A stretch of 64,000 nt of DNA from Psychrobacillus glaciei (lineage in GTDB: Bacteria; Bacillota; Bacilli; Bacillales_A; Planococcaceae): assembly GCF_008973485.1 (NCBI RefSeq), contig NZ_CP031223.1:1674001-1738000 (forward strand), given 5' to 3'. The position numbers were made by a program, and so were the translations under genes. How positions within the stretch are numbered: the stretch's first letter is position 1; each line of letters opens with the position of its first letter. Shown here one piece after another: positions 1 through 64,000 of this stretch. Under the pieces are notes generated by a model that was not told where the DNA came from, ran no database searches, and was given only the letters and a program-made list of their open reading frames with translations.

Positions 1-2
1 CG

Positions 3-113
3 AAGTTTAATAATAGATTCTTAAAAGCTATATTTGGTTTGATTGCGTACATATTGTTGTTTATAGGTTTTATCACGATGATATATATTATCTTTAATCC
101 AACAAAAGCTTAG
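3..113 (+). CDS. yphE: C-terminal tail of a small membrane protein, YphE/DUF2768-like (partial)
   Basis: An open frame enters from outside the window and stops at TAG 111-113, giving 36 residues. It has a basic stretch (KFNNRFLKA) followed by one hydrophobic membrane segment and a short tail ending NPTKA. Position just upstream of a YphF-like lipoprotein and spoIVA matches yphE in B. subtilis, a small DUF2768 membrane protein. The assignment rests on this context plus the single membrane helix; the N-terminus is not visible and the function is unknown. Confidence 0.6.
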   Translation, partial: KFNNRFLKAIFGLIAYILLFIGFITMIYIIFNPTKA

Positions 114-126
114 TAAGGAGATTAGG

Positions 127-837
127 ATGAAAAACATAAAACTTTTAGCTACTATTCTTTTAGGAATACTAGTTTTAACGGGATGTGGCTATAAAAGTGG
201 ACAACAGCCGGAAAACTTGTTGCCATATGAAGATCAGTTAATGGTCGTTCAAAATGCTGTCAATAGCTTTAGAGAAGACTCGGGTGGTTTATTACCGATT
301 AAAACTCGAGATATGGGAACAGACCAATATATTAAATATCCCATTGATTTTACAAAAATTGTTCCAAGATATATAGGTAAATCACCAGCTAACTCATATG
401 AAGCAGGTGGCATTTATCAATATGTACTTATGGATGTAGAAGAGAATCCAACAGTTAAGTTGGTAGATTTACGTATTGCCGAGACCCTACGTGATATTAA
501 CTATCGTAAAGGCATTAATGGTTATGGCCCTATCGCAGAAATCATTGGGGAAGGCGTGTATAAGCTCGATTATAAAAAGATGGGATACAAAAGTGAGTTG
601 TCGGTTCAAAGCCCATATTCGGATACACAGTTGCCTTTAGTAGCAACAGGTGACGGGAAAATGTTTGTGGATTACTCTATTGAACTAAATCGAATGCTTC
701 AGGACAATAAAACAAAGGTAAAACCTGGAGAGGATATTCGTCACCTACTCACGGATAACTTTGCTATTGTTCCTGCCTACTCACTTCCATATACAGTAAA
801 TGAACAGAATGAACCAATTTTTATGTTGGCAAAATAA
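127..837 (+). CDS. yphF: YphF-like lipoprotein
   Basis: A 236-residue secreted lipoprotein. The N-terminus has a lysine, a hydrophobic stretch and the lipobox LTGC, with Cys20 as the lipidation site, so the mature protein should be anchored to the outer face of the membrane. AAGGAG lies 7 bases before the ATG. It follows the yphE-like gene by 13 bases, probably one transcript, and ends at a strong terminator. Position before spoIVA and size match B. subtilis YphF (about 244 aa). No catalytic motif is recognisable; the function is unknown. Confidence 0.7.
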   Translation: MKNIKLLATILLGILVLTGCGYKSGQQPENLLPYEDQLMVVQNAVNSFREDSGGLLPIKTRDMGTDQYIKYPIDFTKIVPRYIGKSPANSYEAGGIYQYVLMDVEENPTVKLVDLRIAETLRDINYRKGINGYGPIAEIIGEGVYKLDYKKMGYKSELSVQSPYSDTQLPLVATGDGKMFVDYSIELNRMLQDNKTKVKPGEDIRHLLTDNFAIVPAYSLPYTVNEQNEPIFMLAK

Positions 838-844
838 ACGATTG

Positions 845-879
845 AACGTTTCATGCTTTATGCATGAAACGTTTTTTTT
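845..879 (+). terminator. Rho-independent terminator after yphF
   Basis: A perfect 12-bp stem (845-856 with 862-873), a TTTAT loop and a run of T. It separates yphF from spoIVA. Confidence 0.9.
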
Positions 880-915
880 GTGCATATATTAAACTGCGAA
901 GAAAGGAGAGTATCC

Positions 916-2394
916 ATGTCAAATAAACTTTATGAACAAATAGCAGAACGTACTAATGGAGATGTGTATATTGGAGTTGTAGGGCCTGTTCGAGTTGGTA
1001 AATCTACTTTTGTGAAACGAGTAATGGAGCTAGTTGTTATTCCTAATATAAAAGAGGAATCAGAGAGATTACGAGCACAAGATGAACTTCCACAAAGTTC
1101 ACCTGGAAACGTCATTATGACGGCTGAGCCGAAATTTGTTCCTGCACACGGAACAAATATTTATCTCGGAGAAGAACAATTACGATTACAAATTAGGTTA
1201 GTAGATTGTGTAGGGTACATGATTGATGGCATAAAAACGCATTCAGGAGAAGAAGGGCAAAAACTAGTCCATACACCTTGGCATAGTGAAGCCATTCCAT
1301 TTGAAGAAGCTGCAAGAATCGGAACAGACAAAGTAATACGTGATCACTCTACTATTGGGATAGTTGTAACTACAGATGGATCGGTAAATAATATTCCGAG
1401 AAAAGCGGCAGAGAATGCAGAACAACAGATTATTGCTCAATTAAAAGAAATTGGTAAACCATTTGTTATCGTTTTAAATAGTAAAATGCCTGGTCATGCT
1501 GATACGATTCATTTATGTGATGAGTTACAAAAAGAACATGAAGTACCTGTAATTGCAGTTGCGGTGGATCGCATGACTGCAGAGGAAATTCAATACATAC
1601 TCCAACAGGCACTTTATGAATTCCCTATTACAGATATTGAACTTGTTAAACCAGATTGGACCGATGTCTTAGAGCCGGATCATTTTGTTAACAATGCAAT
1701 CACCTCTTCGTTGCAAGAATGGCTTAAAATTGTTTCTAAAATGAAAGATGTAAAAGAGCTTGCTGCTAGATTTAAACAAGTTCCCTTCATTCAATCAGCA
1801 GATGTAGTAGAAGCGAACCCCGGACGAGGCTCTGCTTGCATTCAAATTGGCCTAAAACCAGAAGTGTTTCAAGAAGTTTGTGATGAATGGTTAGAAGAGC
1901 CGATTCAATCTAAAAAAGATTGGCTTTTATTTGTAAAAGAAGCTTCTACCGCAAAAAAAGCTTATAACAAATTTTCAGAAGCATTAGAGGCTGCCAAAAA
2001 ACATGGATACGGGGTATCCCTTCCGACAATTCATGATTTCCAACCATCTGCACCAGAAATTATTAAACAAAATAATTTCTATGGAGTCAGTTTAAAAGCA
2101 AAAGCAGCATCTCTGCATATAATTCGAGTAGATATGGAAGCGGAATTTGCTCCTTTAATCGGTTCTGAATTTCATAGTCAGCAGCTGCTAAAAGATTTAA
2201 AACACGGCTATTTGCATGATCGAGATGCATTGTGGCAAACACAAGTTTTTGGTACTTCACTAGTCGAAGTAATGAAAGAAAGCTTGCGTTATAAAACAGA
2301 AAATGTTTCTGTACTTGCGAAAAAAAGAATGCGAGAAACGATTGAAAGAATGGTAAACGAAGGAGATAGAGGTTTAATAACGTTTATTCTATAA
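916..2394 (+). CDS. spoIVA: Stage IV sporulation protein A, spore coat morphogenetic ATPase
   Basis: SpoIVA polymerises on the outer forespore membrane using ATP and forms the basement layer of the spore coat. The 492 residues equal the B. subtilis length. The P-loop GPVRVGKST lies near residues 23-31, and the conserved blocks RAQDELPQS, IMTAEPKFVPA, VDCVGY and HSTIGIVVTTDG follow. The C-terminus ends in the conserved LITFIL. The ATG at 916 follows GAAAGGAGAG; an upstream GTG at 880 overlaps the preceding terminator and was not used. Expression is expected from a sigma-E promoter, but I could not place one confidently. Confidence 0.97.
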   Translation: MSNKLYEQIAERTNGDVYIGVVGPVRVGKSTFVKRVMELVVIPNIKEESERLRAQDELPQSSPGNVIMTAEPKFVPAHGTNIYLGEEQLRLQIRLVDCVGYMIDGIKTHSGEEGQKLVHTPWHSEAIPFEEAARIGTDKVIRDHSTIGIVVTTDGSVNNIPRKAAENAEQQIIAQLKEIGKPFVIVLNSKMPGHADTIHLCDELQKEHEVPVIAVAVDRMTAEEIQYILQQALYEFPITDIELVKPDWTDVLEPDHFVNNAITSSLQEWLKIVSKMKDVKELAARFKQVPFIQSADVVEANPGRGSACIQIGLKPEVFQEVCDEWLEEPIQSKKDWLLFVKEASTAKKAYNKFSEALEAAKKHGYGVSLPTIHDFQPSAPEIIKQNNFYGVSLKAKAASLHIIRVDMEAEFAPLIGSEFHSQQLLKDLKHGYLHDRDALWQTQVFGTSLVEVMKESLRYKTENVSVLAKKRMRETIERMVNEGDRGLITFIL

Positions 2395-2520
2395 AATGGT
2401 TAATAATGGATTTTTTCATTCAAAAAACATGCAGTAATGAGGCCGTGTCTTCCTTGAACAAAGTAGATGAAGTTGTTGGTAATATGCAGAAAATTTAAAA
2501 ATATAACCCAATTATTTGGA

Positions 2521-2560
2521 ACGGGGCTTTTCGCGTCTATGCGAAAAGTCCCGTTATTTC
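2521..2560 (+). terminator. Probable terminator after spoIVA
   Basis: A 14-bp stem with one G-T wobble (2521-2534 with 2541-2554) around a 6-base loop, followed by a short T-rich tail. The U-tract is weak, so efficiency is uncertain. Confidence 0.6.
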
Positions 2561-2611
2561 ATTAAATTCGTCATTTTTTGCTTAAAGTTCCCAAAACACG
2601 TGCAAATAGTG

Positions 2612-2638
2612 TTGCGAAGCCTTTTTGGTTGTGATACT
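2612..2638 (+). promoter_or_regulatory. Possible vegetative promoter of hbs
   Basis: TTGCGA at 2612-2617 and an extended -10 (TGT then GATACT at 2633-2638). The 15-base spacer is shorter than ideal, so this is a weak prediction supported mostly by the extended -10 element and position. Confidence 0.3.
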
Positions 2639-2685
2639 CTTTTTACAGGATTAAAGCTATCTTCCTTTGAGAGGAGGTGAATGTT

Positions 2686-2958
2686 ATGAATAAAACAGAA
2701 TTAGTGAACTCTGTTGCTGAAGCTACAGATCTTTCTAAGAAAGATGCTTCTAAAGCAGTTGAAGCTGTATTTGAATCAATTCAAACTGCTCTTGCAGATG
2801 GTGAAAAAGTTCAATTAATCGGTTTTGGTAACTTTGAGGTACGTGAACGTGCTGCACGTAAAGGACGTAATCCTCAAACAGGTAAAGAGATCGACATCGC
2901 TGCAAGCAAGGTACCTGCTTTCAAACCAGGTAAAGCGCTTAAAGACGCAGTTAAATAA
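2686..2958 (+). CDS. hbs: HU-family nucleoid protein HBsu
   Basis: A 90-residue DNA-bending protein that coats the chromosome. The signature [18 protein letters not shown] and the C-terminal [15 protein letters not shown] are present, and residues 1-90 align by eye with B. subtilis HBsu. An in-frame GTG at 2677 lies inside the GAGGAGGTGA ribosome-binding site, so the ATG at 2686 is the start. The very strong SD fits a highly expressed gene. It lies between spoIVA and folE, as in B. subtilis. Confidence 0.98.
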
Positions 2959-2975
2959 CTGATGTTGTCGTACAT

Positions 2976-3019
2976 AGAACGGTTACCTTGAAGCTATCTT
3001 CTTGGTAGCCGTTCTTTTC
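2976..3019 (+). terminator. Terminator after hbs
   Basis: An AGAACGGTTACC arm pairs with GGTAGCCGTTCT (one G-T pair) across a 14-base loop, followed by TTTTC. It ends the monocistronic hbs unit. Confidence 0.8.
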
Positions 3020-3079
3020 TTTTTGGAAATGACAGAAAAGAAATGATAAATATACATAATTGAAAAATATTTATTATCT

Positions 3080-3107
3080 TTGAATCGTATGCTAAGATTC
3101 TTATGAT
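3080..3107 (+). promoter_or_regulatory. Probable sigma-A promoter of folE
   Basis: TTGAAT at 3080-3085, a 16-base spacer and TATGAT at 3102-3107, about 30 bases before the folE start codon and downstream of the hbs terminator. Confidence 0.5.
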
Positions 3108-3137
3108 TACGAAGTTGTTTTAGGAGGTATAACAAAA

Positions 3138-3707
3138 ATGAAAAATGTCGATTTAGAAAAAATAGAAGAAGCAGTCAAGATGATACTAGAAGCTGTGGGT
3201 GAAAATCCTTCTAGAGAAGGTTTACTGGATACACCGAAAAGAGTAGCTAAGATGTACGCGGAAATGTTTGAGGGATTGCAACAGGATCCAAAAGAATATT
3301 TTCAAACTGTTTTTAATGAAGAGCATGAAGAGCTAGTGTTAGTAAAAGATATACCATTCTATTCTATGTGTGAGCATCATCTAGTGCCATTTTACGGTAA
3401 AGCACATGTTGCCTATATACCACGAAATGGAGTTGTGACTGGGCTGAGTAAACTGGCAAGAGCGGTAGAAACAACCGCGAAACGTCCTCAACTTCAAGAG
3501 AGAATTACATCTACAGTTGCAGATGATATAATGGAAATGTTAAACCCTCATGGTGTTTATGTTGTAGTGGAAGCGGAGCATATGTGTATGACAATGCGAG
3601 GTATAAAAAAACCGGGTTCAAAAACCGTTACTGCTGTTGCACGCGGTATATTAGAAACGAATGATATAAAACGTTCCGAAATCTTATCTTTCATTCAGAT
3701 GAGTTAA
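3138..3707 (+). CDS. folE: GTP cyclohydrolase I
   Basis: Converts GTP to 7,8-dihydroneopterin triphosphate, the first step of tetrahydrofolate synthesis (FolEA/MtrA in B. subtilis). It has 189 residues, the usual length. The zinc-binding [14 protein letters not shown] block and the later [12 protein letters not shown] block carry the conserved Cys/His ligands, and GLSKLARAV is also typical. AGGAGGT precedes the ATG. It is followed by mtrB, the same pairing as the B. subtilis mtrAB operon, although a separate promoter is visible before mtrB here. Confidence 0.97.
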
Positions 3708-3712
3708 CTGCT

Positions 3713-3742
3713 TTGGATGAATGGACAAGAATATGGTATGAT
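3713..3742 (+). promoter_or_regulatory. Possible promoter between folE and mtrB
   Basis: TTGGAT at 3713-3718, an 18-base spacer and TATGAT at 3737-3742, within the 67-base folE-mtrB gap. It would allow mtrB and the menaquinone genes to be transcribed separately from folE. Confidence 0.5.
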
Positions 3743-3774
3743 AAAAAAAGACTTCGAACAAAGGAGACTTTAAA

Positions 3775-3999
3775 ATGTCTAGTTCAGATTTTATCGTAAT
3801 CAAAGCAGAAGAAGATGGTGTAAATGTAATCGGATTGACTCGTGGTACAGATACTAAATTCCATCATTCTGAAAAGTTAGATACAGGTGAAGTAATGATT
3901 GCTCAATTTACAGAACATACTTCAGCAATGAAAATTAGAGGAAAAGCGTCTATTCAAACAGCTAATGGCGTGATTCAAAGTGATTCCAAAAAAATGTAG
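3775..3999 (+). CDS. mtrB: trp RNA-binding attenuation protein TRAP
   Basis: A 74-residue subunit of the 11-mer ring that binds tryptophan and then wraps (G/U)AG-repeat RNA to shut off trp genes. The core [20 protein letters not shown] and [14 protein letters not shown] are almost identical to the B. subtilis protein as I recall it, including the MKIRG segment that supplies Lys/Arg RNA contacts. AAAGGAG precedes the ATG. The trp operon is not in its B. subtilis place in this window, so the target genes must lie elsewhere. Confidence 0.96.
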
Positions 4000-4046
4000 T
4001 AAACTATATAGAAGATTAACCGCAGCTGAGAAATGGAGTAAAGTGT

Positions 4047-4808
4047 ATGAACGAAGCATTGATATTACAACATGTTGAAACCTATAAAAAGAATATTCTT
4101 ATGCAACTTCAACAGAGCACTTTGCAAAAATACACCGGGATACCTGTAGTTGATGAAGATCGTTTGTTCTTCACAATTTTACCATTTCTTAATGAGGAAG
4201 ATTGGGATAACTCGGTAGAGGTTTCTGCAATCGCTGTTTCTCTTATTTTTTCTGCTCTTGCTGCACACGATTTAGTGAAGGAAGAAAATGCGACGGCTAA
4301 ATCACAACAGTTACAAGTGCTAGCGGGAGATTATTATAGTGGTCGGTATTACCAACTTTTGGCTAGTGAAAATAAAATAGATTTAATCCAACTATTATCT
4401 AATAGCGTTGCAATCATTACGGAGCATAAATCTAGATTTTATGATCTAGAAGATTACACACTGGAAGAATTAATTCAATCGATTCAACTAATCGAATGTA
4501 AACCAATTGAACGATTTTTAGAATACTACGCTTACCATGAGTATGTGTATATTATGAATGAAGCATTATTACTAGCAGCGTTAAAAAAAGAGTTAGTTGC
4601 CTTCGAAAATAACGAAAAAACATTTTATATAAGTAAATCTAAAATATTTCAATCCAATATGGACACACTGCGCCTTGAAATTGAAAAAATTGAACTGACT
4701 CTAGTCCAAGACGTTCGTTCCTCAGACTTATTAAATGAATCCTTGAAAGATGCGATTTTAGAGCGAGTGAGCAACCATTCACTGGAAAATCAGTTGAGAG
4801 AAGGGTAA
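4047..4808 (+). CDS. hepS: Heptaprenyl diphosphate synthase component I
   Basis: The small non-catalytic subunit that pairs with HepT to make the C35 side chain of menaquinone-7. It has 253 residues, close to the B. subtilis size (251). No strong motif is expected for this family; the assignment rests on [15 protein letters not shown], which is typical of HepS, and on the mtrB-hepS-menG-hepT order. The stop is 2 bases before the menG start, so the genes are probably translationally coupled. Confidence 0.92.
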
Positions 4809-4810
4809 AC

Positions 4811-5515
4811 GTGGGAAAATCAAAAGAACAATATGTACACGAAGTTTTCGAAAGTATTTCAGATAACTATGATTCGATGAATTCGGTCATTAGTTTTCAG
4901 CAACATATAAAATGGCGTAACGACACGATGAAAGCAATGCAGGTGAAAAAGGGAAGTACAGCACTTGACGTTTGCTGTGGTACTGCTGATTGGACAATTG
5001 CATTAGCAGAAGCGACCGGTCCAACCGGAAAAGTGATTGGATTAGATTTTAGTCAAAATATGTTGAATGTAGGAAAAGAGAAAGTAAAAAACATTGCTCA
5101 AATTGAACTGGTACAAGGGAATGCAATGGAGCTACCTTTTGAAGATAGTTCATTTGATTATGTGACTATTGGCTTTGGGCTACGAAATGTTCCAGACTAT
5201 AAACAAGTGCTGGAAGAGATGAAACGAGTTACGAAACCGGGTGGTATGGTCGTTTGTTTAGAAACTTCGCAACCAGATTCTAAATTATTTAATGCTGGCT
5301 TCCGCTTTTATTTCCGTTTTGTAATGCCTTTGTTCGGAAAACTATTTGCGAAAAGTTACAAAGAATATTCGTGGCTTCAAGAATCAGCAAAGGACTTTCC
5401 AAATAGAGAAACGTTGTCCCGGTTATTCGAGGAAGTTGGTTTGAAAAAAGTATCAAATAAGCCTTATAGTGGTGGAGCAGCGGCGAGGCATATTGGTTTT
5501 AAGAAAGATATTTGA
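4811..5515 (+). CDS. menG: Demethylmenaquinone methyltransferase
   Basis: SAM-dependent C-methylation, the last step of menaquinone synthesis (MenG/UbiE family). It has 234 residues. Family motifs are [10 protein letters not shown] near the N-terminus, the SAM-binding [23 protein letters not shown] and FGLRNVPDY. It starts with GTG 2 bases after hepS, with AGAAGG upstream. It sits between the two heptaprenyl synthase genes, so one transcript makes the side chain and methylates the quinone ring. Confidence 0.97.
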
Positions 5516-5534
5516 GTGGGAGAAGGTATTATCT

Positions 5535-6509
5535 GTGGATAAGATGAAGTTGAAATTACTTTATTCCGATTTGAAATCGGATTTAGATGTCATCGAAAAA
5601 GAACTAGCAACTGCAGTGAATTCTTCTTCTCACTTATTAAATGAGGCTTCTCTTCATTTACTTCTTGCTGGAGGAAAGCGAATTCGTCCTGTTTTTGTCT
5701 TACTTTCAGCAAAGTTTGGCGATTATTCAATTGACTCCATAAAAAATGTTGCTGTGCCAGTTGAACTTATTCATATGGCCTCACTTGTACATGATGATGT
5801 AATAGACGACGCGGAAACAAGAAGAGGAAGAGAAACAGTAAAAACTCAGTGGAATAATAGAGTAGCGATGTATACGGGAGATTTTCTCTTTGCTAGAGCG
5901 ATTGAATACATAACAGTGTTAGAAAATACATATGCACATGAAGTGTTATCTCATACGATGGTAGAACTTTGTATTGGTGAAATATTACAAATTGAAGATA
6001 AGCATTTAATAGACCAAACTGTTCGAGATTACTTAAGACGGATAAAGCGGAAAACGGCCATTCTAATTTCAGCAAGTTGTGCTTTAGGTGCAATTGCCTC
6101 TGGGGCAGATGAAAAAACGATTAGACACTTAAAGCGATTTGGTTATTATGTAGGTATGTCTTTTCAAATCATTGATGATATATTAGACATTACTTCGACA
6201 GATGAGCAGCTTGGAAAACCAGCTGGAAGTGATTTATTGCAAGGTAATATAACTTTACCCGTTCTTTATGTCAAAAATGAACCTACTATCGCTCCTTTAT
6301 TAAAGGAAATGCTAGATGGAAGTATTTCAGAAGACAACAAGCAACAGCTATTAACGGAAATCCGTAATTCCGAGGCGATTAACCATGCTAAACAAGTAAG
6401 TAATATGTATTTGCAAAAGGCATTAAACGAAGTGAAACAATTGCCTGCAAATTCCGCGAAAAAGTCGTTACAAAATATTGCTTTATTTATGAGCAAACGT
6501 AAGTTTTGA
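5535..6509 (+). CDS. hepT: Heptaprenyl diphosphate synthase component II
   Basis: The catalytic prenyltransferase subunit for menaquinone-7 side-chain synthesis. It carries the first aspartate-rich motif HDDVIDDAE, GGKRIRP for pyrophosphate binding, the second DDILD motif, and the C-terminal KRKF typical of HepT. The frame opens earlier inside menG. I chose GTG 5535 (324 residues) because GAGAAGG lies 8 bases upstream; ATG 5544 is the alternative. The start lies 19 bases after menG. Confidence 0.93.
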   Translation: MDKMKLKLLYSDLKSDLDVIEKELATAVNSSSHLLNEASLHLLLAGGKRIRPVFVLLSAKFGDYSIDSIKNVAVPVELIHMASLVHDDVIDDAETRRGRETVKTQWNNRVAMYTGDFLFARAIEYITVLENTYAHEVLSHTMVELCIGEILQIEDKHLIDQTVRDYLRRIKRKTAILISASCALGAIASGADEKTIRHLKRFGYYVGMSFQIIDDILDITSTDEQLGKPAGSDLLQGNITLPVLYVKNEPTIAPLLKEMLDGSISEDNKQQLLTEIRNSEAINHAKQVSNMYLQKALNEVKQLPANSAKKSLQNIALFMSKRKF

Positions 6510-6583
6510 CTTTATGAAATTTGAATCTTATTGCTGAGAAGCGATAGAATAGATGAATGAGTGTAACTTAGATAGAATTTAAT

Positions 6584-6612
6584 TTGAAAATAGTGCATGA
6601 TAGTGATATTAT
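6584..6612 (+). promoter_or_regulatory. Sigma-A promoter of ndk
   Basis: TTGAAA at 6584-6589, exactly 17 bases, then TATTAT at 6607-6612, 57 bases before the ndk start codon. Confidence 0.65.
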
Positions 6613-6669
6613 TTGTAACGGTGGAGAAATTAGAAATTATCCCCTTATATAGTTGAAGGAGTGTTATTC

Positions 6670-7116
6670 ATGGAAAAAACATTTTTAATGGTAAAACCTG
6701 ATGGCGTACAACGTAACCTAATCGGTGAAATCGTAAACCGTTTTGAGAAAAAAGGATATCAATTAGTTGGAGCAAAATTAATGCAAATTCCAACTGAATT
6801 AGCAGAAGAACATTACGGCGAACATAAAGAACGCCCATTCTTCGGTGAATTAGTAGAATTCATCACTTCTGGACCAGTTTTTGCAATGGTTTGGGAAGGT
6901 GAAAATGTTATTACAACAGCTCGTCTTATGATGGGTGCTACAAATCCAAAAGAATCAGCTCCTGGAACAATCCGCGGAGACTTCGCAGTAACTGTTGGGA
7001 AAAACATTATCCATGGTTCTGACTCACTTGAAAGCGCTGAACGTGAAATCGGCTTATTCTTCAAACAAGAAGAATTAGTAGCTTACGCAAAAGACGCTAA
7101 CAACTGGATTAACTAA
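6670..7116 (+). CDS. ndk: Nucleoside diphosphate kinase
   Basis: Transfers phosphate from ATP to nucleoside diphosphates through a phosphohistidine. It has 148 residues. The N-terminal [15 protein letters not shown], the RPFFGELV segment and the active-site block [18 protein letters not shown] (phosphorylated His) are present. ATG 6670 follows GAAGGAGTG; an in-frame TTG at 6661 lies inside that SD. The gene has its own promoter and terminator and so forms a single-gene unit. Confidence 0.98.
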
Positions 7117-7126
7117 TATATCTCTA

Positions 7127-7174
7127 AAATAACAGTCAAATTTTTTAAATTTGACTGTTATTTTTTTTTTTTTT
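7127..7174 (+). terminator. Terminator after ndk
   Basis: A long stem, AATAACAGTCAAATT against AATTTGACTGTTATT, followed by about 14 consecutive T. Confidence 0.95.
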
Positions 7175-7261
7175 ATAAAAAAGCTAGAAATTATACTAAT
7201 GGGACTCAAGTGTTGTGACCGGATAGAAAAAATACGGCCGGATATATATTTTTCTTTCCAT

Positions 7262-7353
7262 AACTATAACGGTAATAGTGTAGCCAATGTTTCGTCCAAA
7301 GCACTCTAGAAATAGAGAAGACAAGATGCACTTAAGGGACGCTTGAGTTTTTC
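7262..7353 (+). repeat. Family A intergenic repeat, partial copy (3' end only)
   Basis: Matches only the last ~85 bases of the full family A element found 590 bases downstream (block GGTAATAGTGTAGCC through GTCCAAAGCACTCTAGAAA to the TTTTTCTT end). No 5' portion is recognisable. The preceding 7175-7261 holds no gene. Confidence 0.8.
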
Positions 7354-7447
7354 TTATAGATTAAGGAAGTATATAAAATACCGTGTTCATAGTGTTTTTA
7401 GTTTCACTGGATTGTCTAACACTGATTTGAGTCATCTCACATAAAGT

Positions 7448-7573
7448 TAACTCTTTATATAGAGATTTGGTTGTTTTCACGATAAAATTGGTTGCTTTCT
7501 TAAAGGATTTTGTTGCTCTCAGTGTAGAATCTGTAGCTTTCACTTTACAATTAGTCGCTCTATGACAGTTTTT
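7448..7573 (-). repeat. Degenerate 21-bp tandem repeat (about 5-6 units)
   Basis: Units of 21 bases start at 7469, 7490, 7511, 7532 and 7553, with a weaker one at 7448. Each begins near GGTTGCTTTC. On the minus strand this reads as a seven-residue periodic peptide (RATKSFK, KATNFIV, KTTKSLY) inside a 60-codon open frame with no ribosome-binding site. The sequence supports a tandem repeat; whether it is ever translated is doubtful. Confidence 0.6.
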
Positions 7574-7626
7574 AACTTTTTAGTTGAGCATTTAAACTTA
7601 ATAATACCTGTAACCATGTGGAAGTT

Positions 7627-7942
7627 GAGAAAAATAGTTAGCATCCATGTATAAAGAAGCGCTGAGCGGACGAAATTGCATCTTCGTCCGCTTTTAAAAG
7701 AATAGGAAAGTATCTAATCTCTTATTAACCAAACCTAATGCATCTTGTCTCTGCATATTTCAAGATGGCGTCGGACAAACACCCGCCACAAGATTATCGA
7801 AAAAAAGTGGATTGAGAAGTGACGCAGTCATTTCTCAATCCACAAAAATTCCCGCGGTAATAGTGTAGCCAAAGTTTCGTCCAAAGCACTCTAGAAATAG
7901 AGAAGACAAGAGCACTTAAAGGACGCTAGCGTTTTTCTTTTG
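7627..7942 (+). repeat. Family A structured intergenic repeat, full copy 1
   Basis: An about 300-bp element shared with 21763-22060 and 38003-38310. It opens with TAGCATCCAT and AGAAGCGCTGAGCGG. It contains a GCGGACGAA/TTCGTCCGC hairpin followed by TTTT, a 17-bp stem (7807-7823 with 7827-7843, one G-T pair) around GCA, and a CTCTA-GAAA-TAGAG hairpin. No conserved protein frame spans it. Confidence 0.85.
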
Positions 7943-8086
7943 AAAAAAGAACAAGTGATGGCTGAACAATTGAGAAAAAATGTAGATATTGGGAGATGTG
8001 TATAAAATCAAGTGTTTTTCTTATGTCCTAAATGTTCAGAATACGATATACTTTATTATAGGTATTTTGAAAGGAACGATGTTATT

Positions 8087-8857
8087 GTGCCAGACTACAT
8101 AAAATTTGTCGAATCTATCAAACAGAAGACAGGTATTGATCTTGCAGCGTATAAAGAAGCACAGATGAAACGCCGACTTACTTCGCTATATGAAAAAAAA
8201 GGATATAAAAACTTTGTCGAATTTTTTAATGCGCTTGATCATGATAGAGACTTATTAAACGAGTTTTTAGATCGAATGACGATTAATGTATCCGAGTTTT
8301 ACCGCAATGGAAAGCGTTGGGAAGTTTTGCAAAACAAAATATTTCCTAAACTATTAGCTGAAAATAAACGATTGAAGATCTGGAGTGCGGCATGTTCTAC
8401 AGGTGAAGAACCATATACAACTGCTATGGTTTTATCGAATTATCTTCCTCTTTCTCAAATCTCAGTGCATGCAACAGATTTAGATGAAAATGCAATACAT
8501 AGGGCCAAAGTTGGGATATATCCCGAACGCTCACTTGCAGAAGTTCCTAATGAGATAAAGTTTAAGTATTTTGAGAAACAAGGCCAGTTTTATAAAGTGG
8601 AAGATGCGATTAAAAAGACGGCTAATTTTAAAAAGCATAATTTATTGAAAGATACATACGATAAAAATTACGATTTAATTATTTGTCGTAATGTAATGAT
8701 TTATTTCACAGAAGAAGCAAAAGATCAAATTTATCAAAACTTTAGTAATTCTCTGCGTTCAGGTGGAATTCTCTTTGTCGGAAGTACTGAACAAATATTT
8801 AATCCTGGTAAATTTGGATTTGAGATAGAAGACACATTTTTTTACCGCAAAAAATAA
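8087..8857 (+). CDS. cheR: Chemotaxis protein methyltransferase CheR
   Basis: Uses SAM to methylate glutamates on chemoreceptors, acting at the receptor array in chemotactic adaptation. From GTG 8087 it has 256 residues, the B. subtilis length. Signatures are YKEAQMKRRLTSLYEKKGY, RMTINVSEFYRN, KIWSAACSTGEEPYT (SAM site), CRNVMIYF and FVGSTEQIFNP. The open frame extends upstream to 8012, but the homologue begins here and GAAAGGA lies 12 bases before. It lies alone between ndk and aroF, as in B. subtilis. Confidence 0.96.
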   Translation: MPDYIKFVESIKQKTGIDLAAYKEAQMKRRLTSLYEKKGYKNFVEFFNALDHDRDLLNEFLDRMTINVSEFYRNGKRWEVLQNKIFPKLLAENKRLKIWSAACSTGEEPYTTAMVLSNYLPLSQISVHATDLDENAIHRAKVGIYPERSLAEVPNEIKFKYFEKQGQFYKVEDAIKKTANFKKHNLLKDTYDKNYDLIICRNVMIYFTEEAKDQIYQNFSNSLRSGGILFVGSTEQIFNPGKFGFEIEDTFFYRKK

Positions 8858-8891
8858 AACTGTCCAATGAAAAAATTGGGCAGTTTTCTTC
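8856..8891 (+). terminator. Terminator after cheR
   Basis: AAAACTGTCCAAT pairs with ATTGGGCAGTTTT (one G-T) around GAAAAA, ending in T-rich sequence and overlapping the cheR stop codon. Confidence 0.85.
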
Positions 8892-8961
8892 TATACTTTA
8901 AAACTGATTTTATGATATAGTTGAAAACAAATACTTTAGCGAGTTGAAGGGGGAAAGCGTT

Positions 8962-10143
8962 GTGCGTTATTTAACAGCAGGTGAGTCGCATGGACCACAA
9001 CTAACAGCAATTATTGAAGGGTTACCCGCACAATTAGAAATCACTAGTGAACAGATTAATAAAGAGTTAAAGCGTCGTCAAGGTGGGCATGGTAGAGGGC
9101 GACGAATGCAGATCGAAAAAGATACGGTAGCTATCACAGCTGGCGTTCGACATGGTAAATCATTAGGATCTCCCGTTTGTCTTGTTGTGAACAATGATGA
9201 TTGGAAACATTGGACGAATATCATGGGAATTGAACCGCTTGGGGACGAAATTGATCCAGAAGACATTAAAAGACAAATTGCAAGACCAAGACCAGGTCAT
9301 GCCGATTTAGTTGGTGGCATGAAATATGGGCATCGTGATTTACGTAATGTACTGGAACGTTCTTCTGCAAGGGAAACTACTGTCCGTGTCGCAGTTGGAG
9401 CAGTTGCAAAGCAGTTGCTAAAACAATTAGGTATTTCAGTAGTAGCTCATGTTACGAAAATCGGGGGCATTGAAGCTAACCTAAATTTAGCGAGTGGAAA
9501 GTCTATTGAAGAAATTCGTGAGATTGTAGAAGCAGATTCCGTATATTGTTTAGATCCAATAGCTTCAGCAAAAATGGTGGAAGCGATTGATTATGCAAAA
9601 AAAGCTGGCGATACAATTGGTGGCGTAGTAGAAGTAATTGTTACAGGTATGCCTGCAGGGGTTGGAAGCTATGTTCACTATGATCGTAAGTTAGATGGAA
9701 AACTAGCAATGGCAATGATGAGCATTAATGCATTTAAAGGTGTAGAGATTGGTTTAGGATTTGAAATGGCGAATTTATTCGGAAGCCAAGTGCATGATCA
9801 AATCTCTTGGAATAAAGAAGATGGCTATACTCGTGACACTAATCGTCTAGGTGGTTTAGAAGGTGGAATGTCGACTGGAATGCCAATTGTTGTTAGAGGG
9901 GTAATGAAACCAATTCCAACACTTTATAAACCGTTACAAAGCGTAGATATTGAAACAAAAGAACCATTTAAAGCTAGTATTGAACGTTCGGATAGTTGTG
10001 CGGTACCAGCAGCTTCAGTTGTTGCAGAAGCAGTCATTGCATGGGAAATAGCAGCAGCTCTGTTAGATACATTTAATGGAGATCAACTAAATACTTTAAA
10101 AGCAGATATTGAAAGACATAGAGCTTACACAAAGGGGTTTTAA
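8962..10143 (+). CDS. aroF: Chorismate synthase
   Basis: The FMN-dependent last step of the shikimate pathway, EPSP to chorismate (AroC in E. coli naming). It has 393 residues from GTG 8962, which follows AAGGGGGAAAG. Signatures are the N-terminal [37 protein letters not shown] and [15 protein letters not shown]. It heads the aroF-aroB-aroH-hisC-tyrA-aroE operon with very short gaps. Confidence 0.98.
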
Positions 10144-10146
10144 TCG

Positions 10147-11235
10147 ATGATAATCCCAGTAAGAATAAAGGATTCTCTTTATGACGTTCATTTAGGAGAA
10201 AATATTTTGCAAGAATTTTGTGAAAGAAATGCAGAAGCATTTCAAAAAGTAGATCAAATCGTTGTAATTTCGGACGAAAACGTTTGGAATTTGCATAAAG
10301 ATTATTTTCAACAAAATTTTTCATTGCCTTATAAAATTCATCTTGTTCCTAATGGAGAAGCATGTAAAACGTTTGAATCCTATTTCAATGTTCAAACGTT
10401 TCTGCTGCAAGAAAATTGTTCAAGAAATAGTATTTTATTTGCTCTAGGTGGTGGAGCTGTAGGAGATTTGACAGGTTTTGTAGCATCTACTTTTATGAGA
10501 GGTATCCCATTTTATCAAATTCCAACGACTATTTTAGCGCATGATAGTGCTGTAGGAGGAAAAACAGCGATTAATCATCCAAATGGCAAGAATATGATTG
10601 GCGCTTTTTATCAACCGAAGGAAGTTTTATATGATTTTCATTTTCTGCAAACTTTGCCTGAAACAGAGGTTCGTTCGGGACTAGCGGAAGTAATAAAACA
10701 TGCACTCATTAGCGATGAAAATTGGGTAAATGAATTCTTACATTTGGCAAGCATTGCTGATATTCAAAAAAGAGAGCTTCTTGTATGGCTTGAAAAAGGA
10801 ATCCGGGTTAAAGCGCAAATAGTAGAGTTAGATGAAAGAGAACAATCGTACCGCAAGTATTTAAACTTTGGGCATACATACGGACATGCAATCGAAGCTT
10901 CTGTTGGTTATGGGAAAATTACACATGGAGAAGCTGTCATGATTGGTCTAATTCCTGCATTAATGTTAAGCGAATTACATGGAAAAGTGGAGGTTGGCTA
11001 TGCACATAAAGTATTTGGGCTTGCGAAAAAACTTGGATATCAATTTCAACATGTATTAAACTGCTCTTTTGAACAATTAGCTACATTTATGCTGAAAGAT
11101 AAAAAAACAACAAATGGAGAACTTCATTTTGCGTTGTTACAAAAAATAGGAGAACCTTTTGTTAAAGTTATATCTATGGAAGAAGTTAAAAAATGTGATG
11201 AACAATTAAGAAAATGGATTGAGGAGGGGAAATAA
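10147..11235 (+). CDS. aroB: 3-Dehydroquinate synthase
   Basis: NAD- and metal-dependent cyclisation of DAHP to 3-dehydroquinate, the second shikimate step. It has 362 residues. GGGAVGDLTGFVASTFMRG (NAD/phosphate binding), PTTILAHDSAVGGKT, the metal-ligand blocks GLAEVIKHALI and FGHTYGHAIE, and THGEAVMIG are all present. The ATG is 3 bases after aroF and its stop abuts the aroH GTG, indicating one operon and coupled translation. Confidence 0.98.
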   Translation: MIIPVRIKDSLYDVHLGENILQEFCERNAEAFQKVDQIVVISDENVWNLHKDYFQQNFSLPYKIHLVPNGEACKTFESYFNVQTFLLQENCSRNSILFALGGGAVGDLTGFVASTFMRGIPFYQIPTTILAHDSAVGGKTAINHPNGKNMIGAFYQPKEVLYDFHFLQTLPETEVRSGLAEVIKHALISDENWVNEFLHLASIADIQKRELLVWLEKGIRVKAQIVELDEREQSYRKYLNFGHTYGHAIEASVGYGKITHGEAVMIGLIPALMLSELHGKVEVGYAHKVFGLAKKLGYQFQHVLNCSFEQLATFMLKDKKTTNGELHFALLQKIGEPFVKVISMEEVKKCDEQLRKWIEEGK

Positions 11236-11598
11236 GTGATCAGAGGAGTTAGAGGAGCAGTAACAGTAACAGAAGACTCAAATGAAGAAGTACTTCGAGA
11301 AACAGCTAGACTTGTGACAGAAATGGCTAGAGCAAATGATATAAATCCAGATACAATTGCTTCCGTCATTATATCGACAACGACAGATATCTCCTCTGCT
11401 TTTCCAGCGAGAGCAGTACGTAACTTAGACGGATGGACATTTGTACCAGTTATGTGTACGCATGAAATGAATGTCCCTGGTGCATTAGAAAAATGCATTC
11501 GATTATTGATGCATGTAAATACAGAGAAACCCCAAAAAGATATTCAACATATTTATTTAAATAACGCTGTCCAGTTAAGACCTGATTTAGTTAAGTAA
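11236..11598 (+). CDS. aroH: Chorismate mutase, AroH type
   Basis: Converts chorismate to prephenate for tyrosine and phenylalanine synthesis. At 120 residues it is the monofunctional trimeric B. subtilis type (127 aa). MIRGVRGAVTV contains the active-site Arg7, and STTTDISSAFPARAVR and PVMCTHEMNVPGALEKCIR carry further active-site residues. It starts with GTG directly after the aroB stop. In B. subtilis the trp operon follows this gene; here hisC follows after 24 bases. Confidence 0.97.
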   Translation: MIRGVRGAVTVTEDSNEEVLRETARLVTEMARANDINPDTIASVIISTTTDISSAFPARAVRNLDGWTFVPVMCTHEMNVPGALEKCIRLLMHVNTEKPQKDIQHIYLNNAVQLRPDLVK

Positions 11599-11622
11599 AT
11601 GAGAGAGTGGAGGAGCTTTAAG

Positions 11623-12720
11623 ATGAAATTCAAAAAACAAATTAAAGGATTGGAAGCTTACCAACCTGGGAAAACAACGGAAGAAGTAAAAAGAATATTT
11701 AATCTAGACAAAGTAACTAAACTGGCATCTAATGAGAATCCATATGGAACTTCTCCAAATGTAAAAGCGTTTTTAGAAAATGCGAAAGTAAATTATGCCA
11801 TTTATCCTGATGGCTATGCTTCAAAGTTAAGAACCGCAGTGGCTAAACACTTGAATGTTTCAGAAAAACAATTATTATTCGGTAATGGATCCGATGATAA
11901 TATATTAATTGTTTCAAGAGCAATCCTTCAACCTGGATTAAACACAGTGATGGCCTCTATCACTTTTGGGCAATATAAGCATAATGCAATTGTAGAAGGT
12001 GCAGAGGTCAGAGAAGTACCGTTAACAAACGGAGAACATGATTTAGATAAAATGTATGAAGCAATTGATGAAAATACAGCTATCGTTTGGATTTGTAATC
12101 CGAATAATCCAACTGGATCATTAACTCCTTCTGATAAAATTAAAGAATTTCTTGAAAAAGTACCTAGCGATGTATTGGTAGTGCTTGATGAAGCTTATAC
12201 CGAATATATTACAGACGAAAAGTATGAAAGTTCCATTGGATTGTTGGAAAAACATCCAAACTTATTAATAATGCGTACTTTCTCTAAAGCATACGGATTA
12301 GCAAGTTTCCGAGTTGGTTATGCAATTGGTTCGGAGGAAGTAATCTATCAGCTAGAACCTACTCGTGAGCCGTTTAATAATACGGTATTAAGCCAAGAAG
12401 TGGCGCTTATCGGCCTGGAGGACCAAAACTTCATTGAAGCGTGCAGAGTGAAAAATAATGCCGGTATAAAGCAATATGAAGTGTTCTGTTCGGAACGTAA
12501 TCTTCATTATTTTCCTTCGCACACTAACTTCATATTGATGGAAGTTAAAGCAGATAGTGATGCAGTTTTCCAAGGGTTAATGAAGCGAGGATTTATTGTA
12601 CGTAGTGGGAATGCGTTAGGTGTTCCAGGATATCTTCGTATAACAATTGGTACAGAGGAAGAAAATACGGAGTTACTGCAAAAACTAAATGAAGTTTTAC
12701 ATGAGGAAGGCGTAATTTAA
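11623..12720 (+). CDS. hisC: Histidinol-phosphate/aromatic aminotransferase
   Basis: A PLP-dependent aminotransferase. In Bacillus this enzyme serves histidine synthesis and also tyrosine and phenylalanine synthesis, which fits its place in the aro operon. It has 365 residues. LASNENPYG, WICNPNNPTG, the LDEAYTEYI segment and the PLP-lysine motif RTFSKAYGLASFRVGY are visible, as is the C-terminal RSGNALG. ATG 11623 follows GGAGGAG; the frame continues upstream to the aroH stop without another SD. Confidence 0.96.
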   Translation: MKFKKQIKGLEAYQPGKTTEEVKRIFNLDKVTKLASNENPYGTSPNVKAFLENAKVNYAIYPDGYASKLRTAVAKHLNVSEKQLLFGNGSDDNILIVSRAILQPGLNTVMASITFGQYKHNAIVEGAEVREVPLTNGEHDLDKMYEAIDENTAIVWICNPNNPTGSLTPSDKIKEFLEKVPSDVLVVLDEAYTEYITDEKYESSIGLLEKHPNLLIMRTFSKAYGLASFRVGYAIGSEEVIYQLEPTREPFNNTVLSQEVALIGLEDQNFIEACRVKNNAGIKQYEVFCSERNLHYFPSHTNFILMEVKADSDAVFQGLMKRGFIVRSGNALGVPGYLRITIGTEEENTELLQKLNEVLHEEGVI

Positions 12721-13820
12721 TGAAACAAACAGTTTTCATCATTGGACTCGGATTAATAGGAGGTTCTTTAGCGCTTGGATTAAAGCGCAATAAAGACATT
12801 TCTATTATCGGTTACGATGCACAAAGTCAAACGCTTCAAACTGCCCAAAAAATTGGTGTAATTGATGAGATGGCTTCTCATATGGAAGAAGGAGCTGCAC
12901 TTGCAGATGTGATTATATTTGCTACTCCTGTCAATGAAACAATTCGATTAATGCATGAAATGTCTAAATGGAGTCTTAAGAAACAAGTAATCGTAACAGA
13001 TACAGGAAGTACAAAAAAAGAAATAATGAAAGCAGCTCTAAGATTAAAAGAAATGGGCATAACATTTATCGGCGGACATCCGATGGCTGGTTCCCATAAA
13101 AGTGGTGTAGAGGCAGCTCGTGCACATCTATTTGAGAATGCATTTTATATGCTTACTCCATTTGAAAACGAAAATAAAAAAGAAGTAAAAATTCTTTTTG
13201 ATATTTTACAAGTTACAAAAGCAAAAGTTGTTCAAGTGAATGCAGTAGAACATGATCATATGACAGCAGTTGTTAGCCATTTCCCTCATTTGGTTGCTGC
13301 CTCACTTGTGCACCAACTTGCTGGAGAAAATGAACAATTTCCTTTTACGAAGCAACTTGCTTCTGGTGGGTTTCGTGATTTAACAAGGATTGCATCAGCA
13401 AATCCAATTATGTGGCGAGATATTACGCTTCAAAATCGTAAGGAGTTAAGTAATCAATTACACATGTGGACAGAAGAAATGAACAAGCTTCAAAATCTTT
13501 TGCTACATGGGGAAGCAGATGAAATAGAAACTTATTTTTCAAAAGCTAAACAAGTTCGTGATGAGCTCCCAATTACAACGCAAGGTGCAATGTTCTCTGT
13601 ATTTGATTTATATGTCGATGTACCGGATTATCCAGGGGTAATTTCTGAAATTACTGGTTATTTAGCTAAAGGCGATATAAGCATTACAAACTTACGAATT
13701 GTGGAAACTCGAGAAGATATTTTTGGGATTTTAGTAGTTAGTTTTCAAACAATGGATGATCGTGCGAAAGCTGTTAAATGTATAGCTAATAATACAACTT
13801 TTGAAACATATATCTCTTAA
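12720..13820 (+). CDS. tyrA: Prephenate dehydrogenase with ACT domain
   Basis: NAD-dependent oxidative decarboxylation of prephenate to 4-hydroxyphenylpyruvate. It has 366 residues. The N-terminal Rossmann fold carries GLGLIGGSLALGL. Catalytic-region blocks are GGHPMAGSHKSG and VSHFPHLVA. A C-terminal ACT-type domain begins near MFSVFDLYVDVPDYPG and suggests feedback control by tyrosine. The start overlaps the hisC stop by one base (TAATG), so translation is coupled. Confidence 0.97.
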   Translation: MKQTVFIIGLGLIGGSLALGLKRNKDISIIGYDAQSQTLQTAQKIGVIDEMASHMEEGAALADVIIFATPVNETIRLMHEMSKWSLKKQVIVTDTGSTKKEIMKAALRLKEMGITFIGGHPMAGSHKSGVEAARAHLFENAFYMLTPFENENKKEVKILFDILQVTKAKVVQVNAVEHDHMTAVVSHFPHLVAASLVHQLAGENEQFPFTKQLASGGFRDLTRIASANPIMWRDITLQNRKELSNQLHMWTEEMNKLQNLLLHGEADEIETYFSKAKQVRDELPITTQGAMFSVFDLYVDVPDYPGVISEITGYLAKGDISITNLRIVETREDIFGILVVSFQTMDDRAKAVKCIANNTTFETYIS

Positions 13821-13835
13821 GGGAGGAGAATTACT

Positions 13836-15122
13836 ATGAGTAAAGAATTAAATTATGCACAGCCCTCCTTGCAAGGAACAATACGAATACCTGGCGATAA
13901 ATCCATTTCTCACCGTTCTATCATGTTTGGAGCTATAGCAAAAGGGACAACAACGGTAGAAGGGTTCTTGCAAAGCGACGACTGTTTAGCGACAATCGAT
14001 TGCTTCACTAAGCTAGGTGTGAAAATTTTGGTAGAGGCCGAAGCTGTTCAAATTATAAGCAATGGAATAGATGCTTGGAATGAGCCGAATGAAATCTTAT
14101 ATACGGGTAATTCTGGTACAACGACTAGACTTATGCTTGGTATTTTAGCTGGTTCAAACGTTTCGACTATTTTAATTGGCGATGAATCCATTCAAAAACG
14201 TCCAATGAAACGAGTAACTGCTCCGCTCAAGCAAATGGGAGCACATTTTATTGGTAGAGACGACGCACAGTTTACACCAATCGCAGTGGAGGGTAAAAAG
14301 CTTCAAGCCATCCAGTATAAAATGCCCGTTGCAAGTGCACAAGTGAAATCTGCGATATTATTCGCGGGTTTACATGCTGAAGGTGAGACGATGGTAACTG
14401 AAATGGAAACTTCTCGCGATCATACAGAAAGAATGCTTCTTCATTTCGGAGCGAACATAGCCGTAGAGGGTAAAAAAATTCGTTTACAAGGACTGCAAGA
14501 ACTTAGAGGTACTCATGTTGTGGTGCCTGGAGATATTTCATCTGCTGCGTTCTTTTTAGTTGCTGGTGCAATCGTTCCTAACAGTAAGTTAGTACTTCAA
14601 AACGTTGGATTAAATCCTACTAGAACAGGAATTATGGAAGTTCTTCAGGAAATGGGTGCTAAAGTATCCATTCGACACTTAAATAATGTGAGCCATGAAG
14701 AAATAGGGGATATTACGATTAGTACATCTGAACTAATCGGAACAGAAATCGGTGGGGAACTAATCCCGCGATTAATTGATGAAATTCCAATTATTGCATT
14801 ACTTGCAACGCAAGCAAGAGGTAGAACAGTAATTAAAGATGCGGAAGAGCTGAAAGTAAAAGAAACCAATCGTATTGATGCGGTTGTAACCGAGTTAAAG
14901 AAACTTGGAGCTAATATTACTGCAACGGATGATGGAATGATTATTGAAGGACCAACACCTTTACATGGTGCGGATTTGTTTACTTATGGAGATCACCGGA
15001 TTGGTATGATGGCTGCAATTGCATCTCTTGTCACATCCAGCGCAGTAACAATAGACAATGAGATTTGCGTTGGTGTTTCTTATCCAAACTTTTTTGAACA
15101 ACTTTCAAGTGTGATAAAATAG
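13836..15122 (+). CDS. aroE: EPSP synthase (3-phosphoshikimate 1-carboxyvinyltransferase)
   Basis: Joins phosphoenolpyruvate to shikimate 3-phosphate; called aroE in Bacillus and aroA in E. coli. It has 428 residues. [31 protein letters not shown], the RPMKRV segment, [10 protein letters not shown] and YGDHRIGMM are diagnostic. The residue after GNSGT is Thr, not the Ala seen in some glyphosate-tolerant class II enzymes. GGGAGGAG precedes the ATG. It is the last aro gene before a terminator. Confidence 0.98.
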
Positions 15123-15126
15123 TGAA

Positions 15127-15151
15127 CTCTCCTTAATCGGAGGGTTTTTTT
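15127..15151 (+). terminator. Terminator after aroE
   Basis: A short 6-bp stem (CTCTCC with GGAGGG) and seven T. It ends the aromatic operon. Confidence 0.8.
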
Positions 15152-15212
15152 CTTGTATGACGTTTAACTGTCCTGTACGATGAAAAGGACACTAGAAGGA
15201 TAGGTGAATTGA

Positions 15213-16454
15213 TTGGAAAAATTAGAGCCATTTATTGAAGCGATAGAACAAGGAAATATGGAAAAGCTAAATGACATGATCGATTCTTTTTTAATAGAAC
15301 CAGATGCCGAAACACAATATGAGTTGGCTGATGTATTGACCCAATATGGATATACGGAAGAAGCGATAAAAGTTTTAGCTCACCTTCAATTTTTATTTCC
15401 AGATGAAAGTCAATTAAAAATTGATCAAGCTCAGCTATTTTTAGAAATGGATAAGGAAGATGAAGCGTTAAATCTCTTAACAAGTGTAGAAAAATCGAGT
15501 GAAGTATATCCACAAGCGCTACTAACTTTAGCTGATTATTATCAAATGATTGGTCTGTATGAAGTAGCTGAACAAAAAATAGATGAAGCGATTGCAATTA
15601 TGCCAAAAGAATCGTTATTACTTTATGCAAAAGGAGAAATATTATTTGAAACTGGTAGATATCTAGAGGCTGCTAGAGTTTTAGAGAATCTTTTGCCATT
15701 ACAAGATTCCATTCAAGGAGTCGATTTACCTTTGAAGCTTGCTGAAATTTATAGTGCCGGAGCAGCTTATGAAGAAGCGATTCCATACTATGCAGAAGCT
15801 TTGAAAAAAGAAGTATCACCTGATGTTTTATTTCATGCAGCGTATGCATCATTTCAAGTGCAGCATTATGATACAGCAGTAAATCAATTAGAAAATTTAC
15901 TAGAAATAGATCCGGACTATTTTTCAGGCTATATGTTGTTAGCTGAAACATATGCAATGCTGGAGAAAAACGCAGAAGCATTTAAAGCAATAACAAATGG
16001 AATTGCTCGTGATGAATTTGAAAAAGAATATTATTTATTTGCAGGTAAAATTTCGTTAAAAATGGGTAAAGTGAAAGAAGCAGAGTCATTTTTACAAGAA
16101 GCAATTGCGCTAGATCCAGAATATATGGATGCGATTTTCATCCTTTCTTCTTTATTTTCTAAGGAAGAAAAAGATGAAGAGCTGATTGAACTATATGAAA
16201 CGTTGAAAAATGAACATTTTGAATGGTCGTCCATGTATCCATTTTTAGCGGATGCTTTTAATCGATTAGAAATTTACGAAAAAGCATACGAATTTTATAA
16301 GTTAGCATATACTGAACTTAAGGACGATGCACAATTTTTGGGTAAATATGTATACTTTCTACTTGAAGAAGGAAAAAGAGAAGAAGCTCTAGAAGTAATA
16401 GGTCTATTACAGGAATTAGAGCCGGAAAATAGTACATGGTTTGAAATGACCTAA
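15213..16454 (+). CDS. ypiA: TPR-repeat protein YpiA
   Basis: A 413-residue soluble protein made almost entirely of tetratricopeptide-like helical pairs (for example ALLTLADYYQMIGLYEVAEQ, LLAETYAMLEKNAEAFKAI and a further pair near residue 290). It has no enzyme motif and probably acts as a protein-interaction scaffold. Position after aroE and before ypiB matches YpiA, whose function is not known to me. The start is TTG 15213, with AAGGA 12 bases before it. The protein is very acidic. Confidence 0.85.
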   Translation: MEKLEPFIEAIEQGNMEKLNDMIDSFLIEPDAETQYELADVLTQYGYTEEAIKVLAHLQFLFPDESQLKIDQAQLFLEMDKEDEALNLLTSVEKSSEVYPQALLTLADYYQMIGLYEVAEQKIDEAIAIMPKESLLLYAKGEILFETGRYLEAARVLENLLPLQDSIQGVDLPLKLAEIYSAGAAYEEAIPYYAEALKKEVSPDVLFHAAYASFQVQHYDTAVNQLENLLEIDPDYFSGYMLLAETYAMLEKNAEAFKAITNGIARDEFEKEYYLFAGKISLKMGKVKEAESFLQEAIALDPEYMDAIFILSSLFSKEEKDEELIELYETLKNEHFEWSSMYPFLADAFNRLEIYEKAYEFYKLAYTELKDDAQFLGKYVYFLLEEGKREEALEVIGLLQELEPENSTWFEMT

Positions 16455-16482
16455 TTTATTAGTACATTGCTGAATTAGGTTA

Positions 16483-16553
16483 AGCCTCAGGCATTTTGTA
16501 AAGGAGTTCATCGAGCTTGCTCAATGCAAAATCTGGACGCAAATAGCCTCAGG
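16483..16553 (+). repeat. Two GCCTCAGGC palindromes flanking a short spacer
   Basis: GCCTCAGGC occurs at 16483-16491 and again at 16545-16553, each followed by similar A/T-rich bases. Both lie in the 136-base ypiA-ypiB gap. Each is its own near-perfect inverted repeat. No T-tract follows, so a terminator role is not supported. Confidence 0.4.
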
Positions 16554-16590
16554 CGAATTTGATTGGACAAAAAAAGGAAGGAGAGGTTAC

Positions 16591-17142
16591 GTGACTGCTT
16601 CTGTTTCAGTTGGCGAGAAGAAAGAATTTGTCCGTTGGTTTTTGAAAAAATATCAAATGAAAAGAAGAGAGTGCGTCTGGATATTGAATTATTTAATAAG
16701 TCATGAAACATTATTAAATAATGTGCATTTCGTGGAGGAAGCTCATTATTGTCCCCGAGCAATGGTTATGTCCGTTACAACTTCTTCAGGTATACCTTTT
16801 CGATTTTATAAAGGAAGCATTATGACAGCGGACGCGGAAAAATCATTTCATGATTTGAGGCTGCATCCTGAGGAAGAAATGTACATCCAGTTAAACTTTC
16901 AGACAGTTCCACCAAGTCCAGAATACTTAGCAGTTTTAGAAGAAAATCCTTATATGCCGAAGTATTTGCATATTAGTGAAAAAGATAAGCTTATTGTAGA
17001 AGATGTATTGTCGGAGAGTTTACACTTTTTTCAAGTTGAACAGTTACAAAAACAAATAGATCAAGCAATTGATCAAAATAATAAAGAAAAATTTCTTGAA
17101 CTTTCTGCCTTGTGGAAAGAACTAGTTGCTAAAGACATTTAG
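16591..17142 (+). CDS. ypiB: YpiB family protein (UPF0302)
   Basis: A 183-residue cytosolic protein close to the B. subtilis YpiB length of about 179. Recognisable blocks are KKEFVRWFLKKYQMKRRE, CVWILNYLISHE and LHFVEEAHYCPRAMVMS-like sequence. The GTG start follows GGAAGGAGAGG. It is followed 11 bases later by ypiF. The family is conserved in Bacillales, but its biochemical role is unknown to me. Confidence 0.85.
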   Translation: MTASVSVGEKKEFVRWFLKKYQMKRRECVWILNYLISHETLLNNVHFVEEAHYCPRAMVMSVTTSSGIPFRFYKGSIMTADAEKSFHDLRLHPEEEMYIQLNFQTVPPSPEYLAVLEENPYMPKYLHISEKDKLIVEDVLSESLHFFQVEQLQKQIDQAIDQNNKEKFLELSALWKELVAKDI

Positions 17143-17153
17143 GAGAGATAATC

Positions 17154-17600
17154 ATGCATTGGAACGGAAAAGATAGTGCTGTATTTCAAGCACAAAAAGA
17201 GTATATAGATACTGCAATAATTCCCCTAACATTAATCGATGGGTCTGACAGTGGATTTCAATTTGCTGCCTCTGCTGCAGACTTCGTTTTATCATTAGGA
17301 AATATAATTGAAAATCAATTTAAAGGAAGGATCGTCTTATTTCCTTCCTTCTCTTATACTAGAAATCAGGACAAGCATTTATTGTTAGAAAATTGGTTGG
17401 AAGAATTGAAAAAGGCACAATTCAAACATATATTTTTCCTTACTTCTGATCGCGATTGGATTACAATGAATGAAGAGCAAAATGTTTTTTGGATACCTTC
17501 TATACCGCTAGAATCAATGGATCAAAAAATGAAAAATTCTGTTTTAGAAGATCAACTCCGTCAACTTATACCCACTTTTGCAGAAAAATGGGCGAATTAA
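17154..17600 (+). CDS. ypiF: YpiF family protein (DUF2487)
   Basis: A 148-residue protein placed between ypiB and qcrA, as in B. subtilis. It has no membrane segment and no clear catalytic motif. The opening MHWNGKDSAVFQAQKEYIDT and the internal IPLTLIDGSD are consistent with the family. GGAGAGATAATC precedes the ATG. Co-transcription with ypiB is likely. Function unknown. Confidence 0.8.
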   Translation: MHWNGKDSAVFQAQKEYIDTAIIPLTLIDGSDSGFQFAASAADFVLSLGNIIENQFKGRIVLFPSFSYTRNQDKHLLLENWLEELKKAQFKHIFFLTSDRDWITMNEEQNVFWIPSIPLESMDQKMKNSVLEDQLRQLIPTFAEKWAN

Positions 17601-17655
17601 TGACAATATCTTTCATTAATTGTTCACAAAGTTCATAATTCATGTCCCTGAAATA

Positions 17656-17684
17656 TTGACCTTCCTTTTTTATTGATATATCAT
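17656..17684 (+). promoter_or_regulatory. Sigma-A promoter of qcrABC
   Basis: TTGACC at 17656-17661, a 17-base spacer and TATCAT at 17679-17684, about 75 bases before the qcrA start. This is the best-scoring site by eye in the ypiF-qcrA gap. Confidence 0.65.
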
Positions 17685-17758
17685 GTATATGTCCTAGTAT
17701 TATTAATTTAAGCAAGTATGTCCATTGGACTGACCTTTAAGTTAGAGGGGGGAAAAGG

Positions 17759-18262
17759 ATGAGTAACAATAAGGTTTCAAGACGTCAGTTTCTAAGTTAT
17801 ACATTAACAGGTGTTGGTGGATTTATGGCAGCTGGAATGCTAATGCCAATGGCACGTTTTGCAATTGATCCAGTTTTGCAAAAAAAAGCTGGTGGAAACT
17901 TCGTTCAAACTGATAAAAAGGTTTCAGAAATTACGGATGTTCCTGTACGTGTGGATTTCACTTTTGAACAAGTGGATGCATGGTACAAGTCTGATGTAAC
18001 CAACACTGCATGGGTTTACAAAGAAGGAGATCAAATTATCGCTCTTTCTCCAGTATGTAAGCATTTAGGTTGTACAGTGAACTGGGATGGTGACCCAGCA
18101 CACAAAAATCAATTCTACTGTCCATGTCACGGTGGTCGCTATGAGAAAAACGGAAAGAATATTCCAAAAACACCACCTCTAGGTCCGTTGGATCAGTATG
18201 AAGTTCGTGAAAAAGACGGTTTCATAGAAATTGGAAAAGCTATACCTAACACATTAGTTTAA
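17759..18262 (+). CDS. qcrA: Menaquinol:cytochrome c reductase Rieske iron-sulfur subunit
   Basis: Passes electrons from menaquinol to the cytochrome c part of the bc complex on the outer face of the membrane. It has 167 residues. The N-terminal RRQFLSYTLTGVGGFMAAG is a twin-Arg-like (SRRQF) signal anchor. The 2Fe-2S ligands are Cys100/His102 and Cys121/His124, with Cys105/Cys123 placed for the disulfide. AGAGGGGGGAA precedes the ATG. It is first in qcrABC, 20 bases before qcrB. Confidence 0.97.
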   Translation: MSNNKVSRRQFLSYTLTGVGGFMAAGMLMPMARFAIDPVLQKKAGGNFVQTDKKVSEITDVPVRVDFTFEQVDAWYKSDVTNTAWVYKEGDQIIALSPVCKHLGCTVNWDGDPAHKNQFYCPCHGGRYEKNGKNIPKTPPLGPLDQYEVREKDGFIEIGKAIPNTLV

Positions 18263-18282
18263 AGTAAGGGGGTACGACATCA

Positions 18283-18957
18283 GTGCTGAATAAAATCTAT
18301 GATTGGGTGGATGAACGGTTAGATATTACACCAATATGGCGTGATATCGCAGACCACGAAGTACCAGAACACGTAAACCCTGCACATCATTTCTCTGCAT
18401 TTGTCTATTGTTTTGGAGGGTTAACATTCTTTATTACGGTTATTCAAATTTTATCGGGTATGTTTTTAACGATGTATTACGTACCGGATATTGTAAATGC
18501 GTGGGAATCTGTTTACTATCTTCAAAACGAAGTGGCATTCGGTGAAATTGTGCGAGGGATGCATCACTGGGGAGCATCACTTGTTATTGTTATGATGTTC
18601 TTACATACATTACGTGTATTCTTTACTGGTTCTTATAAAAAGCCTCGTGAACTAAACTGGATGGTCGGAGTATTAATCTTCGCTGTTATGTTAGGTTTAG
18701 GATTTACAGGTTACTTACTTCCTTGGGACATGAAAGCATTGTTCGCAACTAAAGTAGGTATTCAAATTGCAGCATCTGTTCCATTGATTGGTGGAGCTAT
18801 TAAAACATTATTAGCCGGTGATGAACATATTATCGGTGCACAAACATTAACAAGATTCTTTGCGATTCATGTGTTCTTCTTACCAGCTGCATTATTCGCT
18901 TTACTTGCAGCTCACTTTATCATGATTCGTCGTCAAGGTATTTCTGGACCACTATAA
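18283..18957 (+). CDS. qcrB: Cytochrome b6 subunit of the bc complex
   Basis: A 224-residue four-helix cytochrome b6 that oxidises menaquinol. Heme-ligand histidines lie in GMHHWGASLV, FLHTLRVFF and the later AIHVFFLP and AAHFIM segments. Cys43 in VYCFGG corresponds to the cysteine that covalently holds the extra heme in Bacillus b6 proteins. The GTG start follows AAGGGGGT. It is followed by qcrC with a 41-base gap containing AAAAGGAGG. Confidence 0.97.
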   Translation: MLNKIYDWVDERLDITPIWRDIADHEVPEHVNPAHHFSAFVYCFGGLTFFITVIQILSGMFLTMYYVPDIVNAWESVYYLQNEVAFGEIVRGMHHWGASLVIVMMFLHTLRVFFTGSYKKPRELNWMVGVLIFAVMLGLGFTGYLLPWDMKALFATKVGIQIAASVPLIGGAIKTLLAGDEHIIGAQTLTRFFAIHVFFLPAALFALLAAHFIMIRRQGISGPL

Positions 18958-18998
18958 TGGGTAAGTGGAACAGATAATTCTTAAAAGGAGGGGACATT

Positions 18999-19787
18999 AT
19001 GCATCGCGGAAAAGGTATGAAGTTTGTTGGGGATTCTCGTGTAACAGATCCAGCTAGCAGACCTAAAAAAATGCCGAAAGACTATTCTGAGTATCCGGGT
19101 AAAACAGAAGCTTTCTGGCCTGACTTTTTGTTAAAAGAATGGTTAGTCGGTGCGGTTTTCTTAGTGGGTTATTTGGTGTTAACTGTTGCTCATCCGTCGC
19201 CACTTGAGCGTCCGGCTGATCCATCAGACACTGCATATATTCCAATGCCAGACTGGTATTTCTTATTTCTATACCAATTATTAAAATACGAATTTGCTTC
19301 TGGTCCATATAATGTGATTGGATCAATCATTATTCCAGGATTAGCTTTTGGTGCACTTTTATTAGTTCCATTTTTAGATACTAGCAAAGAAAGAAGTCCG
19401 TGGAAACGTCCGTTACCAACTGGATTTATGCTTCTTGCTCTTGCTGCCATGATATTTTTAACTTGGGAATCAGTAGCAAACCATGACTGGGTAGCTGCTA
19501 AAGCTCAAGGGGAAATTAAAGCACCAGTTGCTAAAGTAGAATTTGATGAAAGCTCGGAAGGTTATCAAATTTATGCCAAAGCATCGTGTATCAGTTGTCA
19601 TGGTAACGCTTTTGAAGGTGGAATAGGTAAGCCGTTAATCGGTTTAAAATACACAGCCGATGAGATCGTTAACATCGCACATGAAGGTTTACCAGGCGGT
19701 ATGCCAGGTGGTACTTTCCAAGGTACAGATGAAGAGCTTCACAAACTTGCAGAGTTTATAACAACTCTTCAACCTGAAGGAAAATAG
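18999..19787 (+). CDS. qcrC: Subunit IV-cytochrome c fusion of the bc complex
   Basis: A 262-residue protein combining a subunit-IV-like membrane part (helices near residues 48-65, 105-125 and 141-157, with PDWYFLFLYQLLKY) and a C-terminal cytochrome c domain. The heme motif CISCH spans residues 197-201, and GMPGG carries the probable axial Met. This fusion is characteristic of Bacillales QcrC. AAAAGGAGG precedes the ATG. A strong terminator follows. Confidence 0.97.
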   Translation: MHRGKGMKFVGDSRVTDPASRPKKMPKDYSEYPGKTEAFWPDFLLKEWLVGAVFLVGYLVLTVAHPSPLERPADPSDTAYIPMPDWYFLFLYQLLKYEFASGPYNVIGSIIIPGLAFGALLLVPFLDTSKERSPWKRPLPTGFMLLALAAMIFLTWESVANHDWVAAKAQGEIKAPVAKVEFDESSEGYQIYAKASCISCHGNAFEGGIGKPLIGLKYTADEIVNIAHEGLPGGMPGGTFQGTDEELHKLAEFITTLQPEGK

Positions 19788-19828
19788 AAAAGCCGAAGCG
19801 TGTATTCTTGTGCAGAAGCTAAACATAA

Positions 19829-19857
19829 AAAAGAGTCAGGAAACTGACTCTTTTTTT
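19829..19857 (+). terminator. Terminator after qcrC
   Basis: A 10-bp stem AAAGAGTCAG/CTGACTCTTT with a GAAA loop and a T run. Confidence 0.95.
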
Positions 19858-19882
19858 ACTACATATATTTATGGAGGGCTTC

Positions 19883-20479
19883 ATGAAAGAACTGATGATG
19901 TTTTTGAAAATAGTACTCTACAATAAATCATTTATGTGGCTATTGTTTTTTGTCAATCTTTTAGGAACGATATATGGTTACTATTGGTATGGCTCTCAAC
20001 TCGCTATTACAAAACCTATATTTTATATTTTTGTTCCTGATAGTCCTACCGCTAGTTTATTTTTTACTATTGCATTACTGGGATGGCTGTTAAAAAAGAA
20101 TTGGAAGCTTGTTGAAGTCCTTGCTTTAATTACACTTGTGAAATATGGCTTGTGGGCAGTTGTTATGAATATTTGGACATATATAGAAACAGGATCCATT
20201 GGTTGGATGGGATGGATGTTAGTCATTTCTCACTTTGGAATGGCACTTCAAGCTATTTTATATATGCCATTCTACAAATTTAAATGGGTACATATATTGA
20301 TTGCCTCTATTTGGACAGTTCATAATGATATTATTGATTATGTGTTTGATCAAATGCCTATTTACAGAAGCTTAAATATTTATGCTAATCAGATTGGTTA
20401 TTTTACATTTTGGTTGTCAATTGCATGTATTCTAATCGCTATTTATAATTATCAAAAAAGGTCAAAGCTAATAAGTTGA
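19883..20479 (+). CDS. ypjA: YpjA-type membrane protein (DUF1405)
   Basis: A 198-residue integral membrane protein with about six hydrophobic helices and conserved-looking polar spots (YYWYGSQL, FYIFVPDSP, SIWTVHNDIIDY). Size and location after qcrC match YpjA (about 185 aa). ATG 19883 is preferred over the in-frame ATG 19871 because GGAGGG lies between them, 5 bases before it. No transport or enzyme function is evident. Confidence 0.85.
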   Translation: MKELMMFLKIVLYNKSFMWLLFFVNLLGTIYGYYWYGSQLAITKPIFYIFVPDSPTASLFFTIALLGWLLKKNWKLVEVLALITLVKYGLWAVVMNIWTYIETGSIGWMGWMLVISHFGMALQAILYMPFYKFKWVHILIASIWTVHNDIIDYVFDQMPIYRSLNIYANQIGYFTFWLSIACILIAIYNYQKRSKLIS

Positions 20480-20531
20480 TGAAACCTAAATTTCGATTTA
20501 ATATAATAGTATAGAGTGAGAGGGGGAAATT

Positions 20532-21215
20532 TTGTTGGGTACTTATATAGTGTATTTTGCAATAATTTTATTATTGCCTTTATATGCACAAATGAAAGTG
20601 AAAAGTACGTATAATAAATATTCAAAAGTTCGCTCTACTTCCGGAATGAGTGGCGCACAAGTAGCTAGAACTATTTTAGATGCGAATGGATTACATGATG
20701 TAAAAGTGATTGAAAGTAGAGGATTTTTAAGCGATCACTACAACCCCATGACAAAGGTTGTTGCTTTATCTTCCCATAATTATAACGAGGCATCTGTTGC
20801 TGGTGCAGCAATTGCAGCCCATGAAGTTGGACATGCGATCCAACATAAAGAAGCTTATTCGTTTTTAACATTAAGACATAAGTTAGTACCCATAGCAAAT
20901 ATCTCTTCCAACGCATCTTGGATTTTTGTAATGATAGGTATCTTTGCAAGCATGGGTAATATGCTGCTTTTAGGTATTGTCTTACTTGCAGTTGGGGTGG
21001 TATTTCAATTTGTAACACTTCCAGTAGAATTCAACGCTTCTAGCCGTGCAATGGATCAAATGGTTTCTTTAGGTATTATTCGTAATGAAGAAGAACGCCA
21101 TGCGAAAAAAGTGTTAAGCGCCGCAGCTTTAACTTATGTTGCCGCTACTGCAGTTGCCGTTCTTGAATTATTACGTTTAGTTTTAATCTTTACAGGCATG
21201 AATAGAAATGATTAA
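20532..21215 (+). CDS. YugP-type membrane zinc metallopeptidase
   Basis: A 227-residue membrane protein with an N-terminal helix, the zinc-protease motif HEVGHAIQH in the first half, and three or more later helices. KVKSTYNKYSKVRSTSGMSGAQVAR, LSDHYNP and TLPVEFNASSRAM match the YugP family of neutral zinc peptidases. Substrate unknown. The start is TTG 20532 or the adjacent TTG 20535 after GAGAGGGGG. At this place B. subtilis has ypjB instead, so the gene is a lineage-specific neighbour. Confidence 0.88.
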   Translation: MLGTYIVYFAIILLLPLYAQMKVKSTYNKYSKVRSTSGMSGAQVARTILDANGLHDVKVIESRGFLSDHYNPMTKVVALSSHNYNEASVAGAAIAAHEVGHAIQHKEAYSFLTLRHKLVPIANISSNASWIFVMIGIFASMGNMLLLGIVLLAVGVVFQFVTLPVEFNASSRAMDQMVSLGIIRNEEERHAKKVLSAAALTYVAATAVAVLELLRLVLIFTGMNRND

Positions 21216-21231
21216 ATAAGAAGTTGAAATT

Positions 21232-21277
21232 AAAAAGGACCGTCCTTAGTCAGAAAAGACTAAGGACGGTCCTTTTT
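21232..21277 (+). terminator. Strong terminator after the yugP-type gene
   Basis: A perfect 20-bp stem (21232-21251 with 21258-21277) with an AGAAAA loop, A-rich before and T-rich after, so it could act on both strands. Confidence 0.9.
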
Positions 21278-21344
21278 ATCGTTGTACCCATGCTAGTAAA
21301 ACAAGAACAGTATTTAAGTGAAATGCGAGAATATGTATAATATT

Positions 21345-21545
21345 CTCTTTATAAATCGATGTGATTTCCGCTATAGGCGGACGCTTTCCGTGGGGTGAGC
21401 GATGAGCCCTCACTGCCGCATTCGCGTTGTCCCATCTGTCTCACACAGGAACAAAGGCTAAGAGCGCCACATGATGTGGAAACGCCTTCGTGACCAACAT
21501 CCTGTTGGCCACCTGTCGTTCAAATCAATAAATTAAGTATTGTTC
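21345..21545 (+). repeat. Family B GC-rich intergenic repeat, divergent copy
   Basis: Contains the family B core GATTTCCGCTATAGGCGGAC followed by GCTTTCCGTGGGG and GAGCGATGAGCC, then CATCTGTCTC. It is more GC-rich than its surroundings. The 3' half differs from the copies at 30.3, 30.7 and 42.2 kb. The following 21546-21762 shows no gene or recognisable signal. Confidence 0.65.
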
Positions 21546-21762
21546 GTTTTTTACTTAATTTAATGGTATTTATGAAATTAACTCGAGTAATTGTAAACAT
21601 CTATATTCATATTTTCCAGACTCAATAATTTTGTTGGAAAGAAGAATTGAACAAAAAATGGTCACAATATTGATCTCTTTCGCTTTCTTATACTTTTATC
21701 GTATTAGACATACATGATTCATGGGGAATAATATTAGAGTTTGTGGAATCTACGTAAAAGAA

Positions 21763-22060
21763 GATAGCATCCATTAATAAAGAAGCGCTGAGCGGACGAA
21801 ATTGTTTCTCGTCCGCTTTTAAAAGAATAGGAAAGGATTTATTCTCTCATTATCCAAACCTTATGTACCTTGTCTCTACCTATTTCAAGAGGGCGACGGA
21901 CTAACAGCCGCCACAAGATTACCGAATAAAATGGATCGTGAAGTGACGCAGTCACTTCACGATCCACAAAAATTCCAACGGTAATAGTATAGCTCATGTT
22001 TTGTCCAAAGCACTCTAGAATAGTGAAGACAAGATACACCTAAAAGTCGCTTACGCTTGA
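21763..22060 (+). repeat. Family A structured intergenic repeat, full copy 2
   Basis: Same block order as the copy at 7627: AGAAGCGCTGAGCGG hairpin, GCCGCCACAAGATTACCG, stem 21932-21947 with 21951-21966 (16 of 16 Watson-Crick pairs around GCA), then CGGTAATAGTATAGC and GTCCAAAGCACTCTAGAA. It ends just before the ypjC stop codon. A minus-strand frame across it is not conserved in copy 1. Confidence 0.85.
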
Positions 22061-22064
22061 ATTA

Positions 22065-22934
22065 TTATTCTATTGGTCTTTTCTCATCATCGAGTGTAAA
22101 ACCTTCCCCCATTACATCATGGACTTCAGTTAAGGAAACGAAAGCATGAGGATCGACAGAAGTGATAATAGACTTCAAACGAACGATTTCATTTTTTCCA
22201 ATTACACAATAGAGAACTTCCCGATCGTTTTTAGTGTAATGACCATACCCCTTTAAAACAGTGACCCCACGTTCCATTTCTAAAGAAATCCGATTAGCAA
22301 TTTCATCCTGTAATTCTGAAATGATAAATGCACCTCGAGCAGCATAAGCACCTTCTTGTACAAAGTCGATTACTCTTGCACCAACAAATACAGCAACAAG
22401 GGTATACATCATAGAACGTTCATCTAAAAACGTCAGCCAAGATAAAAGTATGACTACAGCATCAAACATAAACATCGTTTTTCCCATACTCCAACCGATA
22501 TACTTATGAGCAAGACGGGCAATAATATCAACCCCGCCAGTTGTTCCACCAAATCTAAAAATAATACCTAAGCCAACACCTACAAATACACCAGCGAATA
22601 ACGAAACGAGCACCATATCATCTTCTAGGCCAATAGGTATTTCATAAATGCCGAATATTTTTAAAAATATTGAAACAGAAACTGTACCAATAACCGTATA
22701 AGCAAACACCTTTTTGCCTAATAGTTTCCACCCTAATATAAACATAGGAATATTCAATATAAGATTCATTAATGCTACATCCCATTTAAACACGAAATAT
22801 AAGATTAATGTTATTCCAGCAAAACCACCCTCTCCAAGATGGTTTTGCATATTAAAATGCACAAAACCAAAACTATAGATAGCAGACCCAATAATAATAA
22901 AAATTATATTTTTAAGTTTTAAACCTATTCCCAC
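22065..22934 (-). CDS. ypjC: YitT-family membrane protein YpjC
   Basis: A 289-residue protein with about five to six N-terminal helices (GSAIYSFGFVHFNMQNHLGE, GGTTGGVDIIARL) and a soluble C-terminal DUF2179-type domain from about residue 210 (SELQDEIANRISLEMERGVT, YCVIGKNEIVRLK). This is the YitT/DUF161 arrangement. It starts with GTG after AGAGGTGA on the minus strand. It points against all neighbouring genes. Substrate or role unknown. Confidence 0.88.
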   Translation of the reverse strand: MGIGLKLKNIIFIIIGSAIYSFGFVHFNMQNHLGEGGFAGITLILYFVFKWDVALMNLILNIPMFILGWKLLGKKVFAYTVIGTVSVSIFLKIFGIYEIPIGLEDDMVLVSLFAGVFVGVGLGIIFRFGGTTGGVDIIARLAHKYIGWSMGKTMFMFDAVVILLSWLTFLDERSMMYTLVAVFVGARVIDFVQEGAYAARGAFIISELQDEIANRISLEMERGVTVLKGYGHYTKNDREVLYCVIGKNEIVRLKSIITSVDPHAFVSLTEVHDVMGEGFTLDDEKRPIE

Positions 22935-23042
22935 AAATTCACCTCTAATATAAATATACTATAGTTAATATTATCAATCATTTGTTTGCTTTTGACAACC
23001 AGTGTATATTTTTATTAGGATGAGATAAGGAGTGTGAAAATA

Positions 23043-23375
23043 ATGGCTGAAAATAAAACATTATCCGAACTACAAAAAGAAGTAGATTTATATATAAATC
23101 AGTTTAAGGAAGGTTATTTTCCACCAATGGAACTGTTAGCGAGATTAACAGAAGAGTTAGGGGAGCTTTCTAGAGAAGTTCAACATAAATATGGCACAAA
23201 GAAAAAAAAGAAAACGGAAGTAGAAAAAGCACTTGCGGATGAAATGGGAGATTTCTTCTTTGTATTAATTTGTATGGCAAATGCAGAAGGTATCAACTTA
23301 GAAGAATCATTACAGAATGTGTTACAAAAATACAATACAAGAGATAAAGATCGTTGGACTAAAAAGGAGGACTAG
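23043..23375 (+). CDS. ypjD: MazG-like nucleotide pyrophosphohydrolase YpjD
   Basis: A 110-residue single MazG-fold domain. The metal-binding signature is EELGELSREVQHKYG in the first half with EMGDFFFVLICMAN in the second (ExxE...ExxD pattern). Such enzymes hydrolyse nucleoside triphosphates to monophosphates and probably clean non-canonical nucleotides. ATG 23043 has AAGGAG 10 bases upstream. dapB begins 2 bases after the stop, so the two are coupled. Confidence 0.93.
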   Translation: MAENKTLSELQKEVDLYINQFKEGYFPPMELLARLTEELGELSREVQHKYGTKKKKKTEVEKALADEMGDFFFVLICMANAEGINLEESLQNVLQKYNTRDKDRWTKKED

Positions 23376-23377
23376 TT

Positions 23378-24154
23378 GTGGTTATTAAAGTAGCGATAGC
23401 AGGGCCAAGGGGAAGAATGGGGAAAGCAGCAGTAGAAACGCTTATAAAAGATAAAGCATTTTTATTAGTGAGTGTTTTAGACCATAAAAAAGAAGAAGAT
23501 TTCTTGGGAGATAATATTCCTATCTACACTTCATTAAAAGAACTAATTTATCAAACGAAACCGGATGTATTAGTCGATTTGACTGTGCCTTCTTGTGTTT
23601 ATGAGCATACAATCACTGCAATAGAGAATGGAGTAAGACCAGTTATTGGTACAACTGGCTTCACTGATTTACAATTAGAAGAGATTAGAAACAAAGTGGA
23701 GGAAAAAGAAGTAGGGTGTATTATCGCTCCTAATTTTTCAATTGGTGCAGTACTTATGATGAAGTTTTCACAAATGGCAGCTAGGTATTTACCGAATGTG
23801 GAAATAATTGAGATGCATCATGATCAAAAAGTAGATGCTCCTTCAGGTACGGCTATTAAAACGGCTCAAATGATTCATGAGGAAAGAAATGCTTTTGAGC
23901 AAGGACATTCAGATGAAAAAGAGTTAATAGAAGGCGCAAGAGGGGCTAATGTTAATGGAATGCATATTCATAGCGTGCGATTACCAGGTTTAGTAGCACA
24001 TCAGCAAGTGCTTCTTGGAGGAGAAGGGCAGCTATTAACCCTTCGACACGATTCATTTGACCGCACTTCATTTATGTCTGGTATTGTGTTATCGATCCAT
24101 GAAGTTATGAAGCAGAATACGCTAATCTATGGTTTAGAAAATCTTATTTTTTAG
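23378..24154 (+). CDS. dapB: 4-Hydroxy-tetrahydrodipicolinate reductase
   Basis: NAD(P)H-dependent step of the diaminopimelate/lysine pathway, which feeds peptidoglycan and spore dipicolinate. It has 258 residues. The nucleotide-binding [37 protein letters not shown] and the active-site [15 protein letters not shown] are diagnostic. The GTG start follows AAAAGGAGG. It lies in the ypjD-dapB-mgsA-bshA-cca-birA operon. Confidence 0.97.
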
Positions 24155-24164
24155 GAGGAGTAAA

Positions 24165-24572
24165 GTGAGAATTGCATTAGTGGCACATGATAAAAAAAAG
24201 GATGATTTAATCCAATTTGTAACAGCATATAAACTTATTTTAGAAGACCATGATTTATTTGCCACTGGAACTACTGGAATGCGAATAATTGAAGAAGTTG
24301 GATTATCTGTTTTTAGATATAAGTCGGGTCCTCTTGGAGGTGATCAACAAATAGGATCTGCCATTGCCAATAACGAGATGGATATGGTCATTTTCTTTCG
24401 AGATCCACTTACTTCACAACCACATGAACCAGATGTATCAGCGTTAATAAGACTTTGCGATGTATATCAAATACCGCTTGCGACGAACATGGGAACGGCT
24501 GAAATTTTGTTAAAGGGATTAGAAGAAGGTTTTTTAGATTGGCGATTATTAGAAGAGAGACGATCTCGTTAA
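24165..24572 (+). CDS. mgsA: Methylglyoxal synthase
   Basis: Converts dihydroxyacetone phosphate to methylglyoxal plus phosphate, a glycolytic bypass. It has 135 residues, the family length. [34 protein letters not shown] and [15 protein letters not shown], which holds the catalytic Asp, are present. The GTG start follows TAGGAGGAG. In B. subtilis bshB1 follows it; here bshA starts 12 bases later with no room for bshB1. Confidence 0.97.
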
Positions 24573-24584
24573 GGAAGTGATTAA

Positions 24585-25715
24585 ATGCGTAAACTAAAAA
24601 TTGGTATTACTTGTTACCCTACAGTAGGTGGTTCGGGAGTTATTGCTACTGAACTTGGAAAAATGCTTGCTGAAAAAGGGCATGATATACATTTCATAAC
24701 TTCTAGTATGCCTTTTCGGTTGAATAAAATGTATCCGAATATTACTTATCATCAAGTCGAGGTAAACAGCTATTCTGTTTTTCAATATGCACCTTATGAT
24801 ATTGCACTTGCAAACAAAATGGCAGAGGTTATTGAAGATGAAGGACTTGATGTTCTGCATGTGCATTATGCGATTCCTCATGCAGTCTGCGCAATACTTG
24901 CAAAAGATATGGCAAAATCGGATATTGGTATTGTTACCACATTGCATGGAACCGATATCACGGTTTTAGGAGACGATTCATCTTTATCTGGTGCAATTCG
25001 TTACGGAATAGAAAAATCAGATATAGTTACTGCAGTCTCTGATTCTTTAGTAAGTCAAACAGTGGAGTTAATAGCTCCTAAAAAAGAAATAGAAACCATT
25101 TATAATTTTGTAGATGAGGAAGAGTACTCTAAAAAAGATGTTGGTAATTTAAAGGAATTACTAGGAATTAGACCAGATGAAAAAGTAATTATTCATGTTT
25201 CAAATTTTAGAAAAGTAAAACATGTTCCAGATGTGGTGAAAAGTTTTGAACTAATTCGACAAGAGATTCCTGCGAAATTATTATTAGTAGGAGATGGACC
25301 TGAAAAACATCCTGTAATGGAATATGTTAAAGGGAAATCAATTGAAAAAGATGTATTATTTCTAGGAAAACAAGACAATCTTTCTGAGTTATATTCCATT
25401 TCTGACTTAATGTTACTGCTATCTCAAAAAGAGTCATTTGGTTTAGTTTTACTCGAGGCAATGGCTTGCGAAGTTCCTTGTATTGGAACAAATGTTGGTG
25501 GAATTCCTGAAGTAATTTCACATGGAGAAAATGGATTCTTAGTGGAACTTGGGGATATTGCAAAAGTGGCAGAATACGGTGTGAAAATTTTGCGAGACCC
25601 TTTATTACATAAAAATTTAAGCGAGACATCTATCCAAATTGTTCAAGAGCGTTTTAGTTCTTCTCAGATTGTCGAACAGTATGAAGCGATGTACGAAAGA
25701 GTGGCGAGAAAATAA
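24585..25715 (+). CDS. bshA: Bacillithiol biosynthesis glycosyltransferase BshA
   Basis: Makes N-acetylglucosaminyl-malate from UDP-GlcNAc and L-malate, the first step of bacillithiol synthesis. It has 376 residues in the GT4 fold. [16 protein letters not shown] at the N-terminus, [20 protein letters not shown] and the C-terminal [16 protein letters not shown] (GT4 sugar-nucleotide motif) are visible. GGAAGTG precedes the ATG. It sits between mgsA and cca as in other Bacillales, apart from the missing bshB1. Confidence 0.96.
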
Positions 25716-25716
25716 C

Positions 25717-26901
25717 ATGATGAAAAATCGGTGGCCAGCTGCATATCAAGTAATTGAAAAACTTGAATATGCTGGATTTGAAGCCTATGTAGTTGGAGGA
25801 GCGGTTCGTGATTTTATTCGAGGAGTTTCTGCAAATGATGTGGACGTCACAACGAATGCAACACCGAACGAAGTCAAACAGTTATTTGAACATACGATTG
25901 ATGTAGGAATTGAACACGGGACCGTATTAGTAGTTGTAAAAGAGTCAATTGAAGTGACTACTTTTCGTTCGGAAGACACGTATTCTGATTTTAGAAGACC
26001 GGATAATGTTATGTTTGTCCGATCTCTACAAGAAGATCTACAGAGACGTGATTTTACAATGAATGCTATGGCATTAACAAAAAACGATGAACTGATTGAT
26101 TATTTTGATGGTAGAGCGGATATTAAACAGAAACTTATTCGGGCAGTAGGTGATCCATTTAAGCGCTTTTCTGAAGATGCACTCCGTATGTTAAGGGCTA
26201 TACGTTTTTCTGCACAACTAGACTTTTCATTGCATGGAAATACATTAGAAGCTATTGAGATGCAACATAAATTAATTGACCGTGTTTCACTGGAAAGAGT
26301 AAAAGTAGAATTAGAGAAAATTTGGACAAGCAATCATGTAGGAAAAGGTATGCATTTGTTTAAGACGAGTAAGTTAGCGATAAATTTCCCTGGTGATTGG
26401 AAAACATATCTAGATAAATGGAATAGATTTTTAATGTTTGAAAATGTAGCGAATGGGTGGGCATTTTTTGCACTAATGCAGCAATCAAACGATATAAATA
26501 CCTTACTAAATTTTTATAAATGCTCGAATGCAGAAAAAATGCATGTAAAGCAAGTTCTCCTTGCAGTAGAAAAGCTTAAAAAAGGACATTGGACGGCTTA
26601 TGACATTTTTCAATTTAATGAAGAGATATTAATAGCAGCTGCCTATTATGCTGAAATCATTTTGGATATGAATACTCCTTATGAAAATAATGACATTCAA
26701 CGTTTAAAAGCAGCGATACCAATTGCATCTTCCAGAGAAATTGCTGTCAACGGAAATGAATTAATGGAATGGAAACAAGAGAAAAGAGGACCATGGATAA
26801 AAGAAGTCTTAGAGAAGTTAACAATAGCGATTGTTAATGGACAAGTTGAAAATGAACGAGCACAGTTAAAGGAATGGTATTTTCGTGAATATGACAATTA
26901 A
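25717..26901 (+). CDS. cca: CCA-adding enzyme (tRNA nucleotidyltransferase)
   Basis: Adds or repairs the 3' CCA end of tRNAs. From ATG 25717 it has 394 residues (B. subtilis 397). The class II nucleotidyltransferase signature is YVVGGAVRDFIRG followed by the metal-binding aspartates in DVDVTTNATP. RRDFTMNAMA and DPFKRFSEDALRMLRAIRF are the conserved nucleotide-recognition blocks. The frame is open further upstream inside bshA. The start is one base after the bshA stop, and ATG 25720 is equally possible. Confidence 0.96.
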   Translation: MMKNRWPAAYQVIEKLEYAGFEAYVVGGAVRDFIRGVSANDVDVTTNATPNEVKQLFEHTIDVGIEHGTVLVVVKESIEVTTFRSEDTYSDFRRPDNVMFVRSLQEDLQRRDFTMNAMALTKNDELIDYFDGRADIKQKLIRAVGDPFKRFSEDALRMLRAIRFSAQLDFSLHGNTLEAIEMQHKLIDRVSLERVKVELEKIWTSNHVGKGMHLFKTSKLAINFPGDWKTYLDKWNRFLMFENVANGWAFFALMQQSNDINTLLNFYKCSNAEKMHVKQVLLAVEKLKKGHWTAYDIFQFNEEILIAAAYYAEIILDMNTPYENNDIQRLKAAIPIASSREIAVNGNELMEWKQEKRGPWIKEVLEKLTIAIVNGQVENERAQLKEWYFREYDN

Positions 26902-27865
26902 AGAAAAGATTCTGTCCCAACTACTATCTGCAAAAGGAGAGCCAATCTCAGGCCAAAAATTAGCAGATGAATTATCTATTTCTCGTACAATGATTTGGAA
27001 GCATCTAAAAGCTTTAGAATTAGAAGGTTATGTGATTGAGGCTGTAAAGAAAAAAGGATATATTCTACTTTCTATTCCAGATATAGTTTCCAAAGAAAGA
27101 ATAACTTCTTATTTAGAGACGGCTCAGTTAGGCCATAACATTTTATATTATCCAGTTTGCGATTCTACTCAAAATATTGCTGCAGAGAAGGCTAGGGAAG
27201 GGGCTCCACATGGTACGGTTGTAATTACGGAAGAGCAAACTGCCGGTAGAGGAAGATTAGAACGAGTATGGGATTCTTCTGCAAATAATGGAATTTGGAT
27301 GAGTGTCATCATTCGTCCTGAAATAAGTCCACATATGGCACCCCAATTTACGCTTGTTTCAGCAGTTGCCATTACAAAAGCAATGGAAGATTTGACTGGG
27401 AGTGCTCCAGAGATAAAATGGCCTAATGATTTATTGATGAATGGGAAAAAAGTAACTGGTATATTAACCGAGCTTCAAGCGGATATGGATCGAGTTCAAT
27501 CCATTATTATTGGAATTGGGGTTAATGTAAACCAGGAACTCGAGTCATTCGAGCAATCGATTCAATCGATTGCGACTTCATTAAAAATAGAAACAGGAAA
27601 TGACATTAATCGTGCTGCTTTAGTAGCTAAGATCCTATACTATTTAGAAAAGTATACAAATATGTATGTCGAAAATGGGTTTGAACCTATAAAATTACTC
27701 TGGGAAAGCTATAGTTGTACAATAGGAAAGCGAATTCGAGCAATCCTATTAAGAGAAACTTTAGAAGGAACTGCAATTGGCATTTCAAATGATGGTGTAC
27801 TACAGTTAAGACTGGATGATGGAGAGATACGTGGTATATACTCTGCGGATATTCATTTAACATGA
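26891..27865 (+). CDS. birA: Biotin-protein ligase and biotin repressor BirA
   Basis: Activates biotin to biotinyl-AMP, attaches it to acceptor carboxylases, and represses biotin genes. It has 324 residues. The N-terminal winged helix covers residues 1-60 (GQKLADELSISRTMIWKHLK). The catalytic domain has EEQTAGRGRLERVW, KWPNDLLMNGKKVTGIL and GIGVNVNQ. A C-terminal SH3-like segment follows. ATG 26891 lies inside the end of cca (11-base overlap). No clear terminator follows. Confidence 0.97.
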   Translation: MTIKEKILSQLLSAKGEPISGQKLADELSISRTMIWKHLKALELEGYVIEAVKKKGYILLSIPDIVSKERITSYLETAQLGHNILYYPVCDSTQNIAAEKAREGAPHGTVVITEEQTAGRGRLERVWDSSANNGIWMSVIIRPEISPHMAPQFTLVSAVAITKAMEDLTGSAPEIKWPNDLLMNGKKVTGILTELQADMDRVQSIIIGIGVNVNQELESFEQSIQSIATSLKIETGNDINRAALVAKILYYLEKYTNMYVENGFEPIKLLWESYSCTIGKRIRAILLRETLEGTAIGISNDGVLQLRLDDGEIRGIYSADIHLT

Positions 27866-28034
27866 TGCAGTTGCTGCAATTTTGCAAGTACACCAATGCA
27901 TAACTAATAGAACAAATAATAATTTGGACTATTAAGCAGTATTCTGTTAATCTATATGCGAAGGGTAGTATCTTAATCGAACTGCACCTGTCACATTCTG
28001 TACACAAATAAATAGTCTGCCTTGATCACGCTTT

Positions 28035-28104
28035 GACAGGGACGGAGAAAACCTACATTAGACATTTTCTGCCCTTCTGTCCACTATCGGATTGAAGGGC
28101 TTTT
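28035..28104 (+). promoter_or_regulatory. Candidate RNA leader/attenuator of panBCD (possible pan motif)
   Basis: Two hairpins compete for the same bases. Hairpin 1 pairs GACAG 28035-28039 with CTGTC 28077-28081, and AGAAAA 28046-28051 with TTTTCT 28065-28070, leaving bulged A42 and C43 on the 5' side. Hairpin 2 pairs GCCCTTC 28071-28077 with GAAGGGC 28094-28100, followed by TTTT. Forming one excludes the other. A pan RNA motif upstream of panB is known in Firmicutes; identity with it is inference. The rest of 27866-28140 shows no gene. Confidence 0.45.
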
Positions 28105-28140
28105 ACTGGTTTTCTTCTCCCAAAAAGAGGAGGAGTAAAA

Positions 28141-28995
28141 TTGAAATCAACTAGTAATTTTGTAGACATGAAGAAGAATAACGAAAAGATTGCAATGGTA
28201 ACAGCTTATGATCATCCATCTGCTAAATTTGCAGAACAAGCTGGCGTAGACATGATTTTAGTAGGAGATTCCGTTGGGATGGTTGTGCTTGGATATGATT
28301 CCACTGTACTTGTGACAATGGATGATATGATTCATCATGGAAAAGCTGCAAGAAGAGGAGCACCAAATACTTTTTTAGTGGTAGATATGCCTTTTGGGAC
28401 ATTTCATGGCTCACTAAATCAAACACTTGCTAACGCAGTAAATATTATGCAACAAACGAATGCTCAAGCAGTAAAAGTAGAAGGCGCAGATGAAGTAATA
28501 ACTGTGATACAAAAGTTAACTTCTGCAGGTATACCAGTAGTTGCTCATCTTGGGTTACTTCCGCAATCTGCTGGAGTGATAGGTGGTTATAAAGTACAAG
28601 GTAAAACTGCAGCTGCTGCAGAGAAACTAATAGATGATGCGAAAAAATGTGAAGAAGCAGGTGCTTGTGCAGTAGTTCTAGAATGTATTCCACATCAACT
28701 GACAGAAAAAGTTTCAGCAGCATTAACAATTCCTACAATTGGAATTGGAGCTGGTGTAAGAGCGGATGGTCAAGTGTTAGTTTTTCATGACATGGTTAAA
28801 TACGGAACGCATCATATTCCGAAATTTGTTCAGGAATATGCAAATGTTGGGACTTCTATTGCAGATGGAATTACACAATATGTGCAAGATGTGAAAAATG
28901 AAGAATTTCCAGCAGAAAAGCATCAATTTACCATGAAAGAAGATCAACTTCAACAATTGTACGGAGGAAATCATGAAAACAATTCAAACAATTAA
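28141..28995 (+). CDS. panB: 3-Methyl-2-oxobutanoate hydroxymethyltransferase
   Basis: First committed step of pantothenate synthesis, using methylene-tetrahydrofolate to make ketopantoate. It has 284 residues. [42 protein letters not shown] and VKVEGADE cover the Mg and substrate-binding sites, and [19 protein letters not shown] is the conserved C-terminal block. The start is TTG after GAGGAG. Its last 23 bases overlap panC. Confidence 0.97.
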
Positions 28996-29818
28996 TGATT
29001 TACAAAACTTTTTATATAGCAATAAAGAAAAAACAATTGGGCTTGTGCCGACAATGGGATATCTACATGAAGGCCATTTAGCACTGTTAAATAGAGCCAG
29101 AAAAGAAAATGACCTAGTCGTTTCAAGCATCTTTGTAAACCCAGCACAATTTGGTCCAAATGAAGATTTGGATCGCTATCCAAGAGATATCGAACATGAT
29201 ACAGAACTGGCGGCAAAAGCTGGAGTAGATGTCCTTTTTGTTCCTACTGTAAATGAAATGTATCCATTCGAAAGTGGTATTACGATTCATGCAGGTGAAC
29301 TTTCTACAAAGCTATGTGGGGAAAGTAGACCTGGACATTTTGATGGTGTCTTAAAAGTAATTACAAAGTTATTTCATTTGGTCCAACCAACAAAAGCTTA
29401 TTTTGGCCAAAAAGATGCGCAACAACTTGCGATTATCGAGACATTCGTGAATGCTTATAACTTCCCTGTACAAATTGAACGAGTTTCCACAGTTAGAGAA
29501 GCTGATGGGTTGGCGAAAAGTTCTCGAAATGTATTTTTAAGTGAAAAGGAAAGAGCAGAATCTGTCAATATATATAAAGCAATAACGATTGCTACGGAAA
29601 CTTGGAGAGAATCGAAGGATATACAGGAAGCACTTGCTAAAGGTAAGGCTTTTATCGAACAAAATACTTCTGGTAAGATAGATTATTTGGAAGCGCTAGC
29701 ATACCCAAACCTACAAGCAGATTTAAATGATGCAGAACAGATCTTGTTCGCAACAGCAGTATTTTTCGAAAATGCTCGATTAATAGATAATATTATTGTT
29801 GATGTAAAAGGAGTGTAA
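28973..29818 (+). CDS. panC: Pantothenate synthetase
   Basis: ATP-dependent condensation of pantoate and beta-alanine. It has 281 residues. The nucleotidyl-transferase fold is marked by [15 protein letters not shown] (HxGH) and the later [13 protein letters not shown] (KMSKS-like). [20 protein letters not shown] and [19 protein letters not shown] are also conserved. ACGGAGGAAATC lies before the ATG, inside panB, so the genes are translationally coupled. Confidence 0.98.
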
Positions 29819-29821
29819 TTT

Positions 29822-30205
29822 ATGTTACGTATGATGTTAAATAGTAAAATTCACCGTGCAGTTGTCACGGAAGCAGATTTAAATTATGTAGGAAGTATTA
29901 CGATTGATCAAAATATTTTAGATGCTGTTGGAATGTTACCAAATGAAAAAGTGCATATTGTAAATAACAATAATGGGGCACGGTTTGAAACATATATTAT
30001 CGCTGGAGAAAGAGGTAGCGGTGTTATTTGTGTAAATGGTGCGGCTGCCCGTCTTGTTCAACGAGGAGATATCGTCATTATTCTTTCTTATGCATATGTG
30101 ATGAACGAAGAAGCGCAATCACATCAACCAACTGTTGCTATTATGAATGAAAACAATACGATTAAACAAATTATACATTATGAACCAGAAGCGACTATCA
30201 TGTAG
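29822..30205 (+). CDS. panD: Aspartate 1-decarboxylase proenzyme
   Basis: A pyruvoyl enzyme that makes beta-alanine for pantothenate. It has 127 residues. Self-cleavage should fall between Gly and Ser in the NYVGSITID block (about residues 24/25), making the pyruvoyl group from Ser. [17 protein letters not shown] and [10 protein letters not shown] are typical. The ATG is 3 bases after panC with GGAGTG upstream. It ends the panBCD operon; I see no clear terminator. Confidence 0.98.
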
Positions 30206-30311
30206 AGTTCAGTTTCTAATATGGCACATCATTACTGATAATTGACCAATTTTTTTCAACTAATATATTAGGTTAATGTACGATTAGTTACGGTCATACT
30301 GTAGATAAAAT

Positions 30312-30490
30312 GCGTCGTAAGAAACTTGCCGCTGGGATTTTCGCTGCAGGGCGGACGCCTTCCACCGGGTGAGCGATGAGCCTTCACCGCCGCTACGCGT
30401 TCGTTGTGAAGTCTCATTTGCCCACTCATCCGGTAGGAGTCGCCGCCCTGTCGCTACAATCCCAAGTAAACTTGCTAACTATTCGGTAAT
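30312..30490 (+). repeat. Family B GC-rich intergenic repeat, forward copy
   Basis: Runs from AAAATGCGTC through CGCTGGGATTTTCGCTGC, GGGTGAGCGATGAGCC, CTCATCCGGTAGGAGTCGCC and ends in TTGCTAACTATTCGGTAATG. It is GC-rich in an AT-rich gap. The reverse complement of 30695-30870 follows the same order, so the two form a divergent inverted pair. Confidence 0.8.
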
Positions 30491-30694
30491 GTTGCACAAT
30501 GGCGAAATTATCCACTCTACTTATCCGGATATTATCCCCAATAAATAATTCGCAACATACGGAGGATTTTCAATGGAGACTTATAATCTAATGCAAAGTT
30601 TAGGCTTTATTAAGAGAAAGTAGTTGCTTTCACCTATTTATTGGATTTTATTTTAGATAATATAGTTAAGGTTAAAAAGTGAATAGTGACGCTG
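30491..30694. other. Spacer between the inverted family B repeats
   Basis: An AT-rich stretch without a recognised gene. The only coding-like signal is a 16-codon frame at 30573-30623, preceded by a good CGGAGGA ribosome-binding site; it has no recognisable homologue. Confidence 0.4.
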
Positions 30695-30870
30695 AATAGT
30701 TAGCAAATATGCTGGATTGCAGCGGCAGGTGGCGACTCCGAAGGGATCAGGGAGACAGATGAGACAGCACAAACGGCGCGCATGCGACGGTGCTGGCTCA
30801 TCGCTCCCCCCTCGGAAAGCGCCCGCCTAGAGCGGAAATCCTAGCGGTTACTAAGACGCAGTATATCTAA
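30695..30870 (-). repeat. Family B GC-rich intergenic repeat, inverted copy
   Basis: Read on the minus strand it carries TGCGTCTTAGTAACCGCTAG, GATTTCCGCTCTAGGCGGGC, GAGCGATGAGCC, CATCTGTCTC, GGAGTCGCCACC and ends GCTAACTATTCAG. It faces the copy at 30312-30490. From 30871 to 30965 nothing is recognised. Confidence 0.8.
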
Positions 30871-30965
30871 AAAGCGAACTGAAACGTAAAATTGTAAACT
30901 ATCATCTTGTTTTATCAAATAGTAGGAAATGGATAATTAGCATACTTGATGGCACATATTAAAAA

Positions 30966-30996
30966 CGGAGTTAGCTTACAATGCTGCTCCTTTTTT
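30966..30996 (+). terminator. Terminator-like hairpin upstream of dinG
   Basis: GGAG and AGC pair with GCT and CTCC around a short loop, followed by TTTTTT. It is about 760 bases after panD and could end transcription through the repeat region. Confidence 0.6.
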
Positions 30997-31089
30997 AAAT
31001 TAAAAGTACGGTTTTGGTAGTAAAATTTTAGTGAATATTAAATGGATGTGGTACAATTTTTTTAGAATATAAGAATTGTGAGTTGAGGG

Positions 31090-33840
31090 ATGATGGAAAA
31101 TCATAAATATGCAGTTGTAGATATCGAAACAACAGGCCATTCATCTTCTAGTGGTGATCGTATTATTCAACTTGCAATTGTATTTATTAATAATTATAAA
31201 GTCGTACATACTTTTTCTACATTTATTAATCCGGAAAAATCGATTCCTCTTTTCATCCAAGATCTAACAAAGATTAAGAATGAAGATGTGGTAAATGCAC
31301 CTTTGTTTGAAGAAGTTGGATCCGAAATATTAGACATGCTACAAGATCACATTTTTGTTGCACATAATATTCATTTTGATCTTACTTTTTTACAAAGCGA
31401 GTTAAAAAGAGTAGGTCTGCCAAAATTAATTTGTAAAACAATGGATACGGTCGAATTTACAAAGTTAATGTTTCCTAATTTATATAGCTATAAGCTTCAA
31501 GATATAGCATCTGAATTACAAATTGACTTGCAAATGGCGCATAGAGCCGATGATGATGCACTCGCTACCGCATATTTGTTATTAAAATGTATCGAGCAGC
31601 TATCACATTTACCACTTCGCACGATTGAATTATTACATAAAAGATCGTTTCATTTGAAATCTAACTTATCGTTGCTTTTCTTTGAAGTATTATCTACTAA
31701 AAGATTGAAGTACGAACCGAATGAATATCCAATGTATCGTAAAATTCCATTAAAACAGATGGAAGAAGAGAAAGATATTGGTCCCATAAACCGAAGTTAT
31801 CCGCTAGAGAAACTATCAAAGTTAAAGCTATTCCAAAATGGCTTTCCACTTTTTGAAGAGCGTCCTGCGCAATTTGAATTAATGGATACTATTCACTTTA
31901 CTTTGCAAGAAAAAAAGGAAATTGTTTGTGAAGCAGAGACAGGAATAGGAAAAACTTTAGGATATTTACTTCCAGCAGCCATCTATGCAATGGAAACACA
32001 AAAACCGGTAATTATAAGTACATATACAACTCATTTAATCGATCAATTAGTGCAAGAAGAAATACCTAAACTGGATGAAGTTTTAGGCGTGAAAACGAGA
32101 GTTGCGAAGCTAAAAGGAATGCATCATTATATTGATTTGTATCGTTTTTGGCAACATCTTCAACTGGAAGATGAATCGTATGATGAAACTTTTACAATTA
32201 TGCAGATTTTAGTTTGGCTAACGCTTACAGACGAAGGAGATTTAACAGAGTTAAATGTATCTGGTGGTGGGCAATTATTTGTAGAAAAGATCAGAAGAGC
32301 CGTTCCATTCAAATCAGAAGAATCGGAAGTAGTTGATTTTTATGAGCGAGCGATTCAGAAAAGTGGAAATTGTAATATTATAGTTACTAACCATGCCATG
32401 ATATTGGCGGATCAAGACCGAGAATTTCGATTATTAGCTAAGGGATGCGCAACAATTATTGATGAGGCTCATCAATTTATTCATGCAAGTATGTCTAGAA
32501 AAGAACGTATTTTTTCATACACAAATTGGAAATACATTCTGGGTCAGTTTGGGACCTTAGATACAGAACAGCTACTGTATAAGTTGTCGATCATTCATAT
32601 ACCATTGCCTTTACGCATCCGGCTAGAAAAAGAATTTGTAGGAATAGTTAATATATTCGATGAAACGGTTTCTTATATTATCAATTCTGTTCAACACGCA
32701 AAAAATCGCTCTAAAAATACAAAAAGAACAATTTTGTTAGATGATTTACATTTAAATGAATCGCTTTTTCGTAAAGTTGCACTTTCTATCCAAACTTTTA
32801 TCCTATCAGCAAAATCCATCATTCATTCCTATTCAATGAAAGAGGAAGCGGTTGCGCCAATTATTTTGAATGAATGGGAATATTGGATACGCGAGCTTGA
32901 GATAAAAGTAGCTGAGTGGGATGAAATTTTTTTACAAGAAGAGTCGATTGAAGCGAAGTGGTTAGAAATTGATACAAGAAGCATACCAGGTAGTCTTACA
33001 ATTATTAAAAGACCACTCAACTATCAGAATGATATTAAGCATGCATTAAATCCTTTAAGGTCTGCGGGAGCAGTAATTTGGACTTCAGGAACTCTTTCTG
33101 TACCTTCGAATAGACATTTCATTACTTCTCAGCTTGGTTTACACGAAAAAATAGAAATTTGTTCATTTAAAACTTCGGCTGACTATTATAATGGTGCAGA
33201 ACTATTAATTATTGAGGACATGCCGGAAATTCAACATGTTTCACAAAGTCATTACATTGAATCAGTGGCAGAAGCTATTGTTCAAACAGTACTTGTTACA
33301 GAAGGTAGATGTTTTGTATTGTTTACTTCTCAAGATATGCTGAGAAAAACAGTGGACTTGATTCAAGATACAAAGTTACTAGATGATTATATGCTATTTG
33401 CACAAGGCATGTCCTCGGGAAGTAGAATGCGATTATTAAAATCATTCCAACGGTTTTCGAAATCTGTCTTATTTGGTACGAATAGTTTTTGGGAAGGTGT
33501 CGATGTTCCTGGAGATGCGTTGTCTGTAATCATCATGGTGAGGCTTCCGTTCTCTTCCCCGGACGATCCTATATTCAAAAAGAGAGCTGAGTTACTTACC
33601 ATGAATGGTCAAAACCCTTTTACTGCATATTCCTTACCTGAAGCAGTTCTTCGATTTAGACAGGGGTTTGGTCGTTTAATCCGTTCATCTTCCGATAAGG
33701 GGGTATTTATCGTGTTAGATAGGAGGATTGAAACTAAATCTTATGGCAGAGACTTTTTACAAGCCATTCCTAATATTCCTGTAAAGAAAGTATCGCTAGA
33801 AAATATGGTCTTAGAGCTTGAAAATTGGTATACTAAGTAA
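31090..33840 (+). CDS. dinG: DinG-family exonuclease-helicase
   Basis: A 916-residue fusion of an N-terminal DEDD 3'-5' exonuclease (VVDIETTGHS, AHNIHFDLTFL, MAHRADDDALAT within residues 1-170) and a C-terminal superfamily 2 XPD/DinG-like helicase. Helicase motifs are ETGIGKTLGYLLPA (Walker A), IIDEAHQF (DEAH), GTNSFWEGVDVPGD and RFRQGFGRLIR. Cysteines for an iron-sulfur cluster are not grouped as in YpvA. The start may be ATG 31090 or 31093. An extended -10 (TGG then TACAAT at 31052-31057) lies upstream. Confidence 0.95.
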   Translation: MMENHKYAVVDIETTGHSSSSGDRIIQLAIVFINNYKVVHTFSTFINPEKSIPLFIQDLTKIKNEDVVNAPLFEEVGSEILDMLQDHIFVAHNIHFDLTFLQSELKRVGLPKLICKTMDTVEFTKLMFPNLYSYKLQDIASELQIDLQMAHRADDDALATAYLLLKCIEQLSHLPLRTIELLHKRSFHLKSNLSLLFFEVLSTKRLKYEPNEYPMYRKIPLKQMEEEKDIGPINRSYPLEKLSKLKLFQNGFPLFEERPAQFELMDTIHFTLQEKKEIVCEAETGIGKTLGYLLPAAIYAMETQKPVIISTYTTHLIDQLVQEEIPKLDEVLGVKTRVAKLKGMHHYIDLYRFWQHLQLEDESYDETFTIMQILVWLTLTDEGDLTELNVSGGGQLFVEKIRRAVPFKSEESEVVDFYERAIQKSGNCNIIVTNHAMILADQDREFRLLAKGCATIIDEAHQFIHASMSRKERIFSYTNWKYILGQFGTLDTEQLLYKLSIIHIPLPLRIRLEKEFVGIVNIFDETVSYIINSVQHAKNRSKNTKRTILLDDLHLNESLFRKVALSIQTFILSAKSIIHSYSMKEEAVAPIILNEWEYWIRELEIKVAEWDEIFLQEESIEAKWLEIDTRSIPGSLTIIKRPLNYQNDIKHALNPLRSAGAVIWTSGTLSVPSNRHFITSQLGLHEKIEICSFKTSADYYNGAELLIIEDMPEIQHVSQSHYIESVAEAIVQTVLVTEGRCFVLFTSQDMLRKTVDLIQDTKLLDDYMLFAQGMSSGSRMRLLKSFQRFSKSVLFGTNSFWEGVDVPGDALSVIIMVRLPFSSPDDPIFKKRAELLTMNGQNPFTAYSLPEAVLRFRQGFGRLIRSSSDKGVFIVLDRRIETKSYGRDFLQAIPNIPVKKVSLENMVLELENWYTK

Positions 33841-33868
33841 GCATAGTTTTAGAAAGTAGGTTAGAAAT

Positions 33869-34039
33869 ATGGAAAATAAAATTGAAGTGCTATCAACGGT
33901 TACAGTCAATTACCAAAATGACTTATACAAAATAGTTGATCAATTAAATCGAACATTAAAAGAGCAAGATTTAATGTTCGGATTAGCGCTAGATAAGCAA
34001 CAAAAAGAAAAAGCTGTATTTACTATTTATAGGACTTAA
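33869..34039 (+). CDS. ypmA: YpmA family small protein
   Basis: A 56-residue protein opening MENKIEVLSTVTVNY and ending KAVFTIYRT, matching the small YpmA family between dinG and ypmB in B. subtilis (also 56 aa as I recall). It has no membrane segment; AGAAAGTAGG lies upstream as a weak SD. The stop is 3 bases before ypmB. Function unknown. Confidence 0.85.
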   Translation: MENKIEVLSTVTVNYQNDLYKIVDQLNRTLKEQDLMFGLALDKQQKEKAVFTIYRT

Positions 34040-34042
34040 CAG

Positions 34043-34531
34043 ATGGCTTTAAAACGATGGATTCTGTTTATTGTTACTTTTTTGATTGGTCTTACGCTTA
34101 TTCTTAGCCTACTTATTTACTTTCAAGCAAAAGCGCCATTTAAAGCTGCTAGTGATGATGCCGAAACATATGTATTACATAATAATTTGTTATCCCAAAT
34201 CAATGATTCGTATGTTTATAATAGCAATATTTCTTACCACACAGTCATTGGTAAGACCGCTAAAGGGGAAGCAAAAGCTTTTTTTATTCCTGAAAAGAAA
34301 ACAGATGATCCGTTAATGGAAGTTAATTTCAAAGACGGAATAACAAAAGAACAGGCAATGGAATTAGCAAATAAGGATGAAAAAATCAGTAAATTATTAC
34401 ATGTAAAACTTGGAGTAGAAGAAGTAGGACCAGTATGGGAAATTTCGTTCATTAACAAAGATAATAAACTAAGTTATGTATACTTATTATTTGATAACGG
34501 AGACTGGTGGAAACGAATATCTAATTTATAA
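34043..34531 (+). CDS. ypmB: YpmB-like membrane-anchored protein
   Basis: A 162-residue protein with one N-terminal membrane helix (about residues 8-28) and an extracytoplasmic remainder with two PepSY-like halves ([14 protein letters not shown], then [14 protein letters not shown] and [13 protein letters not shown]). Location between ypmA and asnS matches YpmB. No catalytic residues are apparent. The B. subtilis neighbour aspB is missing; asnS follows directly. Confidence 0.85.
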
Positions 34532-34559
34532 CGAAACTTTTAAATTTTTGGAGGATAAA

Positions 34560-35855
34560 ATGAAAAAAATTATGATTAAAGATATGGCAAAACATGTGGG
34601 CGAAACAGTGAAACTTGGTGCATGGCTTGCTAACAAGCGTTCAAGTGGTAAAATTGCATTTTTACAATTACGTGATGGATCTGGATTTGTACAAGGTGTT
34701 GTAGTAAAAGAAGAAGTTGGAGAAGAAATTTTCCAAACTGCTAAAGGGTTAACACAAGAAACATCTATGTATGTAATGGGTGAGATTATAAAGGATGAGC
34801 GTTCTTCATTTGGATATGAATTACAAATTAAAGAAATTGAAGTGATTCATGCAGCAGTGGACTTTCCAATCACACCTAAAGAACATGGTACAGAATTTTT
34901 AATGGATAATCGTCATCTATGGTTACGTTCAAGAAAACAACATGCCATTATGAAAATTCGTAATGAAATAATTCGAGCTACATATGAGTTTTTTAATGAT
35001 AATGGGTTTGTTAAAATGGACCCACCAATTTTAACAGGGTCATCTCCGGAAGGTACTTCTGAACTATTTCATACTAAATATTTTGATGAGGACGCATACC
35101 TTTCTCAATCAGGTCAATTGTATATGGAAGCTTCTGCGATGGCTCTTGGAAAAGTTTTTTCATTCGGTCCTACATTCCGTGCAGAAAAGTCAAAAACACG
35201 TCGTCATTTAATCGAATTCTGGATGATCGAACCAGAGATGGCATTCGTTGAATTTGAAGAAAATCTAGAAGTTCAAGAGCAATATGTAGAATTTATTGCA
35301 CAAGCAGTATTGAAAAACTGTACATTGGAATTAGAACGGTTAGGTAGAGATGTGTCAAAACTTGAAAATATTAAAGCGCCATTTCCACGTATTTCATACG
35401 ATGATGCCATCAAGTTTCTTCATGAAAAAGGCTTTGATGATATCAAATGGGGAGACGATTTTGGTTCACCACATGAAACTGCGATTGCAGAAAGTTATGA
35501 CAAGCCAGTTTTCATTACGCATTATCCGATAGGTATTAAGCCATTCTATATGCAACCACATCCAGACAGAGATGACGTAGTTTTATGTGCAGACTTAATT
35601 GCTCCAGAAGGATATGGTGAAATCATTGGTGGTTCAGAACGTATCCATGACTATGAATTATTAAAACAACGCCTTGCAGAACACGGTTTAGATGAATCCG
35701 CATATGCTTGGTATTTAGAGCTTCGCAAACAAGGATCAGTACCACATTCAGGATTTGGACTTGGATTAGAGAGAACAGTTGCATGGCTAAGCGGAGCGGA
35801 ACATGTTCGTGAGTCCATTCCTTTCCCTCGTTTATTAAACAGATTATATCCATAA
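34560..35855 (+). CDS. asnS: Asparaginyl-tRNA synthetase
   Basis: A class IIb aminoacyl-tRNA synthetase charging tRNA-Asn. From ATG 34560 it has 431 residues. The N-terminal OB-fold anticodon domain ([20 protein letters not shown]) is followed by the catalytic core with motif 2 ([20 protein letters not shown]) and motif 3 ([15 protein letters not shown]). A GGAGG SD lies just upstream. No T-box leader is visible in the 28-base gap after ypmB, so the gene is probably in the dinG-ypmAB transcript. Confidence 0.97.
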
Positions 35856-35862
35856 TAGAAAG

Positions 35863-35900
35863 AGCTTTTCGCAGTAGAAATGTTTTTACTGCGAAAAAGC
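35863..35900 (+). terminator. Hairpin after asnS without a clear U-tract
   Basis: AGCTTTTCGCAGTA pairs with TACTGCGAAAAAGC around an AT-rich loop. No T run follows, so it may be an RNA end-stabilising stem or a weak terminator. Confidence 0.4.
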
Positions 35901-35960
35901 ATGCGGCTGCTTATAGAAGGCAACTACACTGTGTAATATCATTAAGAAAGGGAGACGAGT

Positions 35961-36671
35961 ATGCAAAAGCGAGATCGACTCCGTATTTGGACAGAGCAGG
36001 GGAATGTAACCATTTCCCAGCTTTTTTTTAACTATTATAAAATGATTGATGTAAAAGATGAAGAGGCTATTTTGCTTTTGCATTTAATCGCATTTGGAGA
36101 AGCAGGCAACCACTTTCCTACTCCGCAAAACTTAGTTGAACGTACGCATTTTGATGAAAATAAAGTAACGAACATTTTACAGCGCCTTGTGCAAAAAGGA
36201 TTTGTTCAAATCGAACAGCAAATAGATGAAGAAGGTATACGATATGAATATTATAATTTTCAGTATTTGTGGAATCTACTTTTAAATTACGCGGAGCAAG
36301 AAGAGAATAGTGCAGAAGATGATGTATTGAAAGTAGAAGAAGGAACTATCTATAAATTATTTGAACAAGAATTTGGAAGGTTATTATCTCCAATGGAATA
36401 TGAAACGATTGGCATGTGGTTTGATCAGGATCAACATTCTCCTGCATTAATCCGCCTAGCACTAAAAGAGGCAGTATTATCGCAAAAGCTTAGTTTACGC
36501 TACATCGATCGTATTTTGTTTGAATGGAAAAAGAAAAATATCAAAACTGTGGAAGCAGCGGAAAAACAGTCAACTAATTTTAGACAGCAAATCCCAATAC
36601 AAAAACAAGTTGAACAAGCAGTAAGTGCAACAAAGGTATCCTTTTATAATTGGTTAGAAGAAAGAGAGTAG
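35961..36671 (+). CDS. dnaD: Primosome component DnaD
   Basis: Acts with DnaB and DnaI to load the replicative helicase. It has 236 residues (B. subtilis 232). The N-terminal winged-helix part (GNVTISQLFFNYYKMIDVKD, NLVERTHFDENKVTNILQRL) is followed by an acidic linker and the DnaD C-terminal domain (YKLFEQEFGRLLSPMEYETI, then the YIDRILFEWKKKNI motif). AAAGGGAG precedes the ATG. nth follows after 11 bases. Confidence 0.97.
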   Translation: MQKRDRLRIWTEQGNVTISQLFFNYYKMIDVKDEEAILLLHLIAFGEAGNHFPTPQNLVERTHFDENKVTNILQRLVQKGFVQIEQQIDEEGIRYEYYNFQYLWNLLLNYAEQEENSAEDDVLKVEEGTIYKLFEQEFGRLLSPMEYETIGMWFDQDQHSPALIRLALKEAVLSQKLSLRYIDRILFEWKKKNIKTVEAAEKQSTNFRQQIPIQKQVEQAVSATKVSFYNWLEERE

Positions 36672-36682
36672 GTGGAGATATT

Positions 36683-37333
36683 TTGCTGACGAAAGCACAA
36701 TGGCACTATTGTCTTGAAGAGATGGAGCGAATGTTCCCAGATGCTCATTGTGAGCTAGTTCATGAAAATCCATTCGAACTACTTATCGCTACATTATTAT
36801 CTGCACAATGTACAGATGTCTTGGTGAATAAAGTAACGAAGAGTTTGTTTCAAAAGTATCGTAAACCAGAAGATTACTTAGCGGTTCCAATAGAAGAGTT
36901 ACAGAACGATATTCGGTCGATTGGACTGTATCGAAATAAAGCCAAAAATATTCAAGCGCTAAGTAAACAATTGATTGAATTATATGAAGGAGTAGTCCCG
37001 GCAAATAGAGACTTACTTACAACTTTTCCTGGAGTAGGGCGCAAAACAGCGAACGTGGTAGTTTCAGTTGCTTTCGATATACCTGCAATTGCTGTAGATA
37101 CTCATGTAGAACGTGTGTCCAAGCGTTTAGGTCTTTGCAGATGGAAAGATTCCGTACTCCAAGTGGAACAAATATTGATGAAAAAAACTCCGATTGAATT
37201 ATGGTCCAAAGCTCATCACCAACTAATTTTCTTTGGTCGTTACCATTGCAAAGCACAAAATCCACAATGCCCGCAATGTCCTTTATTGTCCATTTGCCGG
37301 GAAGGGAAAAAAAGGATGAATAAAATTGTCTAA
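36683..37333 (+). CDS. nth: Endonuclease III
   Basis: A bifunctional DNA glycosylase/AP lyase for oxidised pyrimidines. It has 216 residues from TTG 36683, with GGTGGAG 5 bases before. The helix-hairpin-helix TFPGVGRKTANVVVS, catalytic Lys region LSAQCTD, the VDTHVERVSKRLGL block containing the catalytic Asp, and the C-terminal Cys-X6-Cys-X2-Cys-X5-Cys iron-sulfur loop (CKAQNPQCPQCPLLSIC) are all present. It overlaps ypoC by 8 bases. Confidence 0.97.
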   Translation: MLTKAQWHYCLEEMERMFPDAHCELVHENPFELLIATLLSAQCTDVLVNKVTKSLFQKYRKPEDYLAVPIEELQNDIRSIGLYRNKAKNIQALSKQLIELYEGVVPANRDLLTTFPGVGRKTANVVVSVAFDIPAIAVDTHVERVSKRLGLCRWKDSVLQVEQILMKKTPIELWSKAHHQLIFFGRYHCKAQNPQCPQCPLLSICREGKKRMNKIV

Positions 37334-37625
37334 GCCCAACTCGGTCGAGTATCAGCGTTATTTTGCTGAGTGGATTCAGCTAAAGGGGCATTTGGTTTTA
37401 TCGTTCAAAGTAAAAAATGATGCAAGAAACGAACTTATGGAACAAGGCATAAATCTCTTAACAGTAATTATTGACAATGCAACAGGAATTACTCCTATTA
37501 ATTTTTCGGATCGAATTACATTTATTAAGCAAAACAAAAATAATTATACTGCATTTCGTCAGTTGGATGAATTATTTAAAGAAATGAAGAAGAAAATCGC
37601 AGTTATGCTAATACTCAAAAAATAG
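37326..37625 (+). CDS. ypoC: YpoC-like protein (short form)
   Basis: A 99-residue protein starting at TTG 37326, inside the end of nth, with AAAAGGATG upstream. Order dnaD-nth-ypoC-ponA and the text RITFIKQNKNNYTAFRQLDELFKE support YpoC. The B. subtilis protein is longer as I recall, and an in-frame stop at 37317 blocks a longer N-terminus here. It seems to be the C-terminal domain only. Function unknown. Confidence 0.7.
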   Translation: MSKPNSVEYQRYFAEWIQLKGHLVLSFKVKNDARNELMEQGINLLTVIIDNATGITPINFSDRITFIKQNKNNYTAFRQLDELFKEMKKKIAVMLILKK

Positions 37626-37631
37626 GTTTAC

Positions 37632-37664
37632 AAAAGGGGATGACTTAATAGGTCATCCTTTTTA
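37632..37664 (+). terminator. Terminator after ypoC
   Basis: AAAGGGGATGAC pairs with GTCATCCTTTT around a TTAATAG loop, then TTTA. It closes the asnS-dnaD-nth-ypoC unit. Confidence 0.85.
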
Positions 37665-37699
37665 TTTATAGATAAGTATATAAATCTTTATGCCAAGAA

Positions 37700-37800
37700 G
37701 AGGTTGATTTCGGCTGCCGGCGGACGATTTCCAGGGGCAAGCATCAAGCCTCTTCCGTCACTGCGTTGATTTACATGCTAATCCGCTCCAATCAAAAGTG
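37700..37800 (+). repeat. Truncated family B repeat
   Basis: Carries GATTTCGGCTGCCGGCGGAC followed by TTTCCAGGGGCAAGC, resembling the 5' half of family B, then loses similarity. From 37801 to 38002 no gene is seen. Confidence 0.5.
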
Positions 37801-38002
37801 TAAAAAAAGAGACGCAATACACTTCGTCGAAATAGTGAACTAGTGCTTATAACGAGTGTTTAGATGGAGAAGCATGCGGTAGGCGCTGATAAGTGATGCC
37901 TTTCAACTCACTAGGGCTTAATCTTTATTTTGCTTTCCTTTTATTCCTAAGTTATGAAGTGCACATAATTCATTGGGTAAATGAATAGAACTGATGGAAC
38001 TT

Positions 38003-38310
38003 TAGAAAAATAGATAGCTTCCATTAAAAAAGAAGAGCTGAGCGAACGAAATTGTATCTTCGAACGATTTTAAAAGAGTAGGAAAGTATCTTATCTCTCA
38101 TAACACATACCTTATGCATAATATGTCTACACAATTCAAGTTGGCGAGGGACAAACAACCGCCACAAGATTACCGAAAAAAGTGGATCATACAGTGACAC
38201 AGTCACTGTATGATCCACAAAAATTCAAATGGTATTAGTGTAGCTGATGTTTAGTCCAAAGCACTCGAGAATAGAAAAAGATTGTATGCGCTTAAAATGT
38301 ACTTGCGATT
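38003..38310 (+). repeat. Family A structured intergenic repeat, full copy 3
   Basis: Same order of blocks as copies 1 and 2 but more diverged. The stem 38182-38198 with 38202-38218 is a perfect 17-bp pair around ACA, although its sequence differs from the other copies. The early GCGGACGAA hairpin has decayed (GCGAACGAA against TTCGAACGA). Confidence 0.8.
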
Positions 38311-38312
38311 AG

Positions 38313-38359
38313 AAATGCCGTCCTTAAGTCGATATTTAATCAACTTAAGGACGGCATTT
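38313..38359 (-). terminator. Bidirectional terminator downstream of ponA
   Basis: A perfect 17-bp stem, 38313-38329 with 38343-38359, with an AT loop. On the minus strand it lies 12 bases after the ponA stop codon and ends in ATTTCT. Confidence 0.8.
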
Positions 38360-38370
38360 ATTTTAAAATA

Positions 38371-41040
38371 TTATGGGTTTGAACTGGAATTTTCTCCTGA
38401 ACCAGTTGTGCCATCCGGATTATTAGTATCATCAGGGTTAGTTCCAGATTGATCTCCGCCTGAATTATTTCCATTACCATTGTTGTTATTACTGTTCCCA
38501 TTACTATTTCCATTACCATTATTCCCGTTGTTTCCGTTATTCCCGTTGTTCCCATTACCATTTCCATTATTGTTTTCATTGCCATTATTATTATTATTAT
38601 TATTATTATTCGAGTTGTCATCGTTTTCATCTATAATTGGTTCTTCGGGTGGCGTTATTACAGGTTCTTCTTCGACTGCTGCCTCTAGAGTCAGTGAAGT
38701 GGAAGCAGGTTCACTTCGGACATCATCTGAAATGGCGGTAACTGTGAATACATACGAACTTCCTGGAATTAAACTTTGGATAACTAAGCCCATTTGATCA
38801 GTTGTTTGAAGTACTTGACTAGCGCCATTGTTAATTGCTACGGATACTTCGTATTTAACATTAACTTCTTTATCTTTTGGTTTATCAAAATCCCATGATA
38901 ATGTTGCTGATGATGATTCTTTATCATACTCTACATTTAAATTAGTCGGTGCATTTAATTCAAGTTTTTCGTATTTATCTGATACAGAAGTTGGTTCCGT
39001 ACCTTTGACGAATAATTCCGTTTGCTTTAGATCATCTGGTGTGAACTCACTTGCTAATTTAAGTGGGTTAGTACCTTTTTCAATGGTTGCTTCCACTACA
39101 GAATTAGGTTTCTTGAAGCGCTCCGTATTTTTTCCTCTTGAAATATTAGTCATTACTTCTTTAAAAATATGTTGTGGTAAATAACGTTCCTCATTTGTGG
39201 TCATCGGTGTTTTTAATTGGGGATAACCGGCCCATATAGCTATAGAGTAGTCTGTCGTATACCCTGCGAACCAAACATCCGGGAATGCACTGCTTGGCAA
39301 GTTCCATTGTTTTATTTGATTTGAGTCATAGTTGGAAGTACCAGACTTACCTGCAATATCTAATCCACTGATCGCTGCTTTTGTTGCAGTTCCTTTTGTT
39401 AAAACATCTCGTAGAATATCTGTGACCATATAAGCTGTAGAATCTTTCATGACAGGTTTTTGCTCAGGTCGATAATCTTTTTCTGTCTTTCCGTCACGGT
39501 ATACAATTTTATTGATCGAGTAGGGTTCTGTATGAATGCCGTTATTACCAAATGCTGCGTATGCTCCTGCCATCTGAATTGGTGACATCGACTTCGAGGT
39601 TCCACCAATTGCACTACTTTCCGTTACATTACCAATATCGATATTAAATCGATTAATAAATTCTTTGGCATTCTTTGTTCCTACTTCTTTTAATGTTTTC
39701 ACAGCAGGTACATTTCGAGAGTTATAAAGTGCTTCCCGCATGGTCATAGCACCTTTGTATTTTCCATCAAAGTTTCTAACTACTTGTTCCGTACCGGTAT
39801 ATGTTATTTGATCATCCACAATTGTTTGTCCGGTTGACCATTTTAAAAACTCAATTGCAGGACCATAATCCAATAATGGCTTGATAGTGGAACCAGGAGA
39901 TCTAAGTTTCATATCTTGTGCATAGTTAAATCCTCGATCTGCCCCATAATTTCGTCCACCACCAACTGCAGCGATTGCTCCAGTTTTCGTATCAATAACT
40001 GCGATGGCTGATTGAATTTCTTTATTCGGGAATATATCTGAGTTAAGACTAGCTTCCACTTGCTTTTGAGCATTTGGTTGAAGTGTAGTATAAATTGTAA
40101 TGCCATCTGCAATAGAATCGCCGTCTCCATTTTTTTCTAATTCATCTAATACAATATCAATAAAGGCATCATACTTCGAATTCCTCTTTGCAACGCGTTG
40201 ATCTTCAGGAAGTAAAGAGACTTCAATAGGAACCGCTTGTGCTTTTTTCATATCTTCTTCTGTAATTTTGCCGTGTAAGTTCATCAAATGAAGAACGACA
40301 TTTCTGCGTTTTTGAGCAAGTTCAGGATTTTTAAAAGGATTATAATTATTTGGACTTTGTGGCATACCCGCAAGTACTGCAAATTGATCCAATGTTAAAT
40401 CCTTTAGTTCTTTTCCGTAGAAATACTCTGCAGCAGTTCCAAAACCATAAATTCTTCCCGACATTAATACTTTGTTGAAATACATTTCAAAGATTTCTTC
40501 TTTGTCATACTTCCGTTCAAGTTGGATAGCAAGATATGCTTCTTGTGCTTTCCGTTTTAATGTCTTTTCATTTGTTAAGAAAGAGTTTTTAATCACTTGT
40601 TGTGTAAGTGTACTTGCACCTTGAGCACCGAAGCCACCCGTCACATTTGCTAGTACTGCTTTTCCTAAACGCAAGAAATCGACACCCATATGTTGATAAA
40701 ACCGGGAATCCTCCGTAGCGATAATAGCATCTTCCATTTGTTGCGGTATTTCATCATAAGGTACATACTCTCGATTCTCGGAACCAACAGTTGCGAATAA
40801 GTCCCCATTTGCATCCAAAAGTTTTGGACTAATAGGATCTTTTAAGGAAGTTTCGTCCAATTCTGGTGCAGTGCTTGCATAATAAGCGAAAAGGGAACCT
40901 CCTCCAACAAGTCCAAGAACACCTAAAATGCAAACGGTAATGATAATACGTTTAAACCATAGTTTTAAGGGTTTTTTTGTGTGTTTTTTTTGTTGTAATT
41001 CTTTTCTTCGTTGTTCACGAGTTCTTTTTTGCTCACTCAT
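38371..41040 (-). CDS. ponA: Class A penicillin-binding protein 1
   Basis: An 889-residue bifunctional glycosyltransferase/transpeptidase that polymerises and cross-links peptidoglycan outside the membrane. A basic N-terminus and one membrane helix (about residues 30-53) precede the GT51 domain (ATEDSRFYQHMGVD, GASTLTQQVIKN) and the transpeptidase domain with SPGSTIKPLL (active Ser), SRN and KSGTSN. A fibronectin III-like domain follows, then an about 85-residue Asn/Gly-rich tail. The stop of recU is 21 bases upstream. Confidence 0.97.
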   Translation of the reverse strand: MSEQKRTREQRRKELQQKKHTKKPLKLWFKRIIITVCILGVLGLVGGGSLFAYYASTAPELDETSLKDPISPKLLDANGDLFATVGSENREYVPYDEIPQQMEDAIIATEDSRFYQHMGVDFLRLGKAVLANVTGGFGAQGASTLTQQVIKNSFLTNEKTLKRKAQEAYLAIQLERKYDKEEIFEMYFNKVLMSGRIYGFGTAAEYFYGKELKDLTLDQFAVLAGMPQSPNNYNPFKNPELAQKRRNVVLHLMNLHGKITEEDMKKAQAVPIEVSLLPEDQRVAKRNSKYDAFIDIVLDELEKNGDGDSIADGITIYTTLQPNAQKQVEASLNSDIFPNKEIQSAIAVIDTKTGAIAAVGGGRNYGADRGFNYAQDMKLRSPGSTIKPLLDYGPAIEFLKWSTGQTIVDDQITYTGTEQVVRNFDGKYKGAMTMREALYNSRNVPAVKTLKEVGTKNAKEFINRFNIDIGNVTESSAIGGTSKSMSPIQMAGAYAAFGNNGIHTEPYSINKIVYRDGKTEKDYRPEQKPVMKDSTAYMVTDILRDVLTKGTATKAAISGLDIAGKSGTSNYDSNQIKQWNLPSSAFPDVWFAGYTTDYSIAIWAGYPQLKTPMTTNEERYLPQHIFKEVMTNISRGKNTERFKKPNSVVEATIEKGTNPLKLASEFTPDDLKQTELFVKGTEPTSVSDKYEKLELNAPTNLNVEYDKESSSATLSWDFDKPKDKEVNVKYEVSVAINNGASQVLQTTDQMGLVIQSLIPGSSYVFTVTAISDDVRSEPASTSLTLEAAVEEEPVITPPEEPIIDENDDNSNNNNNNNNNGNENNNGNGNGNNGNNGNNGNNGNGNSNGNSNNNNGNGNNSGGDQSGTNPDDTNNPDGTTGSGENSSSNP

Positions 41041-41061
41041 AAACGTCTCCTCACTTTCACT

Positions 41062-41661
41062 TTATGCGTTCAAGTTATTAACTATTTTAAGATAATCAAT
41101 TCTTGGCGCATATTTTGGGGTAATTTCTATCGCTTGTTCTTCAAATTCAGTTAATGCAATAGATTTTCTACCTCCTGTTTGCATTCTTTCCCAAAACAAT
41201 TGTAATTGCGCAAATGGTAAATAAAAATAACGATCAAATGCGGAAAAACGAACGAGTAAAAAGCAAACACCGTTTTGTTTCAATACTCTGTTCATATGTT
41301 CCATTTGATGGAGATGAACATTTTTTAATGGAAATGCTGTTCTATTTTCCGTTTCTTTTGCTTCAAAGTCAATATATTTACCTTGGTACACACCATTAAA
41401 ATCAGTTGTAGATGGTGTACGATAGTATGCTTCTTTAATAACAGCCCCACTTCTACTTGGATAGTCTACTTTAACGACTTGTATTGGTATCGGTTTTTTG
41501 TATATAACAGCAATATCATTTGATAGGTAATATTCGTTCGCTTCGTTTAGCTCATCTTCTAAAGTTTTACCCCTATTACTAAAGGAATAATCTTTTTTAC
41601 TTATTTTTAACAGTTCTTTTTTTGGCGCGTACGCTTTTCCGTTTGGATAATGAATAGCCAA
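41062..41661 (-). CDS. recU: Holliday junction resolvase RecU
   Basis: Cleaves four-way DNA junctions in recombination and chromosome segregation. It has 199 residues. SFSNRGKTLEDELNEANEYY, KKPIPIQVVKVDYP, TTDFNGVYQGKYIDFEAKET (nuclease acidic residues and Lys) and APRIDYL are diagnostic. TTG 41661 is preferred because AAAGAGGTGAT sits just upstream; a longer start at GTG 41670 lies inside that SD. It is the first gene of a recU-ponA pair. Confidence 0.96.
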   Translation of the reverse strand: MAIHYPNGKAYAPKKELLKISKKDYSFSNRGKTLEDELNEANEYYLSNDIAVIYKKPIPIQVVKVDYPSRSGAVIKEAYYRTPSTTDFNGVYQGKYIDFEAKETENRTAFPLKNVHLHQMEHMNRVLKQNGVCFLLVRFSAFDRYFYLPFAQLQLFWERMQTGGRKSIALTEFEEQAIEITPKYAPRIDYLKIVNNLNA

Positions 41662-41870
41662 GTAGATCACCTCTTTATGCTATTAGTTTATCACAAGTTA
41701 AGTAGACGTTAACTATACAGAATTAGTTTCATTTTGGATCAGGTCTGTTGGTTATCTAAAAGTTACCAGTGGATTACCACTTAACTCTATCTATGCAGCA
41801 TCTATATAAACTAGCATCGCCACTTATTAAGTGGGCAAAGAACGCATTGATTATATAGTGAGCATTAAAT

Positions 41871-41955
41871 AGTTACCCCTAGGATTTAGCGCTGCGGCAT
41901 CTCTCCTGGACGCTCTTTTTCTGTAGGAGTCATGCCTCCGTGCTAAATCCAACTT
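41871..41955 (+). repeat. Short family B-derived element with inverted ends
   Basis: GGATTTAGC at 41882-41890 and GCTAAATCC at 41942-41950 are perfect inverted ends of a GC-rich segment that keeps GTAGGAGTC-like family B text. It looks like an internally deleted repeat. The rest of 41662-42169 holds no recognised gene. Confidence 0.5.
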
Positions 41956-42169
41956 TATGTGGGGTATCTTAAAAAAAAATCCGATAAATCAATATATTAG
42001 ATAAAATACTCTGTTAATTAGACCACTATACTATATTGCGTAAATGCCCAAGAATGTTGCAATCACCACATCGTATATTGTGCATATGCCTTTTAATATT
42101 TCGTAAAAAGAATCTTATGTTGCGCATTACTAAAGGATGATTATAACTGGATGAATAGAGTTTCCGTTG

Positions 42170-42345
42170 TGCGACATTACTGAATAGTTAGCAAGGCACT
42201 ATGGAATTGAAGCGGAAGGGCGGCGACTCGACTCCTGCGGGATGAGCGAGACAGATGTGCCATCACAAACGACGCAAATGCGGCGGTGAGAGCTCATCGC
42301 TCGCCCTGCGGAAATCCTAGTTGTAACTATTACGCATAATAAAAA
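42170..42345 (-). repeat. Family B GC-rich intergenic repeat, minus orientation
   Basis: On the minus strand it reads ACAACTAGGATTTCCGCAGG, GCGAGCGATGAGC, ACATCTGTCTCGC, CCCGCAGGAGTCG and ends GCTAACTATTCAGTAATGT, the same order and ends as the copies near 30.3 and 30.8 kb. From 42346 to 42546 the only clear signal is the ribosome-binding site of the next gene. Confidence 0.8.
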
Positions 42346-42546
42346 AATGCTGTCTTTTCAAATTTGCGAGTGCCTTAGCGCCATTTTTAAGTGCAAAACT
42401 TGTTAGTAGACGTTGCTAGGACGACTTCTTGGTAACAGTTTCTTTGTCGACACTTCGCTAGTTTTGTCCTTTTGAAAGAACGTTTGTCGCTCGGGAAGGT
42501 ATTCTCTTAGAAAAAGGGAACATACTCTAAAAAGGGAGGAATTAAT

Positions 42547-42702
42547 ATGAATAAAATTGAACGTTTAATTGATCAATTAGAGCTATTAGAATACTTGCTT
42601 GAAAATCGTTTACACGAAGAACAAGATAAATTTGAGGAAAATTTTAGCAAAACATCTTTTCATCTACTAGCTAAAATAGAAAAAATTGAAAACAAACTAT
42701 AA
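42547..42702 (+). CDS. Small charged helical protein of unknown function
   Basis: A 51-codon gene with a strong AAAGGGAGGAATT ribosome-binding site 5 bases before ATG. The product (MNKIERLIDQLELLEYLLEN at its start) has leucine/isoleucine heptad spacing and alternating charges, consistent with one or two amphipathic helices or a short coiled coil. There is no Cys and no membrane segment. I do not recognise a family. It lies upstream of yppE on the same strand. Confidence 0.7.
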   Translation: MNKIERLIDQLELLEYLLENRLHEEQDKFEENFSKTSFHLLAKIEKIENKL

Positions 42703-42776
42703 GGAATGTATGTTCGTTGAAGCTAGTAATATGCTTTGAAATTTGCTAAACTATTACTAGAATGCGAGGGATTACT

Positions 42777-43145
42777 TTGTCGTTATTAGAATTAAGTACG
42801 CAGCTATTAAAAGAGTGTGATGATTGTATCATCCGTTTTCAATCATATAGAGAAGAAGATAAGGACCCCGATTTTTTCCAAGACGTTAAACCACATGCAT
42901 ATAAAGTAGATGCACTATTGCATAAATGGGAAGAACTAGTACGATCGTGGATTCAAGTGAAAAGACCAAAGTATGTTCATCCAAGTCAAGTGGATTCTTT
43001 GCTTGAGTCTATGGAGCAATTTATTGTTCAATCTTATTATAAAGGAACAAGTAAAAAGCGTTTTTTAAAATCAGTACATTCTACAAAATACACATTTGAA
43101 ACGATAATTCAAGCTATAAAGGAAGTGGGGGATGAGCATGCATAA
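42777..43145 (+). CDS. yppE: YppE family protein (DUF1798)
   Basis: A 122-residue helical protein from TTG 42777, chosen because GAGGG lies 6 bases before it; ATG 42762 lacks an SD. DFFQDVKPHAYKVDALLHKW and KRPKYVHPSQVDSL match YppE, which has a four-helix fold as I recall. It overlaps mrfA by 14 bases, so yppE, mrfA and mrfB are coupled. Function unknown, though the coupling hints at a link to DNA repair. Confidence 0.85.
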   Translation: MSLLELSTQLLKECDDCIIRFQSYREEDKDPDFFQDVKPHAYKVDALLHKWEELVRSWIQVKRPKYVHPSQVDSLLESMEQFIVQSYYKGTSKKRFLKSVHSTKYTFETIIQAIKEVGDEHA

Positions 43146-45417
43146 GCAGAAAAGCATACGACAATTATTAGATGATTGGAAATTAGATGAAAATCGCAAT
43201 TCTAACATAATGCATGTTCATTCAACAGAAGAGAAGCAAGCAAAATATGCACCTTTTCCGGATAAGATGCATATCTCCTTACGAAAAGCATTAATTAGTA
43301 GAGGAGTGGAACTATTATATGTACACCAAAGACAGGCATTTGATGCGGCAATCTCTGGTAAATCATATACGACTATCACTCCTACAGCGTCAGGAAAATC
43401 TCTCTGTTATCATCTTCCAGTACTCCAGTCTATATTAGACGATCCTACCTCGCGAGCCATTTATTTATTTCCAACAAAGGCATTGGCACAAGATCAAAAA
43501 AGTGATTTGAATGCACTTATACAAGCCAGTGAGGAAGAGATATTAAGCTACACTTATGATGGTGATACGGAGCCTGGTATTCGACAGAAAATTAGAAAGT
43601 CTGGTCATATTGTATTAACGAATCCCGATATGTTGCATTCCGGAATACTTCCACATCATACAAAATGGGTTTCTTTGTTTGAAAATTTAAAATATATTGT
43701 GATAGATGAAATTCATACATATAAAGGTGTTTTTGGTAGTCATGTTGCACACGTCATTAGACGATTGCAAAGAATTTGTACTTTTTACGGAAGTCACCCA
43801 CAGTTTATTTGTACCTCCGCAACGATTAAAAACCCAAAAGAGCTTGCGGAATCATTAACGAATACTTCACATATATTAATCGATGAAAATGGTGCACCTG
43901 CCGGTAAAAAACATTTCGTCTTTTATAATCCACCAGTGATTCATCCTGTTTTTAATGTGAGAAGGAGTGCGGTATTAGAAGTTAGAGACCTAGCGCAGGA
44001 ATTATATGTGAATGGAATTCAAACGATTGTATTCGCAAAAAGTAGAGTGCGAGTGGAAATGCTCGTTACTTATTTACAAGCATTGGTAAGTAAAAAGATT
44101 AATGATCAATCCATCCGTGGTTATCGGGGTGGCTATTTGCCATCCGAAAGAAGAACAATCGAAAAAGGGCTGAGAGAGGGAATCATTCGAACTGTTGTAA
44201 GTACCAATGCACTTGAGTTAGGTGTAGATATTGGACAATTACAAGCATGTATTATGACAGGATACCCTGGAAATATTGCGAGTGCTTGGCAACAAGCAGG
44301 AAGGGCGGGGAGAAGACAGGACGAAGCACTAATTATATACGTTGCGCAGTCTACAGCGCTTGATCAATATGTTGTAAATCATCCTGCGTTTTTCCTTGGG
44401 CAATCTCCAGAAGAAGTAAGAATTCACCCTGAAAATATCATTATTTTAATGGATCATTTAAAATGTGCTGCTTTTGAATTGCCTTTTACAACGCAGGATT
44501 TCTATGCGGAATTTTCTGTGCAGGAATTACTAGCATTTTTAGAGGATGAGGGCGTTTTATTACAAACTGCTGAGAAATGGCATTGGATGTCTGAAAGTTT
44601 TCCGGCTAGCAATATTAGCTTACGTTCTGCTTCCCAAGAAAACGTCGTTATTATTGATCATTCGGTACCAACAAGAACACGAGTAATTGGTGAAATGGAT
44701 CAGTATAGTGCAATGACTTTACTTCATGAAGAGGCTATTTATTTGCATCAAGGAACACAATTTCAAGTAGAAAAATTAGATTGGGAAGAAAAGAAAGCGT
44801 TTGTTCGAGAAGTGGATGTGGATTATTTCACTGATGCCAATATTGCGATAGAGTTAAAAGTATTGAGTGAAGATAAAGAAAAAGAAACAAATGATGGGAT
44901 ATTGTCCTATGGAGATATAATTGTATTGGCTCAACCAACTATTTTCAAAAAAATTAAATTTGATACACATGATAATATTGGATCTGGGAAAATACAATTA
45001 CCTCCGATAGAATTGCATACTTCTTCTACTTGGTTTAGCTTCGATAAACCAACAGGTTGGACGGATAATTTACTATCGGATGCAATGACAGGTGTTGCTT
45101 ACGCATTGCATGCTTTTATCCCTTTATTTATTCATTGTGATGCAAAAGACATTCATGTAGTCCCTCAAGTAAAATCAATCAGTATGGAAAAACCAACTTT
45201 TTATATTTATGATAGTTATCCTGGAGGAATTGGGTTGTCCGAAAGAATGTTTGACTTATGGAATGATTTAGTTCCAAAAGTAACGGAGCAAGTGGAAAAA
45301 TGTTCTTGTACAAATGGGTGTCCAGCATGTATTGGTGCGCAAGATGCCTCGTTAAATTTGAAAAAGGAAGTATTGAAATTACTTTACTATCTGCAGGTAA
45401 AAGAAAATGTCTTATGA
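43132..45417 (+). CDS. mrfA: MrfA (YprA) DNA repair helicase
   Basis: A superfamily 2 helicase that in B. subtilis repairs mitomycin C damage together with MrfB. It has 761 residues. Motif I is TPTASGKSL, motif II VIDEIHTYKG, and motif VI QQAGRAGRRQ. The C-terminal DUF1998-type metal site is Cys-X-Cys-X3-Cys-X2-Cys in CSCTNGCPACIG. GGAAGTGGGGG precedes the ATG. The stop overlaps the mrfB start by 11 bases. Confidence 0.95.
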   Translation: MSMHKQKSIRQLLDDWKLDENRNSNIMHVHSTEEKQAKYAPFPDKMHISLRKALISRGVELLYVHQRQAFDAAISGKSYTTITPTASGKSLCYHLPVLQSILDDPTSRAIYLFPTKALAQDQKSDLNALIQASEEEILSYTYDGDTEPGIRQKIRKSGHIVLTNPDMLHSGILPHHTKWVSLFENLKYIVIDEIHTYKGVFGSHVAHVIRRLQRICTFYGSHPQFICTSATIKNPKELAESLTNTSHILIDENGAPAGKKHFVFYNPPVIHPVFNVRRSAVLEVRDLAQELYVNGIQTIVFAKSRVRVEMLVTYLQALVSKKINDQSIRGYRGGYLPSERRTIEKGLREGIIRTVVSTNALELGVDIGQLQACIMTGYPGNIASAWQQAGRAGRRQDEALIIYVAQSTALDQYVVNHPAFFLGQSPEEVRIHPENIIILMDHLKCAAFELPFTTQDFYAEFSVQELLAFLEDEGVLLQTAEKWHWMSESFPASNISLRSASQENVVIIDHSVPTRTRVIGEMDQYSAMTLLHEEAIYLHQGTQFQVEKLDWEEKKAFVREVDVDYFTDANIAIELKVLSEDKEKETNDGILSYGDIIVLAQPTIFKKIKFDTHDNIGSGKIQLPPIELHTSSTWFSFDKPTGWTDNLLSDAMTGVAYALHAFIPLFIHCDAKDIHVVPQVKSISMEKPTFYIYDSYPGGIGLSERMFDLWNDLVPKVTEQVEKCSCTNGCPACIGAQDASLNLKKEVLKLLYYLQVKENVL

Positions 45418-46705
45418 AAAGAAACTAATGCAAATGAAGGGGCTAGTTAAAAAGAATCCTCCCAATGAACAAACAAAAAAGGAAGTGCGTAGTCATTCGC
45501 TTCCTTTTTATACGGACGCATGGATCAATGAAGGATTAGAGCTAGTGAAAAATGAACAAGGATTATTTTTTGTTAAAGAAACGTTTTATCCGGAGCAGTT
45601 TATACATGGAAATATTCCACTAAGTAAACTTTCAAGTGCTATAAATTATATGCAGGAGCACTATCCAAATCATCCCCTAACCATTTCTCCAGAAAGTTTA
45701 TATTCATTTTATGATACAGAAACAACGGGGTTAAAGGGGACAGGTGTGCTTATCTTTTTGAATGGAATTTTAAAAAAAACGGATCAAGGTTTTCTTTTAA
45801 GGCAGTATGTTCTTGCAGATCCAGACCAAGAAGTCGCTTTTTTATATGCTACTGAGTTTTGGAGAGAAAAAGCACAAACAATTATAACCTATAATGGTAA
45901 GAGCTTTGATCTTCCTCAATTGGTTACGAGATGGATAATGAACAGAAACCTACTTCCAAAGTTAAAACAACTTGCTCAAATTGATTTGATGCACTCTTCC
46001 AAGCGAATTTGGAAAGGTGATTTGGAGAGGTTCAAGTTAAAGCAAGTAGAAGAACAAAAGTTAGGATTTATTAGAAAAGATGATATACCTGGACATCTTG
46101 CTCCTATCATATATTTTGATGCTATTAAAAGCGGTAATCCTGTTAACTTAATGAAAGTGTTAAAACACAATGAATGGGATATTCTTTCTTTAGTAACGTT
46201 ATATATATTGTCCGTAGAATTATTGAAAGAAAAAGATGTGGTAGAATCTGCGGTGACATATACGAATATTGGGAAATGGTTTCAAGACTTAAAAACAAAG
46301 CAAGCAAGCTACGACTGGTTTCAATTTGTTGTGCATCAATTTTCAAATGAAGAAGCGAGCTTAGCTTATTATTATGTTGGCTTACATTTAAAAAGAAAGC
46401 AGTTATTTAATGAGAGTATTCAAGCTTTTCAAGAATCCTTAAAGAAAATAGATGGGAAATTTCGTTATGAAGTTTACGTAGAACTGGCGAAACTATATGA
46501 ACATCAGAATAAAGACTTTACCTTAGCTTTAGAAATAACTTTACAATGCACAGATTACTTGGCTAATAATATTTATGATGGGTCACCAGTGAAACTGTTG
46601 AAGATAAAAGAAGATTTACAAAAAAGAAAGGAGAGAATAATTCGGAAATTAACTATTTCCCGGGAAACCGCACAAGCTAACAAAAAGCGCCTTGAAATGC
46701 CTTAA
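45407..46705 (+). CDS. mrfB: MrfB (YprB) DEDDh exonuclease
   Basis: A metal-dependent 3'-5' exonuclease acting with MrfA in mitomycin repair. It has 432 residues. The RNase H-like domain (about residues 95-270) carries SFYDTETTGLKGTG (first acidic pair), TYNGKSFDLPQL and KHNEWDILSL. A C-terminal TPR-like helical region follows. It starts 11 bases before the mrfA stop. A long basic N-terminal segment precedes the nuclease domain. Confidence 0.93.
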   Translation: MSYEKKLMQMKGLVKKNPPNEQTKKEVRSHSLPFYTDAWINEGLELVKNEQGLFFVKETFYPEQFIHGNIPLSKLSSAINYMQEHYPNHPLTISPESLYSFYDTETTGLKGTGVLIFLNGILKKTDQGFLLRQYVLADPDQEVAFLYATEFWREKAQTIITYNGKSFDLPQLVTRWIMNRNLLPKLKQLAQIDLMHSSKRIWKGDLERFKLKQVEEQKLGFIRKDDIPGHLAPIIYFDAIKSGNPVNLMKVLKHNEWDILSLVTLYILSVELLKEKDVVESAVTYTNIGKWFQDLKTKQASYDWFQFVVHQFSNEEASLAYYYVGLHLKRKQLFNESIQAFQESLKKIDGKFRYEVYVELAKLYEHQNKDFTLALEITLQCTDYLANNIYDGSPVKLLKIKEDLQKRKERIIRKLTISRETAQANKKRLEMP

Positions 46706-46730
46706 AATACTCCATTAATCGACATCGATA

Positions 46731-46739
46731 TGCTATAAT
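46731..46739 (+). promoter_or_regulatory. Extended -10 promoter of gpsB
   Basis: TGC followed by a consensus TATAAT at 46734-46739, 37 bases before the gpsB ATG. No good -35 is seen at the right distance, which an extended -10 can tolerate. Confidence 0.5.
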
Positions 46740-46775
46740 ACTGTTAGCGAAATGTAGATGGAAGGAAGATACCGC

Positions 46776-47069
46776 ATGGAAATGAAATTAAAGGCTTCGG
46801 AGATACTAGAAAAAGAATTTAAAACAGGCTTAAGAGGTTATAACCAAGAAGAAGTTGATATGTTTTTAGATGATATTATTCAAGATTATGAGGCATTTGA
46901 AAAACAAATTTCCCAACTTCAACTAGAAAACAAACAATTAAAAGAGGAATTAACAGAAGTTCCTAAAAGAGTTCAACAAGCTCCACAAACAGGAGCAACT
47001 AATTTTGATATATTAAAACGACTATCTCATTTAGAAAAACATGTTTTTGGTAGTAAATTGTACGAATAA
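46776..47069 (+). CDS. gpsB: Cell-division regulator GpsB
   Basis: A DivIVA-like adaptor that moves PBP1 between division site and side wall, working with ponA of this same window. It has 97 residues. The N-terminal membrane-binding coiled coil ([33 protein letters not shown]) and the C-terminal hexamerisation block [20 protein letters not shown] are nearly identical to the B. subtilis protein. ATG 46776 follows GGAAGGAAG. Confidence 0.97.
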
Positions 47070-47088
47070 TTATATTAATTGATAAGCA

Positions 47089-47117
47089 TTGTAACTAGGT
47101 TATACATCGTATATACT
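47089..47117 (+). promoter_or_regulatory. Promoter of rnpB
   Basis: TTGTAA at 47089-47094, 17 bases, TATACT at 47112-47117. The predicted start falls 7-8 bases on, at the first paired base of the RNase P RNA (47125). Confidence 0.75.
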
Positions 47118-47124
47118 AGAAATA

Positions 47125-47531
47125 CCACTTATATATTCGGGCAATCGCTGCAATGCTAGACATTGTAGAGGAAAGTCCATGCTCACACAATTCTGCGATG
47201 AATGTAGTGTTCGTGCTTAGTGAAAAAATAAACTAAGGCAGCTAGATTAGCTGACGGCGGGATGAAGGCCTAAGTTCTATTATGGGATATGGCTGAAAAT
47301 CTCTGAAAGTGCCACAGTGACGTAGCTGTATAGGAAACTATACAGGTGGAACGAGGTAAACCCCACGAGTGAGAAACCCAAATTATGGTAGGGGCATTTT
47401 CTTGAAGGAATTGAACGGATAGAAGAACAGAAGTAATTCTGTAGATAGATGATTGCCATCTACATCGTACGAGGTAAAGCACCGTTTGAGTACCGTAGAG
47501 ACAAAACATGGCTTATTGAATGTATGAGTGG
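47125..47531 (+). ncRNA. rnpB: RNase P RNA, type B
   Basis: The catalytic RNA that trims tRNA 5' ends. Universally conserved elements are present: GAGGAAAGTCCATGCTC near the 5' end, GTGCCACAGTGACG, GTGGAACGAGGTAAACCCC, CGAGTGAGAAACCCAAA and AGATAGATGATTGCC, and ACAAAACATGGCTTA near the 3' end. The order and text follow the B. subtilis type B RNA. Stem P1 pairs 47125-47133 with 47523-47531 and sets the ends. Confidence 0.96.
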
Positions 47532-47548
47532 CTAAAATTAAATGATTA

Positions 47549-47578
47549 AAAAGCTCTCCATTCATAGGAGGGCTTTTC
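47549..47578 (+). terminator. Terminator after rnpB
   Basis: AAAGCTCTCC pairs with GGAGGGCTTT around an ATTCATA loop (one G-T), followed by T-rich sequence. Confidence 0.85.
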
Positions 47579-47654
47579 TATTCTTATATGATATGAAAAG
47601 CAAAGAGTGGTTATAGAAGTAATCTTGATCATTAGGGAAGGTAGGCAACCAATA

Positions 47655-49385
47655 GTGAAAAAAGAGCAACCACCTGATCAAATTTATTTATTCCCAAATA
47701 AATTAGTGGATAAAGTTTTTCATTCAACTACTGAAGGAATTATGATTACTGACAATCAAATGAACATTTTACTTGTAAACGCTGCTTTTGAAATGGTCAC
47801 CGGGTTTTCACAAGAAGAAGTTCGTGGACAAAACCCGCGTATATTACAATCGGGAAAGCAAGATGCATTATTTTATACACATTTGTGGAATACGATAAAA
47901 ACTAAAGGTGCTTGGCAAGGCGAGATTTGGAATAAAAGAAAAAATGGGGACATTTATCCTGAACTCTTATCTATCTCAAGTGTTGTAAACGATCTAGGGG
48001 AAATTACCCACTTCCTCGGTGTGTTTTCTGATATATTCCGTGAAAAAGTAGTAGAAAAAGAATTAGAAGAATTGACTATTACGGACCATTTAACGAGTAT
48101 TGGCAATCGTAACTCCTTTAATGAATCTTTAAATAATTTAATCAATGTTTCAAAACAAAATGAGTATAAGCATGCTGTACTTTTTATAGATTTAGATCGG
48201 TTTAAACAAATTAATGAATCGATTGGTAACGATGGTGGTGATTTAATATTAACCGAAGTCGCTAATCGTATAAATCGTATTGTTCAGCGTAAAGATATCT
48301 TTGCAAGATATGGTGGAGATGAATTTTTACTGACTCTAAATAATATTCACCATCAAAAAGAAGCGGCATATTACGCGAAAGAAATAACCAAGTTATTAAA
48401 TAAACCTTTTTATATTAACTCAGATGAAATATATATAACCTCAAGTATAGGAATTAGTTTTTATCCGCAAGATGGTATAAGTGCGGAAAGACTAATACAT
48501 AAAGCAGATAAAGCGATGTATTTTGCTAAACAAAATGGTCGAAATCAATATGCATTCTATTTTGAAGAATTAGAGAGTGATTCCAAAAGATTACTATTAC
48601 TTGAATCTGAGCTTAGAAAAGCTATTCAGAAAAAGGAATTCACTATTTACTATCAACCAAAAGTTTCTATTGAAAAACAAGAAATAATTGGTGTGGAAGC
48701 TTTGGTTAGATGGCAAAATGAAAAATTAGGATTTGTTTCTCCAGGAGAATTTATCCCTTATGCAGAAGATGCTGGTTTAATAATCCCATTAAGTGAAGTA
48801 ATTATTGAAAAGGTATGTTTGGATATTATCGATTGGCGAAATAAAGGGATACTAAATCTTTTAGTGTCTATTAATATTGCGTCTTTACATTTTCAACAAG
48901 ATGACTTTATAGAAAGAATAAATTCTATATTAATGCAGTATAATTGTAGTCCAAGGCAATTGGAATTAGAGGTAACGGAACGTACGATTATGAATGATAC
49001 AGAAGGTATAGTGGAAAAGCTTATTAAATTAAAAAATATGGGTTTCAAATTATCTATAGATGATTTTGGAACTGGCTATTCCTCCTTAAGTTACTTAAAT
49101 CGTTTTCCATTAAATTATTTAAAAATTGATGGCAGCTTTATAAAACAAATTACTTCTTTAAAAGATAAGCAAGCTATTGTAGATTGTATTATTTTGTTGG
49201 CTCATCGTTTACATATAAAAGTAGTAGCAGAAGGTGTAGAAACAAAAGAACAGGTAAAGCTTTTAAAAGAAATGGATTGTGATATTATTCAAGGATATTA
49301 TTACAGCAGGCCAATTCCTAGTAAAGAGCTATTGGATTTCTTTGAACTTTGGGAAATTCATCAGAAAGAAAGGAATGTATTATGA
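47655..49385 (+). CDS. PAS-GGDEF-EAL cyclic-di-GMP signalling protein
   Basis: A 576-residue cytosolic protein from GTG 47655 (SD GGGAAGGTAGG). A PAS domain covers about residues 20-140, then GGDEF (intact RYGGDEF) and EAL domains. EAL residues for phosphodiesterase activity look intact: VEALVRW, SINIA, EVTERTI, DDFGTGYSSL, LKIDGSFI and VAEGVET. The inhibitory RxxD site before GGDEF reads QRKD and is missing. It may make or degrade c-di-GMP. The stop overlaps the next start (ATGA). Confidence 0.92.
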   Translation: MKKEQPPDQIYLFPNKLVDKVFHSTTEGIMITDNQMNILLVNAAFEMVTGFSQEEVRGQNPRILQSGKQDALFYTHLWNTIKTKGAWQGEIWNKRKNGDIYPELLSISSVVNDLGEITHFLGVFSDIFREKVVEKELEELTITDHLTSIGNRNSFNESLNNLINVSKQNEYKHAVLFIDLDRFKQINESIGNDGGDLILTEVANRINRIVQRKDIFARYGGDEFLLTLNNIHHQKEAAYYAKEITKLLNKPFYINSDEIYITSSIGISFYPQDGISAERLIHKADKAMYFAKQNGRNQYAFYFEELESDSKRLLLLESELRKAIQKKEFTIYYQPKVSIEKQEIIGVEALVRWQNEKLGFVSPGEFIPYAEDAGLIIPLSEVIIEKVCLDIIDWRNKGILNLLVSINIASLHFQQDDFIERINSILMQYNCSPRQLELEVTERTIMNDTEGIVEKLIKLKNMGFKLSIDDFGTGYSSLSYLNRFPLNYLKIDGSFIKQITSLKDKQAIVDCIILLAHRLHIKVVAEGVETKEQVKLLKEMDCDIIQGYYYSRPIPSKELLDFFELWEIHQKERNVL

Positions 49386-50509
49386 CAAATTTCAAATTAG
49401 TAGCAACTTCAGCAATGGGCTTAGAATCAATCGTTGCAGATGAAGTGAAAGCATTAGGATACGAAACAACAACAGAAAATGGGAAAATCTATTTTGAAGG
49501 TGATGAAAGAGCAATAGCTAGAGCGAATGTGTGGTTACGAGTTGCAGATCGCGTCAAAATAGTTGCGGCTCAGTTTCCTGTTAAAACTTTTGACGAACTG
49601 TTTGAACGAACAAAAGCAGTGCAGTGGGAAAGATTTTTACCTGTAGATGCAGCTTTTCCTGTCCAAGGTAAATCTGTCAAATCTACATTATTTAGTGTTC
49701 CAGATTGCCAAGCAATTGTAAAAAAAGCTGTAGTAGAACGACTGAAATTAGCGCATAAGCGTATTGGTTTCTTGGATGAATCAGGTGCTACTTACAAACT
49801 TGAAATTAGTATATTAAAAGATATTGCTACTATCACAATCGACACAAGTGGGGCAGGTCTCCATAAACGTGGATATCGTCAAGATCAAGGGGAAGCGCCT
49901 TTAAAAGAAACACTCGCTGCCGCTCTTGTAAAAATATCTAAATGGAATCCAGATCGTCCTTTTGTAGACCCTTTTTGCGGTTCTGGTACAATCGCTATTG
50001 AAGCTGCCATGATTGGGCAAAATATTGCACCTGGTTTTAATCGAGACTTCCATAGTGAAGCGTGGTCATGGATGCCAAAGACTATATGGGAAAACGTAAG
50101 AGAAGAAGCGGAAGCCCTTGCTAACTATGATCAAGAACTACAAATTATTGGTTCAGATATTGATCATAAAATGATTCAAATTGCGGAACAAAATGCTTTT
50201 GAATCAGGGTTTGCTGATATCCTTACATTTAAACAAATGCAAGCACGGGATTTTTCTACGACTTTAACGGATGGTGTCATGATTGGTAATCCGCCATATG
50301 GAGAACGAATTGGAGAAATTGAGGAGATTGAAAAACTGATAAGTGATCTTGGATATGCGATGGAAAAATATCCTTCATGGTCTGTTTATATGTTGTCTTC
50401 GATGGAAAATTTCGAACAATTATATGGTAAAAGAACAACGAAAAAACGAAAACTATTTAATGGATTTATTCGAACTGATTTATATCAATTTTGGGGTAAG
50501 CGTTCTTAA
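49382..50509 (+). CDS. ypsC: 23S rRNA guanine-N2 methyltransferase, RlmL/YpsC family
   Basis: A 375-residue SAM-dependent methyltransferase. An N-terminal ferredoxin-like and THUMP region (about residues 1-155) binds RNA. The Rossmann methyltransferase domain has VDPFCGSGTIAIEAAMIG (SAM) and GNPPYGERIG (NPPY catalytic motif). The ATG overlaps the preceding stop by 4 bases. The B. subtilis relative is YpsC; the exact rRNA site is inferred from the family. Confidence 0.92.
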   Translation: MTNFKLVATSAMGLESIVADEVKALGYETTTENGKIYFEGDERAIARANVWLRVADRVKIVAAQFPVKTFDELFERTKAVQWERFLPVDAAFPVQGKSVKSTLFSVPDCQAIVKKAVVERLKLAHKRIGFLDESGATYKLEISILKDIATITIDTSGAGLHKRGYRQDQGEAPLKETLAAALVKISKWNPDRPFVDPFCGSGTIAIEAAMIGQNIAPGFNRDFHSEAWSWMPKTIWENVREEAEALANYDQELQIIGSDIDHKMIQIAEQNAFESGFADILTFKQMQARDFSTTLTDGVMIGNPPYGERIGEIEEIEKLISDLGYAMEKYPSWSVYMLSSMENFEQLYGKRTTKKRKLFNGFIRTDLYQFWGKRS

Positions 50510-50550
50510 TATAAGATTATTTTTGTAAGTGGAGACATCAGTCTAAGTCT

Positions 50551-50585
50551 AACGGAAGGGAATTGCTCCTTTCCGTTCTTATTTT
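50551..50585 (+). terminator. Terminator after ypsC
   Basis: AACGGAAGGG pairs with CCTTTCCGTT (one G-T) around an AATTGCT loop, with T-rich sequence following. Confidence 0.75.
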
Positions 50586-50604
50586 ATTTTGGAGGAGTTA
50601 TCAT

Positions 50605-52506
50605 ATGAAAAAAGCGTTACCTTTTCAATTATCAAAAGACCGTTCTTTCTTCGAATCATTAGGTGACTGGATGGGAGATGTTTTATACGACGAATTACCA
50701 GAGAAAGGATTTGAATGCCGTGATGAACAAATCTTTATGGCATATCAAATTGAAAAAGCTTTGAAAGAAAGAAATGTATTATTTGCGGAAGCTGGAGTAG
50801 GTACCGGAAAAACAATTGCCTATTTATTACCTGCCATTTCTTACGCAAGGTATACTGGAAAGCCTGCTTTAATTGCTTGTGCTGATGAAACATTAATAGA
50901 GCAATTAGTTAAAGAAGCAGGGGATATCTTTAAACTGCAAAATTACTTAGATATTACAATTGATGTTCGGTTAGCGAAGTCTCGAAATCAATATCTATGC
51001 TTGAAGCGTTTGGAAGATGCGCAAAAAGATTTAGACAATGAATATTTCTTAGAGGAAATAGAGGATCTAATTCCTGACTTTGTTTATGGACATTCTTCTC
51101 TTCAGCAAATTTATCCATATGGGGAACGTAGTCAATTTCCTGGTGTAAGTGATGAAGATTGGCAAAAAGTGAATTATCATCCAACTCAACAATGTATGGT
51201 ATGTGACGTGAGAAATCGATGTGGTCAAACGATTCACCGACAAAATTACCGTGAGTCCTCTGATTTGATCATTTGTTCACATGAGTTTCTAATGGAACAT
51301 ATATGGACAAAAGAATCGAGAATAAGAGAAGGGCAGCTCCCATTGCTTCCTGAAGTTTCGATGACAGTATTAGATGAAGGCCATTTATTGGAATTTGCAG
51401 CACAAAAAGCCCTTACGTATGAAATACAAAGTGAGACGCTTGTTCGTTTACTAGAAAGAATTATGGTAGATGGTATTAGAGAAAAAACATTATACTTAAT
51501 GGAGCAATTACAAGAAACACATGATGAGATATTTGGTTTAATAAGAAAAAGTAGTATAACCCAAGATACTGAACGTATGACAATTGAAAAATCAGATTTA
51601 CTGATACAAACATGTAAAAAAGCAATAAGAATCACTAATGACTTATTAGAAGAGTTTGTTTTTGAATCTGAACTATTCACGATTCCAGAATATGAACTAC
51701 GTATGGTCGAGGAATTTTTAGAACAATATTCTTTCTCTTTACGCTTATTCACGGAAAAAGGGGATGGAGTAGAGTGGCTAGAAATAATTGATGGACATGA
51801 AACGTTAATCATTATGCCACGTTTAGTTACAGATATTTTAAATGAAAAACTATTCACTTCTAAAATGCCTATCATTTTCTCTTCCGCTACATTATCGATC
51901 CAAAAAGATTTTACGTATATTTCGGATTCATTAGGAGTAGAAAAGTTTCAATCATTTTCTGTAGCTTCGCCTTTTGATTATGATGAAGTGATGAAAATCT
52001 ATGTGAAAAAAATAGAACAAGAAAACAAAACAACGTATGTTCATAAATTACTGGAAGAAAAACAACAGACATTAATTTTGTTTAAATCGAAAGCAGCAAT
52101 GGATCAATTTAGATTATCTACCTCTAAAAAAAGCGATATCGTATTTGAAGGGGAACGTGAACTTTCTACTATTGTGAAAGAATTTCAAAATGGAGACTTT
52201 GCCACACTTTGTTCCTATCATTTATGGGAAGGTCTTGATTTACCAGAAAAAGCTTTAACGAGAGTCATTATTTTTGATTTACCTTTCCCGCCTGTTGATC
52301 CATTATTCGATGCAAAACGTACGTTTTCAAATGATCCATTTGAGGAAGTAGATTTACCGTTTATGCTATTAAGACTTCAGCAAGGAATTGGAAGACTTAT
52401 TAGGACCTCTAATGATTATGGTGAGATTCATATTCTGCTAAATGCTGAAGAAGCTGAAACAGAAAAACGTTTTGTGAATATTTTGCCTACATCTATTCAA
52501 CAATAA
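50605..52506 (+). CDS. ypvA: YpvA-type DinG/XPD-family DNA helicase
   Basis: A 633-residue superfamily 2 helicase without an exonuclease domain, distinct from dinG upstream in the window. Walker A is EAGVGTGKTIAYLLPA, DEGH occurs in VLDEGHLLEF, and RLQQGIGRLIRTSNDYG is motif VI. Four Cys between motifs Ia and II (QYLCLKRL, CMVCDVRNRCG) fit an XPD-like iron-sulfur cluster. GGAGGAG precedes ATG 50605. Order before ypwA matches B. subtilis. Confidence 0.92.
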   Translation: MKKALPFQLSKDRSFFESLGDWMGDVLYDELPEKGFECRDEQIFMAYQIEKALKERNVLFAEAGVGTGKTIAYLLPAISYARYTGKPALIACADETLIEQLVKEAGDIFKLQNYLDITIDVRLAKSRNQYLCLKRLEDAQKDLDNEYFLEEIEDLIPDFVYGHSSLQQIYPYGERSQFPGVSDEDWQKVNYHPTQQCMVCDVRNRCGQTIHRQNYRESSDLIICSHEFLMEHIWTKESRIREGQLPLLPEVSMTVLDEGHLLEFAAQKALTYEIQSETLVRLLERIMVDGIREKTLYLMEQLQETHDEIFGLIRKSSITQDTERMTIEKSDLLIQTCKKAIRITNDLLEEFVFESELFTIPEYELRMVEEFLEQYSFSLRLFTEKGDGVEWLEIIDGHETLIIMPRLVTDILNEKLFTSKMPIIFSSATLSIQKDFTYISDSLGVEKFQSFSVASPFDYDEVMKIYVKKIEQENKTTYVHKLLEEKQQTLILFKSKAAMDQFRLSTSKKSDIVFEGERELSTIVKEFQNGDFATLCSYHLWEGLDLPEKALTRVIIFDLPFPPVDPLFDAKRTFSNDPFEEVDLPFMLLRLQQGIGRLIRTSNDYGEIHILLNAEEAETEKRFVNILPTSIQQ

Positions 52507-52555
52507 TACACTTATGGTAAGCTAAAGTTGAAATGGACAAAAGGGGGATGTAATT

Positions 52556-54055
52556 TTGACACTTGAACAGCAGTTTCTAGACTATGTAAAAAAGATTGGT
52601 GCCTACAATGAAGCGTTAGGTGTTTTGTATTGGGATATGCGCACTGGAGCTCCAAAAAAGGGGATAGATCAGCGTTCTGAAGTTGTAGGTGTCCTTGCAA
52701 CAGATGTATTTAATCTTTCTACTTCGGATGAATTAAAGCAATTATTAGATGAATTAGAACCAACGATAGATTCTGCTAATAATGTAACGAAACGGGTATT
52801 TGAAGAAGTAAAAAAACAATATGAATTAAGCAAAAAAATCCCTGCTGATGAATATAAAAAGTTTGTCATTATGCAATCTAAATCAGAATCTGTTTGGGAA
52901 GAAGCAAAATCCAAAAATGATTGGGGAATGTTCAAACCTTATTTAACGGAAATGGTTGAAACGTTAAAGAAATTCGTAACTTACTGGGGAGTTAAAGATG
53001 GCAATCCGTACAATGTCCTTTTAGATCAATATGAACCAGGGATGACGACGGAAGTTTTGGATACAGTATTTGGTGATCTAAGAAACCGCATTGTACCTTT
53101 ATTGAAGAAAATTTCTGAATCTCCAAATCAACCAAAAACAGATTTCTTATTTAAACATTTTGATAAGAAACAACAAGAAGCATTTAGTCTAGATATACTT
53201 AAACAATTAGGTTATGATTTTGAAGCTGGTCGACTAGATGAAACGGTTCATCCATTTGCTACTGGTTTAAATCGTGGAGACGTACGAATTACAACAAAAT
53301 ACGATGAATCAGACTTCCGTTCTGCTGTCTTTGGTACCATTCATGAATGTGGTCATGCCATTTACGAACAGAATGTGGGAGAAGAGTTAACAGGAACACC
53401 TTTATCTGGTGGTGCTTCTATGGGAATTCATGAGTCACAATCATTGTTTTACGAAAATTTTGTAGGACGCAATCCGAAGTTTTGGGAACAAAACTATGGA
53501 AAATTACAAAGTTATTCTCCTGAGCAATTCGGAGACGTTGCAATGGAAGACTTTTTACGTGCCATTAATGAAGTGAAGCCTTCATTAATTAGAATAGAAG
53601 CTGACGAATTAACATACGCGCTACATATTATGATTCGTTACGAAATTGAAAAAGGTTTATTCAATGGAGATTTAAAAGTAGAAGAATTACCGGAGATTTG
53701 GAATGCAAAATATGAGGAATATCTTGGTGTTCGACCAGAGACAAATGCAGAAGGAATTCTACAAGACGTCCACTGGGCAGGGGCAAGTTTTGGTTATTTC
53801 CCATCCTATGCTTTAGGATATATGTATGCATCTCAATTTAAATCTGCAATGCTTAAAGACATTCCTAATTTTGACGAGCTATTTGAAAAAGGAGATTTAT
53901 CTCCAATAAAAGATTGGCTTACAAAAAATGTCCATCAATATGGCGCACTTAAAAAACCACTTGAAATATTAAAAGATACGACAGGGGAAGGGCTTAACGG
54001 CAATTACCTTGCAGATTATTTAGAAGAAAAGTATACAAAATTATATCAATTATAA
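52556..54055 (+). CDS. ypwA: Metallocarboxypeptidase, M32 family (YpwA)
   Basis: A zinc carboxypeptidase removing C-terminal residues. It has 499 residues (B. subtilis YpwA 501). The HExxH motif is HECGHAIYEQ, with GIHESQSLFYENFVGR supplying the third ligand, plus the family blocks DVRITTKYDE and HWAGASFGYFPSYALGYMYA. The TTG start follows AAAAGGGGGATG. No terminator is obvious downstream. Confidence 0.96.
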   Translation: MTLEQQFLDYVKKIGAYNEALGVLYWDMRTGAPKKGIDQRSEVVGVLATDVFNLSTSDELKQLLDELEPTIDSANNVTKRVFEEVKKQYELSKKIPADEYKKFVIMQSKSESVWEEAKSKNDWGMFKPYLTEMVETLKKFVTYWGVKDGNPYNVLLDQYEPGMTTEVLDTVFGDLRNRIVPLLKKISESPNQPKTDFLFKHFDKKQQEAFSLDILKQLGYDFEAGRLDETVHPFATGLNRGDVRITTKYDESDFRSAVFGTIHECGHAIYEQNVGEELTGTPLSGGASMGIHESQSLFYENFVGRNPKFWEQNYGKLQSYSPEQFGDVAMEDFLRAINEVKPSLIRIEADELTYALHIMIRYEIEKGLFNGDLKVEELPEIWNAKYEEYLGVRPETNAEGILQDVHWAGASFGYFPSYALGYMYASQFKSAMLKDIPNFDELFEKGDLSPIKDWLTKNVHQYGALKKPLEILKDTTGEGLNGNYLADYLEEKYTKLYQL

Positions 54056-54597
54056 TAAAGAATTAGAGAACAAGGCTGATATGTAAAGTGTTCGATTGTT
54101 GTTGAGAAATATTAGAAGTAACATAAAAATATACCCAAATAAATAGCAATATCAGTGATATATTTCCCCTTTAAGTAGACTGTGTACAAACCATGTTTTT
54201 ATGGAACGATACACTGCCACTGGAGGGGTTTTTATAATGGAATCATGCGTAAAGATTTTAGGGATAGGCCTCGAAAACCAAATTACCTAACCCTTGAAAA
54301 TAACAACCTTCAGATTCCAAATGTCCATAATTTTTGTCCTCCACTATAATTCCTTCACACGGATGTTAACTGGTTATGAACTAATTAGGTAAAATTGAAT
54401 AGAATAAATAATACTTATGTCTAAAATAGCCAAGCATTAAAATTCATTTATTTATAAAAGGATGGAAATAACAAGTGAGGCTAAATGGGGGTAAATGGCA
54501 ATTCAACGGATAAATTATTATGATATTTAGAAAATAAACCTTAAACAGTATTTATGTTTCCGTTGCTCCTAAATATTATTCTATTACCAAGGTGGGG
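54056..54597. other. Noncoding gap between ypwA and the decayed surface gene
   Basis: An AT-rich stretch without a recognised gene or repeat. A 17-codon frame at 54237-54290 follows a GGAGGGG sequence; it has no recognisable family. No confident sporulation promoter was found. Confidence 0.4.
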
Positions 54598-54678
54598 ATG
54601 ACAATACCAGATAAAGAAAACGTAAGACGTTTACAGTTACTCCCGATTTTCAATATAAAAACAAGGAGGGCTGTATGA
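54598..54678 (+). CDS. Short upstream frame coupled to the surface gene
   Basis: A 26-codon frame, MTIPDKENVRR at its start, with GGTGGGG 2-3 bases before the ATG. Its TGA stop overlaps the ATG of the next frame (ATGA), a classic coupling arrangement, and its last codons encode the next gene's AAGGAGGG ribosome-binding site. It could be a leader peptide or chance. Confidence 0.35.
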   Translation: MTIPDKENVRRLQLLPIFNIKTRRAV

Positions 54679-56723
54679 CACTTCCTTGGTTTAATTATGA
54701 AGCAATGAATAAAATAAATATTAACCCAAAAATGGGAATTACGTCAACTATTACTCCTGATTTTCAACCGATTGACGAGGTAATGAAAGAAGGCGGTGAC
54801 AATACTTTTAATTCTGATATTACAGTAGGTACTGTTGAAGTTGTTAAAATGGATGATTTGAGTAAAAGTATCTAATGAAAGGAAAGGCTTCAAAAGTCTA
54901 AAAAGATTTATTTTTACACAAAAAGTATAGCTGAAATTTCTAGTATCAATGAACGGACAGGTTCCTTTTTCGCTATCGAAAAACAAGGAACAACTTATAA
55001 AAGTGGAAAAATATAAGTACAAAAAAACCAATCTAAATAAAAAGAGAATTCAACACGAACATACAGTAAAAACGAAGAACAAACAGATGTTACACATGAA
55101 TGATTTCTAAATGTTTTTGAAACTAACTATTCTAATGTGCCAAATAAATATGCAGAAGTACATTCGAAAACGATTAAAATTCCTTTCTCTACTTTCTCGG
55201 AAATTTATAATTTCCTTCATCGTCCAATTTTAAACAGTTCGGTTGTTGCATATGAAACTATAGAAAATCGCCAAATGGAAACCGTGGAAGAGCTGAGGGC
55301 AGTTTCTCAATCTGAACAAAATCTCGAAGTGGAAAATTTTATAGAGAGTGATACTGCTGATTCCAACTTAGACGATAGTAATATGACTATCCTTGAAGTT
55401 AGTCATACAAATGAGACTACTAATTCTAGCAGCGTGATTGGCGCTGATGAAATAGATCACCCACAAATAGAAATTGTGATAGAACAGAAGGAAATGTCTC
55501 AGTCTATAAATTATCATGAAATTGAATATATATCAAAGGGTGATAATTCTTTAAATAAATTAAATAATGGAAGTATAGCTGATTTTCGTATAAATGAATC
55601 CTCTGAAATAAGAAATGTAAATGAGCCAAGTAAACATGCACAGTTAAACTCAAAAACGATAAAACTACCATTTTCCACTTTCTCGAGAATTTATAATTTC
55701 CATCATTCTCCAATAATAAGGAAAACAGCTGCTGCAGATGAAATTGAAAAAGATATTCAAATGAAAGCTGTGGTAGAACGAGGTGCAGTTTCTCACTCTG
55801 AGCATAATATTGAAGTGGAAAATATTGAGGAAAGAGATACTTTTGAAGATGATTTAGTTGATGGAATTATTATTAATTTTGAACCCAGCGACGCAAATGA
55901 GCAGATGAAATATAAACGAGAACGTTCATAAACGATAAAACTTCCGTTCTCCACTTTCTCGAAAATTTATAAATCCCTTCATCCTCCAATTCCAAGAAGC
56001 GCTGTTGCTACAGATGACTCGAAAGAAAATCATCAAATGGAAGCTGTGGTAGAACAGGGAGCAGTTTCTGAGATTGGAAAAATCGTCAAATTGGAAAATA
56101 TTGAGGAAAGTGGTACTACTGATGTCAGTTTTGATGATAGAATTAACATTAATCTTGAAAGTATTCATGTGAACGAAGTTCCGCTTAATCCGCCAGCAAG
56201 TGAAATTAAGCGAGTGTTCAAGGGTGTATTTCTGACGCAATGTAAACTTGTTCCTGTACAATTTGGAGTAGAAACATGCCCAGGGGTACGTGAAGTTACT
56301 AGAGATAAATTGTTTTTAGAAGGTTTTATTCGCAAAGATATTGAATATACTACAACGAATTGCAATGGATTTATTCGTGATCGAATTGCTACTGTTCCAT
56401 TTTCTGGATTTGCAGAACTGACGGCTAATGATTTTCTCCTGTTCCCTACTTTAGGAGGTTCTTCAGAAAGTAGATCCCGATTTATTTAACCCTAATAACA
56501 GTGATATTCCTCGCCTAGATAAATTCTTCTTCGAAAATAGTATGTTTTATAATGAGCAGTCATATTGGAGTTAATTAGTGCAAATTTCTTTGAACTTGAT
56601 TTTTCTCCATGTCCTGTAAAAGTTGGCGAATCGTTTAGTAATCTAGGTGAAAAAATCGTAGTAGATCTTACACTTAAAGTATTACAATTAAGAAAAGTAA
56701 GATTTGCTGCATTAGGTAACTGA
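54675..56723 (+). pseudogene. Broken repeat-containing, probable spore-surface protein gene
   Basis: A strong AAGGAGGG site precedes ATG 54675. The same phase continues to 56489, interrupted by stops at 54873, 54876, 55014, 55038, 55101 and 55929. It then shifts frame near 56460 and near 56575 to end at TGA 56721. The motif KTIK(I/L)PFSTFS-x-IYNF recurs at 55167, 55653 and 55929; in the last, the Lys codon AAA has become TAA. Acidic linkers separate the repeats. The C-terminal part (EGFIRKDIEYTT, VPFSGFAELT, then VDLTLKVLQLRKV) recalls SPOCS-like spore-coat proteins; that is recall only. Coding status of 54876-55136 is inferred. Confidence 0.7.
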
Positions 56724-56843
56724 TAAAAAATCAAATAAAGAGTAGCTTCAGTAAATAGGAAATAATCTAAATTTTATGGAAGATATTTTTCGTAATTTGG
56801 AAAAGATTCTTGTAAGCTGTAATTACAATAATATTCATTATTC

Positions 56844-56878
56844 AAGCCTCTATCTAGTTTATGGATAGAGGCTTTCTG
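56844..56878 (+). terminator. Terminator between convergent decayed units
   Basis: AAGCCTCTATC pairs with GATAGAGGCTT around a 9-base loop, followed by TCTG. It lies downstream of the broken surface gene. 56724-56843 holds nothing recognised. Confidence 0.7.
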
Positions 56879-56981
56879 TATTAACGAAGAAGAAGTATCT
56901 TTAAAAATTAATTAAGCGTTTTATATGCTAAATCATTATTGGCAAATATATCAGATAAATAATGAATAGTGCTGTTTTTTA

Positions 56982-58615
56982 TTACCAAAATTTATAACCT
57001 TTAGATACCGGTGGGACATTTTGGATTATTTCGATAACTGGAATTGTATATGCAAATAATATTAAAGCAATACAGATAATCAGCCAAATTTTCCAGTTTT
57101 CCAGTGCCATTGGAATTTTTTCAGCATTCTCAGAAACATCATCTACAGGAAACTCTGTTTCTCCTTTAGGAGCAAATCAAAATAAGTTTGCGACAATATA
57201 TAGTACTAATACTATACCGATGAAAAGAATAGAACCCCCAACAGCTTGAGCAATTTGGTAAGGAATCCATTCAGCTGCCTGTGTAGAATCACCATAAGTA
57301 GAAAAAGTAGAACGTCGTGGAGCTCCGAGTAAGCCTACAATATGCATCGCGCCAGACATGATGGACATCCCTACTGCCCATACAATCGCTTGGATAATAG
57401 CAAGGCGGTTCATTTGTTTCGTTAAAATTCTTCCAGTAAGATGTGGGATTAACCAATAGGCCGCTCCAAAGAAAGTTAACATAACTGTAGTTGCTACTGT
57501 CAGATGGAAATGACCTGTTACCCAAACTGTATTATGAATTAGTTGGTTCATTTGATGAGAAGCATTAATAATACCCCCAGCACTGGCTGCGATAAAAGCC
57601 ACCATTCCGATAAAAGGAACCACAAATCGTGCATCTAACCATCCGAATAATTCTTTCCCACCTAAAGCACGACTGCGAATTTCAAATGTAGCAAATAAAG
57701 AAAAAGCAGTTAATAAAGAAGGGATAACAACCATTAAAGTTAATACAACTTGTAGGAATTTCCAAAAAGAGCTAATTCCTGGTGGAATCCTACTGGAATC
57801 GAACACAATAGGAATAACATAAATGACAATCTCGCAAGAGAATCAGAGAAAATTTTTCCGCCAATTACTTTTGAAATGACAACATACCAAATCATATAAG
57901 CAGGTAGTAGCCAAAAGTAAACAAGAGGGTTACCGAAATACCAGAACAAAGTCCGTGAAAGTAATACATCTACTTTATCAACCCAGCCTAAGGACCAAGG
58001 GATAAGTTGGAACACAACTTCAACTGCAACTCCTAATGAACATATAATCCACATTGTTAAATTCACTACAACCATAAAGGTAAGAAGGGGGCTAGGTTGC
58101 CCAGGGTATGCTTTCCGACATTCCATATATTTCAATATTTTACTAACTCCACCTATCCAAGACCCAACAACCACTTAAGCTAAGCCTACGTAGAAAATCC
58201 AGTGGGCTTGTAATGGTGCATAAAACGTATATAATACTGATGCTTTATTAAGTAAAACCATTGTGGAAGCAGCAGCAGTACCAATAGTCATTGTCCAAAA
58301 ACCAATCCAACCTAATAAGCGTTGTTTGTCTGTTAATGTACCAGAAGTTCTACTCACTGCAGCAATTTGAAAACCAAAAATGAAATAAGTGGTTAATATA
58401 AGACCTAGTAAAACGCCGTGCACAGTTAAAATTTGATAATAGGTAATTCCCCAAGGGAGTGTAAATTGACCGGAACGGACTAATGTTTGTAAAAGGCCAC
58501 AAAGCCCGCCTATTGCCAATGCTATAAATGCAACATAGATATGTGCAAGCGCTAATTTTCCATCTCTTTTATCAACTTTGGCAAAGTCTTTTGCTCTATC
58601 TGAAATTGTTGTCAT
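56982..58615 (-). pseudogene. ba3-type cytochrome c oxidase subunit I (decayed)
   Basis: Heme-copper oxidase subunit I, originally about 545 residues with many membrane helices. TVHGVLLG (heme ligand) and HFHLTV are intact. Lesions: a TTA-to-TAA type stop at 58175-58177 inside GLA-VVVGSW; an about 16-base deletion near 57806 that removes the expected HHQFTD (CuB His pair) and shifts frame; a probable Trp-to-TGA stop at 57177-57179 before FAPKGETEFP. The expected GHPLVYFW motif reads GNPLVYFW. It cannot give a functional oxidase. The tail ends at TAA 56982-56984. Confidence 0.85.
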
Positions 58616-58616
58616 T

Positions 58617-59070
58617 TTACTCTACCACCTTTAGCATAGAAGTCATGGTCGCATGCCCAAGTCCACAATATTCGTTACATAATATTAGATACTCGCCAGA
58701 TTTATCAACTGTTGTTACATATTCAGATACATAACCTGGCTCAAGAATCATGTTAATATTTGTACCTGCTACTTGAAACCCATGCACTACATCTTTTGTC
58801 GTTGCAATAAACTTAACTTTTGAACCTAAAGGAACTTCAATTTCAGGAGGATTATAGTAAAATGCTAAAGCAACAAAAACAACCTCGTAATCCCAATCCT
58901 TTCCTTCCACTTTATGAACACCTGGGTTATTGAAAGGGGCAATCTCATCGACTCGCTCAGGATCAACATACACTATTGCACTTGGTGGGTGAGAACCGAA
59001 ATGGAATGCACTAAAACCAACAACTATTAAAAATAAAACAAGTGATCCAATTCCAAATGTTAACCACCAT
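58617..59070 (-). pseudogene. ba3-type cytochrome c oxidase subunit II (5' damaged)
   Basis: A small CuA-bearing subunit. The frame gives a membrane anchor (WWLTFGIGSLVLFLIVVGFS), then YVDPERVDEIAPF, VVHGF and the CuA loop CNEYCGLGHATM, which is intact. AAGGAG at 59079-59074 precedes an ATG at 59070 that is out of phase with this frame; the in-phase codon upstream is a stop. A deletion after the start codon is inferred from the usual MHxHKxE-type N-terminus. A GTG at 58973 could give a fragment lacking the membrane anchor. Confidence 0.75.
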
Positions 59071-59120
59071 TAACTCCTTATAAAATTTGTGAATACACTG
59101 AAAGCTTTCACTTATTGAAG

Positions 59121-59242
59121 TTAGAATCGTTCCGTAAACAAGTAAAATGCCAAGAACCATGTGACTAAAATAAATGCGCCTAAAAATCCAACGGAATACA
59201 ATGTACCTTTTAAATCAGGCTCTTTTCATGCTTTTTCGACAT
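59121..59242 (-). pseudogene. Cytochrome c oxidase subunit IIa-like mini-gene (frameshifted)
   Basis: GGAGGAGG precedes ATG 59242. The first codons read MSKKHEK. After a one-base loss, the other frame reads EPDLKGTLYSVGFLGAFI and ends AFYLFTERF-stop, a single-helix protein typical of ba3 subunit IIa. The length of 122 bases is one short of 41 codons, fitting a single deletion. It is the first gene of the IIa-II-I operon. Confidence 0.75.
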
Positions 59243-59282
59243 TTGTTTTCCTCCTCCAGTAAATGATGTTCTTGTGTGCTTA

Positions 59283-59325
59283 ATCATAAATAGAAACAAG
59301 CTGAGAAGATGTGAGAAATGTCACA
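59283..59325 (-). promoter_or_regulatory. Fnr/Crp-type class II promoter of the ba3 operon
   Basis: A perfect TGTGA-N6-TCACA palindrome at 59310-59325 is followed on the minus strand, after 21 bases, by TATGAT (59288-59283). If TATGAT spans -12 to -7, transcription starts near 59276 and the box is centred at -41.5, the standard position for an Fnr/Crp activator. This suggests induction at low oxygen, as known for B. subtilis Fnr boxes. Confidence 0.7.
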
Positions 59326-59383
59326 CTAGAAAGCGATTATGTGAAATAAATGTGAAGATTATAAAAAAAATAAAAAAATTCAA

Positions 59384-59413
59384 TAAAAAAAGACTTTCTT
59401 ATAATAGAAAGTC
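59384..59413 (-). terminator. Terminator of the cheX-like gene
   Basis: On the minus strand GACTTTC pairs with GAAAGTC around TATTATAA, followed by seven T. It lies 12 bases after the stop codon. Confidence 0.85.
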
Positions 59414-59424
59414 CAGGGAAACCA

Positions 59425-59877
59425 TTATTCATCAATAGTTAAAATTATTAATAACTCACCAATTCCTGTTATTTCGACAGGAAGTTTAAAAGCGTGTTGG
59501 AAACCAAACAACTTAGTGGTTCCAACGATTACGGTAGGCGGAGTTATATCAATTTCAACTCCATTTCCCGCTACAGAAGTACATAAATTACCCGCAATCA
59601 TATTTCCTAACTCACCAGTAAATGATTCAAGCATTTCTCCCTCTAATGGCATACCAAACATTGTTGCACCAATAGATGAAAAGCATTTTGCGGTGGAATC
59701 TATAATAATTCGTCCTTTTACATCCCCAATAATTCCTATGAGTACGGCCATTTCTTTTTGTTCAAATGGTTGAACCATTAGTGAAGGCGATTTAATTTCC
59801 ATCGGAAGAGGGATTACAGATTTTAATGATTGTATTGTGCCATTCAGTACCGTTTGTATGTGTTTTGACTCACTCAT
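59425..59877 (-). CDS. cheX: CheX-type chemotaxis phosphatase
   Basis: A 150-residue member of the CheC/CheX/FliY phosphatase family. The active-site helix ESFTGELGNMIAGNL carries the E-x2-N pattern used to dephosphorylate CheY-P; only one such site is seen, as in CheX. The C-terminal strands end ITGIGELLIILTIDE. Minus-strand AGATGGAGGGAAAAA lies before the ATG. It stands alone, away from any motility operon. Confidence 0.85.
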   Translation of the reverse strand: MSESKHIQTVLNGTIQSLKSVIPLPMEIKSPSLMVQPFEQKEMAVLIGIIGDVKGRIIIDSTAKCFSSIGATMFGMPLEGEMLESFTGELGNMIAGNLCTSVAGNGVEIDITPPTVIVGTTKLFGFQHAFKLPVEITGIGELLIILTIDE

Positions 59878-60018
59878 TTTTTCCCTCCATCTAGTAAAGA
59901 TGGCTTAATTTTAGCATAAAAGTAATCTTAAATGAATACTTTATGTAGAAAATGTCGAAATGCTGTGCTATTATTTAAATGAGAATGAATTTCAAATTCA
60001 CTTGAAAGGACGATTTGT

Positions 60019-60108
60019 ATGATAGTTTTATTAATCGGATCGACAATTCTGTTATATACTGGGGTTACAGCATATGTTTTACGTTCTACATCCCCACAAG
60101 CTAAATAA
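60019..60108 (+). CDS. 29-residue single-helix membrane miniprotein
   Basis: GAAAGGACG lies 8 bases before the ATG. The product starts MIVLLIGSTILLYTG, has one hydrophobic helix and a short polar C-terminus (LRSTSPQAK). A strong terminator follows 13 bases after the stop, so the unit is framed like a real gene. I recognise no family. It might be a regulator of a membrane complex, but nothing in the sequence shows a partner. Confidence 0.6.
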   Translation: MIVLLIGSTILLYTGVTAYVLRSTSPQAK

Positions 60109-60121
60109 AATCATTTATCAT

Positions 60122-60174
60122 AGATGACTACATTTGATCTTTTTAAACAAAGACAAATGGAGTCATCTTTTTTT
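60122..60174 (+). terminator. Terminator after the miniprotein gene
   Basis: AGATGACT and CATTTG pair with CAAATG and AGTCATCT with one mismatch, followed by seven T. Confidence 0.85.
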
Positions 60175-60220
60175 GCTATTTTATGTTAATACGCAAGCCC
60201 GTTGTATAAAAAGATTTGTG

Positions 60221-60986
60221 CTCCTGCGCAGGTTCCTCGCAGAAAATATAATGAACGCTTTTGCGTATGAAAAACAGTGCTCCTGCGCGGGCTCGTCGCA
60301 GAAAATATAATGAACGCTTTTGCGTATGAGAAACAGTGCTCCTGCGCGAGCTCGTCGCAGAAAATATAATGAACGCTTTTGCGTATGAGAAACAGTGCTC
60401 CTGCGCGGGCTCGTCGCAGAAAATATAATGAACGCTATTGCGTATGAAAAACAGTGCTCCTGCGCGAGCTCGTCGCAGAAAATATAATGAACGCTATTGC
60501 GTATGAAAAACAGTGCTCCTGCGAAGGTTCCTCGCAGAAAATATAATGAACGCTTTTGCGTATGAAAAACAGTGCTCCTGCGCGAGCTCGTCGCAGAAAA
60601 TATAATGAACGCTTTTGCGTATGAAAAACAGTGCTCCTGCGCGGGCTCGTCGCAGAAAATATAATGAACGCTTTTGCGTATGAAAAACAGTGCTCTTGCG
60701 CGGGCTCGTCGCAGTAAATATAATGAACGCTATTGCGTATGAAAAACAGTGCTCCTGCGAAGGTTCCTCACAGAAAATATAATGAGCGCTTTTGCGTATT
60801 AGAAACAGTGCCCCTGCGAAGGTTCCTCGCAGAAAATATAATGAACGCTTTTGCGTATGAGAAACAGTGCTCCTGCGCGAGCTTGTCGCAGAAAATATAA
60901 TGAACGCTTTTGCGTATGAGAAACAGTGCTCCTGCGCGAGCTCGTCGCAGAAAATATAATGAACGCTTTTGCGTTCATTATATTTT
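60221..60986. repeat. 59-bp tandem repeat array, 13 units
   Basis: Units start at 60221 and every 59 bases to 60929. Each has a CTGCG...CGCAG hairpin, AAAATATAATGAACGC and a CGC-TTTT-GCG turn. Two types of hairpin interior occur (CGAGCTCG or CGGGCTCG, versus AAGGTTCC), with one hybrid first unit. The last unit closes into a perfect 16-bp hairpin. No transposase, coding frame or CRISPR spacer structure is present. 60175-60220 holds no gene. Confidence 0.95.
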
Positions 60987-60990
60987 TGCT
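60951..60990. terminator. Long hairpin closing the 59-bp array
   Basis: 60951-60966 pairs perfectly with 60971-60986 around TTTT; A-rich on one side and T-rich on the other, so it may terminate in either direction. Its left arm is the same sequence found in every array unit. Confidence 0.6.
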
Positions 60991-61035
60991 ATGATGTACA
61001 TATATTGTCGAATTATAAAGGGGAATTATTTTTTA

Positions 61036-64000
61036 ATGGTGAATATAGAAGAGCTCCATATAATAAAAGAACGAAATGCGTTACTTGCAACATTATTCCA
61101 ACAAAATAAAGATGATGAACGTTTTGCAAAAGCAAAATCATTTGCAGAGAAACTAGAAAAAGGGACGTTCACAATTGCATTTGCTGGGCATTTTTCAGCA
61201 GGTAAATCTAGCATGATCAATGCTTTAGTTGATGAACAGTTGCTCCCAACAAGCCCAATTCCCACTTCTGCTAATATTGTAACTGTGCAAAAGACGGATG
61301 AAAATTATGCGCTCGTGCACTTTCTGGATAGAGCACCTGTAAAGTTTTCCGGAGAATATGATATTCAACTAGTTAAAAAATATTCGAAAGATGGGAATAA
61401 CGTTTCTCAAATCGAGATTGGCCATTCCGGATCTCATTTGCCAGAAGGAATTACTGTTATGGATACTCCTGGTGTAGATTCAACAGATGATGCACATCGT
61501 GTTTCGACAGAATCTGCACTTCATCTTGCGGATATCGTGTTCTATGTTATGGATTATAATCATGTTCAGTCTGAACTTAATTTTCAATTTACGAAGCAAT
61601 TACTTCATTATAATGAGAATGTATATTTAATTGTAAACCAAGTTGATAAACATAGAGAAGAAGAATTATCATTTGAAGATTTTAAACAATCAGTTGCGCG
61701 TGCATTTAAAGCATGGGCAGTCGAACCAAAAGATATTTTCTACACTTCTTTAAAAGATAAAAATTTTATTCATAATGACTTTTCAAAAGTGCAACAAATT
61801 GTCCAACATTCCATTCAAAATAAAGATGATTATTTTCTTACCGCTGCTAATGCTACTTTAAAGAAACTATCGGATGAACATCGAAATTTTTTAGAGGATG
61901 AAAAAGCACTATGCTTAGAGGCGTTTGAAGACCAATTAACAGAAGAAGAATGGGTTAATAAAGAAGAGATAAAAGAACAACTAGAAATATCACAAAAGCA
62001 AACAGAGCTTCAGGATATTAGCCTTTGGAAAAAAACTTTCGAAGATCAGCGGAAAGTTATGTTAGAAAATGCCTCGATTATGCCATATGAAATGAGGGAT
62101 TTCCTTAAGTTATACGCAGAAGGCATGCAGAGTTCTTTTAAAGTTGGATTTATCGGAAGTAAAAAGAAAACGGAAGAAGAAAGACAAAGAAGGTTAGAAG
62201 AGGCAAGACAATACCTCGAAAAAGTTATTTCTACTAATATTTCTGTTCATCTAAAACAATTGATGAAAGGTATGCTAAAAGATGTTTCTCTATTAACTTC
62301 TGAACGAACGAATGAAATAGACGAAAGAGCATTTGAAATTGCATCATCACTCATTAGTGGGCCATTACATGATGGTGCAAGTACAACGGGAGATGCGCTT
62401 CAACATTTTGCTAATCGTGTTCGAGATGCTGTTATTCGATTTTTTGTTGTGGAAACTGATAGTTGGAAAGAAAAAACAATACGTTTTATGCATGAACACC
62501 CACTAGAAGAAACAGAAATGATTGAACAAAAAACGCAAATTTTGAATGGTAAGATGTTGGCAATTCATGCCATAGAAGAAATAGATCTTAAACTTCATTC
62601 GTTTGAACAAGCGATTAAAACGCCTGTCTTAGCGCTGAGAAATGACCGCGATCAATTGATGTTGGAATGGGAAAATGAACGACATATTTTCAGGAATTCT
62701 ATAACAGAGTTTGATCCGTCATCAGAGGAAAAGGAACAGAAGATTGAACAAACGTCATTTACGGAAAAAGTTGAGTCAAATGAGATAATACTTCCTGCAG
62801 ATGCTGTTTTAAAAAGAGCAAATAGAATTGGAGAAGTATTAAAACAATTACCAGATTTCCGGGAAGCAGCTGACATTATTAAGCGAAAAGCAAAACGGGT
62901 AGAAAACCAACAATTTACAATTGCTTTATTTGGAGCATTTAGTGCTGGTAAATCAAGCTTTTCAAATGCATTAATGGGAGCAAATGTATTGCCTGTCTCA
63001 CCGAATCCAACAACTGCTGCAATAAATAAAATTCATCCGGTTTCAGAAAAACATCCACATAACACGGCAGATGTTGCATTCAAAACAAAAGAACAATTAT
63101 TAGTTGATGTAGCCTTTGCTTATAGCCAGTTGGGAATTATGGTTATGTCTTTGGAAGATGCCTTTGATCAGGCGAGTATTGTCATGAATCAAGCTGTTGC
63201 AGAAGAAGTGCATAAATCTTTTATTATCGCTTTTTATAAAGGTTACCCAACTTTCCAACATCAACTAGGTAAAGTGCTTCGAGTATCAGGTGAAGAGTTT
63301 GGAAAGTATGTGGCAGAAGAATCCAGAAGTTGTTTTGTCGATTTCATTGACTTTTATTATGACTGTGAATTGACGAGACTCGGAGTCACATTAGTGGATA
63401 CACCAGGAGCAGATTCTATCAATGCGCGACATACTGGGGTTGCGTTTGATTATATTCGAAATGCAGACGCCGTCCTGTTTGTTACGTATTTTAATCATGC
63501 ATTTGCAAAAGCAGACCGAGAGTTTTTAATACAGCTTGGGCGCGTGAAAGATGCTTTTGAACTGGATAAAATGTTTTTTGTTGTGAATGCCATTGATCTT
63601 GCTGACACGGTAGAGGAAGCAAGTCTTGTGAAGCAATATGTGCAAGAGGAACTACAACGTTTCGGTATTCGGTTCCCAAGAGTATACGGTGTATCTAGCT
63701 TACAAGCATTAAAAGAAAAGGTTGAATCTACTACATTACATGAAGGAATGGTGCAATTTGAGAAAGAATTCCTTCGATTTTTAGATAAGGACTTGAAACA
63801 AATTGCAGTAACCTCATTAGAGGAAGAAGCAACCCGTCAGCAGACTAAATTGTTTACATTAATCGAACAAACGGAAGCAAATCTTGCGAGAAAAGATGCA
63901 AGGCTACAAGAATTGCGTGAGCAAGAGCAAAATATTCGTAAGCGCTTTGCAGGCTCCATGTCTGCTATTACAGCGAAAGAGGCAAACCAAGAGCTTGAAA
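61036..64000 (+). CDS. dynA: Bacterial dynamin DynA (YpbR), 5' part
   Basis: A large membrane-remodelling GTPase with two dynamin modules in one chain; in B. subtilis it helps membrane fusion and resists membrane damage and phage. The 988 codons visible have no stop. The first GTPase has GHFSAGKSSMINAL, DTPGVDS and NQVDK; the second, near residue 630, has FGAFSAGKSSFSNAL and DTPGADS. Coiled-coil helices lie between and after. AAAGGGG precedes ATG 61036. The B. subtilis protein is about 1190 residues, so the last fifth is outside the window. Confidence 0.95.
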   Translation, partial: MVNIEELHIIKERNALLATLFQQNKDDERFAKAKSFAEKLEKGTFTIAFAGHFSAGKSSMINALVDEQLLPTSPIPTSANIVTVQKTDENYALVHFLDRAPVKFSGEYDIQLVKKYSKDGNNVSQIEIGHSGSHLPEGITVMDTPGVDSTDDAHRVSTESALHLADIVFYVMDYNHVQSELNFQFTKQLLHYNENVYLIVNQVDKHREEELSFEDFKQSVARAFKAWAVEPKDIFYTSLKDKNFIHNDFSKVQQIVQHSIQNKDDYFLTAANATLKKLSDEHRNFLEDEKALCLEAFEDQLTEEEWVNKEEIKEQLEISQKQTELQDISLWKKTFEDQRKVMLENASIMPYEMRDFLKLYAEGMQSSFKVGFIGSKKKTEEERQRRLEEARQYLEKVISTNISVHLKQLMKGMLKDVSLLTSERTNEIDERAFEIASSLISGPLHDGASTTGDALQHFANRVRDAVIRFFVVETDSWKEKTIRFMHEHPLEETEMIEQKTQILNGKMLAIHAIEEIDLKLHSFEQAIKTPVLALRNDRDQLMLEWENERHIFRNSITEFDPSSEEKEQKIEQTSFTEKVESNEIILPADAVLKRANRIGEVLKQLPDFREAADIIKRKAKRVENQQFTIALFGAFSAGKSSFSNALMGANVLPVSPNPTTAAINKIHPVSEKHPHNTADVAFKTKEQLLVDVAFAYSQLGIMVMSLEDAFDQASIVMNQAVAEEVHKSFIIAFYKGYPTFQHQLGKVLRVSGEEFGKYVAEESRSCFVDFIDFYYDCELTRLGVTLVDTPGADSINARHTGVAFDYIRNADAVLFVTYFNHAFAKADREFLIQLGRVKDAFELDKMFFVVNAIDLADTVEEASLVKQYVQEELQRFGIRFPRVYGVSSLQALKEKVESTTLHEGMVQFEKEFLRFLDKDLKQIAVTSLEEEATRQQTKLFTLIEQTEANLARKDARLQELREQEQNIRKRFAGSMSAITAKEANQELE

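Follow-up and report, generated by a model that had tools for sequence, protein, structure and literature searches.

The 59-bp repeats in front of the dynamin-like gene dynA of Psychrobacillus glaciei are probably the product of local tandem amplification. The amplified module, here called HP23, is a REP-like palindrome that is dispersed in the genome and most likely selfish or neutral rather than a control device for dynA. What was seen at first as a single odd array thereby becomes a member of a family with occupied and empty sites, in which the movement and growth of a small palindrome are directly testable. We regard the HP23 module and its nested insertions as more interesting than the dynA array itself.

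Units of the dynA array

The window analysed is a stretch of 64,000 nt of the P. glaciei genome, and all positions refer to it. Thirteen units of 59 bp were found at 60218-60984, in front of dynA. This array of thirteen copies, first reported in a preliminary description made from the sequence, was recovered by Tandem Repeats Finder (60218-60974, period 59, 12.8 copies, 93% matches, 0 indels) and by direct reading. The features of the locus are as follows.

59425-59877, minus strand: CheX-like chemotaxis phosphatase gene, the upstream neighbour, divergent from the small ORF (Pfam CheX 47.7 bits, cut-off 27)
60019-60108, plus strand: small ORF encoding 29 aa (MIVLLIGSTILLYTGVTAYVLRSTSPQAK); by eye, several congeners have comparable ORFs before dynA
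60122-60175, plus strand: hairpin with a T-run, terminator-like, downstream of the small ORF (predicted RNA folding energy -19.7 kcal/mol, z -6.7)
60218-60925, plus strand: units 1-12, each an HP23 palindrome and a 36-nt linker
60219-60241, plus strand: first of 13 HP23 palindromes, 23 bp, one every 59 bp, the last at 60927-60949
60245-60273, minus strand: first of 11 promoter-like sites (TTTTCA or TTCTCA, 17 nt, TATATT), one each in 11 of the 13 units, the last at 60894-60922
60926-60984, plus strand: unit 13, in which HP23 is followed by the terminal hairpin up to and including most of its right arm
60947-60989, no strand assigned: terminal hairpin, GCA(G)AAAATATAATGAACGC-TTTT-GCGTTCATTATATTTTTGC, with a perfect core of 16 bp; the hairpin foot and the TGC of the extended -10 of dynA overlap
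60987-60995, plus strand: extended -10 of dynA, TGCTATGAT, conserved as TGnTATGAT in 17 of 19 species
61036-63999, plus strand: dynA, bacterial dynamin-like protein, running past the window end (Pfam Dynamin_N 212 bits)

Canu is an assembler for long reads. An assembly artefact is an unlikely source of the array, because the published assembly of Psychrobacillus strain PB01 is described as a Canu assembly at 386-fold coverage (PMC9728334). An Rfam search of the array gave only matches far below the gathering scores, and a plasmid and phage search gave none.

The first palindrome of each unit is HP23, with the consensus TGCTCCTGCGCAAGCTCGTCGCA. Every 36-nt linker carries part of the terminal hairpin, from its left arm through the loop to the fourth base of its right arm, in line with the earlier idea that half of this hairpin had been amplified; unit 13 departs from the other units on entering the right arm (direct reading). 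ATATAATG is present in all 13 units. At up to three mismatches the consensus search found ten of the thirteen palindromes, and these ten matches in the window compare with none in 100 dinucleotide-preserving shuffles. The remaining three palindromes, in units 6, 10 and 11, have the interior AAGGTTCC. This bears out the two alternative interiors described before, one being the CGAG/CGGG form of nine units (one of them CGAGCTTG) and the other the AAGGTTCC form of three. Among the 19 genus genomes, searched at up to two mismatches, the AAGGTTCC form is limited to the dynA array, and it therefore arose inside the array or was lost elsewhere. Unit 1 reads CAGGTTCC and had been taken for a hybrid of the two forms, which is not required, as this interior is intermediate between the genome-wide consensus CAAGCTCG and AAGGTTCC.

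The two hairpins claimed for each unit hold in part. The second has a stem of only 4 bp, and the first, HP23 with its predicted stem of 6–7 pairs, folds little better than shuffled sequence (z -0.7 to -1.2 for the HP23 stretch alone against its shuffles).

Units 1-12 differ in 14 columns, of which seven are informative. All four combinations occur in six pairs of variable columns, which indicates exchange between units or block duplication, and the difference between units does not rise steadily with distance. The exchange among units that had been suspected is thus supported, and the units appear to exchange or to duplicate in blocks, with recurrent mutation as the alternative.

The terminal hairpin and the dynA promoter

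The final unit completes a perfect 16-bp hairpin at 60951-60986, as originally noted; allowing for one bulge, the stem reaches 19 pairs at 60947-60989 (z about -9). The full hairpin occurs once only, and the linkers hold partial copies of it. It had been thought to be the ancestral structure and is probably older than the P. glaciei array, to judge from the sequence of the congener G008, where the GAACGCTTTTGCGTTC core recurs at the corresponding place and four pairs of the outer stem have changed with compensation.

We searched the 1.5 kb upstream of dynA in 19 species for HP23 at up to five substitutions. There are 13 units in P. glaciei (G000), four in G008 and three, reversed, in G015; none were found within this distance in the other 16 species. 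The arrays of P. glaciei and G008 are alike in place, orientation and hairpin core, from which we infer that the two sites may share a common descent. In both species HP23 stands downstream of the small-ORF terminator and upstream of the dynA promoter, and next to it a fold-back hairpin adjoins the extended -10. The G015 array is probably a separate event, because its units lie on the far side of the small-ORF terminator. G018 has the closest DynA (80% identity), yet it has no array and other DNA upstream of the gene, which points to a complicated history of the site. The two species that depart from the conserved extended -10 are G007, which has TGCTATTAT, and G018, in which the motif is absent.

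For DynA itself, the NCBIfam model DynmDynABac scored 646 bits on the 988 aa that the window contains, short of its whole-protein cut-off of 1600. The closest eight named relatives come from seven Psychrobacillus species and one Bacillus sp. (the own genome was possibly left out). A relative of dynA in B. subtilis has been described to give phage resistance (PMC8844932). Upstream, the CheX-like gene scored 69.6 bits on NCBIfam CheX, under the cut-off of 280, and the 29-aa ORF had no NCBIfam match. By eye, several other species have a hairpin and T-run like that at 60122-60175 upstream of dynA; in P. glaciei this hairpin is absent from the list of our simple terminator scan.

Two further features of the window were noticed. 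A cytochrome c oxidase subunit I-like gene at 57177-58615 on the minus strand (by eye) is split into three ORFs by an apparent in-frame stop and a frameshift and could be a real pseudogene or reflect assembly errors; a subunit II-like ORF (58617-58973) adjoins it. On the plus strand, 55137-56489 holds two adjacent hypothetical ORFs, the first with an internal repeat (SKTIK.PFSTF..IYNF).

The preliminary description suggested that the array might insulate or terminate transcription into dynA, or bind a protein; judged from sequence, neither kind of role is favoured. A functional battery of insulators or terminators against read-through or antisense transcription at dynA would explain why so strong a hairpin stands directly at the promoter and why the pairing in G008 has been kept through four compensated changes, and the scan did list promoter-like words on the minus strand in 11 units and terminator-like words in three. 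In total, 14 promoter-like sites were listed against 2.8 expected. Those on the minus strand match the consensus only (9 of 12) and are copies of one repeated word. Terminator-like sites numbered three against 1.2 expected, all on the minus strand in the three AAGGTTCC units. On the plus strand the scan of the units listed no promoters and no terminators, and the same scan of the G008 region listed no terminators. As copies of one sequence each, the minus-strand words are no evidence of function. The small ORF is, moreover, already followed by a terminator-like hairpin, and most of the species searched do without an array at this place. We therefore consider an insulator or terminator battery improbable.

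Since the promoter-like extended -10 (TGnTATGAT) starts at 60987, downstream of the array, the array should lie outside the dynA mRNA. A dedicated dynA function is not supported, because 16 of the 19 species have no array, HP23 is dispersed and the promoter lies beyond the array. The array is most likely incidental for dynA.

Dispersal, insertion and probable amplification of HP23

As had been proposed as a check, we searched the P. glaciei genome for other copies, and the HP23 part of the unit does recur. At up to three mismatches HP23 was found in 40 places (25 forward and 15 reverse, by eye), eight of them exact; ten are in the dynA array and 30 elsewhere, and the reversed-pattern control had no match. 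At up to two mismatches HP23 occurs in 46 of 261 genomes of the family and in four of its 19 genera; many of these copies are exact and the controls gave none. Of 398 genomes sampled across the class, 11 carry HP23, all among the 39 that belong to this family; the 359 from outside the family gave none. The control matched once in this sample, in a single genome. In three other genera, 20 stretches were read and show the same 23 letters, mostly in other contexts, although some in G035 are type B-like (see below) by eye. A literature search gave no description of the HP23 repeat among the titles and abstract starts of the matches listed, and four letter-for-letter forms of HP23 did not occur in the literature text searched.

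The HP23 places are mainly intergenic, 52 of 64 loci being outside any ORF of at least 90 aa. Five of the 53 HP23 groups with an ORF on both sides lie between divergent ORFs, whereas randomly oriented ORFs would give a quarter (p 0.007, a value that assumes random orientation instead of a measured intergenic background and includes orthologues).

In four larger repeat families, HP23 and a short, mostly A-rich tail form an insert of about 31–35 nt. A rough sort by flanks of 65 groups at 64 loci in five Psychrobacillus genomes gave 34 of type A, 14 of type B, four of type D, three of type C, one of both B and D, and nine others, at least one of which (L125) is type A-like by eye. Occupied and empty copies were found in all four families. 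In type A the insert is about 35 nt, present in 30 and absent in 33 of 63 aligned repeats; in type B it is about 33 nt, present in 18 and absent in 16 of 34. These counts are no frequencies, as the empty copies were picked from weaker search hits. Type D repeats of the own genome show presence and absence at one site with an insert of 32 nt, and type C an insert of 31–32 nt against a single empty copy. All these comparisons are between copies of a repeat, not orthologous loci. No consistent target-site duplication was seen at the inserts of types A–D, the ends of which are ambiguous by a few bases. A junction rule with TGC, suggested by types A and C and the dynA site, was rejected because empty copies of types B and D do not obey it.

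The larger repeats show some further variation. Type B copies of G008 (L030, L312-L313) have a second hairpin, TGCACC...GGTGCAG with an AAACATT tail (about 36 nt), at a fixed site; this module resembles HP23 at both ends. The window has short matches to type B repeat ends at 30330-30462 and 21363-21390, both HP23-free. Type A has about 100 matches in one genome, and a longer variant, with about 60 additional nt, was seen in L102, L107, L112 and similar loci. Rfam RF01690 (Bacillaceae-1) matched three of 15 loci given (L029 twice, L035 and L037), all holding HP23, which raises the question whether RF01690 is itself a dispersed repeat. An identity of type A with RF01690 was rejected at the Rfam threshold used, as ten type A loci gave no match.

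Besides the dynA array, eleven of the loci examined have at least three recognised HP23 units. Their linkers are 8–18 nt, apart from one longer gap that conceals another unit, and are alike within an array and different between arrays, which indicates local duplication. The least regular linkers are those of the G008 dynA array. The 36-nt linker of P. glaciei is unusual among groups of three or more, and two-copy groups with gaps of 34–55 nt exist. Arrays of 11 and 12 recognised units occur outside dynA, the latter, with mostly 35-bp steps, at a G035 locus in another genus.

Such arrays, and many exact copies of a 23-bp sequence across four genera, might likewise be expected of binding sites for a DNA-binding protein, the copy number of which would tune dynA. 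Many HP23 copies lie inside other repeats, and the core AAGGTTCC or CAGGTTCC in four units of the dynA array would alter a binding site, so we regard this explanation as very unlikely.

A second alternative is that HP23 is a REP moved in trans by a RAYT-like Y1 transposase and that the array is a REP cluster. A Y1 gene is found in 18 of the 19 genus genomes (one to three matches each); the P. glaciei copy is RAYT-like, with 74.9 bits on NCBIfam REP_Tyr_transpos, just under the cut-off of 80, and tandem clusters of REPINs that include flanks have been described in Pseudomonas (PMC3116915). Only two of 27 Y1 loci have an HP23-like copy within 1.5 kb of the gene, and a flanking RAYT was accordingly not adopted as the mover of HP23, although action in trans is possible. 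Perfect hairpins stand beside the Y1 gene in three of four loci examined (L059, L062 and L064), none of them HP23. The two do not track each other, as G003 has HP23 without Y1 whereas G002 and G009 have Y1 without HP23 (at up to two mismatches), and HP23 shows no GTAG tag. No transposase could be tied to HP23, and we hold movement by Y1 to be doubtful, though less so than the roles in transcription or protein binding.

Perfect inverted repeats of at least 14 bp that start within 12 bp of the 3' end of a terminal HP23 were found in six of 93 distinct cases (two of them orthologues), compared with none of 93 on the 5' side and six of 1860 random windows in the same loci. Fisher tests gave p 7e-6 against the random windows (8e-5 with orthologues counted once) and 0.03 against the 5' side. 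The p values serve as a guide, as the loci are not a random draw and the random windows may contain some of the same inverted repeats. The G015 inverted repeat includes part of HP23, as expected of a fold-back copy.

Taken together, our preferred explanation is amplification of a dispersed module. HP23 is scattered through Psychrobacillus and some related genera, where larger MITE-like repeats very often contain it. Duplication in P. glaciei would then have produced 13 units, each running from HP23 into the beginning of the hairpin's right arm; slippage or unequal exchange at hairpins is the probable mechanism, with conversion or block duplication among the units. The repeats are most likely selfish or neutral, and weak termination in both directions at the dynA promoter is a possible role of the terminal hairpin. 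Against this explanation speak the failure to tie a transposase to HP23, the site in G018, and insert ends that are ambiguous and show no target duplication. Letter-identical copies in four genera might instead reflect selection on the HP23 sequence, and the compensated stem changes between P. glaciei and G008 would also fit a function of the hairpin.

Beyond this, we suggest tentatively, as a bolder proposal that is somewhat doubtful, that HP23 and its tail are a very small mobile module, with no dedicated transposase found and no target duplication, which inserts in several unrelated larger repeats, is found letter for letter in four genera and grows into arrays. Some 3' ends of such arrays would fold back by template switching into terminator-like hairpins, here on the dynA promoter. 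Short repeats, template switching and the origin of terminator-like hairpins at promoters may be linked in this way.

Comparison with known systems

The dynA array is head-to-tail with signs of unit exchange, like a bacterial VNTR or minisatellite. Unlike that of a VNTR, its unit derives from a dispersed palindrome. With one genome per species, the unit numbers compared here (13, four, three reversed and none) differ between species. The Bcr1 and Bhal families of Bacillaceae, described as intergenic stem-loop repeats of 70–170 bp (PMC2267715), are like the larger host repeats of HP23 in this description. HP23 differs from Bcr1, Bhal and RF01690 repeats in being a far smaller, optional insert in such repeats.

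The CGTC-tagged REPs, among them dRS3 of Neisseria and RPE of Rickettsia, are likewise short palindromes without a dedicated flanking transposase and are clustered in some species (PMC3733652). In that description they have CGTC at one end, a CCA-like unpaired tail and a stem of 8–9 pairs (PMC3733652), whereas HP23 has CGTC inside the palindrome, no CCA tail was seen and the predicted stem is shorter.

There is a likeness in habit to the GTAG REPs and REPIN clusters, described as intergenic palindromes of 20–40 bp in tens of copies, with clusters that repeat together with their flanks (PMC3116915, PMC3733652). HP23 is a palindrome within this size range, dispersed and mainly intergenic. It has no GTAG at the stem foot, GCTC standing before the stem instead, and its copies do not generally flank a RAYT gene. 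Unlike GTAG REPs it is often nested inside larger repeats, and the groups that were read are head-to-tail or single rather than the inverted pairs of REPINs, although the fold-back of G015 holds an inverse part of HP23. Thus, HP23 falls outside the GTAG REPs by tag and transposase and is REP-like in its distribution and clustering.
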